Source of the DNA: a virus | Virus record (IMG/VR): IMGVR_UViG_3300032285_004437 | Location: 1 to 47,870 of that record | Length of the DNA: 47,870 nt | Strand: one strand, 5' to 3' | The notes under the pieces: model-generated | What the model was told of the DNA's origin: nothing | The model's input: only the letters and a program-made list of their open reading frames with translations | Databases searched by the model: none | Program-made: the position numbers and the translations under genes | Part shown: in pieces, positions 1 to 47,870 of the stretch | Layout of the letters: the number at the start of each line of letters is the position of its first letter | Numbering within the stretch: position 1 is the first letter of the stretch

Positions 1-574
1 CTCCAAGTTTATCAAGGCCATAGTCATCAAAATCTTCACTCCCCTGTATAACCAGATTGTTATTAGGAGCAACCATCATAAACTTCCTAATTAGACCCTG
101 TGACTTGAGATAAGCAAAAATCATAAAGGAGATCAGGGTTTTACCGGAGGATGTTGCCACTTCTGAAACAGAGTATCGATATTTTATAATCTTCCAAGCG
201 GTTTCAATCTGATAATCTCTAGGTTCTATTTTCGAATCAGCAAAGAAGTCGTTCACCCATGATGTAAATTCTTCGAGAGTTAACTCTTTGGTGATAATTT
301 TATCTAAGCCCTGAATTTCAATCTTTATATTATAGTCTTCTCCGATCTGCATCACCTCTCTCCAAAGACCTATTGGAACTCTCCAGAAATGCCCTTTCTT
401 TTCCACGAAACATATACTCCCGTCCCATATTTTTTTTTTTTTCACCAAGGGGTGGAAAAAATGATTGTGAATTTTCTTGGTTAAAGACAATTCCAATTGC
501 TTTTTTTCCACCTCCTCCGTGTGCTCTCTTAATATTAAAAACTGAGAGTCAGGTGAGATATCAAAATTTAACAT
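1..574 (-). CDS. uvsW: UvsW-type SF2 DNA/RNA helicase, N-terminal part (cut by left edge)
   Basis: Only the first 191 residues are in the window; the C-terminal helicase lobe lies beyond base 1. I translated this frame by eye from the ATG at 572-574. The N-terminal region has an IWDG motif near residues 49-52, as in T4 UvsW (NWDG), followed by an RDYQ box (119-122), a Walker A-like ATSSGKT (140-146) and a motif Ia-like VAPNNN (168-173). UvsW is an ATP-dependent helicase that remodels recombination intermediates and R-loops and helps shift T4 from origin-initiated to recombination-dependent replication. The start follows the stop of the homing endonuclease by one base (TAATATG), so translation is probably coupled. 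A run of 13 A residues (minus strand) encodes Lys-Lys-Lys-Lys-Ile near residues 45-49; the frame is intact. uvsY lies just upstream, and the two genes are also close in T4. Confidence 0.85.
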   Translation of the reverse strand, partial: MLNFDISPDSQFLILREHTEEVEKKQLELSLTKKIHNHFFHPLVKKKKIWDGSICFVEKKGHFWRVPIGLWREVMQIGEDYNIKIEIQGLDKIITKELTLEEFTSWVNDFFADSKIEPRDYQIETAWKIIKYRYSVSEVATSSGKTLISFMIFAYLKSQGLIRKFMMVAPNNNLVIQGSEDFDDYGLDKLG

Positions 575-575
575 A

Positions 576-1361
576 TTACTCTTCTTTATTTACATTAATT
601 TCCCATCCGGTAACTGTATTTTCTTTCACTCTTTGCCGAGTAACATTAAAAAATCTAGAACACTGAGAGATGTTATTAAAAAAGATAACTTCCTTTGTTT
701 CTATATTTTCTGCATTCACAGTTTTTGAATTTTTTTGTTTTTTATTTATATTACTATTTCTTAATTTTTCCTTTATTTCATCAGTATATGTTCTATTCTC
801 TAGTCCCTTGGATATCTTCTTTTTATGCTCTTCCGTTAATTTTTTTCCAGTATGTGCTTTAGATAATCTTTCTTTAGTTATATCGGATAGCTTAATACCT
901 TTTCTTTTTTCTGATGCTTTTTTTCTTCTCTCCTCCGGCCACATCTTATTTTCAATTCCCTCTTTTCCCCTGTTAGCCTCTGAAATCTTTTTTTTATGCT
1001 CCTCTGTTATTTTTAACCCGTATCTAAATGCTTTTTCACCAACATATTTCCCTTTCAGTGTGTTTGATATTTTTTTTGAGATCTCCGGGCTCGTCATAAA
1101 AAGAGATCCACCAGGGGCTAGATTATATCCTACACTTGGGTTCCTTGAATTTAGCTCCTTTATCCAAAAAATTTCTCTTTCATTCAGTTCATTATGATCT
1201 TTGCAGTATTCTATTATTTCTTTCTTAAAATTATCTATCCCCAATTCAGATATAGCTTTTTTTATTAAAATGCCACTTCCATAATAACTAGGGTTATAAT
1301 TTTTCTCCTGTCCTATATAGATCAAGCCGTTAATTATATTTGTTATTTTGTAAATGTTCAT
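576..1361 (-). CDS. GIY-YIG homing endonuclease with NUMOD-type DNA-binding repeats
   Basis: This 261-aa protein starts with a GIY-YIG nuclease core: a Y at residue 4 in the GIY position, LIYIG at 13-17, a YGSG turn, and the conserved ERE region near 61-63 that should carry the catalytic glutamate. GYNLAPGG follows at about 78-85. The middle holds several lysine-rich repeats of the SEEHKKKIS/GKK kind, typical of NUMOD3 modules. The C-terminal 50 residues resemble a NUMOD1 helix-turn-helix. Such enzymes cut intron- or gene-free alleles and spread themselves; T4 Seg and Mob enzymes are free-standing relatives. It sits between the uvsY-like gene (13-nt gap) and uvsW (1-nt gap) without interrupting either, so it is best read as a free-standing mobile gene. 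Confidence 0.88.
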   Translation of the reverse strand: MNIYKITNIINGLIYIGQEKNYNPSYYGSGILIKKAISELGIDNFKKEIIEYCKDHNELNEREIFWIKELNSRNPSVGYNLAPGGSLFMTSPEISKKISNTLKGKYVGEKAFRYGLKITEEHKKKISEANRGKEGIENKMWPEERRKKASEKRKGIKLSDITKERLSKAHTGKKLTEEHKKKISKGLENRTYTDEIKEKLRNSNINKKQKNSKTVNAENIETKEVIFFNNISQCSRFFNVTRQRVKENTVTGWEINVNKEE

Positions 1362-1374
1362 CCATCTATGTATC

Positions 1375-1818
1375 TTATTTTACGGTGGACCCTCTTAAAT
1401 ACTCTTCTAAAGCTATTCTTTGGCGTATACCATATAACATATGATCAACTGTTTGCACGGTTTGATCTATAAATTTTCTATGGCTCTCGACCAGTTCTAT
1501 TTTTTCAGAGATCTCGGTTAAATCCCCCTCTATCAGAACAGTTTTTTCATTCGATCCGTACCTGACATCACTTCTCTCCGAATACTCCCTCATCTTCCTC
1601 GCTTTATCAGAGGAATATTTGGAATTCAATTTAGTTACTATAGCTGCCAGCTTGTAACTATATTCTAGTAGGATTTGCCTCTGACTGAAAAGATCAACCT
1701 GAGCCTTTGCTACTGTTTGTATATTTTTCAGATGTAAAGAAATACCCTGAATGGTCTCTTTCCATTCACCTCTTTCCCTCTCGAATATTTTACCAAAATC
1801 CTTTTTTTCTTCTGACAT
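1375..1818 (-). CDS. uvsY: UvsY-like recombination mediator
   Basis: A 147-aa, helix-rich, highly charged protein close to T4 UvsY in size (137 aa). The best match by eye is the region containing YSSDKARKMREYSERSD and the following KTVLIEGD, which lines up with the T4 segment around DRYEKSEMKTVLSADKD; a helical C-terminus follows in both. UvsY loads the UvsX recombinase onto gp32-coated single-stranded DNA. The context is strong: primase and gp32 lie upstream and uvsW downstream. The start ATG overlaps the stop of the preceding small gene by one base (TAATG), indicating translational coupling. The family call rests on weak sequence similarity plus synteny, since I could not run a profile search. 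Confidence 0.65.
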   Translation of the reverse strand: MSEEKKDFGKIFERERGEWKETIQGISLHLKNIQTVAKAQVDLFSQRQILLEYSYKLAAIVTKLNSKYSSDKARKMREYSERSDVRYGSNEKTVLIEGDLTEISEKIELVESHRKFIDQTVQTVDHMLYGIRQRIALEEYLRGSTVK

Positions 1819-2060
1819 TAGAATAGTTTTTTATTATCGTTCTTTTTCTTCTTTGCTGTGTCTATAACTTTTACTTTCTTGCTTATCTCCTCTTTTTTTC
1901 CCTTTGGCTCTTTAACCTCTGGATCTTTAAAATTAGTATCAAGCCCATTTAGTCTCTCCTCCCTTAATTTTAGGGGAAATTTAATTTTAGAACCAGATCT
2001 CTCAGTAAATTCGGACTCCCAATCTTGGGTTCTATCCAATCCTGAAAATGGATCACTCAT
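1818..2060 (-). CDS. Small charged protein between primase and uvsY, unknown function
   Basis: An 80-aa protein beginning MSDPFSGLDRTQDWESEF and ending in a lysine-rich tail (KKKKNDNKK). I chose the ATG at 2058-2060 because it overlaps the primase stop in an ATGAGTGA arrangement, a typical coupled start in compact phage operons; a longer reading from 2090 would overlap the primase gene by 38 bases and adds only ten hydrophobic residues. The basic tail could contact nucleic acid or an acidic partner such as the gp32 C-terminus, but no domain is recognised. It occupies a place like the small uvsY.-1/-2 genes of T4, but I see no actual similarity to them. Confidence 0.6.
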   Translation of the reverse strand: MSDPFSGLDRTQDWESEFTERSGSKIKFPLKLREERLNGLDTNFKDPEVKEPKGKKEEISKKVKVIDTAKKKKNDNKKLF

Positions 2061-3120
2061 TAATAAAATATCTAAGGTCAAGGACATCATTTGTAAAATA
2101 GTTATCGAATCTTTTTATTTTTTTCCCAGTGGTTCTTAAATGAATAACAATGTCATTTAAATCCCACTTTCTATTTTTAGTTATAGCATTCTCTTCCAGA
2201 AATTTTCCCCAATTGAAAACTGTTTTACCAGAGCCTAGAAGATCCATTGACTTCTCTATCCCTGATTTATCCCAGTCGTACCAGTATCTGATGTTTTCAA
2301 CATCGAAAGGAAATTTATTTTCCAAAGAGCAAAGCCCAGTAGAGTTTTCCCAAAGCCAAGAATCCATTGGACCTTCGAATATAGTTATCTCCTTCCCAAA
2401 GTCTAAAAATCCGATTCCGAAAACGTGGGAGATTGGATCAACAGCTCTGGCCTTTTCTAGAATTACAGGATCTGTCATCTTCATGATCTTCTCGTAGATA
2501 CCACTTAACTTATAAGTAAGATATTTAGAGGATCCTTTCACCGAGTCCATATTTCTAACTTGGAGTCCTATAATTTTATCATCGGGAGTAAGATTAAATA
2601 GATAAAGTTTTTGTCTTTTTGGATCCCAGGCAAATCTCGAATCCATTCTCTGGCATCTCCTTTGAATATACATCTGGATCTTAGATTGATGAACCTCCTG
2701 AAGTCCTAAAGCCCTCATAAAGAAATCTCTAGGTATAATAACTTCATTTATATCTGTTTCAAAGAAAAAACCTATATCGATTTTGCCATAAGCAGATCTT
2801 CTTTTAGTTTTATTCTCATCCAGTATTGTTCTGATCTCTTCCCTCTCATTTCCAGAAAGTTTAGAATAGACAGAGAAATCTTTAAACAGAGAAACAGAAT
2901 CTTTGAAAATACCACAACCTCCGTTATAGCATTTATATGAAAGCGTATCCAGATAGAAGTTGCCTCTTTTCTTTTTAGAATTCGTGCTAGAATCTCCACA
3001 GTAGGGACACGAAAAGTTTAGACGGTTTCCAGCCTTGTAGATTATCTGTCTACCTGGATCCCCTCTAAACTCTTTGTCAAGAATTGTTTTTAAAAGGTCT
3101 TCTATTCTGGATGCTTCCAT
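2053..3120 (-). CDS. 61: DNA primase, T4 gp61 type
   Basis: A 355-aa primase, close to T4 gp61 (342 aa). An N-terminal zinc-binding domain has cysteines at residues 38 and 41 (CPYCGDS) and 64 and 69 (KCYNGGCG). The TOPRIM catalytic domain shows the glutamate in ITIFEGPMDSW (E249) and the paired aspartates in YDWDKSG (D282, D284). It would make the short RNA primers for lagging-strand synthesis with a gp41-type helicase, which is not in this window. It begins just after an intrinsic terminator downstream of the gp32 gene, so it needs either read-through or its own promoter; the leader is short and A/T-rich with no Shine-Dalgarno. Its end overlaps the next small gene by 8 bases. Confidence 0.9.
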   Translation of the reverse strand: MEASRIEDLLKTILDKEFRGDPGRQIIYKAGNRLNFSCPYCGDSSTNSKKKRGNFYLDTLSYKCYNGGCGIFKDSVSLFKDFSVYSKLSGNEREEIRTILDENKTKRRSAYGKIDIGFFFETDINEVIIPRDFFMRALGLQEVHQSKIQMYIQRRCQRMDSRFAWDPKRQKLYLFNLTPDDKIIGLQVRNMDSVKGSSKYLTYKLSGIYEKIMKMTDPVILEKARAVDPISHVFGIGFLDFGKEITIFEGPMDSWLWENSTGLCSLENKFPFDVENIRYWYDWDKSGIEKSMDLLGSGKTVFNWGKFLEENAITKNRKWDLNDIVIHLRTTGKKIKRFDNYFTNDVLDLRYFINE

Positions 3121-3127
3121 TGTAAAT

Positions 3128-3157
3128 AAAAAAGGACAACCCGTTTAAGGGCTGTCC
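3128..3157 (-). terminator. Intrinsic terminator after the gp32-type gene
   Basis: On the minus strand a 9-bp stem (GGACAGCCC / GGGTTGTCC, with one G-U pair) encloses a six-base TTAAAC loop and is followed at once by six T residues. It lies between the stop of the ssDNA-binding gene and the start of the primase gene, so it should limit read-through from the abundant gp32 transcript into the replication genes. Confidence 0.88.
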
Positions 3158-3172
3158 GATTAGTTTTTGATA

Positions 3173-4135
3173 TTAAAGATCGTTATAAAGATCCTCTAAA
3201 GAAGAACCTGATGATGCACTTTGTTGTTTAGGGGCTTCGACAACTTTATTGTCTGAAGAAACCCTAGTATTAGTAACATCGTTGTAGATATCAGAAGTCG
3301 ATGTTGAAGCAGGCTTTTGTGTTTGGTTATAAGAACCAGACGAGCTTGCAACAGAACCTAAGATTTCGTTAACTATTCTAGCTTCAGGAACTGTGTTCTT
3401 AATAACACTCATAACTTTTTCAGTTAGCTCATCATCCCAGTCTTTGTAGTCAAAAGATGTTAAATTCTTAGGTCCTGCATTTAGATAATCCAAGATTTTA
3501 GCCATATCATCTTGATTTTTCTTCATCTGAGATCCTTCAACTTTGATCGGTGTTTTTTCTCCTACGAAGTTACAAAGATCATAGTTGTTCCATTCTCCAA
3601 CTTTTCTTACATGTACAGCAAATTCACGTCCTTCGAATAAATCGTACGGATTGCAAGAGTCACCATACTCAGGTTGCAATTGGGCTTCGATCAAATCATT
3701 GATCTTTTTACCGAATTTGAAGATCATAATCTTTCCTTCCAATTCAGGTTTGTTTTTGTCCTGAACGATTTGAATTAAAGAATAATAGTCTTCTTTTCTC
3801 GAAAAGCTCTTAGCAAGCTCTTGGTCAGCTGCAGAATGAGAGTTCTTCAATTTCCAGAAAAGATCTTTCAAGATTGATTTCTTACCAACAGTTGATGGAC
3901 AATCTGCTGAGAAGCTGTTACCTGAAGCAGGATCTTTTAGGAAAACGTAATACTTGTGAATTTTTGATTTCGCCGGATTTTCAGAGTTTGGAATAAATCT
4001 GATTAAAGATTTGTAAACTCCGTCTTTGCCGTCTTCTGGATAAGGCTTGTAAAAATCTAAATCTTTACCAGGTTGTTGGTTGGCTTTCGTTACGAAGGCT
4101 TCTGCGTCGAGGTTGAAAATGTCTAAATTACTCAT
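3173..4135 (-). CDS. 32: Single-stranded DNA-binding protein, T4 gp32 type
   Basis: A 320-aa protein (T4 gp32 has 301). It has the gp32 plan: an N-terminal arm, a core carrying LIRFIPNSENP, CPSTVGKK and a KIMIFKFGKKI strand, then a low-complexity Ser/Thr/Gln linker from about residue 262 and an acidic tail ending SLEDLYNDL that should bind replication and recombination partners. It coats single-stranded DNA and works with the primase and UvsY encoded beside it. The zinc-binding His-Cys-Cys-Cys set of T4 gp32 is not visible: only one cysteine remains, in the CPSTVG motif, and the rest of that region is Lys/Leu-rich. The gene has a 196-nt leader with an A-rich stretch and ends at a strong terminator, suggesting a separate, highly expressed unit. 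Confidence 0.88.
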   Translation of the reverse strand: MSNLDIFNLDAEAFVTKANQQPGKDLDFYKPYPEDGKDGVYKSLIRFIPNSENPAKSKIHKYYVFLKDPASGNSFSADCPSTVGKKSILKDLFWKLKNSHSAADQELAKSFSRKEDYYSLIQIVQDKNKPELEGKIMIFKFGKKINDLIEAQLQPEYGDSCNPYDLFEGREFAVHVRKVGEWNNYDLCNFVGEKTPIKVEGSQMKKNQDDMAKILDYLNAGPKNLTSFDYKDWDDELTEKVMSVIKNTVPEARIVNEILGSVASSSGSYNQTQKPASTSTSDIYNDVTNTRVSSDNKVVEAPKQQSASSGSSLEDLYNDL

Positions 4136-4331
4136 GATTTTTTAAAATTTATTTTTATTTTTTAGTTTTGCTTTTCTTTTTGTTTCTTAAAGCTTAGAAA
4201 TTTATCTTTACCCGAAGTGTATACCACTATTCAGGATCTATGAAAAAATTAATCTCTCGGATATTTGAGCGGGAAAGGAAACCCTAGATGAGCAAGAAAG
4301 CTCTTGGGTGTTGTTGAAGCTATTTAAAAAA
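4136..4331 (-). promoter_or_regulatory. Leader of the gp32-type gene with A-rich tract (possible autoregulatory site)
   Basis: This 196-nt stretch is the longest gap among the left-hand minus-strand genes. Directly upstream of the start, bases 4136-4182 read on the minus strand as almost pure A/T with few chances to pair. A small 5-bp stem (TTTCT/AGAAA, 4183-4200) lies next to it. T4 gp32 represses its own translation by binding an unstructured A/U-rich leader next to a folded element, so the layout is suggestive. A second hairpin (4282-4308, CCC..GAGC/GCTC..GGG) lies after the nuclease gene but lacks a T-run. No convincing promoter box was found. Confidence 0.35.
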
Positions 4332-5048
4332 TTAGAGGCTTCCTTCTGTTGTAGTTTTAAGATTTTCTTCAATTCCATAAAATTCCTTTAATTCCCTTTT
4401 TAAATACAAATTAATCCAAGTTGCGTCTACAATGTCATCAATTGGCTTATTAACAGCCTTAGATGGTGTTATCCACTCATCTTTATTGAGATCTAATATA
4501 TTAGTAAAGCTCTTTAAATTTGTTCCATCTTCTTGGAAAGAACATAGAGCTGTATATAATTCATCTTTTTTAGCATTACCTTTTAAGGCAAACTTTTTGA
4601 TAGAGGTTGGCGAAAAAACGTAAAATTTTTCAACCCCGACTCTTTCTATAATCTTCTCTCTTAAAAGAGCAGTAGCCATTGAGATATCGATAAGAGCGTT
4701 TCCGTTTGAAGAAAAGCTAAGACCCTCCATGGCAACAAAGAATTCAGAATCGCCCATTATTTCAAGTATGTTATTCCACAGCATTTCTACAATGTCTAAG
4801 AAATAAACTATTTTAATCCTCTCCTTCTGGATATAATTATCAGGGAGTTCAGATTTATCTAAGAAATAAAGTTTAAAATCGCTTTCTGTGGAGAGTATTG
4901 AGAAAGGCTTTTTCGGACTCTTCAATAATGATTCAGGAGTTCTATCTGATCTAGTTAAAGATCCCCATGTGTATTTCCCGTCCTTAAAACAGCAGAATGC
5001 TGGAGAATTTATAGAGAAATCAATACCAACTACGTTTTTTAATTCCAT
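4332..5048 (-). CDS. RuvC-like (RNase H-fold) nuclease, probable Holliday-junction resolvase
   Basis: This 238-aa protein shows the acidic positions of the RuvC fold: D10 in VVGIDFSINSPA on the first strand, E108 in FVAMEGLSF on a central strand, and the C-terminal DDIVDA helix (D204, D205, D208). Between them is a helix with ALIDISMATALLREKI and the segment SPTSIKKFALKGNAKKDEL, which matches the RuvC pattern of a P.. VK... G.A.K element. RuvC enzymes cut four-way junctions. T4 uses an unrelated enzyme (gp49, endonuclease VII), so this may be its functional substitute. It is upstream of gp32 in the replication/recombination cluster. Another RNase H-fold nuclease role cannot be excluded. Confidence 0.7.
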   Translation of the reverse strand: MELKNVVGIDFSINSPAFCCFKDGKYTWGSLTRSDRTPESLLKSPKKPFSILSTESDFKLYFLDKSELPDNYIQKERIKIVYFLDIVEMLWNNILEIMGDSEFFVAMEGLSFSSNGNALIDISMATALLREKIIERVGVEKFYVFSPTSIKKFALKGNAKKDELYTALCSFQEDGTNLKSFTNILDLNKDEWITPSKAVNKPIDDIVDATWINLYLKRELKEFYGIEENLKTTTEGSL

Positions 5049-5108
5049 TAAAATTGTTTTAAAAAATTACTTAAAATTACTCAAAAGGTCCACTTAAAAT
5101 AAATCTAA

Positions 5109-5417
5109 TTAAAAAGGATCATCGACTCCAAACCTCCAGGTTAAATCATCATCTCCTATTAGAAGAGAAACCCTTTTAACTATAGATTCCATGATATAGC
5201 TAATATCGGTTGGCATCTCATTGTTTGGAGGATCAAAGCTTACAGCAAATAAAGAATTGTTGTATATCTCATAGCTATTGGCTCTTAGCCTGTTATAATT
5301 ATCAAATGTATTTTGTATAGTTCTCCAATTCTCCTCTAAGAAGATCTCTAGCTTTTCGTTATTTCCTCCAGAGGGTTTAGATCTACCAAACAAGTTAAAT
5401 TCTTTAATGTGCTCCAC
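5109..5417 (-). CDS. Hypothetical protein, 102 aa
   Basis: A soluble, mixed alpha/beta-looking protein of 102 residues with no recognised motif. It begins MEHIKEFNLFGRSKPSGG and ends in a Trp/Asp-rich segment (DDDLTWRFGVDDPF). It starts 6 bases after the stop of the 76-aa gene and the pair probably forms one short transcription unit behind the GATATATA element at 5675-5682. The N-terminal EHIKEFNLF phrase is found on many small phage proteins, but I cannot link it to a function. Confidence 0.6.
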   Translation of the reverse strand: MEHIKEFNLFGRSKPSGGNNEKLEIFLEENWRTIQNTFDNYNRLRANSYEIYNNSLFAVSFDPPNNEMPTDISYIMESIVKRVSLLIGDDDLTWRFGVDDPF

Positions 5418-5423
5418 AGATTA

Positions 5424-5654
5424 TTATAATTTTGGATGTACCATTTGGCCATATGATCCAGTGTATCCGTAAACTTTAGAAAGCTTTTCGAAGCACTTCT
5501 TCATTTGGTCCTCGGTCATGCAAGCAACTATGTCATTTAGCACTCTTTGATCATTTCCTGCAGCTGCAACTAAGAGATTCTTCATCTCGTCTTTGTTGTC
5601 AACTAGAGGCTGAGCATACTTCATCTCATTCACTTTTTGTGTAAAACTTTTCAT
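5424..5654 (-). CDS. Hypothetical protein, 76 aa
   Basis: A 76-residue, mostly helical protein (MKSFTQKVNEMKYAQPLVD..) with no recognised domain, transmembrane segment or signal peptide. Its start lies 20 bases downstream of the candidate late promoter element GATATATA (5675-5682), so it is probably the first gene of a short late unit with the following 102-aa gene. Its one hint is a helix pair around EDQMKKCFEKLSKVYGYTG. Confidence 0.6.
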   Translation of the reverse strand: MKSFTQKVNEMKYAQPLVDNKDEMKNLLVAAAGNDQRVLNDIVACMTEDQMKKCFEKLSKVYGYTGSYGQMVHPKL

Positions 5655-5674
5655 ATTTTTAGATTTGTTTATTC

Positions 5675-5682
5675 TATATATC
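5675..5682 (-). promoter_or_regulatory. Candidate late promoter element GATATATA (site 1)
   Basis: The minus strand reads AATAAGGATATATAGA here, immediately after the stop of the tube-like gene and 20 bases before the next start. The same 16-base word is repeated upstream of the gene starting at 34361. T4 late promoters consist of a single TATAAATA box at -10, and this element has the right position and type. Confidence 0.55.
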
Positions 5683-5683
5683 C

Positions 5684-6232
5684 TTATTTGGCCTCTAGAA
5701 GTATATCAATATAGTTACATTTAAATCCCAGGCTAAAAGCTGAAAATTGGGGATTATTTGACGTGTAATTGAGCTCAAAAGTGGTCATCGATGTGAATAG
5801 CACCTCCTGAAAAGTTACAGAGATCACCACATTGCCCTCATTATCAAGTATTCTTAGGGGTAAATTCTGGATGTGAACTTGTGGATTTTCAAAATTTAAA
5901 AAATCAAGAACTGTGTCTAACATCACAAAATAGTTCATGAATCCATCAGTTTGTCTGAAGTTCATGGTGATGTCCTTTGAAAAAAGATCCTGAACTGGGG
6001 TAGCACTTTTATATGAGATCTTTTTTCCTAGATTTCTTACCTGATCTACAGAGTCTATGGTTAGACCCGGCATTGAGATAGATTGTATAGTACTATTCAC
6101 ATACTGCTGCACAGTATCGAAGGGTATAGGCTGCTTTTTAATGTACTTCTCGTATTTAGAGGTCACCCTCTCACTAAAGAATCCCTTAGGGAAATTAAAA
6201 TAAAAGCTATTCGATTTAGGATTAATTAACAT
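5684..6232 (-). CDS. Tail-tube-like structural protein (gp19/gp54-type fold suspected)
   Basis: A 182-aa protein. After an N-terminal extension it has a segment SISMPGLTIDSV, resembling the strand-plus-LPG loop of phage tube proteins. The second half has ILDNEGNVV, then an EVLFTSMTTFELNYTSNNPQFSAFSLGFKCNYIDI-like ending (given here as its pattern: F.EV.FTS..  F.L.Y.S.NPQF..F.L.F....). T4 gp19 ends with a similar plan (G..P..V..L.LDW.SNNEIQTF.V.L..DY). This suggests a tail-tube or baseplate tube-initiator protein. It follows the 899-aa Hint-domain virion gene by 17 bases and is the last gene of that unit. The fold call is by pattern only; a different small baseplate protein is possible. Confidence 0.5.
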   Translation of the reverse strand: MLINPKSNSFYFNFPKGFFSERVTSKYEKYIKKQPIPFDTVQQYVNSTIQSISMPGLTIDSVDQVRNLGKKISYKSATPVQDLFSKDITMNFRQTDGFMNYFVMLDTVLDFLNFENPQVHIQNLPLRILDNEGNVVISVTFQEVLFTSMTTFELNYTSNNPQFSAFSLGFKCNYIDILLEAK

Positions 6233-6249
6233 TCCGCTGATCTTTGATT

Positions 6250-6657
6250 TTATCTATTAAACAGAAGCTTATTGTGTGATATTATGCCTTCTAAAACATA
6301 GGTGTGGGCATCCTCAACCTCGAGTTTAATAACGTCCTTTCTTCCTATGCTCTCTTTGCTAAGAAGCTGAGCTAATCCATCTAAAGTCTTTATCTCACTT
6401 CCAATTTCAAGATCAGATATAGAGATGTATTCGTTATTAGAGGTTAAGAACTTGTGAGAATCTGAGATTGTGACTGTTTTATCCCCTATTTTAACCGAAA
6501 GAACCTGTTGAATCATTTTCTCTGCATGGGAAATCTTATACAATCCCCATTCTCCAGTTTTTTCATGCGTTGTGTAAATCTCTATCCCAACGGTTATATC
6601 CCCTGCTTTGATCCAGTTATTATCTCCAAGAAGAATATTCATATCGGGCGTAGGACA
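6250..6657 (-). other. Hint/BIL-type domain at the C-terminus of the 899-aa virion protein
   Basis: Residues 765-899. Cys765 opens the domain; the block-B histidine lies in ISDSHKF; the terminal pair is His892-Asn893, then Lys. These residues support an N-to-S acyl shift at Cys765 and Asn cyclisation at the end. The +1 residue is Lys, so ordinary splicing with a +1 nucleophile is not expected; cleavage or transfer of the upstream thioester to another nucleophile is the known alternative for such domains. Confidence 0.78.
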
Positions 6658-8949
6658 TCCAGACCCATATTTATCTTTATTAATTCCCAAAAATCCAAAT
6701 ACACCATGTGCGGTAAGTATTCCTCTAGCAGCCAAAGCAAATTCAGCTGCGGTTAATCCTGGATATTGTAAGTAACCGGGTCTACCTGGAAGTAAGAAAT
6801 AGTTTCTTATCTTATCATCAGTCCAGCCTTGATCTTTTAGTCCTCTAATCTGAGCTGCCAATGCGCTAATCATTGCAGATCCAGTCAAGACGCTAGTTCT
6901 AGGATTGAATCTCGGTCTCGTAGAACCTGTTGGACCGATAACTATAGGTTTAACACCTTTAATTATAGGCTTAGGAGCTATTATCTCTATAGGCTGTGGA
7001 GCTGATGTTGCACCTGTTGCCCCCACAGCTCCAGCTGGTCCTGTTGGTGCTATAGGTGCTACGATCTCTACCTCTCCCTCTTTCTTCCAATATCCCCAAT
7101 ACATCACACTAGCAGGAAGACTAGCGGTTGTGGATACTGATGCAGCTGCAGTGTCTGTGGTTTTAATAAAAGTCGAAAGCATATCTGCTGATCTCTGATC
7201 ATTACCTGATATTGTGGTTGCTCCCTGTGCAACTCCGCTGAGATTAGAGCCAGTAGCTCCGGGAGTTAAATTCCCACCATTGACAATAAAGAACCTTCTA
7301 TCAGTAAACGCAAGTACCTTAGATGAAACAGACTCGTCAACTTTAAAAGCAAGCTCCCCACCAGCGGGTCTAGCAATAGTATTATCTAGAAGGGCTGGCA
7401 CATACGTTTTTTTACCTTGCTGGTCAACAAAAACCATATTATAATTACCAGAGCTACTGAGATCTATCGCTACTGGATTACCCTCTGTTCCTGCTTTTAA
7501 GAATTGAAATTTATAGTAGTTGTCAAATGGGGAAATGTTGATAGTTAGATTCCCGCTTCCAAAGGCTGTAGTCTGAGCTTGTCCGCTGTTTTCAGTTAGA
7601 GTTCCAGTGTGCATAGAAAGATTCTTAAGCGTAGCTGTAACATTATATTGCTGAATGAAAACATTGGTAAACTTATAAATGATCTTAGGAGCTGGTGCTA
7701 CAAATCCTCCCAGCTTAATCTGAGGTTGATTGTAAACGCGATTGTATATTTTTTGAACCTGCGGGAAATCACTAAGTTTAATAGGAGTTATATTCATACC
7801 CCATTTAGCTGGATTATTAGAAGAGTATGTAGCAATTCTGATAACGCTAGATTGATCTTTACTATTGATCAATGACATGGTGTATCTTAGAAAAAAACTA
7901 GATGAATAAGCTGCATTTCTCACTATTGGTCTATAATAGTTTGGGGTATCGTATGCAGTTGTTTGGATTGATTGGAATTGTGAGGTCTCTATAATAGCTG
8001 CACCAATCTGTTCTAGAACTTCTATTTTGTGATTTATATAGTAGCTGTTTCCTAAAGAATTTTGGAAGAGAATAAAATCCTCAATAAATCCCTCGTTATC
8101 GGTTGCAAAGTATTCAAAGAATTGACCTTTATCAGATTCTTGAATATGGGCTCCTATATTGCCAAATGGATCTTCCTCCTCTAGGGAGAGAAGTCCTATT
8201 CTAGCAGTGTCATATCTTGGATACCCATCATAATCACCGGTGCTCTGTATCTGCCAAACCGAAACCCTCATTGGAGCTCCGTAATAAAAGCCATATCCAC
8301 TAGCACTTAGCAATCCACCTAAAGAATCAGGTTGATAGTTTGGAGGGGTTGCTATATACTTATCATTCATGTCTTTGAGACTAGGGATCTTGATCTCAAA
8401 GTATTTGTCATAAATGTTTGCACCAATAGTTACCGGAGAAGGATTTAGTGTGTACTTTTGCTCAGTTCCTTTCTTAAGTATGATCTGAGATGCTGTCACA
8501 TACTTAGAGTTTGAATCCTGAAAATCTATACCTAGAATAATTCCATCAATGTTCTGTAAATTGTAACCAGCTCTAACGTGATACCTAACAGTGTCATAAA
8601 CCACACTAAGATTGTAAGGAAATGTTACAGGAAGATTCACACTGCTAGTTAGCTTATCAGAGTAATCATTAAAGGGAATAATAAAATTAGAACTTAAAGA
8701 AACAAATGAGTTTTCAGCAATTCTAACCACACTATCTATTACTGTGTTCTGAGTGGTGCTATAATTTACATCTGGATTGAAGATCTGTACAGAGTTATCC
8801 ATATAGCCATTCACCAGCTTATCGAACCCAACTTTAGTAGCTCCAGTGTTGGTGAAGTGAGTTTCTGGGTTAGGCTGATCTGCGTACATGTATTCCATTA
8901 GGAGATACGGGGTAAGCTGAACATATTTTGATGTGGTGGTAAATGCCAT
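6250..8949 (-). CDS. Large virion protein (899 aa) ending in a Hint (intein-like) domain
   Basis: Residues 1-760 look like a beta-rich phage structural protein: aromatic-rich N-terminus (YVQLTPYLLMEYMYADQP), many Ser/Thr/Asn-rich strands, and a short collagen-like stretch (TGPAGAVGATGA) near residue 650. I do not recognise its exact role; a tail or fibre protein is likely. The last ~135 residues form a Hint domain: nucleophile C765 in GCPTPDMNILL, a block-B histidine in VTISDSHKF, and a block-G ending GIISHN (H892-N893) followed by only six residues, KLLFNR. There is no endonuclease insert and no Cys/Ser/Thr after HN, so this resembles a bacterial intein-like (BIL) domain rather than a splicing intein. 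It precedes the tube-like gene and follows a small coiled-coil gene. Confidence 0.8.
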   Translation of the reverse strand: MAFTTTSKYVQLTPYLLMEYMYADQPNPETHFTNTGATKVGFDKLVNGYMDNSVQIFNPDVNYSTTQNTVIDSVVRIAENSFVSLSSNFIIPFNDYSDKLTSSVNLPVTFPYNLSVVYDTVRYHVRAGYNLQNIDGIILGIDFQDSNSKYVTASQIILKKGTEQKYTLNPSPVTIGANIYDKYFEIKIPSLKDMNDKYIATPPNYQPDSLGGLLSASGYGFYYGAPMRVSVWQIQSTGDYDGYPRYDTARIGLLSLEEEDPFGNIGAHIQESDKGQFFEYFATDNEGFIEDFILFQNSLGNSYYINHKIEVLEQIGAAIIETSQFQSIQTTAYDTPNYYRPIVRNAAYSSSFFLRYTMSLINSKDQSSVIRIATYSSNNPAKWGMNITPIKLSDFPQVQKIYNRVYNQPQIKLGGFVAPAPKIIYKFTNVFIQQYNVTATLKNLSMHTGTLTENSGQAQTTAFGSGNLTINISPFDNYYKFQFLKAGTEGNPVAIDLSSSGNYNMVFVDQQGKKTYVPALLDNTIARPAGGELAFKVDESVSSKVLAFTDRRFFIVNGGNLTPGATGSNLSGVAQGATTISGNDQRSADMLSTFIKTTDTAAASVSTTASLPASVMYWGYWKKEGEVEIVAPIAPTGPAGAVGATGATSAPQPIEIIAPKPIIKGVKPIVIGPTGSTRPRFNPRTSVLTGSAMISALAAQIRGLKDQGWTDDKIRNYFLLPGRPGYLQYPGLTAAEFALAARGILTAHGVFGFLGINKDKYGSGCPTPDMNILLGDNNWIKAGDITVGIEIYTTHEKTGEWGLYKISHAEKMIQQVLSVKIGDKTVTISDSHKFLTSNNEYISISDLEIGSEIKTLDGLAQLLSKESIGRKDVIKLEVEDAHTYVLEGIISHNKLLFNR

Positions 8950-8978
8950 TTCTTTAATTATTTTCCATTTTTATGAGA

Positions 8979-9251
8979 TTATAGATTAACCTCTTTCTCA
9001 TCTACGGATGACTCGCATTCCCAGGAGAGAGTCATAGGATTCAATTTACCAGGTCCGTATTTTTTAATCATCTTGCTCATGAATTTCTCCTCTTCCGCTC
9101 TGCAGCTCTCAAGCTCAGAGATAAGACTTGAAGAAGATTCTTCTAGATTTTTTATCTCCTTCTCAACTTTAACTATTTCTCCGTGTATAGCTATGTAGCT
9201 TCTAGAAAAATTTAAAACCGTTTCCTTCTCTTTGCTGCTTATTTGTTTCAT
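8979..9251 (-). CDS. Small coiled-coil protein, unknown function
   Basis: A 90-aa protein whose residues about 20-60 form a strong heptad-like, Glu/Lys/Leu-rich helix (VKVEKEIKNLEESSSSLISELESC), so it is probably a coiled coil. The end is short and acidic. It sits between the two Hint-domain virion genes (15-nt and 29-nt gaps), in the same unit. A role as a fibre assembly chaperone or a small structural clamp is possible from context only; no family is recognised. Confidence 0.65.
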   Translation of the reverse strand: MKQISSKEKETVLNFSRSYIAIHGEIVKVEKEIKNLEESSSSLISELESCRAEEEKFMSKMIKKYGPGKLNPMTLSWECESSVDEKEVNL

Positions 9252-9266
9252 AAAATAAATTTTATA

Positions 9267-9740
9267 TTAAATTTCACATTGTAAGGTAGCATAAACATTA
9301 TGGGATAAAACACCGTTTGCATAATAGTTCATAGCTTCCTCATTAACCGTTGAAAACGTATATGTTACTGTCTCTATTTCCATCCTGATTATGTCTTCAA
9401 CTACTAAACCCTTCTTATCGGAAGTTAAGAAAACGTCTCCTATCTCAATAACTTCCGCATCTAAATCGTAAACCATTTTAGTCATCGCTGGGTCAGAAGA
9501 AGTCCATCCTTTATTTATCACATATAAAGGATGCTCAACTGTTGCCTTTAAAGATGTTCCATCACTAAGCTTATATTCATATATATCGCTTCTGATAGGG
9601 GATAGAATCTTCCTAACACCATTAGCAATATTCTCTCCAGTCTCAAAATCAAAAGAAAGAACCAGGTCTCCTACTTTAACATCTTCTATAAGCTTATATG
9701 TCATATCCGCCATAGTAATTAAAGTTCCTGGAGCAAAACA
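9267..9740 (-). other. Canonical Hint/BIL-type domain at the C-terminus of the 778-aa fibre protein
   Basis: Residues 622-769 plus a nine-residue tail. Every Hint block is readable: CFAPGTLI (block A), TVEHPLYV (block B with the TxxH motif) and YANGVLSHN (block G). It follows a Pro/Gly linker and a Cys-Cys pair, where C622 is the expected nucleophile. Length and lack of an insert fit a mini-intein or BIL domain. Confidence 0.88.
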
Positions 9741-11603
9741 GCAGAATGTAATTGTTCCTCCTCCTCCACCAGGCGAAGGTGGCGGTGGTGGGAAATTCGG
9801 ATTAGGAGGTGGTGGTGGAGGTGGTGGAGGTGAACTAACAACCGGCGTAGTAGTCCCGTATCGATTAGTGATATTTATAAATCCAGCACTTCCAGTACAA
9901 GTCTTCCAAAAAATCTTAGGGTTACCGTTAGTTGAACTTGTACCATATGACCAGAAAAGATCAACATAGCTGCATCCATAAAATTGGGTTTGCGTATCTC
10001 TATTCTGAGGAAATTTCATATAATACCTAGTATTAATTGATTGAACCCCTGATGTAAAATTCAAATAATCCCACACTAGGCCAATTATTTTAATCTGAGC
10101 AGTAGCTTTGTTTGAGCTTAGGTCATTCGCAAATATTCTATAGTGAGTAGCGCCAGATCTAGTTGGACTTCCTGCAGCAAATTGATCGTCGAAAAAATTA
10201 GGATCTTGGTTGGTGTAATACAATGGACTAACAGGAGCTGTGGTAGTTGGAACGTAAAGATAGAAAGACCCGGTAGTACCAACCCCTGGCCAAGCTGGAG
10301 TTACCATTATAAAATTAGAATCCCAAAAACTTAATTGGTTACTGAGATTAATTACATTAGAGAGTAGTGTATTACCTCTTCCTATACCTACAGTTCCATA
10401 CTGATAACATGAAGTTAATTGGGGAGCACTTGAAATTCTAATCTCTTTTAGACCTCTTACATTATATAGATAAGGACCAGCAGTTCCCCCTGTTGTAAAT
10501 CCTCCAGTTGACCCAAATATTGTCTGTAAGTATGACCCACTTCCAAAAGCACCTTTAGGTCTAGAAGAAAATATTTGGGCACCATTAGAATCGATAAATT
10601 CAAAAGGATTATTCACACCTTCCGTAACATTCACATTAAGGCCGTATGAGAATGGAGCTCCAGGATTAGATAAGGTCTTGCTAGTATTAAAAGTAATCGT
10701 ATTAGATTCACCTGAAATTATCTTCGTGGGTTCTTTGGCCCAATAATATGAGGGATTAACAACTATATTATTAGTTGTCAAAGAAAAATAAGATCCAGTT
10801 CCTATGGTTGTATTTGAATTAAAATAAAAATCAGAAGTGTGTTTGATAGAAATTCCACTACCTGCAGTAATAGACATTAAATTACCGGTGAGAAGAGTTC
10901 TTGCTGATGATGTATTAACACTTAGTCCCAAAAGTGAATTAATAGTTAAAGGAGCCGATGAGTTAAATCTTAAAGCAACTGAGCTTCCAGTAGACTTCCA
11001 ATAGAAGGAAGGAACTGATGAAGTAACCGATGTTGATTTAATAAAAGAAAATACTGGATTTAAAATTTGATCCTCCGTTGATATTAAAAGTTTAGATCTA
11101 TTAGGATTTGAATTTGTTGAATTCAGTGTTTTATCACTTATAACTAGACTTGTATCTAATTCGTTATAAGGGTTTAATATACCACTGTTATTAAATGCAA
11201 TTGCAAATTTATCAGTTACCCCAGCAGGTCCAGAAATCCCTGAATATGATTTGAAATAATCAGATGAGAAAAGGCTGTATCCAGTATTTGTCCAAGTACC
11301 GGTTGGTCCTAAAATTTTAACATCGCTGGCAGGTGTAGATTCATCAACCCATAAATCGCCTTGAAGAGAAATTGAAGCTGATGGTTGGGTTAACTGATTA
11401 AACCAAAGGGAAGCTCTAGCTCCCGCACCCCCGCTCAATCCTCTTTTTCCCGCTGGACCTGGAAATCCAGTAGGTCCCTTTGCCCCTATGTGACCGTTCG
11501 GCCCAACAGCAAAAGAAAGAATCTGATCAAAATTATAATTGATCTTTTTATCTATCTCTTTTTTAGAGTCTCCCTGGAAAATATATTTTGTATTAAAGTG
11601 CAT
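9267..11603 (-). CDS. Collagen-like fibre protein (778 aa) ending in a Hint domain
   Basis: The N-terminus follows the plan shared by the next two genes: a short strand, GDSKKEIDKKINYNFDQI, then Gly-X-Y triplets (GPNGHIGAKGPTGFPGPAG..) leading to a LWF block. The middle is a long Ser/Thr/Gly-rich beta region typical of phage fibres. Near residues 585-616 there is a Pro-rich/Gly-rich linker (nine and five prolines, then five glycines). The last 157 residues are a canonical Hint domain: C622 in CFAPGTLI, KLIEDVKVGDLVLSFD, the block-B TVEHPLYV, and NYYANGVLSHN (H768-N769), followed by VYATLQCEI. The +1 residue is Val, so this is BIL-like. The 582- and 549-aa paralogues lack the Hint domain. It is probably a late virion gene read from the GATATATA element at 13383-13390. 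Confidence 0.85.
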   Translation of the reverse strand: MHFNTKYIFQGDSKKEIDKKINYNFDQILSFAVGPNGHIGAKGPTGFPGPAGKRGLSGGAGARASLWFNQLTQPSASISLQGDLWVDESTPASDVKILGPTGTWTNTGYSLFSSDYFKSYSGISGPAGVTDKFAIAFNNSGILNPYNELDTSLVISDKTLNSTNSNPNRSKLLISTEDQILNPVFSFIKSTSVTSSVPSFYWKSTGSSVALRFNSSAPLTINSLLGLSVNTSSARTLLTGNLMSITAGSGISIKHTSDFYFNSNTTIGTGSYFSLTTNNIVVNPSYYWAKEPTKIISGESNTITFNTSKTLSNPGAPFSYGLNVNVTEGVNNPFEFIDSNGAQIFSSRPKGAFGSGSYLQTIFGSTGGFTTGGTAGPYLYNVRGLKEIRISSAPQLTSCYQYGTVGIGRGNTLLSNVINLSNQLSFWDSNFIMVTPAWPGVGTTGSFYLYVPTTTAPVSPLYYTNQDPNFFDDQFAAGSPTRSGATHYRIFANDLSSNKATAQIKIIGLVWDYLNFTSGVQSINTRYYMKFPQNRDTQTQFYGCSYVDLFWSYGTSSTNGNPKIFWKTCTGSAGFINITNRYGTTTPVVSSPPPPPPPPPNPNFPPPPPSPGGGGGTITFCCFAPGTLITMADMTYKLIEDVKVGDLVLSFDFETGENIANGVRKILSPIRSDIYEYKLSDGTSLKATVEHPLYVINKGWTSSDPAMTKMVYDLDAEVIEIGDVFLTSDKKGLVVEDIIRMEIETVTYTFSTVNEEAMNYYANGVLSHNVYATLQCEI

Positions 11604-11605
11604 TT

Positions 11606-13354
11606 TTAGAAAGGTGTTGAATTATATGTATAAAGGGTTCCACATTTGGTGGTGTCTTTCCAAGTGCTACCTGGTTTTGTGCCCAGGTTTCCTCCCCATG
11701 CAGAGTAGTAAACCTTAAACCATCTCGAAGTGGATATACTACTAGAATTCGCTATGCTCATTATAGTAAATTCAACTTGGGTTGCTCCATAAGAGCTATC
11801 TCCGCTGATGTCAACAAACTGTCCATTTCCATCATAGGATTGAATAGTCCCGTCGGGCAAAGAGGTTTGATTTCCGGTTGAAAGACCAAGAAATCTAAAT
11901 CTTTGTGTGGGATCAGAAGTTCTTACCCTAACAATAAGGCATTCATTAGAATCTAAAAGACTGAGCCAACCTCCATTATTATTAGCAGGTGGAGTTGCAG
12001 GGGTAAATGATGAAGGTGTCCACAAGCAAATCCCAGCATTTGTTGACGTTGCTATATCAACCACAACATCTATCCCGCTATTGAGAACCGATGCATTTGT
12101 AACAGCGGAAGTGATAGCAACACTAGGTATAACAGGAACCCAATTTGCTGTGACCGCAGTTGCAACTAGACCTACGTAAATATTAACAGTTCCAGGATTT
12201 AAACTGTTATTCACAGATTGAGGGGCCTCTATAGAATCAACTCTTCTATTATAATAATAGTCTCCGTTACCTGAAACGTTGCTTATAACCTTAGTATTTT
12301 TGATATCATTAACTGAAAACAGAAAAGAATTTCTATCATTAGGAACATCAGATCTATGTCTAATATTAGATGAAGTTGTAGCTGTAGTTGAAATCCAAAG
12401 AGCAGGTATTCTTGGGCTCTTAATCGAAGGATTATAATAAAAAAGTCCTCTTATCGGAACGGCGAATTTATTAGAAGCGTACGTTAAATTAGTTGTTGAA
12501 AATGAAGCAGTCCCACCAAACCCAAAAAGGATATCTCCAGAAATGGTTGATCCCACTAAAGATCCACCAGACTGATTAGAGGAAAGTGACATATTAATTC
12601 CGGCAGTTTTAAATAATACTGAAGAAGAATAAGAGGTTAAATTAAAATTAGAACCTGGGGTTTCAACTGAGAATCCATCAAAAGCATCGAACTTTAATCC
12701 ATAGTCAGATCCGGAGGTTGCCCAATAAAATTTGGGGGTTTTAGAATATACAGAAGGGAGATCTTGGTAATCAGCTTTAGCAAATTCCATTATCTTCTTA
12801 TTAACATATGTGGCACTAGCATTAGTTGAGATTACTACTTTAGAGTACTGTGGGTTAAAAGTATATTTGCTATTTCCCGCGGCATTAAAAGTGATATCAT
12901 GCAAAACCAGAGCGTATGAACTAGGATTTGTCGATGTGAAAAAATACCCACTCTTATTAGAAACTCCTGCAGATGTTGAGAGAGGACCAAAAACTCTAAA
13001 AAGATCTTGGGATGTTATATTTGTCCCGTAGAGAGACCATAGTCCAGAATTATACTGATAGACAGTATTATAATTCATAACATCCATCCAAAAGTCACCG
13101 TCAGCTGCACCGTAATATGTTCCTGATGTGGGTTGGGTTGGTCCAACCGTCCATATGCTTCCCCTTTTTCCAGCATCCCCATAAGATCCTGCTGGGCCAG
13201 TTTGACCCTGAGCTCCTTGAGGTCCCCTTCTTCCTAATTTCCCATAAGGACCACCGCCGAAGGTGATAATGTTAGAAAAATTTGCATTGATCTTATCAAC
13301 AAAAACTTTTTGTGAATCACCTTCTTCTATTCTCAATAACTTTAAATCTGGCAT
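11606..13354 (-). CDS. Collagen-like fibre protein (582 aa), paralogue of its neighbours
   Basis: The first 65 residues repeat the module of the adjacent genes: LLRIEEGDSQKVFVDKINANFSNIITF followed by GGGPYGKLGRRGPQGAQGQTGPAG-type Gly-X-Y triplets and a RGSIW block. The rest is a Ser/Thr/Asn-rich beta region with an ending (FTIMSIANSSS..RWFKVYYSAWGG) that resembles the end of the 549-aa paralogue (FTIS..KVYYKAYSS). This is the architecture of trimeric phage fibres with a short collagen-like neck. It is the first gene after a GATATATA element and lies three bases before the Hint-domain paralogue. No Hint domain is present here, which makes it a useful comparison. Its precise position in the virion is unknown. 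Confidence 0.75.
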   Translation of the reverse strand: MPDLKLLRIEEGDSQKVFVDKINANFSNIITFGGGPYGKLGRRGPQGAQGQTGPAGSYGDAGKRGSIWTVGPTQPTSGTYYGAADGDFWMDVMNYNTVYQYNSGLWSLYGTNITSQDLFRVFGPLSTSAGVSNKSGYFFTSTNPSSYALVLHDITFNAAGNSKYTFNPQYSKVVISTNASATYVNKKIMEFAKADYQDLPSVYSKTPKFYWATSGSDYGLKFDAFDGFSVETPGSNFNLTSYSSSVLFKTAGINMSLSSNQSGGSLVGSTISGDILFGFGGTASFSTTNLTYASNKFAVPIRGLFYYNPSIKSPRIPALWISTTATTSSNIRHRSDVPNDRNSFLFSVNDIKNTKVISNVSGNGDYYYNRRVDSIEAPQSVNNSLNPGTVNIYVGLVATAVTANWVPVIPSVAITSAVTNASVLNSGIDVVVDIATSTNAGICLWTPSSFTPATPPANNNGGWLSLLDSNECLIVRVRTSDPTQRFRFLGLSTGNQTSLPDGTIQSYDGNGQFVDISGDSSYGATQVEFTIMSIANSSSISTSRWFKVYYSAWGGNLGTKPGSTWKDTTKCGTLYTYNSTPF

Positions 13355-13382
13355 TTTTCTATTTGTTGATCTTTAACTACAC

Positions 13383-13390
13383 TATATATC
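13383..13390 (-). promoter_or_regulatory. Candidate late promoter element GATATATA (site 2)
   Basis: The minus strand reads CTGATATATAGTG, partly overlapping the stop codon of the 549-aa gene and ending 28 bases before the start of the 582-aa fibre gene. It would allow the Hint-containing fibre unit to be expressed independently of the four upstream structural genes. Confidence 0.55.
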
Positions 13391-15038
13391 AGAAAGTGAA
13401 ATATCCCCCTGTAGCTCCAGGTCCAAAAGCTCCGGTACTTGAACTATAAGCTTTATAATAAACTTTAGTTGATCCGCTAACCTCCCTAGATATTGTAAAA
13501 TCTATGGCTTGTGGTCTAAAGTCTGTCGGGAATGTCGCTGTTCGAGCTGTAACAGTTGCGGATCCGCCTGAGTAAGTTCCAATCCCGAGATATCTAACAC
13601 CAGTATAATTAGAAGCATTGGTGAAATTGTCCCAATAACCCACGTAATTATCGGAGGCCATATAAAATTTTATATCTATTGATTGACCAGGCTGTAATCC
13701 ACCTGTTGATCCCCATCCATAATCATCAGTATTAAAACAAACACCTATATCAGAATATTGATTAATGTTTCCTGGTGCTACGATTATAGTGTTACCGTCA
13801 GTTAAAGATAATAATGGTGATGGGCTTCCTGGGATAGCCAAAAAATACCAGCTAGTGCTAGGGCGAGAACTACTTCCAGTCCCAGAAGCAATCGTCGGTG
13901 TGTTTGTTGTAGGTATAGTTAGACCTTCGTCTACTTTATTTGCTTTTAACTTACCTTTTGTATTAAGATAGAATTTAGTGGCTGAAGTGTTTTCTAGCTT
14001 GAAATGATAAACTGAATTAGAAAGAGTTGATAGAGAATCACCTGATCTCGAGCTTCTCAGACCGGTTGGCCAATCTACATCTCCAGCGGGATTTGTTCCG
14101 TATATCTCTACAGAAGGTACGGATGCCGTAACCTGTGGAGCATTCATCTCCATCGGTTTGGAGTATGTTCCAGATCCACCGGTGATATTCATAAAAGAAC
14201 TTGTGAATATTAGATTTCCTGACGGTGTGGAAAAGTTAAAACCGCCAGTTGCATATATGCCAGAAGTTGCACTACCAATATGCGTTGAGTCAATCTGGAA
14301 AGATGTCGACGGGTTAACATTTAGTAAATCAAACGATGCTGCAAATCCATCACCACTAGCTCCTATCTGAAAAACACCTCCGGGGACTTCGAGATTTAAA
14401 GAGTTGTCACTTGTGGAAAAATTTTTCCATTTAAAAACAGGATGAAGACTATAATCGCTTAAAGCTCCAGACTCTATATTGCTCTTTGAAAACTCAAGTA
14501 GAGGATCTGCATTAACGGTTGGATTTGTTGAAATAACAAATTTTGATAGCGTCTCATTTATGATCTGAGATTCCGGTAATGTATCCGCAACTACAAATGT
14601 GTAATTGTTTGGATATTGTTGATTTTCAACTATAGAATATCCAGTTGTACCAATTGCATATAGACTGTCTATCTTTTGAAAGACGGATCCCGATGAATTA
14701 AGATTATATGTGGTATCCACCCATCCGGAGGAGGTAAATATGTAGATCTCACCTGATGCCGAATTTACCCAGTAATCTCCCTCGTAGATGTCAAAAGCTG
14801 TTCCCCCGATAGGAGCTACATTATTACTTACAAACCATTTAGATCCTCTAGGACCAGTTATCCCCTTACTTCCAGGAGGACCCATTTCTCCTATAGCTCC
14901 CTTAGGACCGTCAGGCCCAGTTAAGCCTTGGCTTCCCCCGTGGAATTCAACCACCTCGTCGAAATTATTGTTCAGCTTATCAATAAGCTGATTCTGATTA
15001 TCCCCGTAATTAAGAGATTTTATATTGGTTCTAGGCAT
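13389..15038 (-). CDS. Collagen-like fibre protein (549 aa), first of three paralogues
   Basis: Starts with the shared module: IKSLNYGDNQNQLIDKLNNNFDEVVEF, then GGSQGLTGPDGPKGAIGEMG-type Gly-X-Y triplets ending in GPRGSKWF. A long Ser/Thr/Gly-rich beta region follows, with a glycine-rich end (FGPGATGGYFTF). It is the last gene of the large structural unit that begins at 27501, two bases after the 1842-aa gene. The three paralogues diverge strongly outside the N-terminal module, consistent with a common virion attachment end and different exposed ends. Confidence 0.75.
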   Translation of the reverse strand: MPRTNIKSLNYGDNQNQLIDKLNNNFDEVVEFHGGSQGLTGPDGPKGAIGEMGPPGSKGITGPRGSKWFVSNNVAPIGGTAFDIYEGDYWVNSASGEIYIFTSSGWVDTTYNLNSSGSVFQKIDSLYAIGTTGYSIVENQQYPNNYTFVVADTLPESQIINETLSKFVISTNPTVNADPLLEFSKSNIESGALSDYSLHPVFKWKNFSTSDNSLNLEVPGGVFQIGASGDGFAASFDLLNVNPSTSFQIDSTHIGSATSGIYATGGFNFSTPSGNLIFTSSFMNITGGSGTYSKPMEMNAPQVTASVPSVEIYGTNPAGDVDWPTGLRSSRSGDSLSTLSNSVYHFKLENTSATKFYLNTKGKLKANKVDEGLTIPTTNTPTIASGTGSSSRPSTSWYFLAIPGSPSPLLSLTDGNTIIVAPGNINQYSDIGVCFNTDDYGWGSTGGLQPGQSIDIKFYMASDNYVGYWDNFTNASNYTGVRYLGIGTYSGGSATVTARTATFPTDFRPQAIDFTISREVSGSTKVYYKAYSSSTGAFGPGATGGYFTF

Positions 15039-15040
15039 CT

Positions 15041-18000
15041 TTATATTTTACTTATAACAAAATCAAAGAGTAAAGAATAATTAAATCCTTTCTCCATAGG
15101 ATAATTGAAACTATAAATCAAATTATTCGATTGAGTGAGTTTAAAATTAGGATCAGGAAAGTACCCTAATTTATATCTCTCACTGGTTGCAATATCTCCT
15201 CTTAAACCCTCGCTAATCGGAATATCCTGATTGCCAGCTTTATTAACAAAAAGATCTAAAGATTGTCCTTGATAAATTGTAGATATATTAACATCTATAT
15301 AATTATTAACGTCATCATCAATAGAATTTGGATCTCCGTAGCCAAAATCCGAAATCATATTATCGAGGAAAACCTGTTTAATCCCGCCATTAAGAAGACA
15401 CCTTCTTAGTACTCTATCCAATCTGATTATCCCGCTAATGTTCATAGTCTCGGGAAAATATTGCCAAATGATTTCAGCATTAGGGAATATATCCTGATCC
15501 AACTTATTATAATCAACTCCTGATAGGTATGGACCAGCAGATCCTATTCCAATCCCAGAGTTTGATTTATCTATTGATTGTATTGATTTAATTGATGCAT
15601 TTATCAAAGCATTTATCTCACCAACATCATTATTTCCACGTGTTCTAGAAATCTCAAGAGTTATGTAATTAGGAGCATATACTGGGTCTGGTGTTTGCAT
15701 CATTTTAGATCCAAAGAATGTACTAAACTCATTCATAGATCTTGTTCCGGCAACATCCACATAGTTCTTAGCATCAATATATCTCTGATAATATCCAGGG
15801 TCCCATGAAGAGGAGAATACGTTAAAATCTTTTTTAGCAATTGGGGTTTGATTAATTAAAGGATATACCGCACCTTCCGGGAAAGAACTCGAAAGGGAAA
15901 GTATAGGTGAACCTAAAGAAACCTTCGTGTAACTTAAATTTCTAGAAATACCAAAATATAACTTCTCAGGAGAGAAATTACAATTTCTAAACGATAGATT
16001 TATCGAATCAGATCCGAATATCGTATCAGTTTTATCGTGGTTAAAATGTAAAACTTTTCTAGTAATTGGCTCATATCCACCGGAGTATCTTAGAAGTATA
16101 GATGGAATTGAGCTGTCATATGGATTTAGAACATAGGAATTAGCTACTGAATTTCCCCTTAATTCCTGTGGTCCGCTGTATGACGGAGAGAAAGAAGTTC
16201 CTCTAGTTTTTACTATTTTTGTGGGTGACTCTATATACAATTCAAAACTATCACTTTTAGTTGTTGTTACGGAATTAACAGAATCCCATAAATAAGTATT
16301 GTAGTTAATATAAGGGGATCTTGCATTAATTCTGGATGCTATGTATGAAATAGTACATCTTGCCAATATCGATCCATAATAACCTTCACCGCCGCCTTTC
16401 TGAAATACTGGAGCAGTTTTATAGATAGATGCAGGTCCAACTGGAACTGTTACTGGAGAGGAAGATGAAAAAGGAATAGTAAAGGTGTAATCCGCACCTG
16501 CTTGAACCCTTCCTAATTCTATATACGACGGACCAACCCCGATAGGCCAAGGGTATGTTGAATTTATAGACGGTACTGAAAAACTTCCAATCCCTGTTGG
16601 GCTTGGACCGGTAAGACCTATTGAATTCTCAACATAAATCTTATGAATTTCCTCTCTTAAATCCGTATCGTAGTAAGGATTAGTAACCGAATATATTTTT
16701 CCAGGCCCTGTTATGTCAACCAGGCTACCAGAAGATATAGATAGATCTAAAGCAACACTCAATTTTATATCGTCAATTGAGCTAAATCCCTGTCCAGAAA
16801 CAAGTGGATATGTTATTTTGGTTTTATCAGTTAAAGAATATAGGGTAGTGTAATCTAAAGCCGGGTTTCCTCCAGTTCCCCCTGTATAACCTAATTCAAA
16901 AACTCTTTGATCTTTAACAACCACATCACAAACAAAGAGAATAAATTTTTGCTGTGGATTTTCTATTATGTCATATTTAACAGGAGCTTGTATAGTTGTA
17001 CTGTCCTCTGGTACAGCCCTTAAGATGGCAGAAAATTTATAATCCTCATATGATCTGTAGTTTGGAATATACCTGTCCAGGGAATTGGTGTTAGCTGATG
17101 ACAGAGAAGATCTTTTTTTAAGAACAATCTTGATCCCTCTGAAAAGGGTTTCATAATAACCCGAAGCAGGATTGTAATTAAAAGAAGAGAATAGCTCCTT
17201 GGTGTAAAATTTGGTGTCTCTAAATTCTGATGTGTAATCCTCAGGTTCAACAGTAAAATATGATGACAAATAAAGGGAGTCATTTGGATCTGCGCTTTTT
17301 GCCTTTACAATATCGATCTTTCCAGGAAGATAACTGTTTTGATCGTTCATAAACTCCTTAGGAAAGTGGATAGGTGGCTGCTCTAAAAGAAACCATTCCT
17401 GTGTCATATATTTAGGATCAGGAGCAGTCTGTTCTAAACTGGGAGAAAAATTAAGTGGCGTAAATGCAGGGCTAGAGTTTAATCTATATTTATTTCCTCT
17501 AGCATCAAATCCAGATCCATATCCCCATTTATTAATATACGGAACTATTCTAGATTTATTTGATCTGTCAATAGTGTAATTTTCTCTTAAGTACTGATAT
17601 TCACTCTTCAGCTTACCATTTTCAAACACAATCTCTTTGAATGAATTATCAACTTTCAGAGGATCAGGAGAAAGATCCTGTATACCTAAAAATCCAGCGA
17701 AAGATCTGAGATCTTTGTAATAGTTTATTCCTGATCCAGTCCCGCCATAAGTTATCGTCGAAGAATTATAAATAGTACTGGAATACTGGGCAGGGAAAAC
17801 TATAGCAGGAGAAATGTTACCTGGGTTCACATCAGTAAATGAGGTAGCCCCGGTCACTCCGTAAAATATATCCCCATTAACAGTATCACCGTAAGAATAA
17901 AGCACCCCGTTATAATTGATCTGTCCATACTTAACGAAATATGGAACACCTGGATCTATTATACCCTGCTTACCTGACTGCAATTGAAAATATCTATACG

Positions 18001-20569
18001 TCTCAGGGTTTGGCGTATATCCGTAATCAGAACTCCAAAAATCAAAGTCAAATTCTTTAATATCAAAGAAAGTAAATACCCCTAGGTGACAATTAGAAGT
18101 AGAGTATACATTAAAAGATTTATCAGATCCTAATTTAACTATAGCATTCTGATCCTCTAGATTAGCAACTAGATAATAATTAAAGTTATTAAATCCTACC
18201 ACCTGCTCACTATCCGGATCCTTTATTGGCTCATCAACATACTTGGTGATTTCCATTATTTTAGAATGCCCCGTAGTTGTATCTATATAACTCCCAGCTT
18301 TAACCTGATTGGAATACTCTTTACTGAAAATAAGTCTGCTGTTTTTAGTTTTAGAAGCTCCAACAAAATGGACATTAGACGTTATACCATTGACATCTGT
18401 TCCATTAATCTTAACATAACCTTGCTTATTAAAAGTGGAATATAAATTCCACGATGTGTTATCCTCAGGGGAAATGTTGTGTGAATTTGTCGGTGGAGCT
18501 GGTATGTTTACATTAGGGGTGTAGTATCGATTGTTATAGATAACAACATCTCCGGTAGAATAAGATTTTGTATTTGACCAATTCCCCTTATATACAGTTA
18601 AAAAATTTGTATAGTCATCAAAGACGCTGACTGAATATGATTCATCCCCGTAGAGACCTTCATTTTTAACCCTAATTATAGAGCTAGCTGCATCAGAGCC
18701 AGAGTCCCATACAATCTCATCTATATCCTTAACCAGATTAGCAAATGCAGTAGCAATCTCATTAAGAGTTCCTGTTGCAGAATTAAAGTAATGATAAATC
18801 CCAGTTGAATATGTAGATCCACCGACCCAAATTAAAATTGATGAGAAATCTCCAGATCTTATTATATCATATTTACGGCTTCCCTCTTTCTGAGACCCAT
18901 TTGGCCAGAATATTTTAAAAGTTAAAGGATCTGGAAAATCATATTGTTTTAAAAATTCAATCTCAATGTAGGCTCTTCCTGCAATAGTTGCATTAGCACC
19001 TTTTACTGTAGCTATCTTTTGGTTTGAATCATCAGACCCTGTAAAATTAAAAAGATCTACACTAGTGTTTCCAATAACTAAACTTCCAGAGGTTGATGCT
19101 GTAGATCCGGTAGCAGAAAAAGTATTTAAGCTGGAATCAAAAGGACCGTATGAGTAATAAGCAGCGTCTGGTCCACTTCCTCCGGGAACTGTATAATCCT
19201 CTGATCTTTTTAAACTGTAAAAATTATCATTCTTATCTGTAATGTAAAAGATCTTATTTGGATCATATAGATTTACATTATCAGACCCAGGTAAAAATCC
19301 AGTAGCTTCCTCATAAAATAATCTAATTCCCGAGGTTGCACTTAAAACAGTTGAATAATTGTTGTAGTAGTATCCTATATTATTTCTGGATGGTTGAGGA
19401 TAGTTTCCATTCCCTTCCAAACCCTTATATTTATAAAAGAAATCACCATTTAATCTGAAATTAGCTATATCGTTTCTAGAAACATAGAATCCCATATATC
19501 TATTGATTGTATACAGATCCGATTCTGTGTCATCGAAAATAAATTCAAGATTCAAAAGATTAGGACAGATTATACCATTCCTATAAAATCCTGAGGTTAG
19601 GTACTCTTCCAAATCCATCATAGGATCTGATTTAGAAGAAGTTAGATAGGGGTTTAAAGATTCCCCCTTTTTAGTAAAGATTCCTTCCGAATAGCTAACT
19701 CCTTTAAAGTAGCTATAGGAATCAGATCCCCAACTAACTTCCAGTGGAGATTTAGAAAACATAGGATTATTAAATATAGATCTGATATATTTTCCGATCT
19801 TAGTATCAGCCCTTAGATCAAATGTTTTAATTATGGTACAATTTGGAAGTATCTTATCACTGAAAGTCCCAGCCGCATCATTAACGGAAGAAAGATTCTG
19901 GAGCTCCTCAAATAAAACTACTTTACCCTCGCCTCTTGCTATTCTGTACGTGGTGTAATTAGAATTTCCTTTAAATGTTTGACCTGCAGTAACATAAACA
20001 GAGTTTCCATTAGCATCCTTTCCGTATATTATAGTAAATCTTTCCGTATTAGTTGTTGCATAATCCTGAACAACTTTATAGGTTTTCCCGTTTTCTATTG
20101 ATGTAATATTTTTTGCATACGGATAGCTTAGAGGTCCAGGAACCTTAAAGATAACAAAAAAATCAGGAATTTCATTTTTAATCCAAAGGGGAGCAAAATA
20201 TTTAAAGCTCTCTTTGTAATTCTTATCAATTAGAATAGAAGCTCCACTACCATAAAAGAAATCATACTGGCCTGAGAATTTTTCAGCAGTTTGCCGATCT
20301 CCATTTGTTTGTGTTTTAAGCTCGAAAATAAGATCTTTAGAAGTTTTACCCTGATCGAAGAAATTGAACAGGTCCTGAGAAAAACTATGCTCACCTGTTA
20401 TGTTGAATTTTTTAAATCGGGAGTCACTTAAGGTTGGGTTTGCATCTATCGAATTGAACCAAACACCATTGTTTGAGTCTACCGTAATTTTAAAATTACC
20501 AGAAAGCTTTGGGTTAGTTCTTAGTACGGAAAAAGACGAATTGTAATCAAAAAGTTTAGATTGAGACAT
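15041..20569 (-). CDS. Very large virion structural protein (1842 aa), unknown type
   Basis: An 1842-aa protein, rich in Ser, Tyr, Asn, Gly and Pro, without signal peptide, membrane segment or recognised catalytic motif. Its composition and the many short strand-turn stretches fit a phage tail or baseplate protein. The N-terminus (SKLFDYNSSFSVLRTNPKLSGNFKITVD) reads as a structural strand-rich domain, and a segment near the middle resembles a carbohydrate-binding strand (SYSTGDVVIYNNRYY, with W and Y around it), reminiscent of small chitin-binding-like modules. It lies between the 1245-aa gene and the first collagen-like fibre gene, each with tiny gaps, so it is probably part of the same tail/adsorption structure. 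Role otherwise unknown. Confidence 0.7.
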   Translation of the reverse strand: MSQSKLFDYNSSFSVLRTNPKLSGNFKITVDSNNGVWFNSIDANPTLSDSRFKKFNITGEHSFSQDLFNFFDQGKTSKDLIFELKTQTNGDRQTAEKFSGQYDFFYGSGASILIDKNYKESFKYFAPLWIKNEIPDFFVIFKVPGPLSYPYAKNITSIENGKTYKVVQDYATTNTERFTIIYGKDANGNSVYVTAGQTFKGNSNYTTYRIARGEGKVVLFEELQNLSSVNDAAGTFSDKILPNCTIIKTFDLRADTKIGKYIRSIFNNPMFSKSPLEVSWGSDSYSYFKGVSYSEGIFTKKGESLNPYLTSSKSDPMMDLEEYLTSGFYRNGIICPNLLNLEFIFDDTESDLYTINRYMGFYVSRNDIANFRLNGDFFYKYKGLEGNGNYPQPSRNNIGYYYNNYSTVLSATSGIRLFYEEATGFLPGSDNVNLYDPNKIFYITDKNDNFYSLKRSEDYTVPGGSGPDAAYYSYGPFDSSLNTFSATGSTASTSGSLVIGNTSVDLFNFTGSDDSNQKIATVKGANATIAGRAYIEIEFLKQYDFPDPLTFKIFWPNGSQKEGSRKYDIIRSGDFSSILIWVGGSTYSTGIYHYFNSATGTLNEIATAFANLVKDIDEIVWDSGSDAASSIIRVKNEGLYGDESYSVSVFDDYTNFLTVYKGNWSNTKSYSTGDVVIYNNRYYTPNVNIPAPPTNSHNISPEDNTSWNLYSTFNKQGYVKINGTDVNGITSNVHFVGASKTKNSRLIFSKEYSNQVKAGSYIDTTTGHSKIMEITKYVDEPIKDPDSEQVVGFNNFNYYLVANLEDQNAIVKLGSDKSFNVYSTSNCHLGVFTFFDIKEFDFDFWSSDYGYTPNPETYRYFQLQSGKQGIIDPGVPYFVKYGQINYNGVLYSYGDTVNGDIFYGVTGATSFTDVNPGNISPAIVFPAQYSSTIYNSSTITYGGTGSGINYYKDLRSFAGFLGIQDLSPDPLKVDNSFKEIVFENGKLKSEYQYLRENYTIDRSNKSRIVPYINKWGYGSGFDARGNKYRLNSSPAFTPLNFSPSLEQTAPDPKYMTQEWFLLEQPPIHFPKEFMNDQNSYLPGKIDIVKAKSADPNDSLYLSSYFTVEPEDYTSEFRDTKFYTKELFSSFNYNPASGYYETLFRGIKIVLKKRSSLSSANTNSLDRYIPNYRSYEDYKFSAILRAVPEDSTTIQAPVKYDIIENPQQKFILFVCDVVVKDQRVFELGYTGGTGGNPALDYTTLYSLTDKTKITYPLVSGQGFSSIDDIKLSVALDLSISSGSLVDITGPGKIYSVTNPYYDTDLREEIHKIYVENSIGLTGPSPTGIGSFSVPSINSTYPWPIGVGPSYIELGRVQAGADYTFTIPFSSSSPVTVPVGPASIYKTAPVFQKGGGEGYYGSILARCTISYIASRINARSPYINYNTYLWDSVNSVTTTKSDSFELYIESPTKIVKTRGTSFSPSYSGPQELRGNSVANSYVLNPYDSSIPSILLRYSGGYEPITRKVLHFNHDKTDTIFGSDSINLSFRNCNFSPEKLYFGISRNLSYTKVSLGSPILSLSSSFPEGAVYPLINQTPIAKKDFNVFSSSWDPGYYQRYIDAKNYVDVAGTRSMNEFSTFFGSKMMQTPDPVYAPNYITLEISRTRGNNDVGEINALINASIKSIQSIDKSNSGIGIGSAGPYLSGVDYNKLDQDIFPNAEIIWQYFPETMNISGIIRLDRVLRRCLLNGGIKQVFLDNMISDFGYGDPNSIDDDVNNYIDVNISTIYQGQSLDLFVNKAGNQDIPISEGLRGDIATSERYKLGYFPDPNFKLTQSNNLIYSFNYPMEKGFNYSLLFDFVISKI

Positions 20570-20599
20570 ATCTCACTTTGGTGTTTATATTTAATAATA

Positions 20600-23500
20600 T
20601 TATACTGCATAAAGTAGATTTCTTCCACCTACAAAGTTAGGAGCTACCAGTGTGTTATTTTGATATGCTCCGGTAACTTGAACATCAAAAGAGAATCCTT
20701 GTTCATTGTAAACCTGTATGTCTATCCCAATCTTTTTTGTATAGGTTATATTCGTAAGGGTTCCTGCTTTTCTCCACCCACCAATAAATCCAGATTTATC
20801 TACTGCTCTGAATTGGAAAATCATAGGTATATTGACAGCATTCGTCTCGCCTGTTGCTATCTGTTTAGTTGATAAAGCAGTGTTTCCTGATACCTGTAAA
20901 TTAGCTCCAGATGAAGGTGCAAGGAAAAGGTAGGCGCCGCATGAGAATTTTCCAACTAGATATTCATCACCAGAGGAGAATCCGAGTTTATCGGGATACA
21001 TGTTATCTTCCAGTGCAGAAGCTCCATTATAAGTTGCAGGGAATGTTAAAACTACAGGACGGTAAGCTTGCTGAACCCAATAAACGTTAAGCGATGAATC
21101 ACCCCAGAAAGTCTGGGTGTGTCTAAATGGAGCATATGAAACCTGAGTTGTTGGATCTATATAAGGCTTAACTAGATCTGCATATGAATTATAAGAACTA
21201 GATGAGCCTGCTGTTAAAAGAACGGGGTGTCTTTTATCTATACAGAATTCTGTTATATTTCCACCACCATCAGGGACTCCTGCCGAACCCCCACCACCAA
21301 AGTAGCCGTTCCAAATGTTTGCTGCAGTTGCTCCCTGAACAGATTGGGGAACATTACCTGGGGTAGTTGGATCATAAGGGGTAAATATCGTTCCGTTTTG
21401 TGGATATACACCGCTTACCCCGAAATTCTTAGCTGAGGTAGAAGATCCAGTATAAGCATACCCAGAATTATAAGTGCTGCTGAAATAAGAATTCAATGCG
21501 ACAACTGAAGGAGCCACTGGATTCTGAACTAGTATTTGATTATATCCAACGCTTTGAAATCTGGGATATATGAATTGAGAATAAGCATTAGCTGATGCAT
21601 AAGGAGCAGCCTGTCTAATTGCTTGTGAATCCTGAATGTCCGTTACAGCTAAACCTGTTATTGAAATCGGTATATCACCATATCTCAGATTTGAGCTATA
21701 GTTAGGAGGATATATGTTATTTGCAATTGCCGAAGGAGCCTGTACATCCAGTCCACCCGGTATAATAGAAGATAATTCTAATATAGAAGCTTCGGCATTG
21801 GAAAGTTGTATGTTATAAATAACAGAGGCTACCTTACCAGCATCATTTGTTAGAGGTGCAGAGAAGAAGTCCGTATAGAAACCTGCATTTAATTTGATTG
21901 TGGATCCTCTAGAAACTTTGATTCTGTTACCTGAAGCATCTACAATATAGACTTGTAAAACCCCTTTAGCTTTACTAATTCCAGCTTGAAGAGCAGCTAT
22001 CTGATTCTGTAAATCATTAATCTTATCAAAAAGACTTATCACTGCACCGGTGCTTGTGAAAAATCCACTAGCTATACTATTTGTAGTATGTAGATATGTT
22101 TTATCAGAAGATGTAAACTGTTCGGATAGGTGAATAGGCAATCCTTGGGCATTCAAATTTGTTTGCATCTTGACAACTGCAGAATCTTCATTGTTGGTTT
22201 TTATCAAATTTGAAGTTCCACTTACCGATAAGTTATCAGGAAAAGAAACTGTAACTGATGCGGAGTAGTCTGAAACTTGTGGGTTATCAGGCCATCCAGC
22301 CTCGGATATAGAAGCAATTTGTATTTCAAGTTTCTCACCCTTTGTGATTGCAAGATCTAGCTGATTTATATTCTGCACATTTGAATCGGCAGTAACTTCA
22401 TCAGCCCAAACGTAAAAACCAGTAGTTGGATCATAAACCTTCTTTCTAATATCTGTTTTATATTCGGTCCAATTAGAAAAGGCTCCTACTTTTTTAACGT
22501 TATCGGTGTCAACGTATTCTATTTGCTCAGATGGTTGAGCTGCACCGCTATCACTAAGATATCTGTATCTTACTGAGAACTGAATAACAGCCTGATCTCC
22601 CGTTGTTGGAGTGGTCTTCGGTGCAGGTATTGCCCAGAATCCTCTAACTCTATATTTAGGGTCAGCTGTTAACTGAGGTACATCCTGAGATAAGGTGTTA
22701 ACCTCATCTACTATAGATGAATAAAGACTAACTTTCTTAGTTCTTTCGTCAATTAAACTGTTTAAATTTGCTTTTAAAGAATCCGTATTAACACCTATTG
22801 GGTTTTTGGTTAATCTTGAAGCAGCAGGTGTTAAATTCGCTCCTAAGATAGGATTGATCGTGCTCTCAAGAGTAGATGAACTAGTGGATGTGATATTTAC
22901 TGTTGTCTGATCAGACGTGGCCAAACCTGCGTTAAGTTGAAGCTTAACGTTGTTTATGGAGTTATCTATAGAATCTATTTCACTTTTAAGAGTGCTCTTC
23001 AATTTAAGCTTATCGCTAATAACAGTTACAGACGTAGAATCAGTAACCTGCTTATTGATCTGGACAACCTTAAAGTTCTCAGAAACAACTAGAGGAGAAT
23101 CTGGTTTTAAACCCTGAACCGCTGGAATTTTCTTCTCCTTAGCCATGCCAAGAAAAATCTTTCCCATGTCGGAAACATCACTCAGATAATATTGTTCTAG
23201 GGTAACAACTTGACCGTTTGAATTTTTTGTCTGAAGCTCACTGCTCCAAAAAGTTATACCGGTTGACCAGGTTGATCCTACTATGTTGAAATTGTCATCT
23301 ATTGTTTTAAAGAAAATCCCTTGTCTTTCATCATGCCCAATATTGACCTGGACATATCTAGGGCCAAAATCAGTAGAAGCTATAGATATAGTATTAGCAC
23401 CTAGCTTAATAGGTTCATAACCAGAAAGTCTTTTAGCTTGGATTGAAGCCTGATCTTTATTAACAGCAGTTACTTGATACAGAGTCCCATCTGGTGTAGC

Positions 23501-24337
23501 TATTCTGTCTCCTATGTCTAGGGTTCTACCGTTTTTAACATTTGATAAGGTGTCAGTGTAGTTTAATGTATCAAGTTTATAATTTCTTCTAATCTCTTGA
23601 AAGGAGTTTGCAGTGTTACCTTGAGTAACATTCTGAGCGGCATTTGCATTCTGATTAGTTACAGTAACAGTGTCATCATAATATGATATAACTCCAAAGT
23701 TTCCAACGAATCTAATAGTTCTTAAAGGAAGTTGTAGAATGTCCTCATCGACAAAGTATTCTATTCCATTATCACTAAGGGCTTTCACAAACTGATCGTA
23801 GCTCATATCATTTCTACCCTTAAGATTGGCGTCAAAATATGATTTTTTAACATCAGTATCTGTGTTTGCTATTATTCTCTTTACTGTTATTCTATCTGCA
23901 GAATCTGGGATCTTTCCAGTAACGTTTACATTTATGTAAAGAAGCGGGCTTAAAAAACTCTCAAAGAACCAGTTGTCTCTAACTGCAAAAGTGCTGGGAA
24001 CAGGAAGATTAGCTAGGGTTGGAGGATCTTTTAGTGTTTGTGTTTTAAAAACCTGAGAATATGTTCCATCAGGATTTCTCACAGTAGCAAAATTATCACC
24101 TAAACCAGCTAAAGCTTTTACGTTGCTATCTAATCTTTGTATTTCGCCTCTAAGATACCCATAAGAAGGTATATTAGCATTTTTAGGCAATCCAGTCTCG
24201 TCAAGAACCTCAATTGTAACGGTGTCATTTGTCGAAATTGCAGCTTCATTTAACCCATTAAGGATTTCCAAAGAGTTTTTCTGAAGTCTTAAAAATTGAG
24301 CTATTAATGAGCTTATTGAATTTTGTGTGCCTGCCAT
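20600..24337 (-). CDS. Large virion structural protein (1245 aa) with FN3-like region and coiled coils
   Basis: The N-terminus is helical (SISSLIAQFLRLQKNSLEILNGLNEA). A region around residues 565-700 looks like tandem fibronectin-III-type strands (VRGFWAIP.., QFSVRYRYLSDSG.., IQIASISEAGWPDNP), and a coiled coil follows (LFDKINDLQNQIAALQAGISKAKG). A second helical Glu/Asp/Asn-rich stretch lies near 455-545. This plan suits a baseplate-hub or tail-peripheral protein that mixes binding domains with trimeric coiled coils. No enzyme motif is visible. It is third in the unit beginning at 27501. I do not recognise a named family. Confidence 0.7.
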   Translation of the reverse strand: MAGTQNSISSLIAQFLRLQKNSLEILNGLNEAAISTNDTVTIEVLDETGLPKNANIPSYGYLRGEIQRLDSNVKALAGLGDNFATVRNPDGTYSQVFKTQTLKDPPTLANLPVPSTFAVRDNWFFESFLSPLLYINVNVTGKIPDSADRITVKRIIANTDTDVKKSYFDANLKGRNDMSYDQFVKALSDNGIEYFVDEDILQLPLRTIRFVGNFGVISYYDDTVTVTNQNANAAQNVTQGNTANSFQEIRRNYKLDTLNYTDTLSNVKNGRTLDIGDRIATPDGTLYQVTAVNKDQASIQAKRLSGYEPIKLGANTISIASTDFGPRYVQVNIGHDERQGIFFKTIDDNFNIVGSTWSTGITFWSSELQTKNSNGQVVTLEQYYLSDVSDMGKIFLGMAKEKKIPAVQGLKPDSPLVVSENFKVVQINKQVTDSTSVTVISDKLKLKSTLKSEIDSIDNSINNVKLQLNAGLATSDQTTVNITSTSSSTLESTINPILGANLTPAASRLTKNPIGVNTDSLKANLNSLIDERTKKVSLYSSIVDEVNTLSQDVPQLTADPKYRVRGFWAIPAPKTTPTTGDQAVIQFSVRYRYLSDSGAAQPSEQIEYVDTDNVKKVGAFSNWTEYKTDIRKKVYDPTTGFYVWADEVTADSNVQNINQLDLAITKGEKLEIQIASISEAGWPDNPQVSDYSASVTVSFPDNLSVSGTSNLIKTNNEDSAVVKMQTNLNAQGLPIHLSEQFTSSDKTYLHTTNSIASGFFTSTGAVISLFDKINDLQNQIAALQAGISKAKGVLQVYIVDASGNRIKVSRGSTIKLNAGFYTDFFSAPLTNDAGKVASVIYNIQLSNAEASILELSSIIPGGLDVQAPSAIANNIYPPNYSSNLRYGDIPISITGLAVTDIQDSQAIRQAAPYASANAYSQFIYPRFQSVGYNQILVQNPVAPSVVALNSYFSSTYNSGYAYTGSSTSAKNFGVSGVYPQNGTIFTPYDPTTPGNVPQSVQGATAANIWNGYFGGGGSAGVPDGGGNITEFCIDKRHPVLLTAGSSSSYNSYADLVKPYIDPTTQVSYAPFRHTQTFWGDSSLNVYWVQQAYRPVVLTFPATYNGASALEDNMYPDKLGFSSGDEYLVGKFSCGAYLFLAPSSGANLQVSGNTALSTKQIATGETNAVNIPMIFQFRAVDKSGFIGGWRKAGTLTNITYTKKIGIDIQVYNEQGFSFDVQVTGAYQNNTLVAPNFVGGRNLLYAV

Positions 24338-24350
24338 CTCTTATAAAATA

Positions 24351-26558
24351 TTATTGGTTGTTTGTTAAGCTTTTTCCTATTAGATCAACTTGGAATTTTA
24401 AATTCTTATCATCCGTGCAAACTATATCTAAAACCGGTACATAATCATAGGATGAGAATACTGATTCAGTTAAAGAAATGATAACAGTGGAATAAGTGGA
24501 TCCTGAAGGTGCTGAAAGTGGATAAAGACCTAAAGCATTAGTTAAAATCTTTATTATATAGTTCCCTGGATAGATCTCATCTCCAAATGAGAGTCTAAAT
24601 CTTTGTCCATTTTTCCAGTGTATCTTAGAATCATCAATTCTAATTGTTAAATCCCCTGTTAGGGTTAAAGAATTTCCGTTATTCACATGTTTGAAATAAT
24701 TAGAAAATTCGGTTAAAGGTATTTCATTCTGACCTGTTTGGGTTAAAATACCAATTCCAAGATTTGATCCTATATTAAAATCTTGATTTATATTATTTAT
24801 CGAAAGTAAATTAGGAGTACTTCTGTCCACTATTATACCAGGTCCTTGTCTTACCAGATCCAGATCGTATGATATAGCTATGCTGGTTTGATTATTTAAA
24901 ATGGCTCTTACTAAATCATAGTTCTGGTTTATCAACTGCATTACGGAACTTGTGTTCTTCAACAGTGCCTGATTTGCAGCCAGTGTTTGTTCTAAAGAAG
25001 TTATTCTTCTGTCAAGATTAATTGAAGTTGGCGTGCTTAGAGTTATATTCTCAAGATTAGTAACTCTATTGCTTAGATTTATAAAATCGGTTGCAGAGTT
25101 ATTTAGAGTTCCACTAGCGTCCTGTAGAACATTCATGGCATCCATAAACATGGACAGAGAGAATGGTGAATAATCATTAATTGCTTGCTCAACCCCTGTT
25201 TGATCTATATCAGTATCAAATTTAAGATTTATCTTAAATCCATATGAGTTACCATTCAGCTTAGTTACTGGATTAGGTCTATATTTAGCAAGTCTAGGAA
25301 TGAATGCTGGAGTGGTGTCACCATTAACATCATCAAGAAATAAAACACCAAAAAGATTAGTTGCAGAATCTGCTGTGTTAGCAGGATCGTAAACATCATA
25401 GTAGATAAGAACGCAATTGAATTCAAAGTCTGCAGCATCTGGTGTGGAATTGAATTCCTCCAATGTTGAAATGCTAGGATTGCTCAAAATTCCCTGATAT
25501 GAATTAGCATCAAAATCTATACCGATAGAATCTAATCTAGATCTGATATAGGTCAGATCAATTCCATTATAAGATTTTTTCAGAACATCATTAGAAGGGT
25601 CTGTAAATAAATGATCACTAAAATAAGTATTAGCAGTGTCTCTCGGGGTGTACCAATTTCCAGCTGCAGTTGCTCCATTTATCCCAGTGTAAAAATGGCT
25701 AGCAACAGGTTCTCCTAGTACATCATCATCAAAGATAGCTAATGTTGTTAGACCACTAGGATTAACCTCGTCATAATTTCTACCATGAAGGTATTCATCG
25801 TTCAGAGGATTGTTTGGACTATTTGTCCATTGATAATCCGGATAGTAGTTCTTATCAACGATATTCTTAAAAAGGACTGTTGGGGTATTTCCGTCCTTAG
25901 TAGGAACATAAACATAAACTTCGGAGTATGTGTTGTCCGAATTTTTTACACTGTTTACTATATCTAGGCTTCCGACATATTGAACTACCCTATTATATGT
26001 GCCCGCCTGCATTCCATAGGATCCTGTTGTTCCTATTGGATTATCACCCTCAACGTATCTCTTCTGTGTTACCGGTAAATCATTAACAATAGTTACTGTG
26101 TTTTGATCTAACTTAGGAGAAACCTCTGAGGAGTTAGCTGGACGCCATCTCATAGCTCCAATCTCCTTCAACCACTTGAAAAATATTCTCTCCGAAATAT
26201 TCTGCTTTAGTGATGAATCATATTCATCAGTTCCTGTGATAGTAGATTCGACATTAAGACAATAACTTTGAAAGCTCTGTGAAAAATCTATATTCCCGTT
26301 TGCAGTAATTATTTTACCAGCATTTGTTGCATAGTCAATAAATGCAGAGTCAGGAGCATTTAGTCTCACTATATTATCTTGAGAGCTTGAGCTATAATTA
26401 TCATTAAATCCTGGTATATTTAACAAGGCAAATTTAGAGAATCTAAACTTATTAACCGAGTTATTAAAGGTGAACGATAGGTCCTCTGCAGATGAACTAA
26501 AGGAATAGAATGTTCCTCCTTGAACTTGTAGAGGCCTTATAAAGGGGGTCTTAGCCAT
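24351..26558 (-). CDS. Virion structural protein (735 aa) with central coiled coil
   Basis: A 735-aa protein beginning MAKTPFIRPLQVQGGTFYSFSSSAEDL, the kind of strand-rich start seen in phage tail and baseplate proteins. Around residues 480-560 it has a coiled coil (LSNRVTNLEN, then LDRRITSLEQTLAANQALLK), and the last 140 residues are beta-rich. It is followed by the 1245-aa gene after 13 bases, and the two may form one assembly. I recognise no named family. Confidence 0.7.
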   Translation of the reverse strand: MAKTPFIRPLQVQGGTFYSFSSSAEDLSFTFNNSVNKFRFSKFALLNIPGFNDNYSSSSQDNIVRLNAPDSAFIDYATNAGKIITANGNIDFSQSFQSYCLNVESTITGTDEYDSSLKQNISERIFFKWLKEIGAMRWRPANSSEVSPKLDQNTVTIVNDLPVTQKRYVEGDNPIGTTGSYGMQAGTYNRVVQYVGSLDIVNSVKNSDNTYSEVYVYVPTKDGNTPTVLFKNIVDKNYYPDYQWTNSPNNPLNDEYLHGRNYDEVNPSGLTTLAIFDDDVLGEPVASHFYTGINGATAAGNWYTPRDTANTYFSDHLFTDPSNDVLKKSYNGIDLTYIRSRLDSIGIDFDANSYQGILSNPSISTLEEFNSTPDAADFEFNCVLIYYDVYDPANTADSATNLFGVLFLDDVNGDTTPAFIPRLAKYRPNPVTKLNGNSYGFKINLKFDTDIDQTGVEQAINDYSPFSLSMFMDAMNVLQDASGTLNNSATDFINLSNRVTNLENITLSTPTSINLDRRITSLEQTLAANQALLKNTSSVMQLINQNYDLVRAILNNQTSIAISYDLDLVRQGPGIIVDRSTPNLLSINNINQDFNIGSNLGIGILTQTGQNEIPLTEFSNYFKHVNNGNSLTLTGDLTIRIDDSKIHWKNGQRFRLSFGDEIYPGNYIIKILTNALGLYPLSAPSGSTYSTVIISLTESVFSSYDYVPVLDIVCTDDKNLKFQVDLIGKSLTNNQ

Positions 26559-26589
26559 TTAAAAAATTCTTTTTTTAATCTTAATTCTC

Positions 26590-27501
26590 TTAAACTGTCA
26601 TGTTAGTAGATCCTAGAACCACCCAAGAACCTGCCTGTGAGGTTTCGGTTTTTGCAACCTGTGGTTCCCATTGAAGTGTAATAGATGATCTATATGCTTT
26701 ACTCTTCGTTACAACTATTCCAGAACTAGCATATCCACCGTGATTAGAATTTGTGTTAAACCCTGTGTAATATGTGCTGGTACCTGTAACTCCTGTCCAA
26801 ATATATCCTGTTGCAGCTGATGTGTTAATGATAGTGATTCTAGATCCTGCAGGTATATTTGAAACAGTTCCGCCGTATGGAGAAACACCATCAACTACTT
26901 TTAAATAAAATCCGGTTGGTCCACAGTTGGCGTAAATTACATCCTCTGTTCCTGTAAGAACATATGGGGAGTTTACTGAAGTAAGAATACCGCCTCCGCC
27001 TAAGCCTGATGTATTAGCAGGGAAAGCTGAACCAGCAGTTAATCCACTTAGAATTGTTTTATTCTGGCTTATTACGTGTCCTTGCACACCCAATTGGAAA
27101 GCAGCATTAGCAGAAAGACTTGCGTTATAGCTCGCAGTTCCGCCTACAACTAGAGTGGAAGCAGTTCCCATGGTAATAGATCCATTAAGAGTAACACTTC
27201 CTGAAGCTGTTAATGTGGTTGTGCTAACACTTGTAAATGAAGCCTGACCTGATGAATTTACAGCTGCATATGCTGTTCCGGTAGAAGGCACCGCAATAGA
27301 ATTGAATGCCCCAATTTTGGCCATAACCTTGCCGGTTGAAGCCCCCGTCATATCTAAAATTCCATTAACGCTGTCCACCCCAAATACGGTGATGTATCCA
27401 TTGATCCAATTCTGCAGGATCAAAAAATTAGAATTAATTGTTACCCTTGATCCCGATATTGAATCAGACCCCAAGATTTCAGTTGTGTTTACTGTTGCCA
27501 T
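26590..27501 (-). CDS. Fibre-like structural protein (303 aa), unknown type
   Basis: The N-terminus (MATVNTTEILGSDSISGSRVTINSNFLILQNWINGY) has the N.NF..L motif shared with many phage fibre attachment ends, including the collagen-like proteins in this window. The middle is a low-complexity Ser/Thr/Ala/Gly region that reads as repeating strands (GSVTLNGSITMGTASTLVVGG), suggesting a beta-helix or triple beta-spiral shaft. It ends in a compact strand-rich domain. It is the first gene of the largest late unit, 32 bases after a GATATATA element. A head or tail fibre role is likely but not proven. Confidence 0.65.
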   Translation of the reverse strand: MATVNTTEILGSDSISGSRVTINSNFLILQNWINGYITVFGVDSVNGILDMTGASTGKVMAKIGAFNSIAVPSTGTAYAAVNSSGQASFTSVSTTTLTASGSVTLNGSITMGTASTLVVGGTASYNASLSANAAFQLGVQGHVISQNKTILSGLTAGSAFPANTSGLGGGGILTSVNSPYVLTGTEDVIYANCGPTGFYLKVVDGVSPYGGTVSNIPAGSRITIINTSAATGYIWTGVTGTSTYYTGFNTNSNHGGYASSGIVVTKSKAYRSSITLQWEPQVAKTETSQAGSWVVLGSTNMTV

Positions 27502-27533
27502 TTTTTTACTTTTTATTTCTTTTTAGAACGAAA

Positions 27534-27541
27534 TATATATC
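27534..27541 (-). promoter_or_regulatory. Candidate late promoter element GATATATA (site 3)
   Basis: The minus strand reads TTGATATATATTTCG, 32 bases before the start of the 303-aa fibre-like gene. It is at the left end of the plus-strand PhoH island, so this intergenic region should fire divergently. Confidence 0.6.
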
Positions 27542-27598
27542 AATGTCTCAGACAAGTCTTAAATATGGTATTACCAAAAATTAAACCAGGAGGAAAGA

Positions 27599-27719
27599 GC
27601 ACTAAAGACATATCTTTAAGTGCAAAACAAGGGGTTTATTCCGGTCTAATATTAAAAAATATGATTATCCTAAGGGAGACCAAAAGTCTCACAGCCGGCC
27701 TAAAGCCGGTTGTTTTTTT
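27599..27719 (+). promoter_or_regulatory. Structured plus-strand leader or small RNA upstream of the PhoH-type gene
   Basis: Three hairpins lie in order on the plus strand: a 10-bp stem with one bulge (27599-27623), a 5-bp stem GAGAC/GTCTC (27676-27690), and the terminator stem (27692-27712). GGTCT at 27643-27647 can instead pair with AGACC at 27677-27681, excluding the second stem. The arrangement resembles an attenuator or a stable small RNA. A 70-codon frame (27565-27777) crosses the region but runs through the terminator and into the PhoH gene in another frame, so I do not call it a gene. Confidence 0.4.
27692..27719 (+). terminator. Intrinsic terminator on the plus strand, 32 nt before the PhoH-type gene
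   Basis: An 8-bp stem (CAGCCGGC / GCCGGTTG, one G-U pair, five-base loop CTAAA) is followed by seven T residues. The T-run is on the plus strand only. Since the PhoH-type gene begins at 27752, the element either ends a small upstream RNA or acts as an attenuator in the phoH leader. Confidence 0.85.
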
Positions 27720-27751
27720 AGATAGAATTCCCAACAAAAAAATCAATTACC

Positions 27752-28405
27752 ATGGAAAAACAAAAGAAAGTGCTTAAAAACGAAATCAAGTATGCTATCA
27801 CTCTCAATGACGAGCAGAAGGAGGCAAAAAGGGACATTATAGAAAACCAAATTGTGGTAATTACCGGAAGGGCGGGATGCGGTAAAAGTCTGGTTTCTGC
27901 ACAGTGTGCTTTAGATTTTTTATTCAAAAAAGAGTATGACAAGATTTTAATCACTCGTGCAGCCGTTGAGGTTGGTCACTCTTTAGGATTCTTGCCAGGA
28001 TCTCTTAATGAGAAATTCGACCCTTATCTTGAGGCTTTTAAGGAGAATCTAGTTAAATGTTATGATAAGGTTAAGATAGACAGTCTGATCAACGAGGAAA
28101 AGGTTCAGGCACTCCCTGTTCAGTTTATCAGAGGTAAAACAATCGATGATGTTTTGGTGGTGGAGGAAGCACAAAACCTATCAAAAGCAGAGATGCTTGC
28201 AATTCTTACACGTCTTGGAAAGAATGGCAGGATTATAATAAATGGCGATAACGAGCAGAAAGATATTAAAGACCCCTTCAATGGTCTTAGTTACGTAATA
28301 GAACTCTCTAAAAAAATAGATGGAATTAAGCACGTAAAGCTTAAGCATAATCACAGATCGGATTTAGTTGGTAAAATTCTGGAATATGAGTACAGCGGGA
28401 AATAG
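27752..28405 (+). CDS. phoH: PhoH-type P-loop ATPase
   Basis: The only plus-strand gene in the window, 217 aa. It has the PhoH core: Walker A GRAGCGKS (39-46), a Walker B EEAQN (138-142), the GDNEQ sensor-like segment (165-169) and a final KLKHNHRSDLVGKILEY motif near the end (about 197-213). PhoH proteins are RecA/helicase-like ATPases, common in phages; their role may be in RNA handling, but it is not settled. The start ATG has an A-rich leader and lies just after an intrinsic terminator. The stop is one base from the convergent stop of the propeller-type virion gene, with no terminator between them. Confidence 0.88.
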   Translation: MEKQKKVLKNEIKYAITLNDEQKEAKRDIIENQIVVITGRAGCGKSLVSAQCALDFLFKKEYDKILITRAAVEVGHSLGFLPGSLNEKFDPYLEAFKENLVKCYDKVKIDSLINEEKVQALPVQFIRGKTIDDVLVVEEAQNLSKAEMLAILTRLGKNGRIIINGDNEQKDIKDPFNGLSYVIELSKKIDGIKHVKLKHNHRSDLVGKILEYEYSGK

Positions 28406-28406
28406 T

Positions 28407-31400
28407 TTAGATTTCCTGGGTGCTAAAAGTTGCATCAGGATCATCTGGGATAACCAGACTGCTTCCAAAAGGAGGTTGTTCAGCTTTAAATAACTCAAGT
28501 TCCTGCTGCTCCATTTCTCTCTGAAGCTTTTTAACTTCATAATCTCTCGTAATATCTGGAGGTTCTGGATATCCAAAGTCTGTTGAATCAACAAAGTCAG
28601 GATGCTTGTCATCTGGTCTCTTGTCCTTGTGGTTTATGACCTTAATGAACCCAGGCTTAGAAACCTCGTAAACATTACCTTCTGAATCTTCAACCTCATT
28701 AGTTATTGAATAATAGCCAGGAGTCGAAAATGTATAAATAAAATACGGAGAAGACTTGATCGTTAGCAAGTCGTTTCCATTTGACTCATCAATTAAAGAC
28801 CACTTATTGTTTTTCTTTCCGTAAATATTAGAAGCATAGTTATTGAAAACAACGGTTGACATCAGGGGAATCTCTAGGTGACTATCCGAAGAATGAACGT
28901 CACACCAAGTCCATGCTCCAGATCCAGGTCTGGATATTATATTTCCAAGATTTATACCTAGTGAGGGAATGTACTGTTCAGCTTTGAGAACAAATCCACT
29001 ATCAGATTGGGTGATGATATAAGGACCGGATGCACCATATGTCATCAGAGAAGAAGCCACATAAATGTTAGAATCTTTATCATTAGTAGCAGTTAGAAGA
29101 TCATAGCTGATATTAGTGTCTCCGTTCCAATACTGGTCATCGAGTATTCTTCCTTTCTGATCTGATTTTAACAAGTGAAATTCTTTATATCCCAGCCCTG
29201 TAATAACGCTATATAAAATAAAGTACTGTCCATTCGGAAGTATTTTAGATTTTATTAGCTCATAAAACCTTGGAAGAACAGAGGATTGGTATAACTCATC
29301 GAGATACGGTGCGAAAATATTTTTAGTGACCCCTTGCTCCGTGATCTCTGCAGTTAGAAGATATGTTCCGGTTCCACCTCCGTAAAATGAATTACCTAAA
29401 TATGACCCAGAAGGTCCATAAGCTGTGGTTATATAATAAGTTGATTCTGATTTAGAAGATCTAATTTCATACTCACCATATACTTGAGGTAAATTTCCTG
29501 TAATAATACCTCCAGTAACTCCTACCCCTGCATTATTTAAGATGATAAAAAATGGATAATCGTTATTGACATCTGGTGCCACGAGATCTATTCCGCCAAG
29601 ATTAAATCCTGTTCTGGTCATCCCAGTTAATAAAGTTGTGTTATCCGTTGAAAGGGAATCCACAGATCCGATATCATATCTTACACTACCAGAGGTTAAA
29701 CCAGTCGAACTTGATGTTGTCTGAATGGAAAAGTCTTCATTCGATAATCTCACATAAGACATGAATTTAGACAAAGATGAATCTTTGAGATATTCAGCTA
29801 CCCAGTCGCCATCGTTACTTCTGTTCCACTTGTTTTTAAGTGTGGATAAAGAGCCAAATCCACCGCTGTTTGTAGATACTGAAAGGTTAACTGAGTAGTC
29901 CGTCGTGTCAGAAATTGAGCTTATATCACTAATCGAATTAGAAAAACTTAGATCGCTAGAAGGGAAAGTTCTGAAGTTTGTAACCCTATATCTCTTACGT
30001 ATTTCTGAGTTGTAATCTCCGGTTAAGCCAGCAAAGGAAGTTATATCTCCTAGATCTTTCTCTATCTGTGCCACGAAAACTCCTATGGCATTTTGACCCC
30101 CATATCTAGTATTAGCCACATCCCAAAGAGCTGGAACTAGAGGAAAGCAGTAATTTGAATATGAATAGAAATTAAATCTCAGATTCTGGCCAATCCCTGG
30201 TGATCCAAACCCTTTCTGATAAGTAACCCCGAGTATTATTGTGGTCGGGGCTGAATTGAAAATTCCAGCAGTCTCATTGATCTCGATAGAATTAATAACA
30301 TAATAGGAGATATTCGAAGGCTTATTTATATCTTGTATAGTAACAACATATCCTGTATGAATATAATTGGCAAAAAGTATTATTTCCCAGTTAGTGTTGT
30401 GTATATCAAAAAAGTTTAATCTGATTTGATTTATGTTGGCATAAATTGAGGGTGTTGTGTTAACGGTATTGAAATCGCAATTTCCTGGTATCGCAGCAGT
30501 TCCACCTGGAACAAATTTATAATCAATTCCTCCGGTAGCAAAAATGGATTGAAGCGGATTAAATCCCGTGGCACCACTAGGATTATATAGCCAAGGGTAA
30601 GTTCCAGTTATCGCTCCGGGAACGCTAGCATTAGTTATTCCTATTGGGGCTCCAGTTGGACCGCTATTAAAAGTAGAAACTGCAGATTCCCATCCGCTAT
30701 AAACATACTCTCCATTTTCGATTAGCCAGTTATACGTTCCAGTCACAGTAACAGAGTTTCCATCTGTGGATGGTGATATGGATGTTACATTGGTTGAATA
30801 TCCAGGAAAAGTTACTACCGCCTCAACAGATCCTGTTTCGTCATAGCAAGCAACAAATCCACAATCAACAAAGTCAGAGGCTGAAGAGTCTCTGGTCATT
30901 GCATTACCACCGAGGGTTGGGTTTGGATTTATAAAGGTGGCAGGTGTACTGTCGCTATAGTATCCTAGATGGGTTTCTATATTTCCAGAAACATATCCGC
31001 CAACATAGAGTTTATTCGAACCGCTTACTTTAAGTGTTGTTGAGGCGTTAATAGTAACCCCACTAGATCCGCTCCCCGAAGTTCCTTGTATGAATTTAAT
31101 CTGATCTATCCACGAAGGTTCTGATATTTCCTCAGCCATTATCTCCTGATCATAAGAAGGGATAGGGTAGTTATCCCAATAAGCTTGTTTGCCAGCTTCT
31201 CCGTCAGCTATAGCTTTTAATGATGTGGTCAGGAAGAGATCATCAGGATCCAATCCAGGATGCTTGAATTGTAGATATTCGTCTTGGTAAACTCTCCACT
31301 CGGGATAGCTCCAAGAGTACTTCCCTATTCTTGGTAAAGGTGCTCCAGTTCCTCCGGTTGGGCTATAGTAAATGAAATTCCACCCTGTTGCTCCTGCATA

Positions 31401-32504
31401 TTTAGAAGAACCATAAACATGCGGAATATCATAGTCAAAAGACGTCAGGTAATTATATTCAAGAATCCAAAGTGCATCCTCGTGAACAATCAAACCATCT
31501 TGATCTATATTATGCTTTACGAGCTCAATGCCAAGAACATCATTGCTAGATAAGGAAGAATTAGAAGAAGTAAATTGGGTGTGAGTAGTGCCATTAAAAT
31601 GCCAAATACCGGTACCCTGATTTAACTCACCATCACCGATAGAATAGAAAACGTGTCCATGGTCCCTAGATTTAACCAGAGTTACAGGACCAGTTGTTCC
31701 ATAGTTCCAGAAGCTGTGGCCATCGAAATATGAAAGACCTAGATCAGTTCCAATCCAAAGATTACCAATCTCATCCAGATCTATCGAGTAGATGTGATCT
31801 GAGATTATCCCGGAGGTGTGGGTATTATAGACCTGAGCTTGCCTGATAATTTCTGTGCCGTCTGTCAGGGTAACAGTTGATAGGGTTCCCTGAGGGATTG
31901 TCAAGAGACCTTCTTCGGTTGCTACGTAATAGAAATAATTCACACCATCGATCCCCTTGGCTTTAATATCATAGATATGAGACCAGTTGTATCCGGGTAT
32001 GGTTTCTTTCCACTCATCGGTTTCTTTGAGATAGTAGAAAAGTCTTCCTCCAGTAACCCCGTAAATTCTAGTGTAGTTTGTGAGACCAGCAGTTCCTCCT
32101 ATTCCATTTAGAGGTGTTGCAAAAGCCAAGATATCATCTCCGTATGGACATGCGTAAATAGTAGAGATCTCCTGGTAAACACCATTAAAATTCCCGAGAT
32201 CTGAAAAGTTCCAACTTCTTCCCTCGTAAACATCATTAGTATTTAAAGAGAAAACTGCCACGTTATTATATCCAGATGTTGGCCCTTGAGCCACACCGCA
32301 CCACAGATACTGTTCAGGGTCAATGGAGAGACACCTAGTATCTAGAGCATAAGGACCTGCTGGATCTGCTGGAACTGCTGAGTTCGAATGGTTATAATAA
32401 TCCCACCCTTTCCCATTAAAAACCCTAATATCCTCACCTGACCCCCAAACGTAAAATTCGTGGTCTATGTCTATCTGATTTATATTTAATGAGGCGCTTG
32501 GCAT
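28407..32504 (-). CDS. Virion protein (1365 aa) with beta-propeller-like N-terminus and PKD-like C-terminus
   Basis: The first ~350 residues contain propeller-type repeats: the clearest is ISDHIYSIDLDEIGNLWIGT.. GLSYFDG..FWNY at about 234-268, the signature of two-component regulator propellers (Reg_prop), with weaker copies near 55-72 and 320-350. Such domains are the sensor heads of Bacteroidota hybrid kinases and may bind glycans. The middle is Ser/Thr/Gly/Tyr-rich structural sequence, and near the end (YFIYTFSTPGYYSITNEVEDSEGN) is a PKD-like strand set, then a charged helical tail. It follows the PKD gene by 33 bases. An adsorption role is plausible but unproven. Confidence 0.72.
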   Translation of the reverse strand: MPSASLNINQIDIDHEFYVWGSGEDIRVFNGKGWDYYNHSNSAVPADPAGPYALDTRCLSIDPEQYLWCGVAQGPTSGYNNVAVFSLNTNDVYEGRSWNFSDLGNFNGVYQEISTIYACPYGDDILAFATPLNGIGGTAGLTNYTRIYGVTGGRLFYYLKETDEWKETIPGYNWSHIYDIKAKGIDGVNYFYYVATEEGLLTIPQGTLSTVTLTDGTEIIRQAQVYNTHTSGIISDHIYSIDLDEIGNLWIGTDLGLSYFDGHSFWNYGTTGPVTLVKSRDHGHVFYSIGDGELNQGTGIWHFNGTTHTQFTSSNSSLSSNDVLGIELVKHNIDQDGLIVHEDALWILEYNYLTSFDYDIPHVYGSSKYAGATGWNFIYYSPTGGTGAPLPRIGKYSWSYPEWRVYQDEYLQFKHPGLDPDDLFLTTSLKAIADGEAGKQAYWDNYPIPSYDQEIMAEEISEPSWIDQIKFIQGTSGSGSSGVTINASTTLKVSGSNKLYVGGYVSGNIETHLGYYSDSTPATFINPNPTLGGNAMTRDSSASDFVDCGFVACYDETGSVEAVVTFPGYSTNVTSISPSTDGNSVTVTGTYNWLIENGEYVYSGWESAVSTFNSGPTGAPIGITNASVPGAITGTYPWLYNPSGATGFNPLQSIFATGGIDYKFVPGGTAAIPGNCDFNTVNTTPSIYANINQIRLNFFDIHNTNWEIILFANYIHTGYVVTIQDINKPSNISYYVINSIEINETAGIFNSAPTTIILGVTYQKGFGSPGIGQNLRFNFYSYSNYCFPLVPALWDVANTRYGGQNAIGVFVAQIEKDLGDITSFAGLTGDYNSEIRKRYRVTNFRTFPSSDLSFSNSISDISSISDTTDYSVNLSVSTNSGGFGSLSTLKNKWNRSNDGDWVAEYLKDSSLSKFMSYVRLSNEDFSIQTTSSSTGLTSGSVRYDIGSVDSLSTDNTTLLTGMTRTGFNLGGIDLVAPDVNNDYPFFIILNNAGVGVTGGIITGNLPQVYGEYEIRSSKSESTYYITTAYGPSGSYLGNSFYGGGTGTYLLTAEITEQGVTKNIFAPYLDELYQSSVLPRFYELIKSKILPNGQYFILYSVITGLGYKEFHLLKSDQKGRILDDQYWNGDTNISYDLLTATNDKDSNIYVASSLMTYGASGPYIITQSDSGFVLKAEQYIPSLGINLGNIISRPGSGAWTWCDVHSSDSHLEIPLMSTVVFNNYASNIYGKKNNKWSLIDESNGNDLLTIKSSPYFIYTFSTPGYYSITNEVEDSEGNVYEVSKPGFIKVINHKDKRPDDKHPDFVDSTDFGYPEPPDITRDYEVKKLQREMEQQELELFKAEQPPFGSSLVIPDDPDATFSTQEI

Positions 32505-32518
32505 TTATCTTTTAGTTT

Positions 32519-32526
32519 TATATATT
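32519..32526 (-). promoter_or_regulatory. Variant late promoter element AATATATA
   Basis: A one-base variant of the GATATATA octamer, 14 bases before the 1365-aa gene, in the short gap after the PKD gene. It is less certain than the six exact copies. Confidence 0.35.
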
Positions 32527-32537
32527 ATGTGTTTGTG

Positions 32538-34361
32538 TTATCCGTTAAAATAGAATCCTCTTCTAGGTTCATCGTTGGTCAACCCCCAGTATGGATTTGT
32601 TATGGTTGTGCGCGCAAGTCCCAGCCAAGCCGCAATATCATAGGTTGTTCTCTGGTCAGGATTATAAGCTGTCCCACTAAGAATTATTTCTGTTAGATAT
32701 TTATTAGAGCTTAGTCCAAATGGACGCGTACCTCTATGAGAATCTATATAATCATCGAGAATTGAGATTCTAATCCCATTGAAATCCTGCGGGAATGCAT
32801 ACTCAACTCCAGGGGCGGGACTATTTGGCCAAACTCCTCCATTTCTAGCCTGCGCATCTTCAAAAGTTGCAAAGTATGGACTAGCTGTGGCCCCCATATA
32901 CGGGGAAAGATTATTTGCACTAAACCAAGCATTCAATTTAGTTGCTATGCCAGGACCGTATCCAGTGTCTTGCGCAAGTAAAAAAGTTCTAGCAGGACTG
33001 TTGCCTCTATCACCAATTCCTCCTGTACCTAGAGGAATATTATGGGTTGCTAAAAGAGTGGATCCTAAAAGATCTCTACTGGAGGATCCATAGTACTGGA
33101 TTGTAAGTGTAACATTATGGTTTCCATCGAAAGGAACACCAGGACCACCATAAAGCGTGGCAAATCCAGCATAATCTGATGTGTGATCGATTATCCCGGG
33201 AAGAGTAATGCTTCCTGTTTCCCAGCTTCTAGAACTCACACTTGCAAAAGAGGTGTCATTTAGATAAGCCTTAACCGCATCTTGAGACCAATATCTTCCA
33301 AATCTGTTTAGAGTGGTGTTTACAAGCTCATTATCTGTGTCTGCAAAATAGAATCTATAATTCTGTTTATCCCCAATATCATATGGCTTCATATAATTAC
33401 CTTGGTAATACCTAGAAAGATGTTGAACATTAGAGACAACACCCCCGGTTATTCCTAGAGTGCTGAAAGCAGAATAAGATGCAACAACTTGACCGTTAAT
33501 AGCACCGCCTTGATCGCCCCTGATATCCCAGCTTGGTGAATAAAAAGTCATATTCTCACCTTGCGCATGGAGAGAGGTATTGTCAAAAATAGGATCATCA
33601 CCAGGGACTGGCGTTTGGAAAACCTGAAGCACTATGCCGCTACCGGACATTGATATTTCATTAGTTAACCTATACACAGTTATCCCTGGCTCATATGTAA
33701 CATCATCATAATAAGCAATAGGTTGGATATCAAAATAACTAATATTGTGTATAGATGTTGTTAAAGGATAATCACAAAGATTAAGATATTCCTCCACCCC
33801 ACTTTTATTATATGTGATTGGCTTTGAGGTGCTAAATGTGTTTCCTAGAACTGTTGTGATAGAGGCCTGAGCTGTGCCCTGATAAGTGCTGTATACTGAT
33901 CCAAATTCAGAGCCAGTTAAAACCCCCCAATCATCAAGTGTTACACCGTAGGTATTTGATGTTCCCGTAAAACCGCCAACGCCTGGGATATTCCAGGTAT
34001 AATAGCTAAGTCCAGATCCTGTTGACCCTGAGATCGTGTAGGTAACTTCAGAGCTCATATCCGCTGGGTTATTGACCTGTGATATTGTTAGCTGAATAGT
34101 GGAGGCGGATTCAGGATAAACTATAACGAGATTTCTTTCCGTTACAGAGGCAGTTAAAACACCATCACTAATGGTAAGGGTAACAGAAAATCCTGCTTGG
34201 TTCGGAGAAAGATATTGAACTATTGGTGCAAATTCCTCGCTGGCACCTGGGATTCCCCCGGGGAAATACCAATCACGGGTAACTACATTGCCGACACTTA
34301 GGTCGTAAAAGTAGAGATAATCTCCCTGATTTATTCCAACCGGACTGGGATGTGATGCCAT
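32538..34361 (-). CDS. PKD-domain virion protein (607 aa)
   Basis: Residues about 13-82 form a PKD-type immunoglobulin-like domain: YFYDLSVGN, DWYFPGGIPGAS, PIVQYLSPNQAGFSVTLTISDG, the strand order seen in PKD modules with the hallmark W.FPGG.P. A second beta domain follows (TWNIPGVGGFTG..). The C-terminal half has several WG/Y-rich strands (for example NPYWGLTNDEPRRG). PKD domains mediate protein or glycan contacts and are common in Bacteroidota surface proteins. It is the first gene after a GATATATA element (34381-34388, 19 bases before the start). The protein probably sits in the tail or adsorption apparatus; exact position unknown. Confidence 0.72.
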   Translation of the reverse strand: MASHPSPVGINQGDYLYFYDLSVGNVVTRDWYFPGGIPGASEEFAPIVQYLSPNQAGFSVTLTISDGVLTASVTERNLVIVYPESASTIQLTISQVNNPADMSSEVTYTISGSTGSGLSYYTWNIPGVGGFTGTSNTYGVTLDDWGVLTGSEFGSVYSTYQGTAQASITTVLGNTFSTSKPITYNKSGVEEYLNLCDYPLTTSIHNISYFDIQPIAYYDDVTYEPGITVYRLTNEISMSGSGIVLQVFQTPVPGDDPIFDNTSLHAQGENMTFYSPSWDIRGDQGGAINGQVVASYSAFSTLGITGGVVSNVQHLSRYYQGNYMKPYDIGDKQNYRFYFADTDNELVNTTLNRFGRYWSQDAVKAYLNDTSFASVSSRSWETGSITLPGIIDHTSDYAGFATLYGGPGVPFDGNHNVTLTIQYYGSSSRDLLGSTLLATHNIPLGTGGIGDRGNSPARTFLLAQDTGYGPGIATKLNAWFSANNLSPYMGATASPYFATFEDAQARNGGVWPNSPAPGVEYAFPQDFNGIRISILDDYIDSHRGTRPFGLSSNKYLTEIILSGTAYNPDQRTTYDIAAWLGLARTTITNPYWGLTNDEPRRGFYFNG

Positions 34362-34380
34362 TGTTTAATTAATCTTTCTC

Positions 34381-34388
34381 TATATATC
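34381..34388 (-). promoter_or_regulatory. Candidate late promoter element GATATATA (site 4)
   Basis: The minus strand reads AATAAGGATATATAGA, identical over 16 bases to site 1, 19 bases before the start of the PKD gene and just after the glycosyltransferase stop. Confidence 0.6.
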
Positions 34389-34404
34389 CTTATTGCAAAA
34401 GGCC

Positions 34405-35361
34405 CTAAAGATCCTTTCTCTGTTCAGCTGCATAAAGTATGGCTTGAACATAGTTCCATGAATTGTATTGAGGCTCAACGAAAGAGAGATCCTCGTCAAA
34501 AGGCGATTTTGAAATATAATCACCTTTAAAAAATTTACTACCTTTTTCTTCGTCCACCACTCCAGCATTATGCATGATTTTATTATCTGCCCACTCATGT
34601 GCTCCGCCAGAACCCCAGCTAAATCCAAGCTCTTCTGAAATCCTAGTCTGATGCCCTCTCTTCCAAGCGCACCATAAAACTGCCCACATATCAGCGCACC
34701 ATTTTTGAATAGGATTGTATGATGCATTCTCCTCCTGAGATAGCGATTTTCTCTCATCTATTTCTTTTTTAGCCATATACTTATAAAGCTCAACACAAAG
34801 CTCCTTTACCTCTTTCCAATAATCTGCAGTAACCCCCTTCATAAGATATTGTGCACCGCCTGAGTTATGATGATTCTCTTCAACCAACTTCTGATCTATC
34901 TTTGCAATCTGACAAAGATCATCCAATAATGATTTCCCCTTAGACTGAATGTATTTAGCACCAATATAAGAAACGGTATCGCTTAGATACCAGAAGGCAT
35001 CATTATACATAGTATCAAAATCAGGAAGCTCCTTGAATATAATATCAGAGTCATGATAAAAAATCACTTCACCCCTAAGCTCTGGATATTTGATAAAATG
35101 TTGTTCTAGAGCATCTGGTCTTAGCACCTGAATATACCCAAAGTTGTTTATACGGCTTCTTCTGTAGAAATGAAAATTGACAAAGTGATATTTTCTAGAG
35201 AGATCAAGTAATCCTGGGCTAATCTCATTTTCATATGAGAAAAGAACATGGATCCACCTGGGGTTTATTCCAACCCGAATAGCATTATGTACAAAAACCT
35301 CAACCTGCCAGAAGAAGTATGGATCATCCGGTTGAACTGAGAGAAAAAGTATTTTATTCAT
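34405..35361 (-). CDS. Glycosyltransferase-like protein (GT-A fold, DxD motif)
   Basis: I start the gene at the ATG at 35359-35361 (318 aa); a longer frame begins with TTG at 35391 and would read through an inverted repeat. The protein starts MNKILFLSVQPDDPYFFWQVEVF, a nucleotide-sugar transferase-type first strand, and has a DxD-type metal motif in FYHDSDIIF (D104, D106). A later WGSGGAHEWADNKIMHNAGV segment resembles the acceptor or catalytic end of GT-A enzymes. The likely job is to transfer a sugar to an acceptor in the phage particle or host surface. It follows the poly-threonine baseplate gene by 71 bases, which makes that protein a candidate acceptor. The family was assigned by motif; donor and acceptor are unknown. 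Confidence 0.68.
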   Translation of the reverse strand: MNKILFLSVQPDDPYFFWQVEVFVHNAIRVGINPRWIHVLFSYENEISPGLLDLSRKYHFVNFHFYRRSRINNFGYIQVLRPDALEQHFIKYPELRGEVIFYHDSDIIFKELPDFDTMYNDAFWYLSDTVSYIGAKYIQSKGKSLLDDLCQIAKIDQKLVEENHHNSGGAQYLMKGVTADYWKEVKELCVELYKYMAKKEIDERKSLSQEENASYNPIQKWCADMWAVLWCAWKRGHQTRISEELGFSWGSGGAHEWADNKIMHNAGVVDEEKGSKFFKGDYISKSPFDEDLSFVEPQYNSWNYVQAILYAAEQRKDL

Positions 35362-35392
35362 TTTAAAAAAAATTAAGAGATAAATCTCCAAC

Positions 35393-35410
35393 TCTAAATT
35401 ATAATTTAGA
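35393..35410. repeat. 18-bp perfect palindrome before the glycosyltransferase gene
   Basis: TCTAAATTATAATTTAGA is its own reverse complement. A second short inverted repeat, GAGAT..ATCTC (35377-35388), follows on the minus strand and leads into TTAATTTTTTTT just before the start at 35361. Together they could be a weak terminator plus an operator-like site. Both lie in the 71-base gap between the 1839-aa and glycosyltransferase genes. Confidence 0.7.
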
Positions 35411-35432
35411 TTAGATGAAGGATATTTTATCT

Positions 35433-38400
35433 CTAAGATACTGGGTTATATGTGATTCTAAGCCACCACTGATCTCCCTGCTCATAAGGTGAACGTGTTG
35501 GAGAAATTTGTAAAGTTCCCGTTGATCCCTGAGTACTTGGACTAAATGAGGTACTTCCACTAGGCCATGCTGTTCCCGGAGGATCATATCTATATCTATT
35601 TGTGGTCAGGTAGAAATAAACGGTTGGAACTGAAGTTGAATTGAAAGTCACATCAAAGGTTAATTTTTCTATTACTGTGCTCCATGGTCCTAGGAACAAT
35701 CCGGTTTGTTGATTATGACTTGGGAATGAAAGTCCGCTGTAAAATGCGGTATCCCGATTTCCGGCCCCATCCAAACCATATAAAGAATTTATAGTAACAT
35801 AAGGAGTATCTCCTTGATATGTAGCATATCCTATACTAAATGGTTTAGCAGGATGCAGTGTTGTCGTTGTTGTAATAGCACGGGTTGTCGTTGTTGTTGT
35901 ATTTGTATTAATATACAGATAAACTTTCATATAAGATGCATTTGCCACAGAAATGTTAACCCATTGGAAATAAAGCTCACCCTTACCGGAAGGAGTGCTA
36001 GGATCATAATTGGATGTTAAAGGAGAGTATTGAACAAATGTGCCATTGTTATAGAATATCTCTATTTCAGCACTGAAAGAATTAAGGTAATTAGGCACCA
36101 GAACATCAACATACAATTCATAATCTCTTGTGAAACCTCCAAGACTAAAATCAGGGTAGAATGTAAACGGATTATTAGTACCGTTACCCGTTGAGTCTCC
36201 AGTCATAACAGGAGGCTGGATATCAACAAGAAGCGAGCTGAGTGTTGAATCACTAAAGTATATAGCACCACTACCATCGTTATTACCTAGTATATTATTG
36301 ATATTACCTGTTGAGTAATAAATAAGTTCACTATTTAACTGAGGTATCGTTGTTGTTGTCGTTGTTGTTGTCGTTGGCGCATGTGTTGTTGTCGTTGTCG
36401 TTGTTGGAGCCAACGTCGTTGTTGTCGTTGTGGTTGTCGGAGCCAGAGTTGTGGTTGTCGTGGTTGTTGGAGCCAACGTTGTTGTTGTCGTTGTGGTTGT
36501 GGTTATATTCGGATTACCCCCACTTAGACCTATTATAGGTATCAGAACTGTGCTTCCACCTAACACTGAAATAGCAGGTGGATAAGCTGAGTTAGGAACA
36601 CCAAAATTATTCAGGGTTAGATTAATCGGAGGCGAATCCATCTCTAATGCACCAGCCTCATTCGGAATTGGTCTGTAATAAAAATCTGTAATATATCTGT
36701 CCTCTGCAGAGTTTAATTGATCTGCCAACTCCTGAAGGGTTAGTGGAGAATGTCCAGGTCCAACTGTGATTCCAACAGGGAATGGATATGTCTGATTCCC
36801 AGTGCTCAGTTTAATATGATCTCCTGGAGCTATATTATGAAGCTCATATCCACCAAGCCAATCATTGTTATATTCAAAGTCATACCATCCGTGTCCATAA
36901 CCATCATCCCACATATTGTCAGTAAACACATCCCAATTGAGTTTCTTTGTGCCCCAATATTTTAAATTAGCATTAGGAAAATCTCTACTTGATTCACTCC
37001 AAAAAACATAACTTTCTGTTGGACTTACACCATTTCCAAGCGCGGTTGAAGCCGTGACAGTTGTTAGGGATCCAGTTAGTGAGAATGAAATGGGAACACC
37101 GTTTTGATCAGCTCCCAGATTGCTAGGTGCTGTGATTAAAACAGTAACTGGATCTTGTGTGGTGTCCTCGCAAGAAGCAAAATAATCAGGATATGTTCTT
37201 AGAGAGTTAACAGATGACACTATAGCATTTGCTGTTCTGTATAAAGAGTCTCCTGCCTCTGCAGATCCAACTTCTCTGCCATTAACATTAACTGTAATGG
37301 TTCCAGATCCGGTGAAGTACTGATTAGTATAACCACCAGGAGATGTGTCAACAGAAATTCTGGTTGGAGAGGTTTGATTTATGATGCCATTCCATGAGCT
37401 CTGAAGAACTACAGGAATTTTAAAATCCAGAGTGGAGCCACTGGGAACTATAACTGGCCATCTGCCAACAAGTTGAGGTAAGGTATCAAAAAGTGTAACC
37501 TCGTACCCAGTTTGGAGTCCATGAGGGATAGATGTTGTTATGGTTGCAAACCCGTACTGTCCACCTGCAATCACTTCATAAGAAGTGATATCAGTTATTG
37601 GATACTGGGTCTGTGTGAAAGTGACCGCACCAGTTGCTCCAATTGGGGTTGTTTTTATTTTAACATAAACATCCTGTCCTTCTTCCGCCTTATTTCCGTA
37701 TGTAACGAAATCTAGAATTTCATCTGGGATTTTCTTCTGAAGATCTTCAAGAGATTCACCTTCAGCTGGAAATTCCCATATTGATTTATAATCATCCCAT
37801 CCTTTATAAACGTTCATCCACTCATAATCCTCAACCTCCCTATATCTAGTCCACGCATCAATCTCTATAACTTTCGGTTCAACCATGATGGCATGATTGT
37901 TGAACACTGTGCTTCTAACATTGAATCCATCTACGATATTACATCTAACTCTATATTCTCCAGTATAGGGAACAAAATGTGCTAGTTTGTAAAAATCGAT
38001 TACTGGTCCGGAAAATTCAAAGTGATAAGGACTGCCTTTCTGTGTTGGAATTTTATCTATAATCCACTCAATATCAACCATGTTGGAAAAATCTATATTC
38101 TTCCAATTTAGCATTCCATATTCTTGACTAGGTGCAAACAGCTCAGACGAGTCAAAAGTTGCGCTAGATCCGCTGTCAAGAAGAACATCATATGTTCCCA
38201 CTGAGTAGTGAGTGTCAACAACACTTCCAAAAACACCCTGCGGGGCAGAAACAGATACTAAAGGACTGTAAGTGTAGCCAGATCCTGGAGATGTGATTAT
38301 AACAGATGTGATTCGACTTCCTGTAATTACTGGTGTTAGAATTGCGCCAACACCTCCTCCCCCACTTAGTGTGATTGATGGCGTAGCTGAGTACCCCAAA

Positions 38401-40952
38401 CCCGATCCATCTATATGGACCTGAGTGATGCTACCTGAGCTTATATCCACAGCTAAAGACGGAGCTAAAGTTTTAACTCTTACCCTATCGCCAACTTTAA
38501 ATGATGGCAGATTCACAGCAGACCAATTGATATTCAATTCATCCCAAGACCATCTATTAAGAATAAGCTCAAGGATCAAAGGCATTCCTATTGGGGTCTT
38601 ATAAGGCAATCCGGTGCTAGGATTAATAAAAGCTGGCGGATCGTATTTCTCGTCACCAAGCTCTTTAATTTCTCCCTGCTGTTTCAAATAGTAGAATTCA
38701 CCAATAGCAGAGATAAGAGACTCGTTCTGAGCTGGATTGAAATTCTGTTGGAAATCTAAAGGATCAACTATATTACCAAGATCAGATAGTGTTGATGGTA
38801 AAATAGATATTGTGCCATTAAGCATTGCTGGGTTCTCCACAGCAAAGTAATATAGAGGTGATGTTTGAGTCGGATTCACATACCACGTTAATGGTAAACC
38901 TCCTGAGATAGCCCCGTTATTTTCTAATCCGAGTGGGGTAACCACACTAGCAAGGGTTTGATCGCTAGTTACGTAGAATGTATAACCTGTTGTTCCGATT
39001 GAGAACTCATAAGTTTTACCTGAAGTAACAGAGATTGTTGGATTTGGTCCGGTAGCTCCTGTTAGGGTAAAGAAAATAGCACTTCCAGTTCCTCCTGTTA
39101 TTGTGACAAGCGATCTATAGTCATTAAAATAATCAGATGGAGTTTGAATAGAGGAAGCTAGGGGTCTCAGAGAGAAATTTCTAAGATCCTCTATAAATCC
39201 AAAGTCTGGATTAGAAACAATCTCAAAGTAAAGTCCTGCTTCAATCTCAGGTCTTTCCATCTTATCAGTCCATGATCTTGTGTTATAAACATCAAAGTAA
39301 ATACCCTCCCCAGTGATATCAATTATGCGGGCATTCAGAGGAAGGTAGTCTCTCTTTAGTCTCTCCTTTAATGCAAACATTTTCACCAGAACTTCCTCCT
39401 GTGTGAACTGAAAGGCATCAATGACTTCAGGATATCCATAAGCCGAATCGTTACCTGACATCTTATTTAGATCGTAATAGAGTCCAAATAGGGATGTCTT
39501 CTTGTAGGTTTTAGAAGGTAATAGTGTATCTTCAGAAGCAACATTTAGCACATAATTCCCTTCCTTGTCTGGCCCATATGTTTGGGTTAGCTTATATTTT
39601 CCAGAGTTTGGATTGTCTAATACATCATTAATCTGAAAAGTCTGAGTGTATCCATGAGCAGATCCTTGAGCTTTAAGTTGATCTAAAAACTCTTTATTCT
39701 TCTGCAAAGGCGATTGAACCTGAAGCTTTTTATACTCGAGATTTAGCCAGTATTCTTTAATCCTAAGATCTTGATATCCGAAGAATTTTATAGCGTTAAT
39801 AAGTCCTTTATAACTTCCTATATAAGGAAATATCTGATCACCAGCAAGAAGTAACTCTTTTCTCTTTTGATTTATTTCTAAATAATCAGGGAGAGGTTCT
39901 TTCGGATCGTGATCTCTAAGTATAATTGAATCAGATTGATGAAAAGCACGACCTAGATTCTGAAGCATCACATCAAATCTCTCATCCTCACCTGTGATTT
40001 CTCCATAGAAGTCAATCTCTATAACTTTTATAGGAGAAGCTCCAGTCCCACCTGAGATGTCTTCAACTATTAGCTTTCTCTCGTAAATATTGGAAAAAAG
40101 ATCGGGAGAATTTAAAGCAACATTAATAGGAAGAGCTTCAGAACTAACATGAGAAGTTTGAATGTATCCACCGCTAGCCCCGTAATAAGTATCACTGGCA
40201 CTTACATCAACGTTGAAAACCATGTTAGGATAACTAACAATTAGGGGTTTACCTTCTCCACCTTCTAAAGTGTCCTCTATCCTGTACGTGAATATTATTT
40301 CGGAGATATCAGTTTCTCCATATCTGTCATTATACCATCTAGTTCTCCATTTGGCTGCGGTGGCTCCGGTAACACCACTGTGTGGCAGTCCATAAGTCAG
40401 AGATTGGGTAACTGTGTTATACATCTCCTGTACAACAAAGATCTGTTCATTCTCATAAAGCCCAGATGAAACTGGATCAAAATAGATATTACCCTTGAAA
40501 TATCCACCAGGTCTATAGTCATATGTTGTATAAAAATAGAGTTGACTATCTAAACTTATTATTCTCTGTCCTGAAGACTTGCCGCTAAAAAATTGGATCT
40601 GATAAGTTAGTCCGACTTGATTAATGGACTGTATCTTACCCATGAACTCTTGCTGCCCACCGATTCTTCCATTTAAGTAAACATCAGCACCTTTCTGTAA
40701 GTAATCGCTAACCTCATCTGCCCAAGACGTGAGATCGTAATCATTCTGATCCTTATAATAAAGAGTCATTGTTGCTGGCTCTTGATCAAAATTGGAAACA
40801 TTTATGTTACCCGGAGAAGATACCGACACACTGGAAATATACTGGAATCTGGTATCAAGGGGGGTTGGGCCAGTTGGTCCTATATAATCGAAATTTAAAG
40901 GAGCTCCTGCTTTGTTGAAAAAATTAAGCCTTCTATAGAAAAAACTGGACAT
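35433..40952 (-). CDS. Large baseplate protein (1839 aa), gp7/gpI-like, with poly-threonine tracts
   Basis: Position after gp25 and gp6 is that of T4 gp7 or P2 gpI. Residues about 320-405 have GEDERFDVMLQNLGRAFHQSD, then FPYIGSYKGLINAIKFFGYQDLRIKEYW, which recalls the conserved HKGT..AL..LG...EW motif of gpI-type tail proteins. The middle carries two GSGY-type strand repeats (IDGSGLGYSATPSITLSGG / ITSPGSGYTYSPLVSVS). Residues 1484-1535 form a threonine-rich tract broken by LAP or HAP, and a shorter one lies at 1685-1698; the stretches around them look like a compact beta domain. Such a Thr/Pro tract may be a flexible stalk and, if glycosylated, mucin-like. The next gene is a glycosyltransferase. 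This is likely a baseplate wedge protein with an added surface-exposed end. Confidence 0.7.
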   Translation of the reverse strand: MSSFFYRRLNFFNKAGAPLNFDYIGPTGPTPLDTRFQYISSVSVSSPGNINVSNFDQEPATMTLYYKDQNDYDLTSWADEVSDYLQKGADVYLNGRIGGQQEFMGKIQSINQVGLTYQIQFFSGKSSGQRIISLDSQLYFYTTYDYRPGGYFKGNIYFDPVSSGLYENEQIFVVQEMYNTVTQSLTYGLPHSGVTGATAAKWRTRWYNDRYGETDISEIIFTYRIEDTLEGGEGKPLIVSYPNMVFNVDVSASDTYYGASGGYIQTSHVSSEALPINVALNSPDLFSNIYERKLIVEDISGGTGASPIKVIEIDFYGEITGEDERFDVMLQNLGRAFHQSDSIILRDHDPKEPLPDYLEINQKRKELLLAGDQIFPYIGSYKGLINAIKFFGYQDLRIKEYWLNLEYKKLQVQSPLQKNKEFLDQLKAQGSAHGYTQTFQINDVLDNPNSGKYKLTQTYGPDKEGNYVLNVASEDTLLPSKTYKKTSLFGLYYDLNKMSGNDSAYGYPEVIDAFQFTQEEVLVKMFALKERLKRDYLPLNARIIDITGEGIYFDVYNTRSWTDKMERPEIEAGLYFEIVSNPDFGFIEDLRNFSLRPLASSIQTPSDYFNDYRSLVTITGGTGSAIFFTLTGATGPNPTISVTSGKTYEFSIGTTGYTFYVTSDQTLASVVTPLGLENNGAISGGLPLTWYVNPTQTSPLYYFAVENPAMLNGTISILPSTLSDLGNIVDPLDFQQNFNPAQNESLISAIGEFYYLKQQGEIKELGDEKYDPPAFINPSTGLPYKTPIGMPLILELILNRWSWDELNINWSAVNLPSFKVGDRVRVKTLAPSLAVDISSGSITQVHIDGSGLGYSATPSITLSGGGGVGAILTPVITGSRITSVIITSPGSGYTYSPLVSVSAPQGVFGSVVDTHYSVGTYDVLLDSGSSATFDSSELFAPSQEYGMLNWKNIDFSNMVDIEWIIDKIPTQKGSPYHFEFSGPVIDFYKLAHFVPYTGEYRVRCNIVDGFNVRSTVFNNHAIMVEPKVIEIDAWTRYREVEDYEWMNVYKGWDDYKSIWEFPAEGESLEDLQKKIPDEILDFVTYGNKAEEGQDVYVKIKTTPIGATGAVTFTQTQYPITDITSYEVIAGGQYGFATITTSIPHGLQTGYEVTLFDTLPQLVGRWPVIVPSGSTLDFKIPVVLQSSWNGIINQTSPTRISVDTSPGGYTNQYFTGSGTITVNVNGREVGSAEAGDSLYRTANAIVSSVNSLRTYPDYFASCEDTTQDPVTVLITAPSNLGADQNGVPISFSLTGSLTTVTASTALGNGVSPTESYVFWSESSRDFPNANLKYWGTKKLNWDVFTDNMWDDGYGHGWYDFEYNNDWLGGYELHNIAPGDHIKLSTGNQTYPFPVGITVGPGHSPLTLQELADQLNSAEDRYITDFYYRPIPNEAGALEMDSPPINLTLNNFGVPNSAYPPAISVLGGSTVLIPIIGLSGGNPNITTTTTTTTTLAPTTTTTTTLAPTTTTTTTTLAPTTTTTTTHAPTTTTTTTTTIPQLNSELIYYSTGNINNILGNNDGSGAIYFSDSTLSSLLVDIQPPVMTGDSTGNGTNNPFTFYPDFSLGGFTRDYELYVDVLVPNYLNSFSAEIEIFYNNGTFVQYSPLTSNYDPSTPSGKGELYFQWVNISVANASYMKVYLYINTNTTTTTTRAITTTTTLHPAKPFSIGYATYQGDTPYVTINSLYGLDGAGNRDTAFYSGLSFPSHNQQTGLFLGPWSTVIEKLTFDVTFNSTSVPTVYFYLTTNRYRYDPPGTAWPSGSTSFSPSTQGSTGTLQISPTRSPYEQGDQWWLRITYNPVS
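35859..35900 (-). repeat. Short threonine-codon repeat (residues 1685-1698)
   Basis: Fourteen codons: six Thr, Arg-Ala-Ile, five Thr, mostly ACA and ACG triplets. It echoes the main Thr tract and may be a second linker in the same protein. Confidence 0.85.
36348..36503 (-). repeat. Threonine-rich codon repeat, 52 codons (residues 1484-1535)
   Basis: Five Thr runs of 9, 7, 8, 7 and 9 residues, separated by Leu-Ala-Pro (three times) and His-Ala-Pro (once). The DNA is an imperfect trinucleotide repeat of ACA/ACG/ACC on the minus strand, so length change by slippage would keep the frame. It is not a CRISPR array: the units are short and encode protein in frame. Confidence 0.9.
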
Positions 40953-40958
40953 ATTATA

Positions 40959-41495
40959 TTAAAAAACTCTTTTGTTATTTTTGTTAACAGTGTAATTAAA
41001 AAAGTTCTTGATCTGTTTAGTACTTTCGACCAATCCGTAAACAACACGTTCGAAGTAGTTCAGTATTCCTTCCTTAACAGGGTCTCTGAATATCACATTC
41101 GAAAGAGTTTTCTTTAAAATCTGGCCCTTATAATCAAACCCATTCGGAAGATTGTCATTAAAGCTATCCCTAATATCATAGATATTTTGGGTCGGATCAA
41201 ATTCATAGTATCTTCTTTCTACCGGAATCTTCGGCATTTCTTTCATTATTTTCTTATAATCTTCCTTATTTGAGCACGGAGAAAATTTATATTCGCCCTG
41301 AGCACTAACTAAAACGTGTCTATATCCAGAGCATCCGATATTATAAGCTCTTTCCTCTGCGAGAGCAATAGTTGGATAAACGTCCTTTGAATTATAGAAG
41401 GTTGTGTTTGTAGTTAAAGGTTTAAGAGTAGAAGCTGTGTAACTAATGCCTCCTTCTGGATCCGGAAAGAACGGTGAATATTTAGTATTTGCCAT
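40959..41495 (-). CDS. Baseplate-region protein (178 aa), unknown type
   Basis: A 178-aa protein between gp6-type and gp7/gpI-like genes. It has an N-terminal GGISYTASTLKPLTTNTTFYN segment and, near residues 50-75, cysteines and a GYRHVLVSAQGEYKFSPC strand pair, reminiscent of small virion proteins with a repeat-like Y.V..G.YKF.PC pattern. The C-terminal half is helical and basic. The gaps on both sides are under 10 bases, so it belongs to the baseplate unit and may be a small wedge component. I do not recognise a family. Confidence 0.65.
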   Translation of the reverse strand: MANTKYSPFFPDPEGGISYTASTLKPLTTNTTFYNSKDVYPTIALAEERAYNIGCSGYRHVLVSAQGEYKFSPCSNKEDYKKIMKEMPKIPVERRYYEFDPTQNIYDIRDSFNDNLPNGFDYKGQILKKTLSNVIFRDPVKEGILNYFERVVYGLVESTKQIKNFFNYTVNKNNKRVF

Positions 41496-41496
41496 T

Positions 41497-43224
41497 TTAC
41501 TTAGAAGAATTTAGGATTAAAGCTTTGGTTTCTGCACTTAGATCTGCTCTGTAGTTTTGTTTTACCACAGAAGCTATACTTATATTTAAAGGACCAGGTT
41601 TTCCTTCCACCACATTCTCTGTGAATAGAGTTCCATTTCTATCAGACCATCCTCCTCTTAAAACAACAAGTTCATTTCTGCCAATCACGATATCACCAAA
41701 ATCATTTAGGCCCAGTGTTTGATTCATTTGCTGTTCGGAAACATTATCAAGTCCTCTAATAGCTATTTGATTAGCTTCATTTTTCTGGCCAGTGAAGAAG
41801 AAGTTAACGGAGTCAACCCCATCAATACCTTCAACTATAGCTATAATATCAGATTTCGGTATAGTATCTCTCCGCTTGATATTTAACATATAGTCAGATA
41901 TTCTCTTTCTAATTTCTCTCTTAATCGTTTCTGGATCATACCCTTCAAACATAGTTATAATCACATTAGCCGTGTATCTTGTTATAATAGGCTCAACTAT
42001 TTTAACAACAGTTGTTGCTATCATAGATCCTGAATCCTGAAGGAGTTTTAGAATCATAGTTTTTTGGGCAGGTGTTAAAAGAAAATCTGTTAACGGAACG
42101 CTAAAATAATCCTCATTAGATCCTATATTTAGTGTTATGTCCGGAATTAGATAAAGGTAAACAACATTATCATCATCTAAATAGTCATCATCGAAAGTAG
42201 AGAAAGCTTGGATCTGTGAGAAGATTCCAAGTTTATCAAGAAACACCTCATAGTTCTGGGCGTTAGCAAAAACGTAGGATCTGCTAGTTTTAGGAGCCAC
42301 CAATCTAATTAGATTGATCGAGTCTGGGTTTGTGCCAAACATTGGATCTATGCTTGAATTTATATTTAAATAGGTGTTTAGATCAATCTCCTTACCAAAT
42401 AGATCGGTTCCGCTATCTGAGAATTTATAGGTTAAAGGATTTTGCCTATTGGTAGCAGTATTCCCAGCAGATCCACTACTTTGTAGATATTCTATTCTTA
42501 TTCTTGATCCTCTCTGTGGGACCATTCCGAAGTTAGAGTTTCCGAAATAGATATCAAGTCCTTCCTGAATTCCAGACTTAACTAGATATCCCTTCTTATT
42601 TAAAGGAATATCATAGAGTGAATCGTACTTTTTCCACTTCTCCTCATTAACATAAACATCAACATAAAATTGATCTATATAAGCTCCTGAAATTGACGGA
42701 AGATTAAAACTTTGAAGAGCAAGTCCAGTACCTGTAACTATCGAAGTCTGGAAAGTTCCTTCTACGATTTTACATCTGATAGGATTTACGCCTCCGCTTA
42801 AAGTGATTGTTATTTTTTGGGATCCGAGAACTAAAGAATACGTTTTACCGTTATCCTGACATTTAATTTGAGTGTGGTTATTCATTATAACCGCTCCGCC
42901 ACCCGCATCAGATTGAAGCTGATTCCATGCAACTGTAACCTCTCCCTGGGCTGACATGGATCTTCCTGGATCATATCCAGCTATCCTAGCTAAACTTCTA
43001 ACTGAATAATCTCTAGAGGCTTGCTCTATGTTTAGCTCTGTGATAGAGTCCTCAATAAAGTACAAGATCATCTGTGAGAGGTTCTGGAGAACGAATAAGA
43101 CCTGGCCCCAGGCAGAAGCAACGGTAAATAGATTTGCTGTTTGGTTGTAGGTGTCCTGGAGAAAAACGAAGGTGTCGTTTAGAAGACCGTTAATCAGGAC
43201 GTTATTTTTCTTAAAAATGTTCAT
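41497..43224 (-). CDS. 6: Baseplate wedge protein, T4 gp6 / P2 gpJ type
   Basis: A 575-aa protein in the slot directly after gp25. The N-terminal region has helices typical of gp6/J (DTFVFLQDTYNQTANLFTVASAWGQVLF), and YSVRSLARIAGYDPG matches the conserved A...GY.P stretch of the family. Later come LLTPAQKTMILKLLQDSGS..ATTVVKIVEPIITRY, and VIITMFEGYDPETIKREIRKRISDYM, followed by KSDIIAIVEGIDGVDSVNFFF, which match the C-terminal core that inter-wedge contacts use. In T4, gp6 is a dimer that links neighbouring wedges into the baseplate ring. The 1.7-kb length fits (T4 gp6 is 660 aa). Confidence 0.87.
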   Translation of the reverse strand: MNIFKKNNVLINGLLNDTFVFLQDTYNQTANLFTVASAWGQVLFVLQNLSQMILYFIEDSITELNIEQASRDYSVRSLARIAGYDPGRSMSAQGEVTVAWNQLQSDAGGGAVIMNNHTQIKCQDNGKTYSLVLGSQKITITLSGGVNPIRCKIVEGTFQTSIVTGTGLALQSFNLPSISGAYIDQFYVDVYVNEEKWKKYDSLYDIPLNKKGYLVKSGIQEGLDIYFGNSNFGMVPQRGSRIRIEYLQSSGSAGNTATNRQNPLTYKFSDSGTDLFGKEIDLNTYLNINSSIDPMFGTNPDSINLIRLVAPKTSRSYVFANAQNYEVFLDKLGIFSQIQAFSTFDDDYLDDDNVVYLYLIPDITLNIGSNEDYFSVPLTDFLLTPAQKTMILKLLQDSGSMIATTVVKIVEPIITRYTANVIITMFEGYDPETIKREIRKRISDYMLNIKRRDTIPKSDIIAIVEGIDGVDSVNFFFTGQKNEANQIAIRGLDNVSEQQMNQTLGLNDFGDIVIGRNELVVLRGGWSDRNGTLFTENVVEGKPGPLNISIASVVKQNYRADLSAETKALILNSSK

Positions 43225-43233
43225 TTCTATAAA

Positions 43234-43605
43234 TTAGGTTATTCTCAATGTTACAACTGGGCTTAGACCACCATCTGATGGTATATTAAAATCTAGAGTT
43301 GCTATATCCCTTTCAGTACCCTGATAAAATTTAAGATTATACGTTCCCCCTAATTTCCCAAAAAGCGGAACGTACACCTTCAAAAAAAGATCAAGTTCTT
43401 TTTTGATACTAGATTCTGAAAGATTTAGATTGAATATTAAATCCTCCAGATTTAACCCAAATTTCGGATCCCCTAAAACCTCACCTTTGTTGGTTAGAAG
43501 AACCATCTTAAGTTGGCCCACACAAATTTCAACCAAATCAGTTGTCTCAACTTGGTAGGGATTGTATTCTGGATCTAGCGGGTCTCTATTGTAAATTTCT
43601 CTCAT
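43234..43605 (-). CDS. 25: Baseplate wedge protein, gp25 / GPW type
   Basis: A 123-aa protein of gp25 type (T4 gp25 is 132 aa). It contains the core pattern of the family: an LKMVLLTNKGEVLGDPKFGLNLEDLIF segment (Q....L.T..GE....P.FG..L..L.F) followed by a helix and strands. gp25 binds the sheath end and joins it to the baseplate wedge. It starts 16 bases after a GATATATA element and leads gp6 (9-nt gap) and gp7/gpI-like genes, the usual order in T4-like and P2-like phages. Confidence 0.9.
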   Translation of the reverse strand: MREIYNRDPLDPEYNPYQVETTDLVEICVGQLKMVLLTNKGEVLGDPKFGLNLEDLIFNLNLSESSIKKELDLFLKVYVPLFGKLGGTYNLKFYQGTERDIATLDFNIPSDGGLSPVVTLRIT

Positions 43606-43621
43606 GTCAGGATTTTCACTT

Positions 43622-43629
43622 TATATATC
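43622..43629 (-). promoter_or_regulatory. Candidate late promoter element GATATATA (site 5)
   Basis: The minus strand reads GCGATATATAAAGTG. It lies 16 bases before the gp25-type start and 27 bases after an intrinsic terminator of the upstream unit, the best-defined unit boundary in the window. Confidence 0.68.
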
Positions 43630-43656
43630 GCTATTTTCTAAGTGTTAAAACCCAAG

Positions 43657-43685
43657 AAAAACCCCAGATTTTTAGAAATCCGGGG
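43657..43685 (-). terminator. Intrinsic terminator after the connector-like gene
   Basis: On the minus strand a 9-bp stem (CCCCGGATT / AATCTGGGG, one G-U pair) with a six-base loop is followed by TTTTTC. It ends the S1-amidoligase-structural unit before the gp25 promoter element. Confidence 0.88.
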
Positions 43686-43708
43686 CTTAATTTTATAGTA
43701 AAATTAGA

Positions 43709-44500
43709 TTAATTCCACTGTAAGAAGTAGCTTGGCGTGTTCTCTCCGTTAATCATCTCCATCACCTCCTGTAATTCGGCGTCACCCTGTGCTTTGATCT
43801 CTGAAGCGTTTACCTGAACTCCACCTGGTAGATTATAATTAAAAACTCCTAGCATGTTACCCAAAGCGATTTTACTTTTAGCTATACAATATCTAACGAA
43901 AAGTTCATCATCAAAAAGATCATCGTCATTAAGAGCAACGAAACATCTAACAGCAACATCAACACCGCCAACACCGAATCCCTGTGCTAGCTGTGATCCT
44001 GCGCTTTGACCCTTTTGAGATCTTGCTGGATCCCTACCTAATATGGTTAGCTTCTTGCTGTTTTTATTCCACTTATATGCAAAGCTGTTTAGAAGATAAG
44101 CCCTTGATAGATCAAAATACGAATACATAACAGTTCTATAAACTAAGTTATCACCTACAAAAGGAGAAAGTAAAAGTTCAGAACCTAAAAGTTTAGAATC
44201 ACTAAAATCCCTATCCGGATTACCAGATATACCAGATCCCCCAACCTCTCTTACATCATAAACTGTAACAATAGAGTCAGGCAATCTTAATTGGCGGGTA
44301 GCTCTAAATTCCTTGTGATTAAAAATAGAGTTAGCAATAACAAAAACACGGTCTTCTACAGCATATTGATAGTTGTCATGAAACCAAGCTTTCGCTCTCT
44401 TAATAATTCTCTCAACCTCAGCTTTATTCAAATTATACGGAAGAGCACAGCTAAAAGATAGCGCGTCCTCTATTTCTTGTATTAATTCTTCTAAAGTCAT
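43709..44500 (-). CDS. Virion structural protein (263 aa), possible neck/connector type
   Basis: A helical N-terminus (MTLEELIQEIEDALSFSCALPYN..) is followed by a beta-rich region and a C-terminal helical segment with FNYNLPGGVQVNASEIKAQGDAELQEVMEMI. That LPGGV..N.SEI.AQG...L ending is a motif I associate with structural proteins of T4-like marine phages, often near head-tail or neck genes; I cannot name it precisely. It is the last gene of the unit that begins with the S1 protein and ends at the terminator at 43657-43685. A neck, head-completion or tail-sheath terminator role is possible. Confidence 0.55.
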   Translation of the reverse strand: MTLEELIQEIEDALSFSCALPYNLNKAEVERIIKRAKAWFHDNYQYAVEDRVFVIANSIFNHKEFRATRQLRLPDSIVTVYDVREVGGSGISGNPDRDFSDSKLLGSELLLSPFVGDNLVYRTVMYSYFDLSRAYLLNSFAYKWNKNSKKLTILGRDPARSQKGQSAGSQLAQGFGVGGVDVAVRCFVALNDDDLFDDELFVRYCIAKSKIALGNMLGVFNYNLPGGVQVNASEIKAQGDAELQEVMEMINGENTPSYFLQWN

Positions 44501-44515
44501 TCTCTTTTGATTATT

Positions 44516-45919
44516 TTAGTAATTCATATTGCCAAATCTCGGCATAGAATATTTGTCATTTAAATCTTTTAATCTGCTATCAGTTACAAATCTAGAATTT
44601 CTAATATCCTCCCACGCTTTAACTTTATAAGTTTCTTCGCTAATCTCTGAATTGTCACCGAGGTTACCTGCTCTGAAAACCCCACCCTCTATCTTACAGT
44701 TTATATTCTTACCCTCGCAATCAATAAAGCAATCATTTAACTCATTAGTGAAATCAACAATAGTTGATTTTAATTTGCTAGAAGATATAGTAGATCCAGC
44801 AACAACATTACATTCATCCAGGTGGGATTTTTTAATTTCACAATTATGAATATTACAATTCTTAATTGTCCCGTTTTTAATATCACATAGGATAAGATCC
44901 ATATCAGATATCAGAAAAGCATTCCTGCTTCTTGCTTCTTTTAATTGGAATCTGCCTGTGGTGGTGTCATAGTTGAAATATCCAGAAGTTATATTAGCTT
45001 CAACTATTAAATCAAATACTTTATCCCTAATAACGGTAAAGTAAGTTTTTATATTCTCGTCCCATCCCTTTAGATCAACAAAAATGTGGAAATCTGGGTA
45101 GTTCATAAAGAAAAGTTCTGGCTTACTAAACGATCTAACAACTTTAGCATAATCGCTCATCATAGATCTCAATTTTGCCACATCGTCATTTGTGTATCCT
45201 GATATTCTACGGCTTAGTAAATCATAAAGATAAAGAATTACATAGTCAATAACGTCTCTTATATCTTTGATTTTCTTCTGATAGTCTCTATTGCCTAAAT
45301 ATCTGAACTCTAGATAGCCCTTATCTAATTTAGTAAAATTAACACCATAGTATTTGTCCTCCGGCACTTTAAACATTCTGGGATCTATAGTGGAGATGTT
45401 TTCTAGTATAGCAAACCTATTTCTAGGAACCACTCTTTTGATCGATTTAGCATAGACATTCTTCGCTCTATTACCAAATTTTTCATAGATCTTATTCTCA
45501 TCTAGACCGAGAATAAATTTAAGTCTGTCGAGATTTTGAATCTTATCTTTTAACTCCGGTCTGAATTTATCAAAGCTGACAGAGAATTGAAAAGCACACC
45601 TATCATTAGTCCACCCATTTTCATCTATCCAATTAAGGGTTTTAATCATAATGGGAATAGCTTCGTTGTACGGTAAAGGTCCTGTTATAAATTCTACCAT
45701 CTTTCCGCCTCCTGAGTAATCCGGCTCTAATTTAAAAGTATTAGAATCCACGGGAAGCGGAGAGTGGTATTTTTCAGAAACAATCACTTTTTTGCTCAGC
45801 AGCTTGGAGAGAGACTCCGCAGCCTTTCCCTTAAGCATATTCGTGTAGAACTCAAACTCAAATCCAATTACGGAAGAGCTAAGAGCATTCAATTGTTCAA
45901 AGTGTGTTCGATTACTCAT
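44516..45919 (-). CDS. Amidoligase-like (COOH-NH2 ligase) protein with beta-helix C-terminus
   Basis: The N-terminal ~240 residues follow the amidoligase pattern (glutamine-synthetase-like fold): IGFEFEF (18-24), LEPDYSGGGKMVEFITGPL (64-82, with the acidic D/E pair), a helix with LNWIDENGW, and KYYGVNFTKLDKGYLEFRYLGN (189-210). These proteins form amide bonds between a carboxyl group and an amine and are predicted to modify peptides, proteins or metabolites. Residues about 340-418 are short Cys/Asn/Ile-rich rungs (CDIKNGTIKNCNIHNCEIKKS) that suggest a right-handed beta-helix. The start overlaps the S1 gene by 8 bases, so the two are coupled. Substrate unknown; the virion cluster context suggests a structural protein. 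Confidence 0.62.
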   Translation of the reverse strand: MSNRTHFEQLNALSSSVIGFEFEFYTNMLKGKAAESLSKLLSKKVIVSEKYHSPLPVDSNTFKLEPDYSGGGKMVEFITGPLPYNEAIPIMIKTLNWIDENGWTNDRCAFQFSVSFDKFRPELKDKIQNLDRLKFILGLDENKIYEKFGNRAKNVYAKSIKRVVPRNRFAILENISTIDPRMFKVPEDKYYGVNFTKLDKGYLEFRYLGNRDYQKKIKDIRDVIDYVILYLYDLLSRRISGYTNDDVAKLRSMMSDYAKVVRSFSKPELFFMNYPDFHIFVDLKGWDENIKTYFTVIRDKVFDLIVEANITSGYFNYDTTTGRFQLKEARSRNAFLISDMDLILCDIKNGTIKNCNIHNCEIKKSHLDECNVVAGSTISSSKLKSTIVDFTNELNDCFIDCEGKNINCKIEGGVFRAGNLGDNSEISEETYKVKAWEDIRNSRFVTDSRLKDLNDKYSMPRFGNMNY

Positions 45920-47072
45920 TTACGGGTTCTGCAAATATTTTTCCAGTAGTTGGTTCAACTTCGTAAATCGAAACTACTAGTTCGTCACCTGTTTTAATAG
46001 TCTTAGAGAACTTCCCTAGCTTCTCCTGAGGAATCAAAGCCATCAATCCAAAAGAAGGCAGCTCAACTAAAGCTCCATTCTTTCTTCTGTGTTTAACCTT
46101 AGCTTCTACTGGCTCGCACGTTCCCTCTTTAATCTGATTATCTAAATCATGTATTATAACATTTCTCTCCAAAGGCTTCTCTAGAGTTAGTGTTAATCTG
46201 TTATTATCCTTGATCTCCTTAACATAAAATTCAACCTCGTCTCCTGGATTAAAAGCGGATATGTTAGCTTCTTCTCCGAATTCTGTTTTGTGAATAAGTC
46301 CGGTGTAGATCTCTTCCCACTCTACGAAAACACCAAACTCGCTTGTTCCTGTAACAAGTCCTTTGTATTTTTTAGTAAGATCAAGTTCCTGTATTTTAGA
46401 ATTCATGATCTTATTTAGGTATTTCTTATAAGAAACTATGAATATGTCTTTGGCTTCCACATATCCCTCAATCATTACAGGAATATCTTTACCAATATAT
46501 GACTCAAAATCTTTAATCCTATTAGCAGCAGCTAGCGAACCAGGTAAGAAGCATTTTATACCCGAAAGATCAACGATGTAACCTCCTTTATTAACGCTTT
46601 CTACCTTTACAGTATAAGCTGTGCTCTCCTTAGTGATTTGCTCAAATAGTTCAGCTCTAACGCTGTGCATGTAATACTCAACCATCGATCCAGTATATGC
46701 ACCAGATGATTTTCTAACTCTCACCTTGAATTCATCACCAATATTAAATGCTATATGCTGAAGATTCAGCTTTTGAGCATCTCTAAGCTCTTTTCTAACG
46801 TCAAGATAAATTGTTTGCCCTGATGCTGTTTGTGCAAGAGCTTGATCCTCGGAAAGATGCGTGATTCTGCAATCATAAACTTCCCCGTCTGAAAGATCCT
46901 TACCGACTAAAAAATCGGAGTCTTTCATGTTATGAAAATAAAGATCGCTCAAAGCCTGAGCATAATCCTCATGGCAGTACACCTTAGCGTCCTCCGGGGA
47001 TTTAATCTTATTGTTTGATGCCCTTTTATTGGGCAATGTCCAGTCAAAATCTTCTGCTGAATTAAAATTCAT
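45912..47072 (-). CDS. Protein with about four S1 RNA-binding domains (bS1-like)
   Basis: A 386-aa protein with S1-type OB-fold repeats at about residues 60-120, 152-215, 234-298 and 320-382. The third is the clearest: YKGLVTGTSEFGVFVEW.. TGLIHKTEF.. FNPGDEVEFYVKEIKDNNRLTLTLEKP. The second has the same plan (YTVKVESVNKGGYIVDLSG..). Ribosomal protein S1 brings weakly structured mRNAs to the 30S subunit, and a phage copy could favour phage mRNAs, in keeping with the lack of Shine-Dalgarno sequences here. It lies behind the GATATATA element at 47118-47125 (46 bases to the start) and is coupled to the amidoligase-like gene. Confidence 0.82.
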   Translation of the reverse strand: MNFNSAEDFDWTLPNKRASNNKIKSPEDAKVYCHEDYAQALSDLYFHNMKDSDFLVGKDLSDGEVYDCRITHLSEDQALAQTASGQTIYLDVRKELRDAQKLNLQHIAFNIGDEFKVRVRKSSGAYTGSMVEYYMHSVRAELFEQITKESTAYTVKVESVNKGGYIVDLSGIKCFLPGSLAAANRIKDFESYIGKDIPVMIEGYVEAKDIFIVSYKKYLNKIMNSKIQELDLTKKYKGLVTGTSEFGVFVEWEEIYTGLIHKTEFGEEANISAFNPGDEVEFYVKEIKDNNRLTLTLEKPLERNVIIHDLDNQIKEGTCEPVEAKVKHRRKNGALVELPSFGLMALIPQEKLGKFSKTIKTGDELVVSIYEVEPTTGKIFAEPVNE

Positions 47073-47117
47073 TTTTTTTAGTTTTAGAAATTTAGTGAAT
47101 TAGTTAAATTGTTCTAG

Positions 47118-47125
47118 TATATATC
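47118..47125 (-). promoter_or_regulatory. Candidate late promoter element GATATATA (site 6)
   Basis: The minus strand reads TTCGATATATACTAG, 46 bases before the S1-domain gene and after the stop of the right-edge structural gene. It has the longest spacing to its start among the six exact copies. Confidence 0.55.
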
Positions 47126-47149
47126 GAAACCTAAGTTCCTGAAGTTTAG

Positions 47150-47870
47150 TTAGAAAACGGTTGGAGAGAAGCCTATCATCGGTATAGGACCGTTTGAAGT
47201 TGGAATTCCACCTAAATAAAGAAATTTCACGTCAATTAGATGGTATGCAAATGATATAGCAAGTGCGGTTGCCACCAGCTTCGCAGGAACGATCGGAGGG
47301 GGATATTTGTAGGTTTTTCCTGTATTCCAAGCTCTTCTTAAATTATCAGTCAGCTTTATCTCGCTTCCATAGGAGATGGATTTATAAATTCCCCCAAGAG
47401 GGGCAGTAATTATACAGGGGGGTATAGGAGGACTTGCAGCCAGTGGTTGTACACCAGTGGATTTCCAATAATCTAAAATTCCCTTAGCCATAATTTGATA
47501 AGGGTCCTCAGAAGGAGGCTGATCTGGCTCGCTCTCCTTTTTAGCATCATCCGCTATGGAATTAACCCATCTTGTTAGCTCATCAAAATAAGTTTGCTTC
47601 TCCCCTGAGTTATAAGTTCCATATCTTGAAATTTTAGAACTAATAATACGTGTGGAATTCCTCTCCATAATTGTTCCAACACCTAGTTTAGTTACTATTT
47701 GAGCCATATTATAGCTAGAAAAAGTCTGATAGTAATAGTAATAATCCCAGGAGTGAACTGTCTTATAATCTTTATCTACCTCTTTATCATAAGTAAACTT
47801 TGCGATAAATGCGGGTGTAATATAACTAGGGATTTTACTAGGATCGTCATCATGCTCACTCTGATAAAGC
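47150..47870 (-). CDS. Virion structural protein, C-terminal part (5' end beyond right edge)
   Basis: The first ATG inside the window would start at 47707 (185 aa), but the same frame stays open for 54 further codons up to the window edge. The extra stretch reads as real protein (for example HDDDPSKIPSYITPAF and KEVDKDYKTVHSWDYYYYY). I therefore treat the gene as running on past the right edge. Visible features include a Pro-rich segment (PPSEDP, later SPPIPPCIITAP) and a W.TGKTYKYPPPIVP motif with a following hydrophobic helix (AKLVATALAISFAYHLI). I recognise no named family, but the content fits a virion protein of the adjacent structural cluster. Confidence 0.62.
   Translation of the reverse strand, partial: LYQSEHDDDPSKIPSYITPAFIAKFTYDKEVDKDYKTVHSWDYYYYYQTFSSYNMAQIVTKLGVGTIMERNSTRIISSKISRYGTYNSGEKQTYFDELTRWVNSIADDAKKESEPDQPPSEDPYQIMAKGILDYWKSTGVQPLAASPPIPPCIITAPLGGIYKSISYGSEIKLTDNLRRAWNTGKTYKYPPPIVPAKLVATALAISFAYHLIDVKFLYLGGIPTSNGPIPMIGFSPTVF

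Follow-up and report, generated by a model that had tools for sequence, protein, structure and literature searches.

A BIL type A-like Hint domain at the C-terminus of a putative jumbo-phage tail protein: a candidate self-removing and exchangeable module

Introduction

Hint and BIL domains are already known kinds of domain. In polymorphic toxins a toxin follows the PT-HINT domain, and phage fibres and spikes have a C-terminal self-removing part of another sort in the Peptidase_S74-type intramolecular chaperones of tail spikes. By published definition, type A BILs end in a terminal His-Asn without Cys, Ser or Thr at the +1 position (PMC4031507, PMC7765530). They are described as having no +1 nucleophile and as joining their flanks, if at all, via an amine set free on the C-terminal fragment (PMC4031507). 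Such a mechanism needs no lysine. For BIL2 of Tetrahymena, an isopeptide bond to a lysine side chain is reported (PMC8616854). Phage inteins have already been published in terminases and ribonucleotide reductases (PMC3556154, PMC5259590). Among the titles and abstract openings listed by searches of open-access literature, none described exchangeable, Lys-flanked Hint cassettes on the tail proteins of phages.

The viral record analysed here comprises 47,870 bases (the whole stretch is called the window), and the feature under study is the C-terminal end of an 899-aa ORF (6250-8949, minus strand). An earlier sequence-only reading had placed a Hint domain at this end, with C765, the SDSH motif, H892-N893 and a KLLFNR tail, and had proposed a joint role with a second Hint domain on a neighbouring gene. 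Sequence, profile and fold comparisons confirmed the domain, which by sequence is a catalytically complete, BIL type A-like Hint.

Results

The features on which the analysis draws are the following ("body" denotes the 899-aa protein).

5684-6232: tail-tube-like gene, 182 aa, directly downstream of the body gene (phrog_45 tail tube, E 1.7e-6)
6250-8949, minus strand: 899-aa body that hosts the Hint domain, putative tail/baseplate protein of jumbo myophages (ORF list, neighbour gene, BFVD matches)
7270-8949, minus strand: conserved N-terminal part of the body, residues 1-560, common to Hint-bearing and Hint-less relatives (alignment, model)
6697-6882, minus strand: small helical domain of the body, residues 690-751, with a conserved GIL motif (AlphaFold2 model, relatives' ends)
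6658-6693, minus strand: linker before Cys1, residues 753-764, mostly low pLDDT, G-S-G at its end
6253-6657, minus strand: Hint domain (residues 765-893) and six-residue tail (alignment, profile, fold)
6655-6657, minus strand: C765, the Hint Cys1 and expected thioester nucleophile (invariant 24/24)
6454-6465, minus strand: block B S829-x-x-H832 (SDSH; both residues invariant 24/24)
6304-6306, minus strand: block F His882 (AHTY; invariant 24/24)
6271-6276, minus strand: block G H892-N893, expected site of Asn cyclisation (invariant 24/24)
6268-6270, minus strand: K894, the +1 Lys (Lys at +1/+2 in 76/85 domains)
6253-6270, minus strand: C-terminal tail K-L-L-F-N-R, then the stop codon (ORF translation, alignment)
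8979-9251, minus strand: 90-aa ORF, the sole ORF separating the two Hint genes
9267-11603, minus strand: 778-aa collagen-like fibre protein with the other Hint lineage at its C-terminus
9270-9740, minus strand: fibre Hint domain (C622) and tail, with Met for the block F His and no Lys after HN

The BFVD matches of the body were uncharacterised myophage proteins only (E 4e-46 to 6e-20), among them proteins of Tenacibaculum phages pT24 and PTm1. Comparison with the PDB gave no solved structure that convincingly matched residues 1-560, and a tail-sheath assignment, guessed from the place before the tube-like gene, likewise found no clear PDB match over these residues. Gene order and the types of protein that carry related modules nevertheless suggest that the body is a tail/baseplate or other virion protein. 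A 1245-aa protein of the window belongs to the phrog_29329 family, and its matches, mostly hypothetical or unannotated, lie in phages of Tenacibaculum, Chryseobacterium, Sphingomonas, Flavobacterium and Prevotella (Lak). Elsewhere in the window, the ORF at 576-1361 (minus strand) encodes a putative GIY-YIG homing endonuclease with NUMOD-like repeats.

A single-sequence Pfam scan of the body gave a weak signal, with PT-HINT as the best family at an E-value of 0.0046, below its cut-off. A profile built from 24 relatives matched mini-inteins (7cfv, 2.7e-9), BIL4 of C. thermocellum (2lwy, 2.9e-8) and gp41-1 (4.2e-8). AlphaFold2 returned a confident, mostly beta Hint domain, with pLDDT values of ~74-93 in blocks of ten residues that fall at the C-terminal tail; the linker before Cys1 and the tail were loose. 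The predicted fold aligned with inteins, BIL2, BIL4 and hedgehog at Z 16-19. By Foldseek the best E-value was that of BIL2 (6y75, 2e-9), while VIA-align tied inteins with BIL2. After proper alignment the catalytic residues, whose lack would have counted against the sequence-only reading, are present, and C1, S65, H68, H118, H128 and N129 (Hint numbering) are invariant in 24/24 relatives.

These features place the domain among the known classes as follows. It has the Hint fold, Cys1 and the block B [TS]xxH (24/24) of the Hint superfamily. Inteins have Cys, Ser or Thr at +1, where the window has K894 and only 1/67 representatives has such a residue; they also interrupt a conserved protein and are followed by a functional C-extein, where the window has a six-residue tail only. 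The terminal His-Asn without a +1 Cys, Ser or Thr is that of BIL type A. Block G HN is present, unlike in BIL type B, which has no intein-like block G. In place of the ubiquitin-like flanks of the BUBL type, the domain has a phage tail-region protein on one side and six residues on the other, and the stop codon lies six codons past HN, where a PT-HINT of polymorphic toxins would be followed by a toxin.

With type A BIL domains such as BIL4 of C. thermocellum (2lwy), the phage modules have in common the Hint fold, Cys1, the terminal His-Asn, the lack of a +1 Cys/Ser/Thr and a patchy distribution; they differ in their tail-protein hosts, in a location that is often the extreme C-terminus, in the Lys at +1/+2 and in the poly-Gly stretch that often precedes them. 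Among solved structures, BIL2 from the Tetrahymena BUBL (6y75, 6tmm) is closest in sequence to the fibre-type domains (E 2.2e-25), yet it is flanked by ubiquitin-like domains in a ciliate, and its solved chain has M-Q, not Lys, after the (mutated) Asn. By profile the fibre-type domains are much nearer to BIL2 than to the bacterial BIL4 (3.5e-15), a closeness that prompts the question whether such domains have passed between phages or bacteria and ciliates. Mini-inteins (gp41-1, DnaB, DnaX) share the fold and the catalytic blocks but are internal with Cys/Ser/Thr at +1, which 1/67 of the phage representatives has. The PT-HINT of polymorphic toxins is also an autoprocessing Hint near the C-terminus, with a toxin after it in place of the six residues of the window. 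Peptidase_S74 has an unrelated fold and chemistry and is an analogy only.

Residues after the His-Asn were compared in two sets. From 140 distinct Hint-bearing proteins, 33 were dropped (partial, without Cys1 or without HN), and the 107 kept were reduced to 67 representatives at 70% identity; in parallel, 101 distinct domains of at most 190 aa gave 85 after a 90% identity filter. Inclusion required a Cys near the start and an HN near the end, so that the 85/85 scores for both hold by construction, while the motifs used for fetching exclude the residues after HN. Among the 67 representatives, Lys was found at +1/+2 in 59 and at +3/+4 in 7, and Cys/Ser/Thr at +1 in 1. Of the 85 domains, 76 had Lys at +1/+2 (48 at +1, 28 at +2), against a background at +3 to +12 of 16/672 (2.4% per position). 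The remaining 9/85 comprised three with Arg at +1, four with Lys at +3/+4, one with Cys (intein-like) and the fibre domain of the window. This Lys and the block F His (74/85 domains) are conserved to a similar degree. Because the 85 rows share ancestry, a binomial figure would be unfair as a probability; the better argument is that the Lys register changes at least 11 times on the tree.

In a second sample from two further scans, whose members are less than 70% identical to each other and to the 85, Lys was at +1 in 13/19, Arg in 3 and other residues in 3, a share lower than in the first sample and far above background. Hint hits in bacterial genomes had mixed +1 residues, with Lys at +1/+2 in 14/58 (58 with HN of 66, a redundant set). 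An artefact at the DNA level or of gene ends was ruled out, since both Lys codons occur at +1 (AAA 28, AAG 20, in 8 different nine-base words) and Lys is retained in 24/29 domains followed by more than 60 residues. An N-degron was ruled out by reasoning: at +2, the Lys would not be exposed. On the other side of the domain, Gly fills at least two of the three residues before Cys1 in 34/85 domains, and the linker before Cys1 is often poly-Gly in relatives. The near-constant Lys after the Hint hints at an unusual lysine-based joining reaction.

The two Hint domains of the window share 25% identity (BLASTP E 0.002). Their profiles are clearly homologous by hhalign (98.9%), and they fall in opposite halves of the 85-row Hint tree, split at 100/95. 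A recent tandem duplication, which the sequence-only reading had thought unlikely, is ruled out by this identity and tree position; on the tree, the two are old, separate lineages. The window fibre domain has AMNYY in place of xHxYY, that is, Met at the block F His, and V-Y-A without Lys after HN, and it may be partly decayed or losing its C-terminal chemistry. The 899-aa domain is alone complete within the pair, because the fibre domain lacks both the block F His and the Lys. In two loci arranged like the window (L001 and L002), the fibre domains show Gln in place of the block F His.

Relatives of the body were collected from 60 viral loci (L numbers); residues 1 to ~745 are the common part, and only some carry a Hint. 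Apart from L001 and L002, five loci (L003, L004, L033, L049, L053) have same-type domains on both genes, their fibre-side domains being 48-55% identical to the window body domain; in L003, L004, L033 and L053 the domains of both genes lie in the same half of the Hint tree. Others have a Hint on the fibre only (L015-L021, L032, L034, L051), the other Hint type on the body with a Hint-less fibre (L005, L006), or none on either gene (L007, L060 and others). Counted over 46 distinct bodies, both genes had a Hint in 7 cases, the fibre gene alone in 5, the body gene alone in 1 and neither gene in 14, the fibre gene being out of view for the other 19. Co-occurrence on body and fibre gave a raw Fisher p = 0.008, a figure behind which the tree has no more than 2 independent pairs. 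In a wider scan, which scored presence or absence only, 15 of 80 distinct bodies had a Hint and 65 did not, 7 of the 15 having come from Hint searches.

In the body tree, which has long branches flagged, the window groups with its nearest relative L005 (97/95), whose Hint sits at the same protein end but belongs to the opposite half of the Hint tree. The Hint switches between presence and absence at least 5 times on this tree; with its two types told apart, and its absence as the third state, there are at least 7 changes. Across the two halves of the Hint tree, body carriers number 7 and 2 and fibre carriers 7 and 4. The same-half domains on both genes and the other half's domain in L005 indicate that modules have been exchanged. 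To judge from these trees, the Hint module is an exchangeable C-terminal cassette that has been gained, lost and replaced on several tail proteins, and the swapping of distant lineages at a single protein end suggests that the chemistry is what is selected, not any one sequence.

These distributions bear on the joint role proposed earlier for two independently acquired domains. Separate lineages and the C-terminal recurrence on tail proteins were upheld; two independent acquisitions are an oversimplification, as both lineages occur on both genes. Of a shared role, removal of a C-terminal module fits, whereas a fixed pair does not, given single carriers. The idea that the two genes need each other, as an obligate pair, found no support in the relatives, many of which have one module or none.

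Where the end of the body could be read against the GIL motif pattern (4 Hint-bearing and 30 bare bodies matching it), the Hint-less bodies end 8-34 residues past the motif, and the Hint-bearing ones reach Cys1 after 17-21 residues. Since the module thus sits beyond an otherwise complete protein, its removal would leave about the bare form. The cultured Flavobacterium phage MaF61, which matches the body, had no Hint match, and among the matches examined no cultured phage had such a module on a tail protein; Hint matches in cultured phages lay in terminase, helicase, polymerase and other or hypothetical genes and in unannotated records. In two loci (L087 5635-6444, L092 5331-6065), a Hint-less body is accompanied by a small separate downstream ORF (269 and 244 aa, respectively) that ends in a Hint.

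Two profiles were run over 20 viral records (83-435 kb), in which full-length domains were found mainly in tail-region genes; beyond these, the profiles picked up incomplete domains, what seem to be split inteins, and Hint-like frames interrupted by stops. Neither profile matched the records of L008, L010, L023, L035, L048 and L060, which may be fragments. A PHROG scan of the N-terminal parts of 18 carriers matched 11 and left 7 unmatched. Hint modules were carried by tape measure proteins (L162, L170, L173, L179), a phrog_29329 protein of the family of the window's 1245-aa protein (L104), a phrog_2048 tail protein (L151) and phrog_358 proteins (L114, L184).

Three further arrangements were seen. 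Tape-measure or tape-measure-like proteins of L162, L168, L175 and L177 contain an internal Hint of the same kind, with a nearby Lys and several hundred residues after it. Arrays in which at least two Hint domains follow each other only a few residues apart (e.g. HN-K-F-C) occur in L132 (3485-6235), L133, L140-L143, L146, L153, L174, L176, L178 and L304 (ORF from 3618). Some array carriers presumably start with an ATP-grasp-like motif; in the three carriers scanned with Pfam (L150, L174 and L140), Hint and AXH were the only families found. Separate N- and C-terminal Hint halves lie on ORFs ~1 kb apart in L182 (5296-6291 and 7169-8044), L197, L198, L200 and record G008 (near 360719-361984). By analogy, such halves resemble naturally split inteins in an enzyme gene.

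Substitution rates were compared for close pairs of loci. For L003/L004, dN and dS were 0.057 and 0.968 for the body Hint, 0.172 and 1.496 for the fibre Hint, and 0.020 and 0.642 for the body outside the Hint. The fibre Hint of L017/L021 gave 0.052 and 0.412, and the Hint of L001/L002 0.012 and 0.046; the constraint was weaker for L071/L073 (0.068 and 0.228). The Hint is therefore under purifying selection, yet evolves faster than its host protein.

Discussion

We consider it rather probable that the domain is BIL-like and active, that it releases itself from a tail protein, and that it would serve as a removable C-terminal cap or timer in tail assembly. Given Hint chemistry, a thioester at C765 and Asn cyclisation at N893 are expected. 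Cys765 would form the thioester with the Gly-rich end of the body, cyclisation of Asn893 would let the Hint leave the precursor after translation, and the mature protein would end at the Gly-rich linker, either free or with the six-residue tail attached again via an amine of Lys894. We infer the cleavage, the order of these steps, and the roles of the lysine and of the module in assembly. Self-processing is favoured by the fold, the profile matches, the catalytic residues retained in 24/24 relatives, purifying selection, the position beyond a complete protein and the replacement at L005. Against such a role, the cultured MaF61 has no Hint match, the many relatives without the module mean that it is dispensable in those backgrounds, the loss of the block F His and Lys from the window fibre domain may indicate chemistry decaying on one gene, and a selfish or neutral hitch-hiking module would give partly the same pattern.

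That last possibility, a mini-intein-like module without endonuclease, spread by recombination of tail genes and tolerated through self-removal, is in our view quite unlikely. The patchy distribution and exchange between lineages would suit it, as would the loss of catalytic residues in some members and the size of the domains (~130-160 aa), too small to accommodate an endonuclease. In those carriers of the body and fibre kinds that were read, however, the module lies near the extreme C-terminus, where splicing would hardly be needed for tolerance, and both the purifying selection and a Lys kept across register shifts argue the other way. An inert structural or receptor-facing Hint derivative without chemistry would accord with the losses in the window fibre domain, but the invariance of the catalytic residues (24/24) makes it highly improbable. 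The module might instead be a cross-linking device that passes the Gly thioester to a Lys of another virion protein or subunit, forming a covalent tail joint as a ciliate BIL does with ubiquitin-like proteins. The Lys isopeptide bond reported for Tetrahymena BIL2 (PMC8616854) is in line with this, as are the best Foldseek E-value, the match of the fibre-type profile to BIL2 far above those to BIL4 and inteins, and the glycines before Cys1. The acceptor protein is putative, though, carriers occur singly, the short tail offers its own Lys as an acceptor in cis, and VIA-align puts inteins level with BIL2; we hold cross-linking to be unlikely.

Within the self-removal that we favour, the Lys could have a more specific part, a tentative idea that we regard as somewhat doubtful. 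The modules would then form a Lys-nucleophile Hint class on phage tail proteins, in which the amine of the +1/+2 Lys replaces Cys/Ser/Thr and attacks the Gly thioester to give an isopeptide, after which Asn cyclisation frees the Hint. A Lys side chain as acceptor at +1/+2 would explain both the conservation and the tolerance of a one-residue shift. The analogy with BIL2 is one of chemistry and not of motif, because BIL2 has no Lys at +1. The Lys signature makes a sharp, testable prediction, namely a splicing variant with an amine acceptor. Such a variant would bear on how BILs ligate without a +1 nucleophile, and could yield a new tool for making site-specific isopeptide bonds. For the phages, a Lys-nucleophile class, if true, would mean ATP-free welding or capping of virion proteins in the form of an interchangeable cassette. 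If the modules are active, the tails of some giant phages would be processed post-translationally by built-in chemistry that annotation misses.

Follow-up and report, generated by a model that had tools for sequence, protein, structure and literature searches.

In mucin-type and GT60-type O-glycosylation, as known from animals and from the mucins of Trypanosoma cruzi with their Thr runs, stretches rich in Thr and Pro serve as the acceptors. Glycosylation of virion proteins has so far been shown in few phages. In the mycobacteriophages Che8, Corndog and Myrna, the phages' own glycosyltransferases modify the major capsid and tail tube proteins (Freeman et al. 2023, as cited in PMC11256854 and PMC12363180), and the resulting glycan shield changes antibody binding, according to the same two accounts (PMC11256854, PMC12363180). 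The mycobacteriophages resemble the case predicted here in that phage enzymes act on the virion proteins of the same phage, whereas the genomic arrangement differs, the Che8 glycosyltransferases gp109 and gp110 being encoded at the opposite end of the genome. No poly-Thr tract was found in the Che8 capsid and tail proteins, and an hhalign comparison of the profile of the enzyme family described below (PHROG_4417) with the single sequences of gp109 and gp110 detected no similarity, a result still compatible with a distant kinship. Virion glycosylation by a dedicated enzyme is already known; what is new is the enzyme family and its proposed acceptor, which is recognizable and transplantable. A search of the literature on poly-Thr or threonine-rich phage proteins returned nothing relevant, which does not prove that such reports are absent.

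The locus and its poly-threonine tract

The window, that is, the whole stretch of DNA analysed here, is an IMG/VR virus record of 47,870 bases. Its minus strand encodes, in this order, a baseplate wedge protein, a 178-aa protein, the tract-bearing protein P0002, the enzyme P0001 and more large virion-like proteins (Table 1). P0002 itself yields partial matches to wedge, head-closure and virion-protein profiles; with these and with a PHROG_219 wedge gene upstream, the baseplate-type label given to it in the preliminary description is plausible. The 71-nt gap between P0002 and P0001 holds a terminator-like hairpin and a U-run, so that co-transcription of the two genes is not assured; the hairpin speaks against a simple joint transcript.

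Table 1. Features of the tract and enzyme locus, in window coordinates
Feature	Position	Strand	Evidence
Baseplate wedge subunit, PHROG_219, upstream of the tract gene	41497..43224	-	E 5e-35
P0002, virion (baseplate-type) protein with poly-Thr tract, 1839 aa	35433..40952	-	ORF, profile matches
P0002 conserved N-terminal part, residues 1-1451	36600..40952	-	Homologues 58-69% identical, with and without tract
Poly-Thr tract, proposed acceptor, P0002 residues 1484-1535	36348..36503	-	40 Thr, LAP/HAP spacers
P0002 beta-rich C-terminal region(s) past the tract	35436..36347	-	Low-confidence single-sequence structure model, pLDDT 50
Second Thr patch, TTTTTTRAITTTTT, P0002 residues 1685-1698	35859..35900	-	Sequence
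AT-rich hairpin and U-run between P0002 and P0001, terminator-like	35363..35434	-	z -2.2
P0001, predicted GT-A glycosyltransferase, 318 aa, PHROG_4417	34405..35361	-	Profile, alignments, model

Thr runs split by LAP or HAP over 52 residues, as first pointed out in the preliminary description, are indeed present in P0002, in the arrangement T9-LAP-T7-LAP-T8-LAP-T7-HAP-T9, and the second Thr patch reported there is real as well. Like the acceptors of the mucin-type and GT60 systems, the putative acceptor in P0002 is a Thr/Ser/Pro-rich tract, with 40 Thr in 52 residues, compared with a maximum of 18 Thr in any 52-residue stretch among 2000 shuffled versions of the protein. No other large protein of the window reaches 8 Thr in 20 residues. 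Because all four Thr codons occur in it (ACA 23, ACG 11, ACC 5, ACT 1), the tract is no plain DNA repeat, and its origin as a mere repeat or slippage artefact is ruled out by the mixed codons together with the conservation of the tract with the enzyme. For the C-terminal region past the tract, no relatives were found among the loci compared.

Two other genes of the window were recorded in passing. At 28407-32504 on the minus strand, a 1365-aa protein with weak matches to PKD domains and regulator propellers is likely to be a large adhesin-like virion protein. A 217-aa protein encoded at 27752-28405 displays P-loop and PhoH-like motifs as judged by eye; its gene is on the plus strand, whereas the virion genes next to it run the other way.

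A predicted GT-A fold in the PHROG_4417 family

The ORF list starts P0001 at a TTG codon (35391), which is probably wrong, the better start being the ATG at 35361 that gives 318 aa. The protein is a member of PHROG_4417 (E 4.9e-65, residues 6-309, 304 of the 318 residues), an entry listed under 'unknown function', and enzymes of this type are carried by 74 isolate-phage records, mostly with the annotation hypothetical. Searches of Pfam, NCBIfam and PDB sequences matched P0001 to no named glycosyltransferase family and, with no match to Glyco_transf_8 or related Pfam and NCBIfam families, it does not belong to CAZy GT8/GT24 as a sequence family. Matches to TALE-repeat sequences in the PDB extend over a short stretch and were dismissed as chance. 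As judged by eye, a kinship with plant HPAT/GT95-96 enzymes may exist.

The AlphaFold model of P0001, built with 29 relatives, has a pLDDT of 94 and a pTM of 0.92, and its best matches in the PDB (Foldseek, VIA-align) are GT-A glycosyltransferases of the retaining GT8/GT24 type, namely, glycogenin (Z 15.4, 225 residues, 3.5 A), Skp1 galactosyltransferase (Z 14.7), UGGT (14.5), LARGE1 (14.0) and LgtC (13.8). The predicted fold is common to P0001 and to the GT8/GT24-like retaining enzymes such as glycogenin, UGGT, LgtC and LARGE1 (Z 13.6-15.4), whereas sequence identity to these four amounts to only 8-13%, with no shared Pfam family match. Along with the predicted GT-A fold, P0001 possesses a DxD motif and a C-terminal His, as in the GT8-like group. 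The GT-A-like enzyme with a DSD motif that had been proposed from the sequence thus holds up, the DSD being D104-S-D106. In the model, this motif comes after a central strand, and H264 is part of a late core strand; all three residues, D104, D106 and H264, are invariant in alignments of 29 and 16 sequences that extend from Bacteroidota-type to Bacillota phages. The fold and the invariant D104-x-D106/H264 support a putative metal- and nucleotide-sugar-dependent transferase, an activity that we infer from the model and the alignments. The fold, the conserved site and the Thr-tract association of PHROG_4417 are newly assigned here.

GT-A-like folds include nucleotidyltransferases, and by sequence P0001 matches none of the characterised families. 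Both points would suit a protein of this fold that is inactive or acts otherwise, as a chaperone, a structural protein or a nucleotidyl- or phosphotransferase, and that binds poly-Thr without glycosylating it. Against this, D104, D106 and H264 remain invariant across two phyla, which would be needless in an inactive protein, and the proteins whose structures match the model best are active retaining glycosyltransferases; we regard such a role as highly improbable. The label 'mucin-type' used in the preliminary description stands as an analogy only: P0001 displays no GT27/GT60 homology, there being no Pfam match and no similarity in a profile comparison with a PF11397 protein from another viral contig (L093, see below).

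Enzyme and tract across phages

A scan of viral contigs for the enzyme yielded 74 loci with 52 distinct IMG/VR enzymes, each counted once and that of the window included. Genes with at least 9 Thr in 20 residues were considered Thr-rich, and a pair was considered direct when such a gene lay immediately upstream of the enzyme on the same strand. A Thr-rich gene is found directly 5' of 40 of the 52 distinct enzymes, against 11.4 expected under random placement within loci (maximum of 24 direct pairs in 20,000 draws), and somewhere in the locus for 49. In the remaining three (L045, L047 and L049, with L071 a copy), the enzyme comes after an unrelated polymerase-like gene. Independence of the enzyme from Thr tracts had been named in advance as the finding that would tell against the pairing, and even these distant-enzyme records contain a tract, their poly-Thr proteins (e.g., TTTTTTTTAAPTTTTTTTAAP) being encoded ~10 to 39 kb from the enzyme. 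The co-occurrence of tract and enzyme in relatives, put forward earlier as a check, came out clearly positive in both Bacteroidota-type and Bacillota phages and with unrelated carriers.

Thr tails accompany the enzyme in all 30 Bacillota bacterial-genome loci (runs of six counted), and nearly all sampled isolate phages have such tails on virion proteins, mostly major tail or capsid proteins. The major tail protein carries a poly-Thr tail in phages 1706, SA2, TPWB06, Semele and LpeD, and both the major head and the major tail proteins do so in iLp84, R9.1 and phiFL1A; in MA9V-3, poly-Thr is found on adhesin-like proteins, and the tails of SAC12B and LP65 are of the TTV/TQT type. In several cases, the carrier proteins are mutually unrelated, and Thr is the constant element. 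Phage bIL285, a candidate for an enzyme without an adjacent tail, was rejected as such: a TTTTTTRHD tail directly precedes the enzyme, so that the case is only partly non-adjacent. This tail lies beyond a stop codon that ends the major head gene in the same frame (L215:4881-5005), a configuration that could reflect either readthrough or decay.

Outside Bacillota, a Thr tract near the enzyme homologue is absent in 16 of 17 bacterial-genome loci (Chitinophaga, Pedobacter, Spirosoma and others). In three Bacteroidota chromosomes (L297, L298, L299), the homologues reside beside what by eye appear to be an ABC transporter for peptide export, a radical-SAM protein of the SPASM type and leader peptides that contain GG motifs, which suggests peptide-modifying clusters. 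In a proteobacterial MAG (L296:3-2846), the homologue comes after a protein with PDAPAPESSQ repeats that is rich in Ser and Pro rather than Thr.

Matched presence and absence is seen in three protein families. Among homologues of the N-terminal part of P0002, 4 have the tract with the enzyme close downstream and 8 have neither (Fisher p 0.002); the respective counts are 3 and 11 for the phiFL1A major tail protein (p 0.003) and 11 and 35 for the bIL285 major tail protein (p 7e-11), with 0 discordant cases in each family, p values that overstate independence because the sequences are related and the bIL285 positives are near-identical. The trees of the P0002 and phiFL1A families each imply at least 2 changes and provide only two independent pairs per family. 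One 5.7-kb fragment (L260), with T20=9 and without a Thr run, was scored as 'neither'. Searches of whole records, in which positive controls were detected, found no enzyme in any of the 8 tract-less P0002 relatives (records of up to 348 kb) or in 19 tail-protein relatives.

Two sister phages, one with both elements (L225) and one with neither (L230), share 78% DNA identity up to position 13130 in both, and their alignment resumes at 15187 in L225 and at 13205 in L230, leaving 2056 bp in the former versus 74 bp in the latter. The 2056-bp insert comprises the tract, the C-terminal domains and nearly the whole enzyme gene; tract and enzyme here behave as one cassette. Hitch-hiking could account for part of the adjacency and of the cassette transfer.

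The reverse association is looser. Of the 80 loci returned by a scan for nine ACN codons, 54 have a real in-frame tract, and 50 such records (T of at least 8) were searched for the enzyme. It was present in 11 of the 50, in 10 of these directly beside the tract, versus 0 of 30 controls (p 0.005; 4 of the control records do have a tract-bearing ORF, and with the remaining 26 alone p is 0.013), and many of the poly-Thr records are short fragments, which lowers this count. In the other 39 records, poly-Thr occurs without the enzyme and is flanked mostly by endolysin, tape-measure and tail-assembly genes, not by glycosyltransferases; poly-Thr alone therefore need not mean glycosylation. The enzyme implies the tract, and the tract does not imply the enzyme. 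When the 85 proteins neighbouring enzyme-less tracts were searched for other glycosyltransferases (25 commonest Pfam families), the only case was the viral contig mentioned above (L093:826-3831), in which first a radical SAM/SPASM gene and then one for a PF11397 (GT60-type) glycosyltransferase come after the gene of a poly-Thr protein. Here too a glycosyltransferase lies close downstream of poly-Thr, but it belongs to a different family, is a single case and is separated from the tract gene by the radical SAM gene; a second, unrelated Thr-tract glycosylation cassette is possible.

The enzyme-less tracts beside endolysin and tape-measure genes, as well as the insertion that brought both elements into one sister phage, would also be expected if the tract were a flexible or extended linker only and the enzyme, its neighbour by way of one cassette, acted on another target, be it a host cell-wall polymer, phage DNA or a host glycan. 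We consider this improbable, given that Thr tracts accompany the enzyme on proteins unrelated to one another and in varied, mostly adjacent gene contexts, that a second, non-adjacent virion protein is also tailed (the major tail protein of bIL285 and iLp84), that a tract is present even where the enzyme is encoded far from it, and that presence and absence match in the three families.

Thr outnumbers Ser in the tracts ~7- to 21-fold across groups. Two enzyme groups pair with Thr runs, and a diverged group of 326-aa enzymes pairs with TPTPT-like tracts, the number of T-P/N-T motifs per window being 5.1 for this group versus 0.02 for the others. Such a correspondence of tract style and enzyme group fits enzyme-acceptor co-adaptation, and lineage could explain it too.

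In several phages, a Thr tail appears to be encoded out of frame. In the Staphylococcus and Arcanobacterium phages SA2, TPWB06 and PT1-4 (L079:8111-8921, L213:4158-4917, L220:3502-4201), the major tail protein ends in ...TTTTTTTTP at CCC TAA and is followed by a long poly-Thr extension in an overlapping +1 frame, which looks like programmed frameshifting that would tag a fraction of the subunits. In the Enterococcus phages Planchet and vipetofem (L211:3573-4891, L218:3484-4814), the end of the major capsid gene is overlapped, in a different frame, by an ORF that encodes poly-Thr, with a CCCAAAA heptamer ahead of the capsid stop in Planchet, suggesting a putative frameshifted Thr tail on the major capsid protein.

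A candidate glycosylation tag of phage particles

It appears likely, and we hold this with good confidence, that P0001 is a GT-A glycosyltransferase that adds sugar to poly-Thr of the phage's own virion proteins, here P0002, and phages with the pair very probably give parts of their own particles a sugar coat. The proposal of the preliminary description that the enzyme decorates the tract is supported by the co-occurrence in relatives and by the confident GT-A fold; the enzymatic activity, the tract as acceptor and the O-linked glycan as product are what we infer. P0001 would transfer sugar from a nucleotide-sugar donor to Thr hydroxyls of the tract in a metal-dependent reaction that would take place in the cytoplasm of the host, either ahead of particle assembly or in its course. 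In P0002, the tract would become a long stalk, extended and coated with sugar, that links the baseplate-type part to the variable C-terminal region. More generally, it may function as a modular glycosylation tag on unrelated virion proteins (baseplate, major tail, major capsid and adhesin-like). Candidate benefits include shielding, protease resistance, stiffening of the stalk and adhesion; the masking and host binding suggested earlier have no support beyond analogy.

A variant compatible with this reading has P0001 elongating a glycan begun by another host or phage enzyme, or mainly targeting Thr outside the tract. The closest folds (glycogenin, LgtC, LARGE1) include elongating enzymes, many homologues on Bacteroidota chromosomes have an extra C-terminal region (486-845 aa), and the tracts vary greatly in length and spacing, but the tract itself co-varies with the enzyme, and a second glycosyltransferase was not consistently noticed beside it, so that we deem this variant rather unlikely.

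We lean, with some reserve, towards the broader view that poly-Thr tails and PHROG_4417 constitute a widespread transplantable tag system of Bacteroidota and Bacillota phages, in which one enzyme could serve any exposed virion protein (capsid, tail tube or baseplate) and some tags would be placed on a fraction of the subunits via translational frameshifting. An unannotated family, represented in 74 isolate-phage records, at least 52 distinct IMG/VR enzymes and many prophages, is thereby tied to a simple, recognizable acceptor. A poly-Thr-directed glycosyltransferase of bacterial origin would, if real, be a useful tool. The prediction, which can be tested directly on cultured phages, is that many phages of Enterococcus, Lactobacillus, Staphylococcus, Lactococcus and Bacteroidota, some of them of interest for phage therapy, would have sugar-coated particles.
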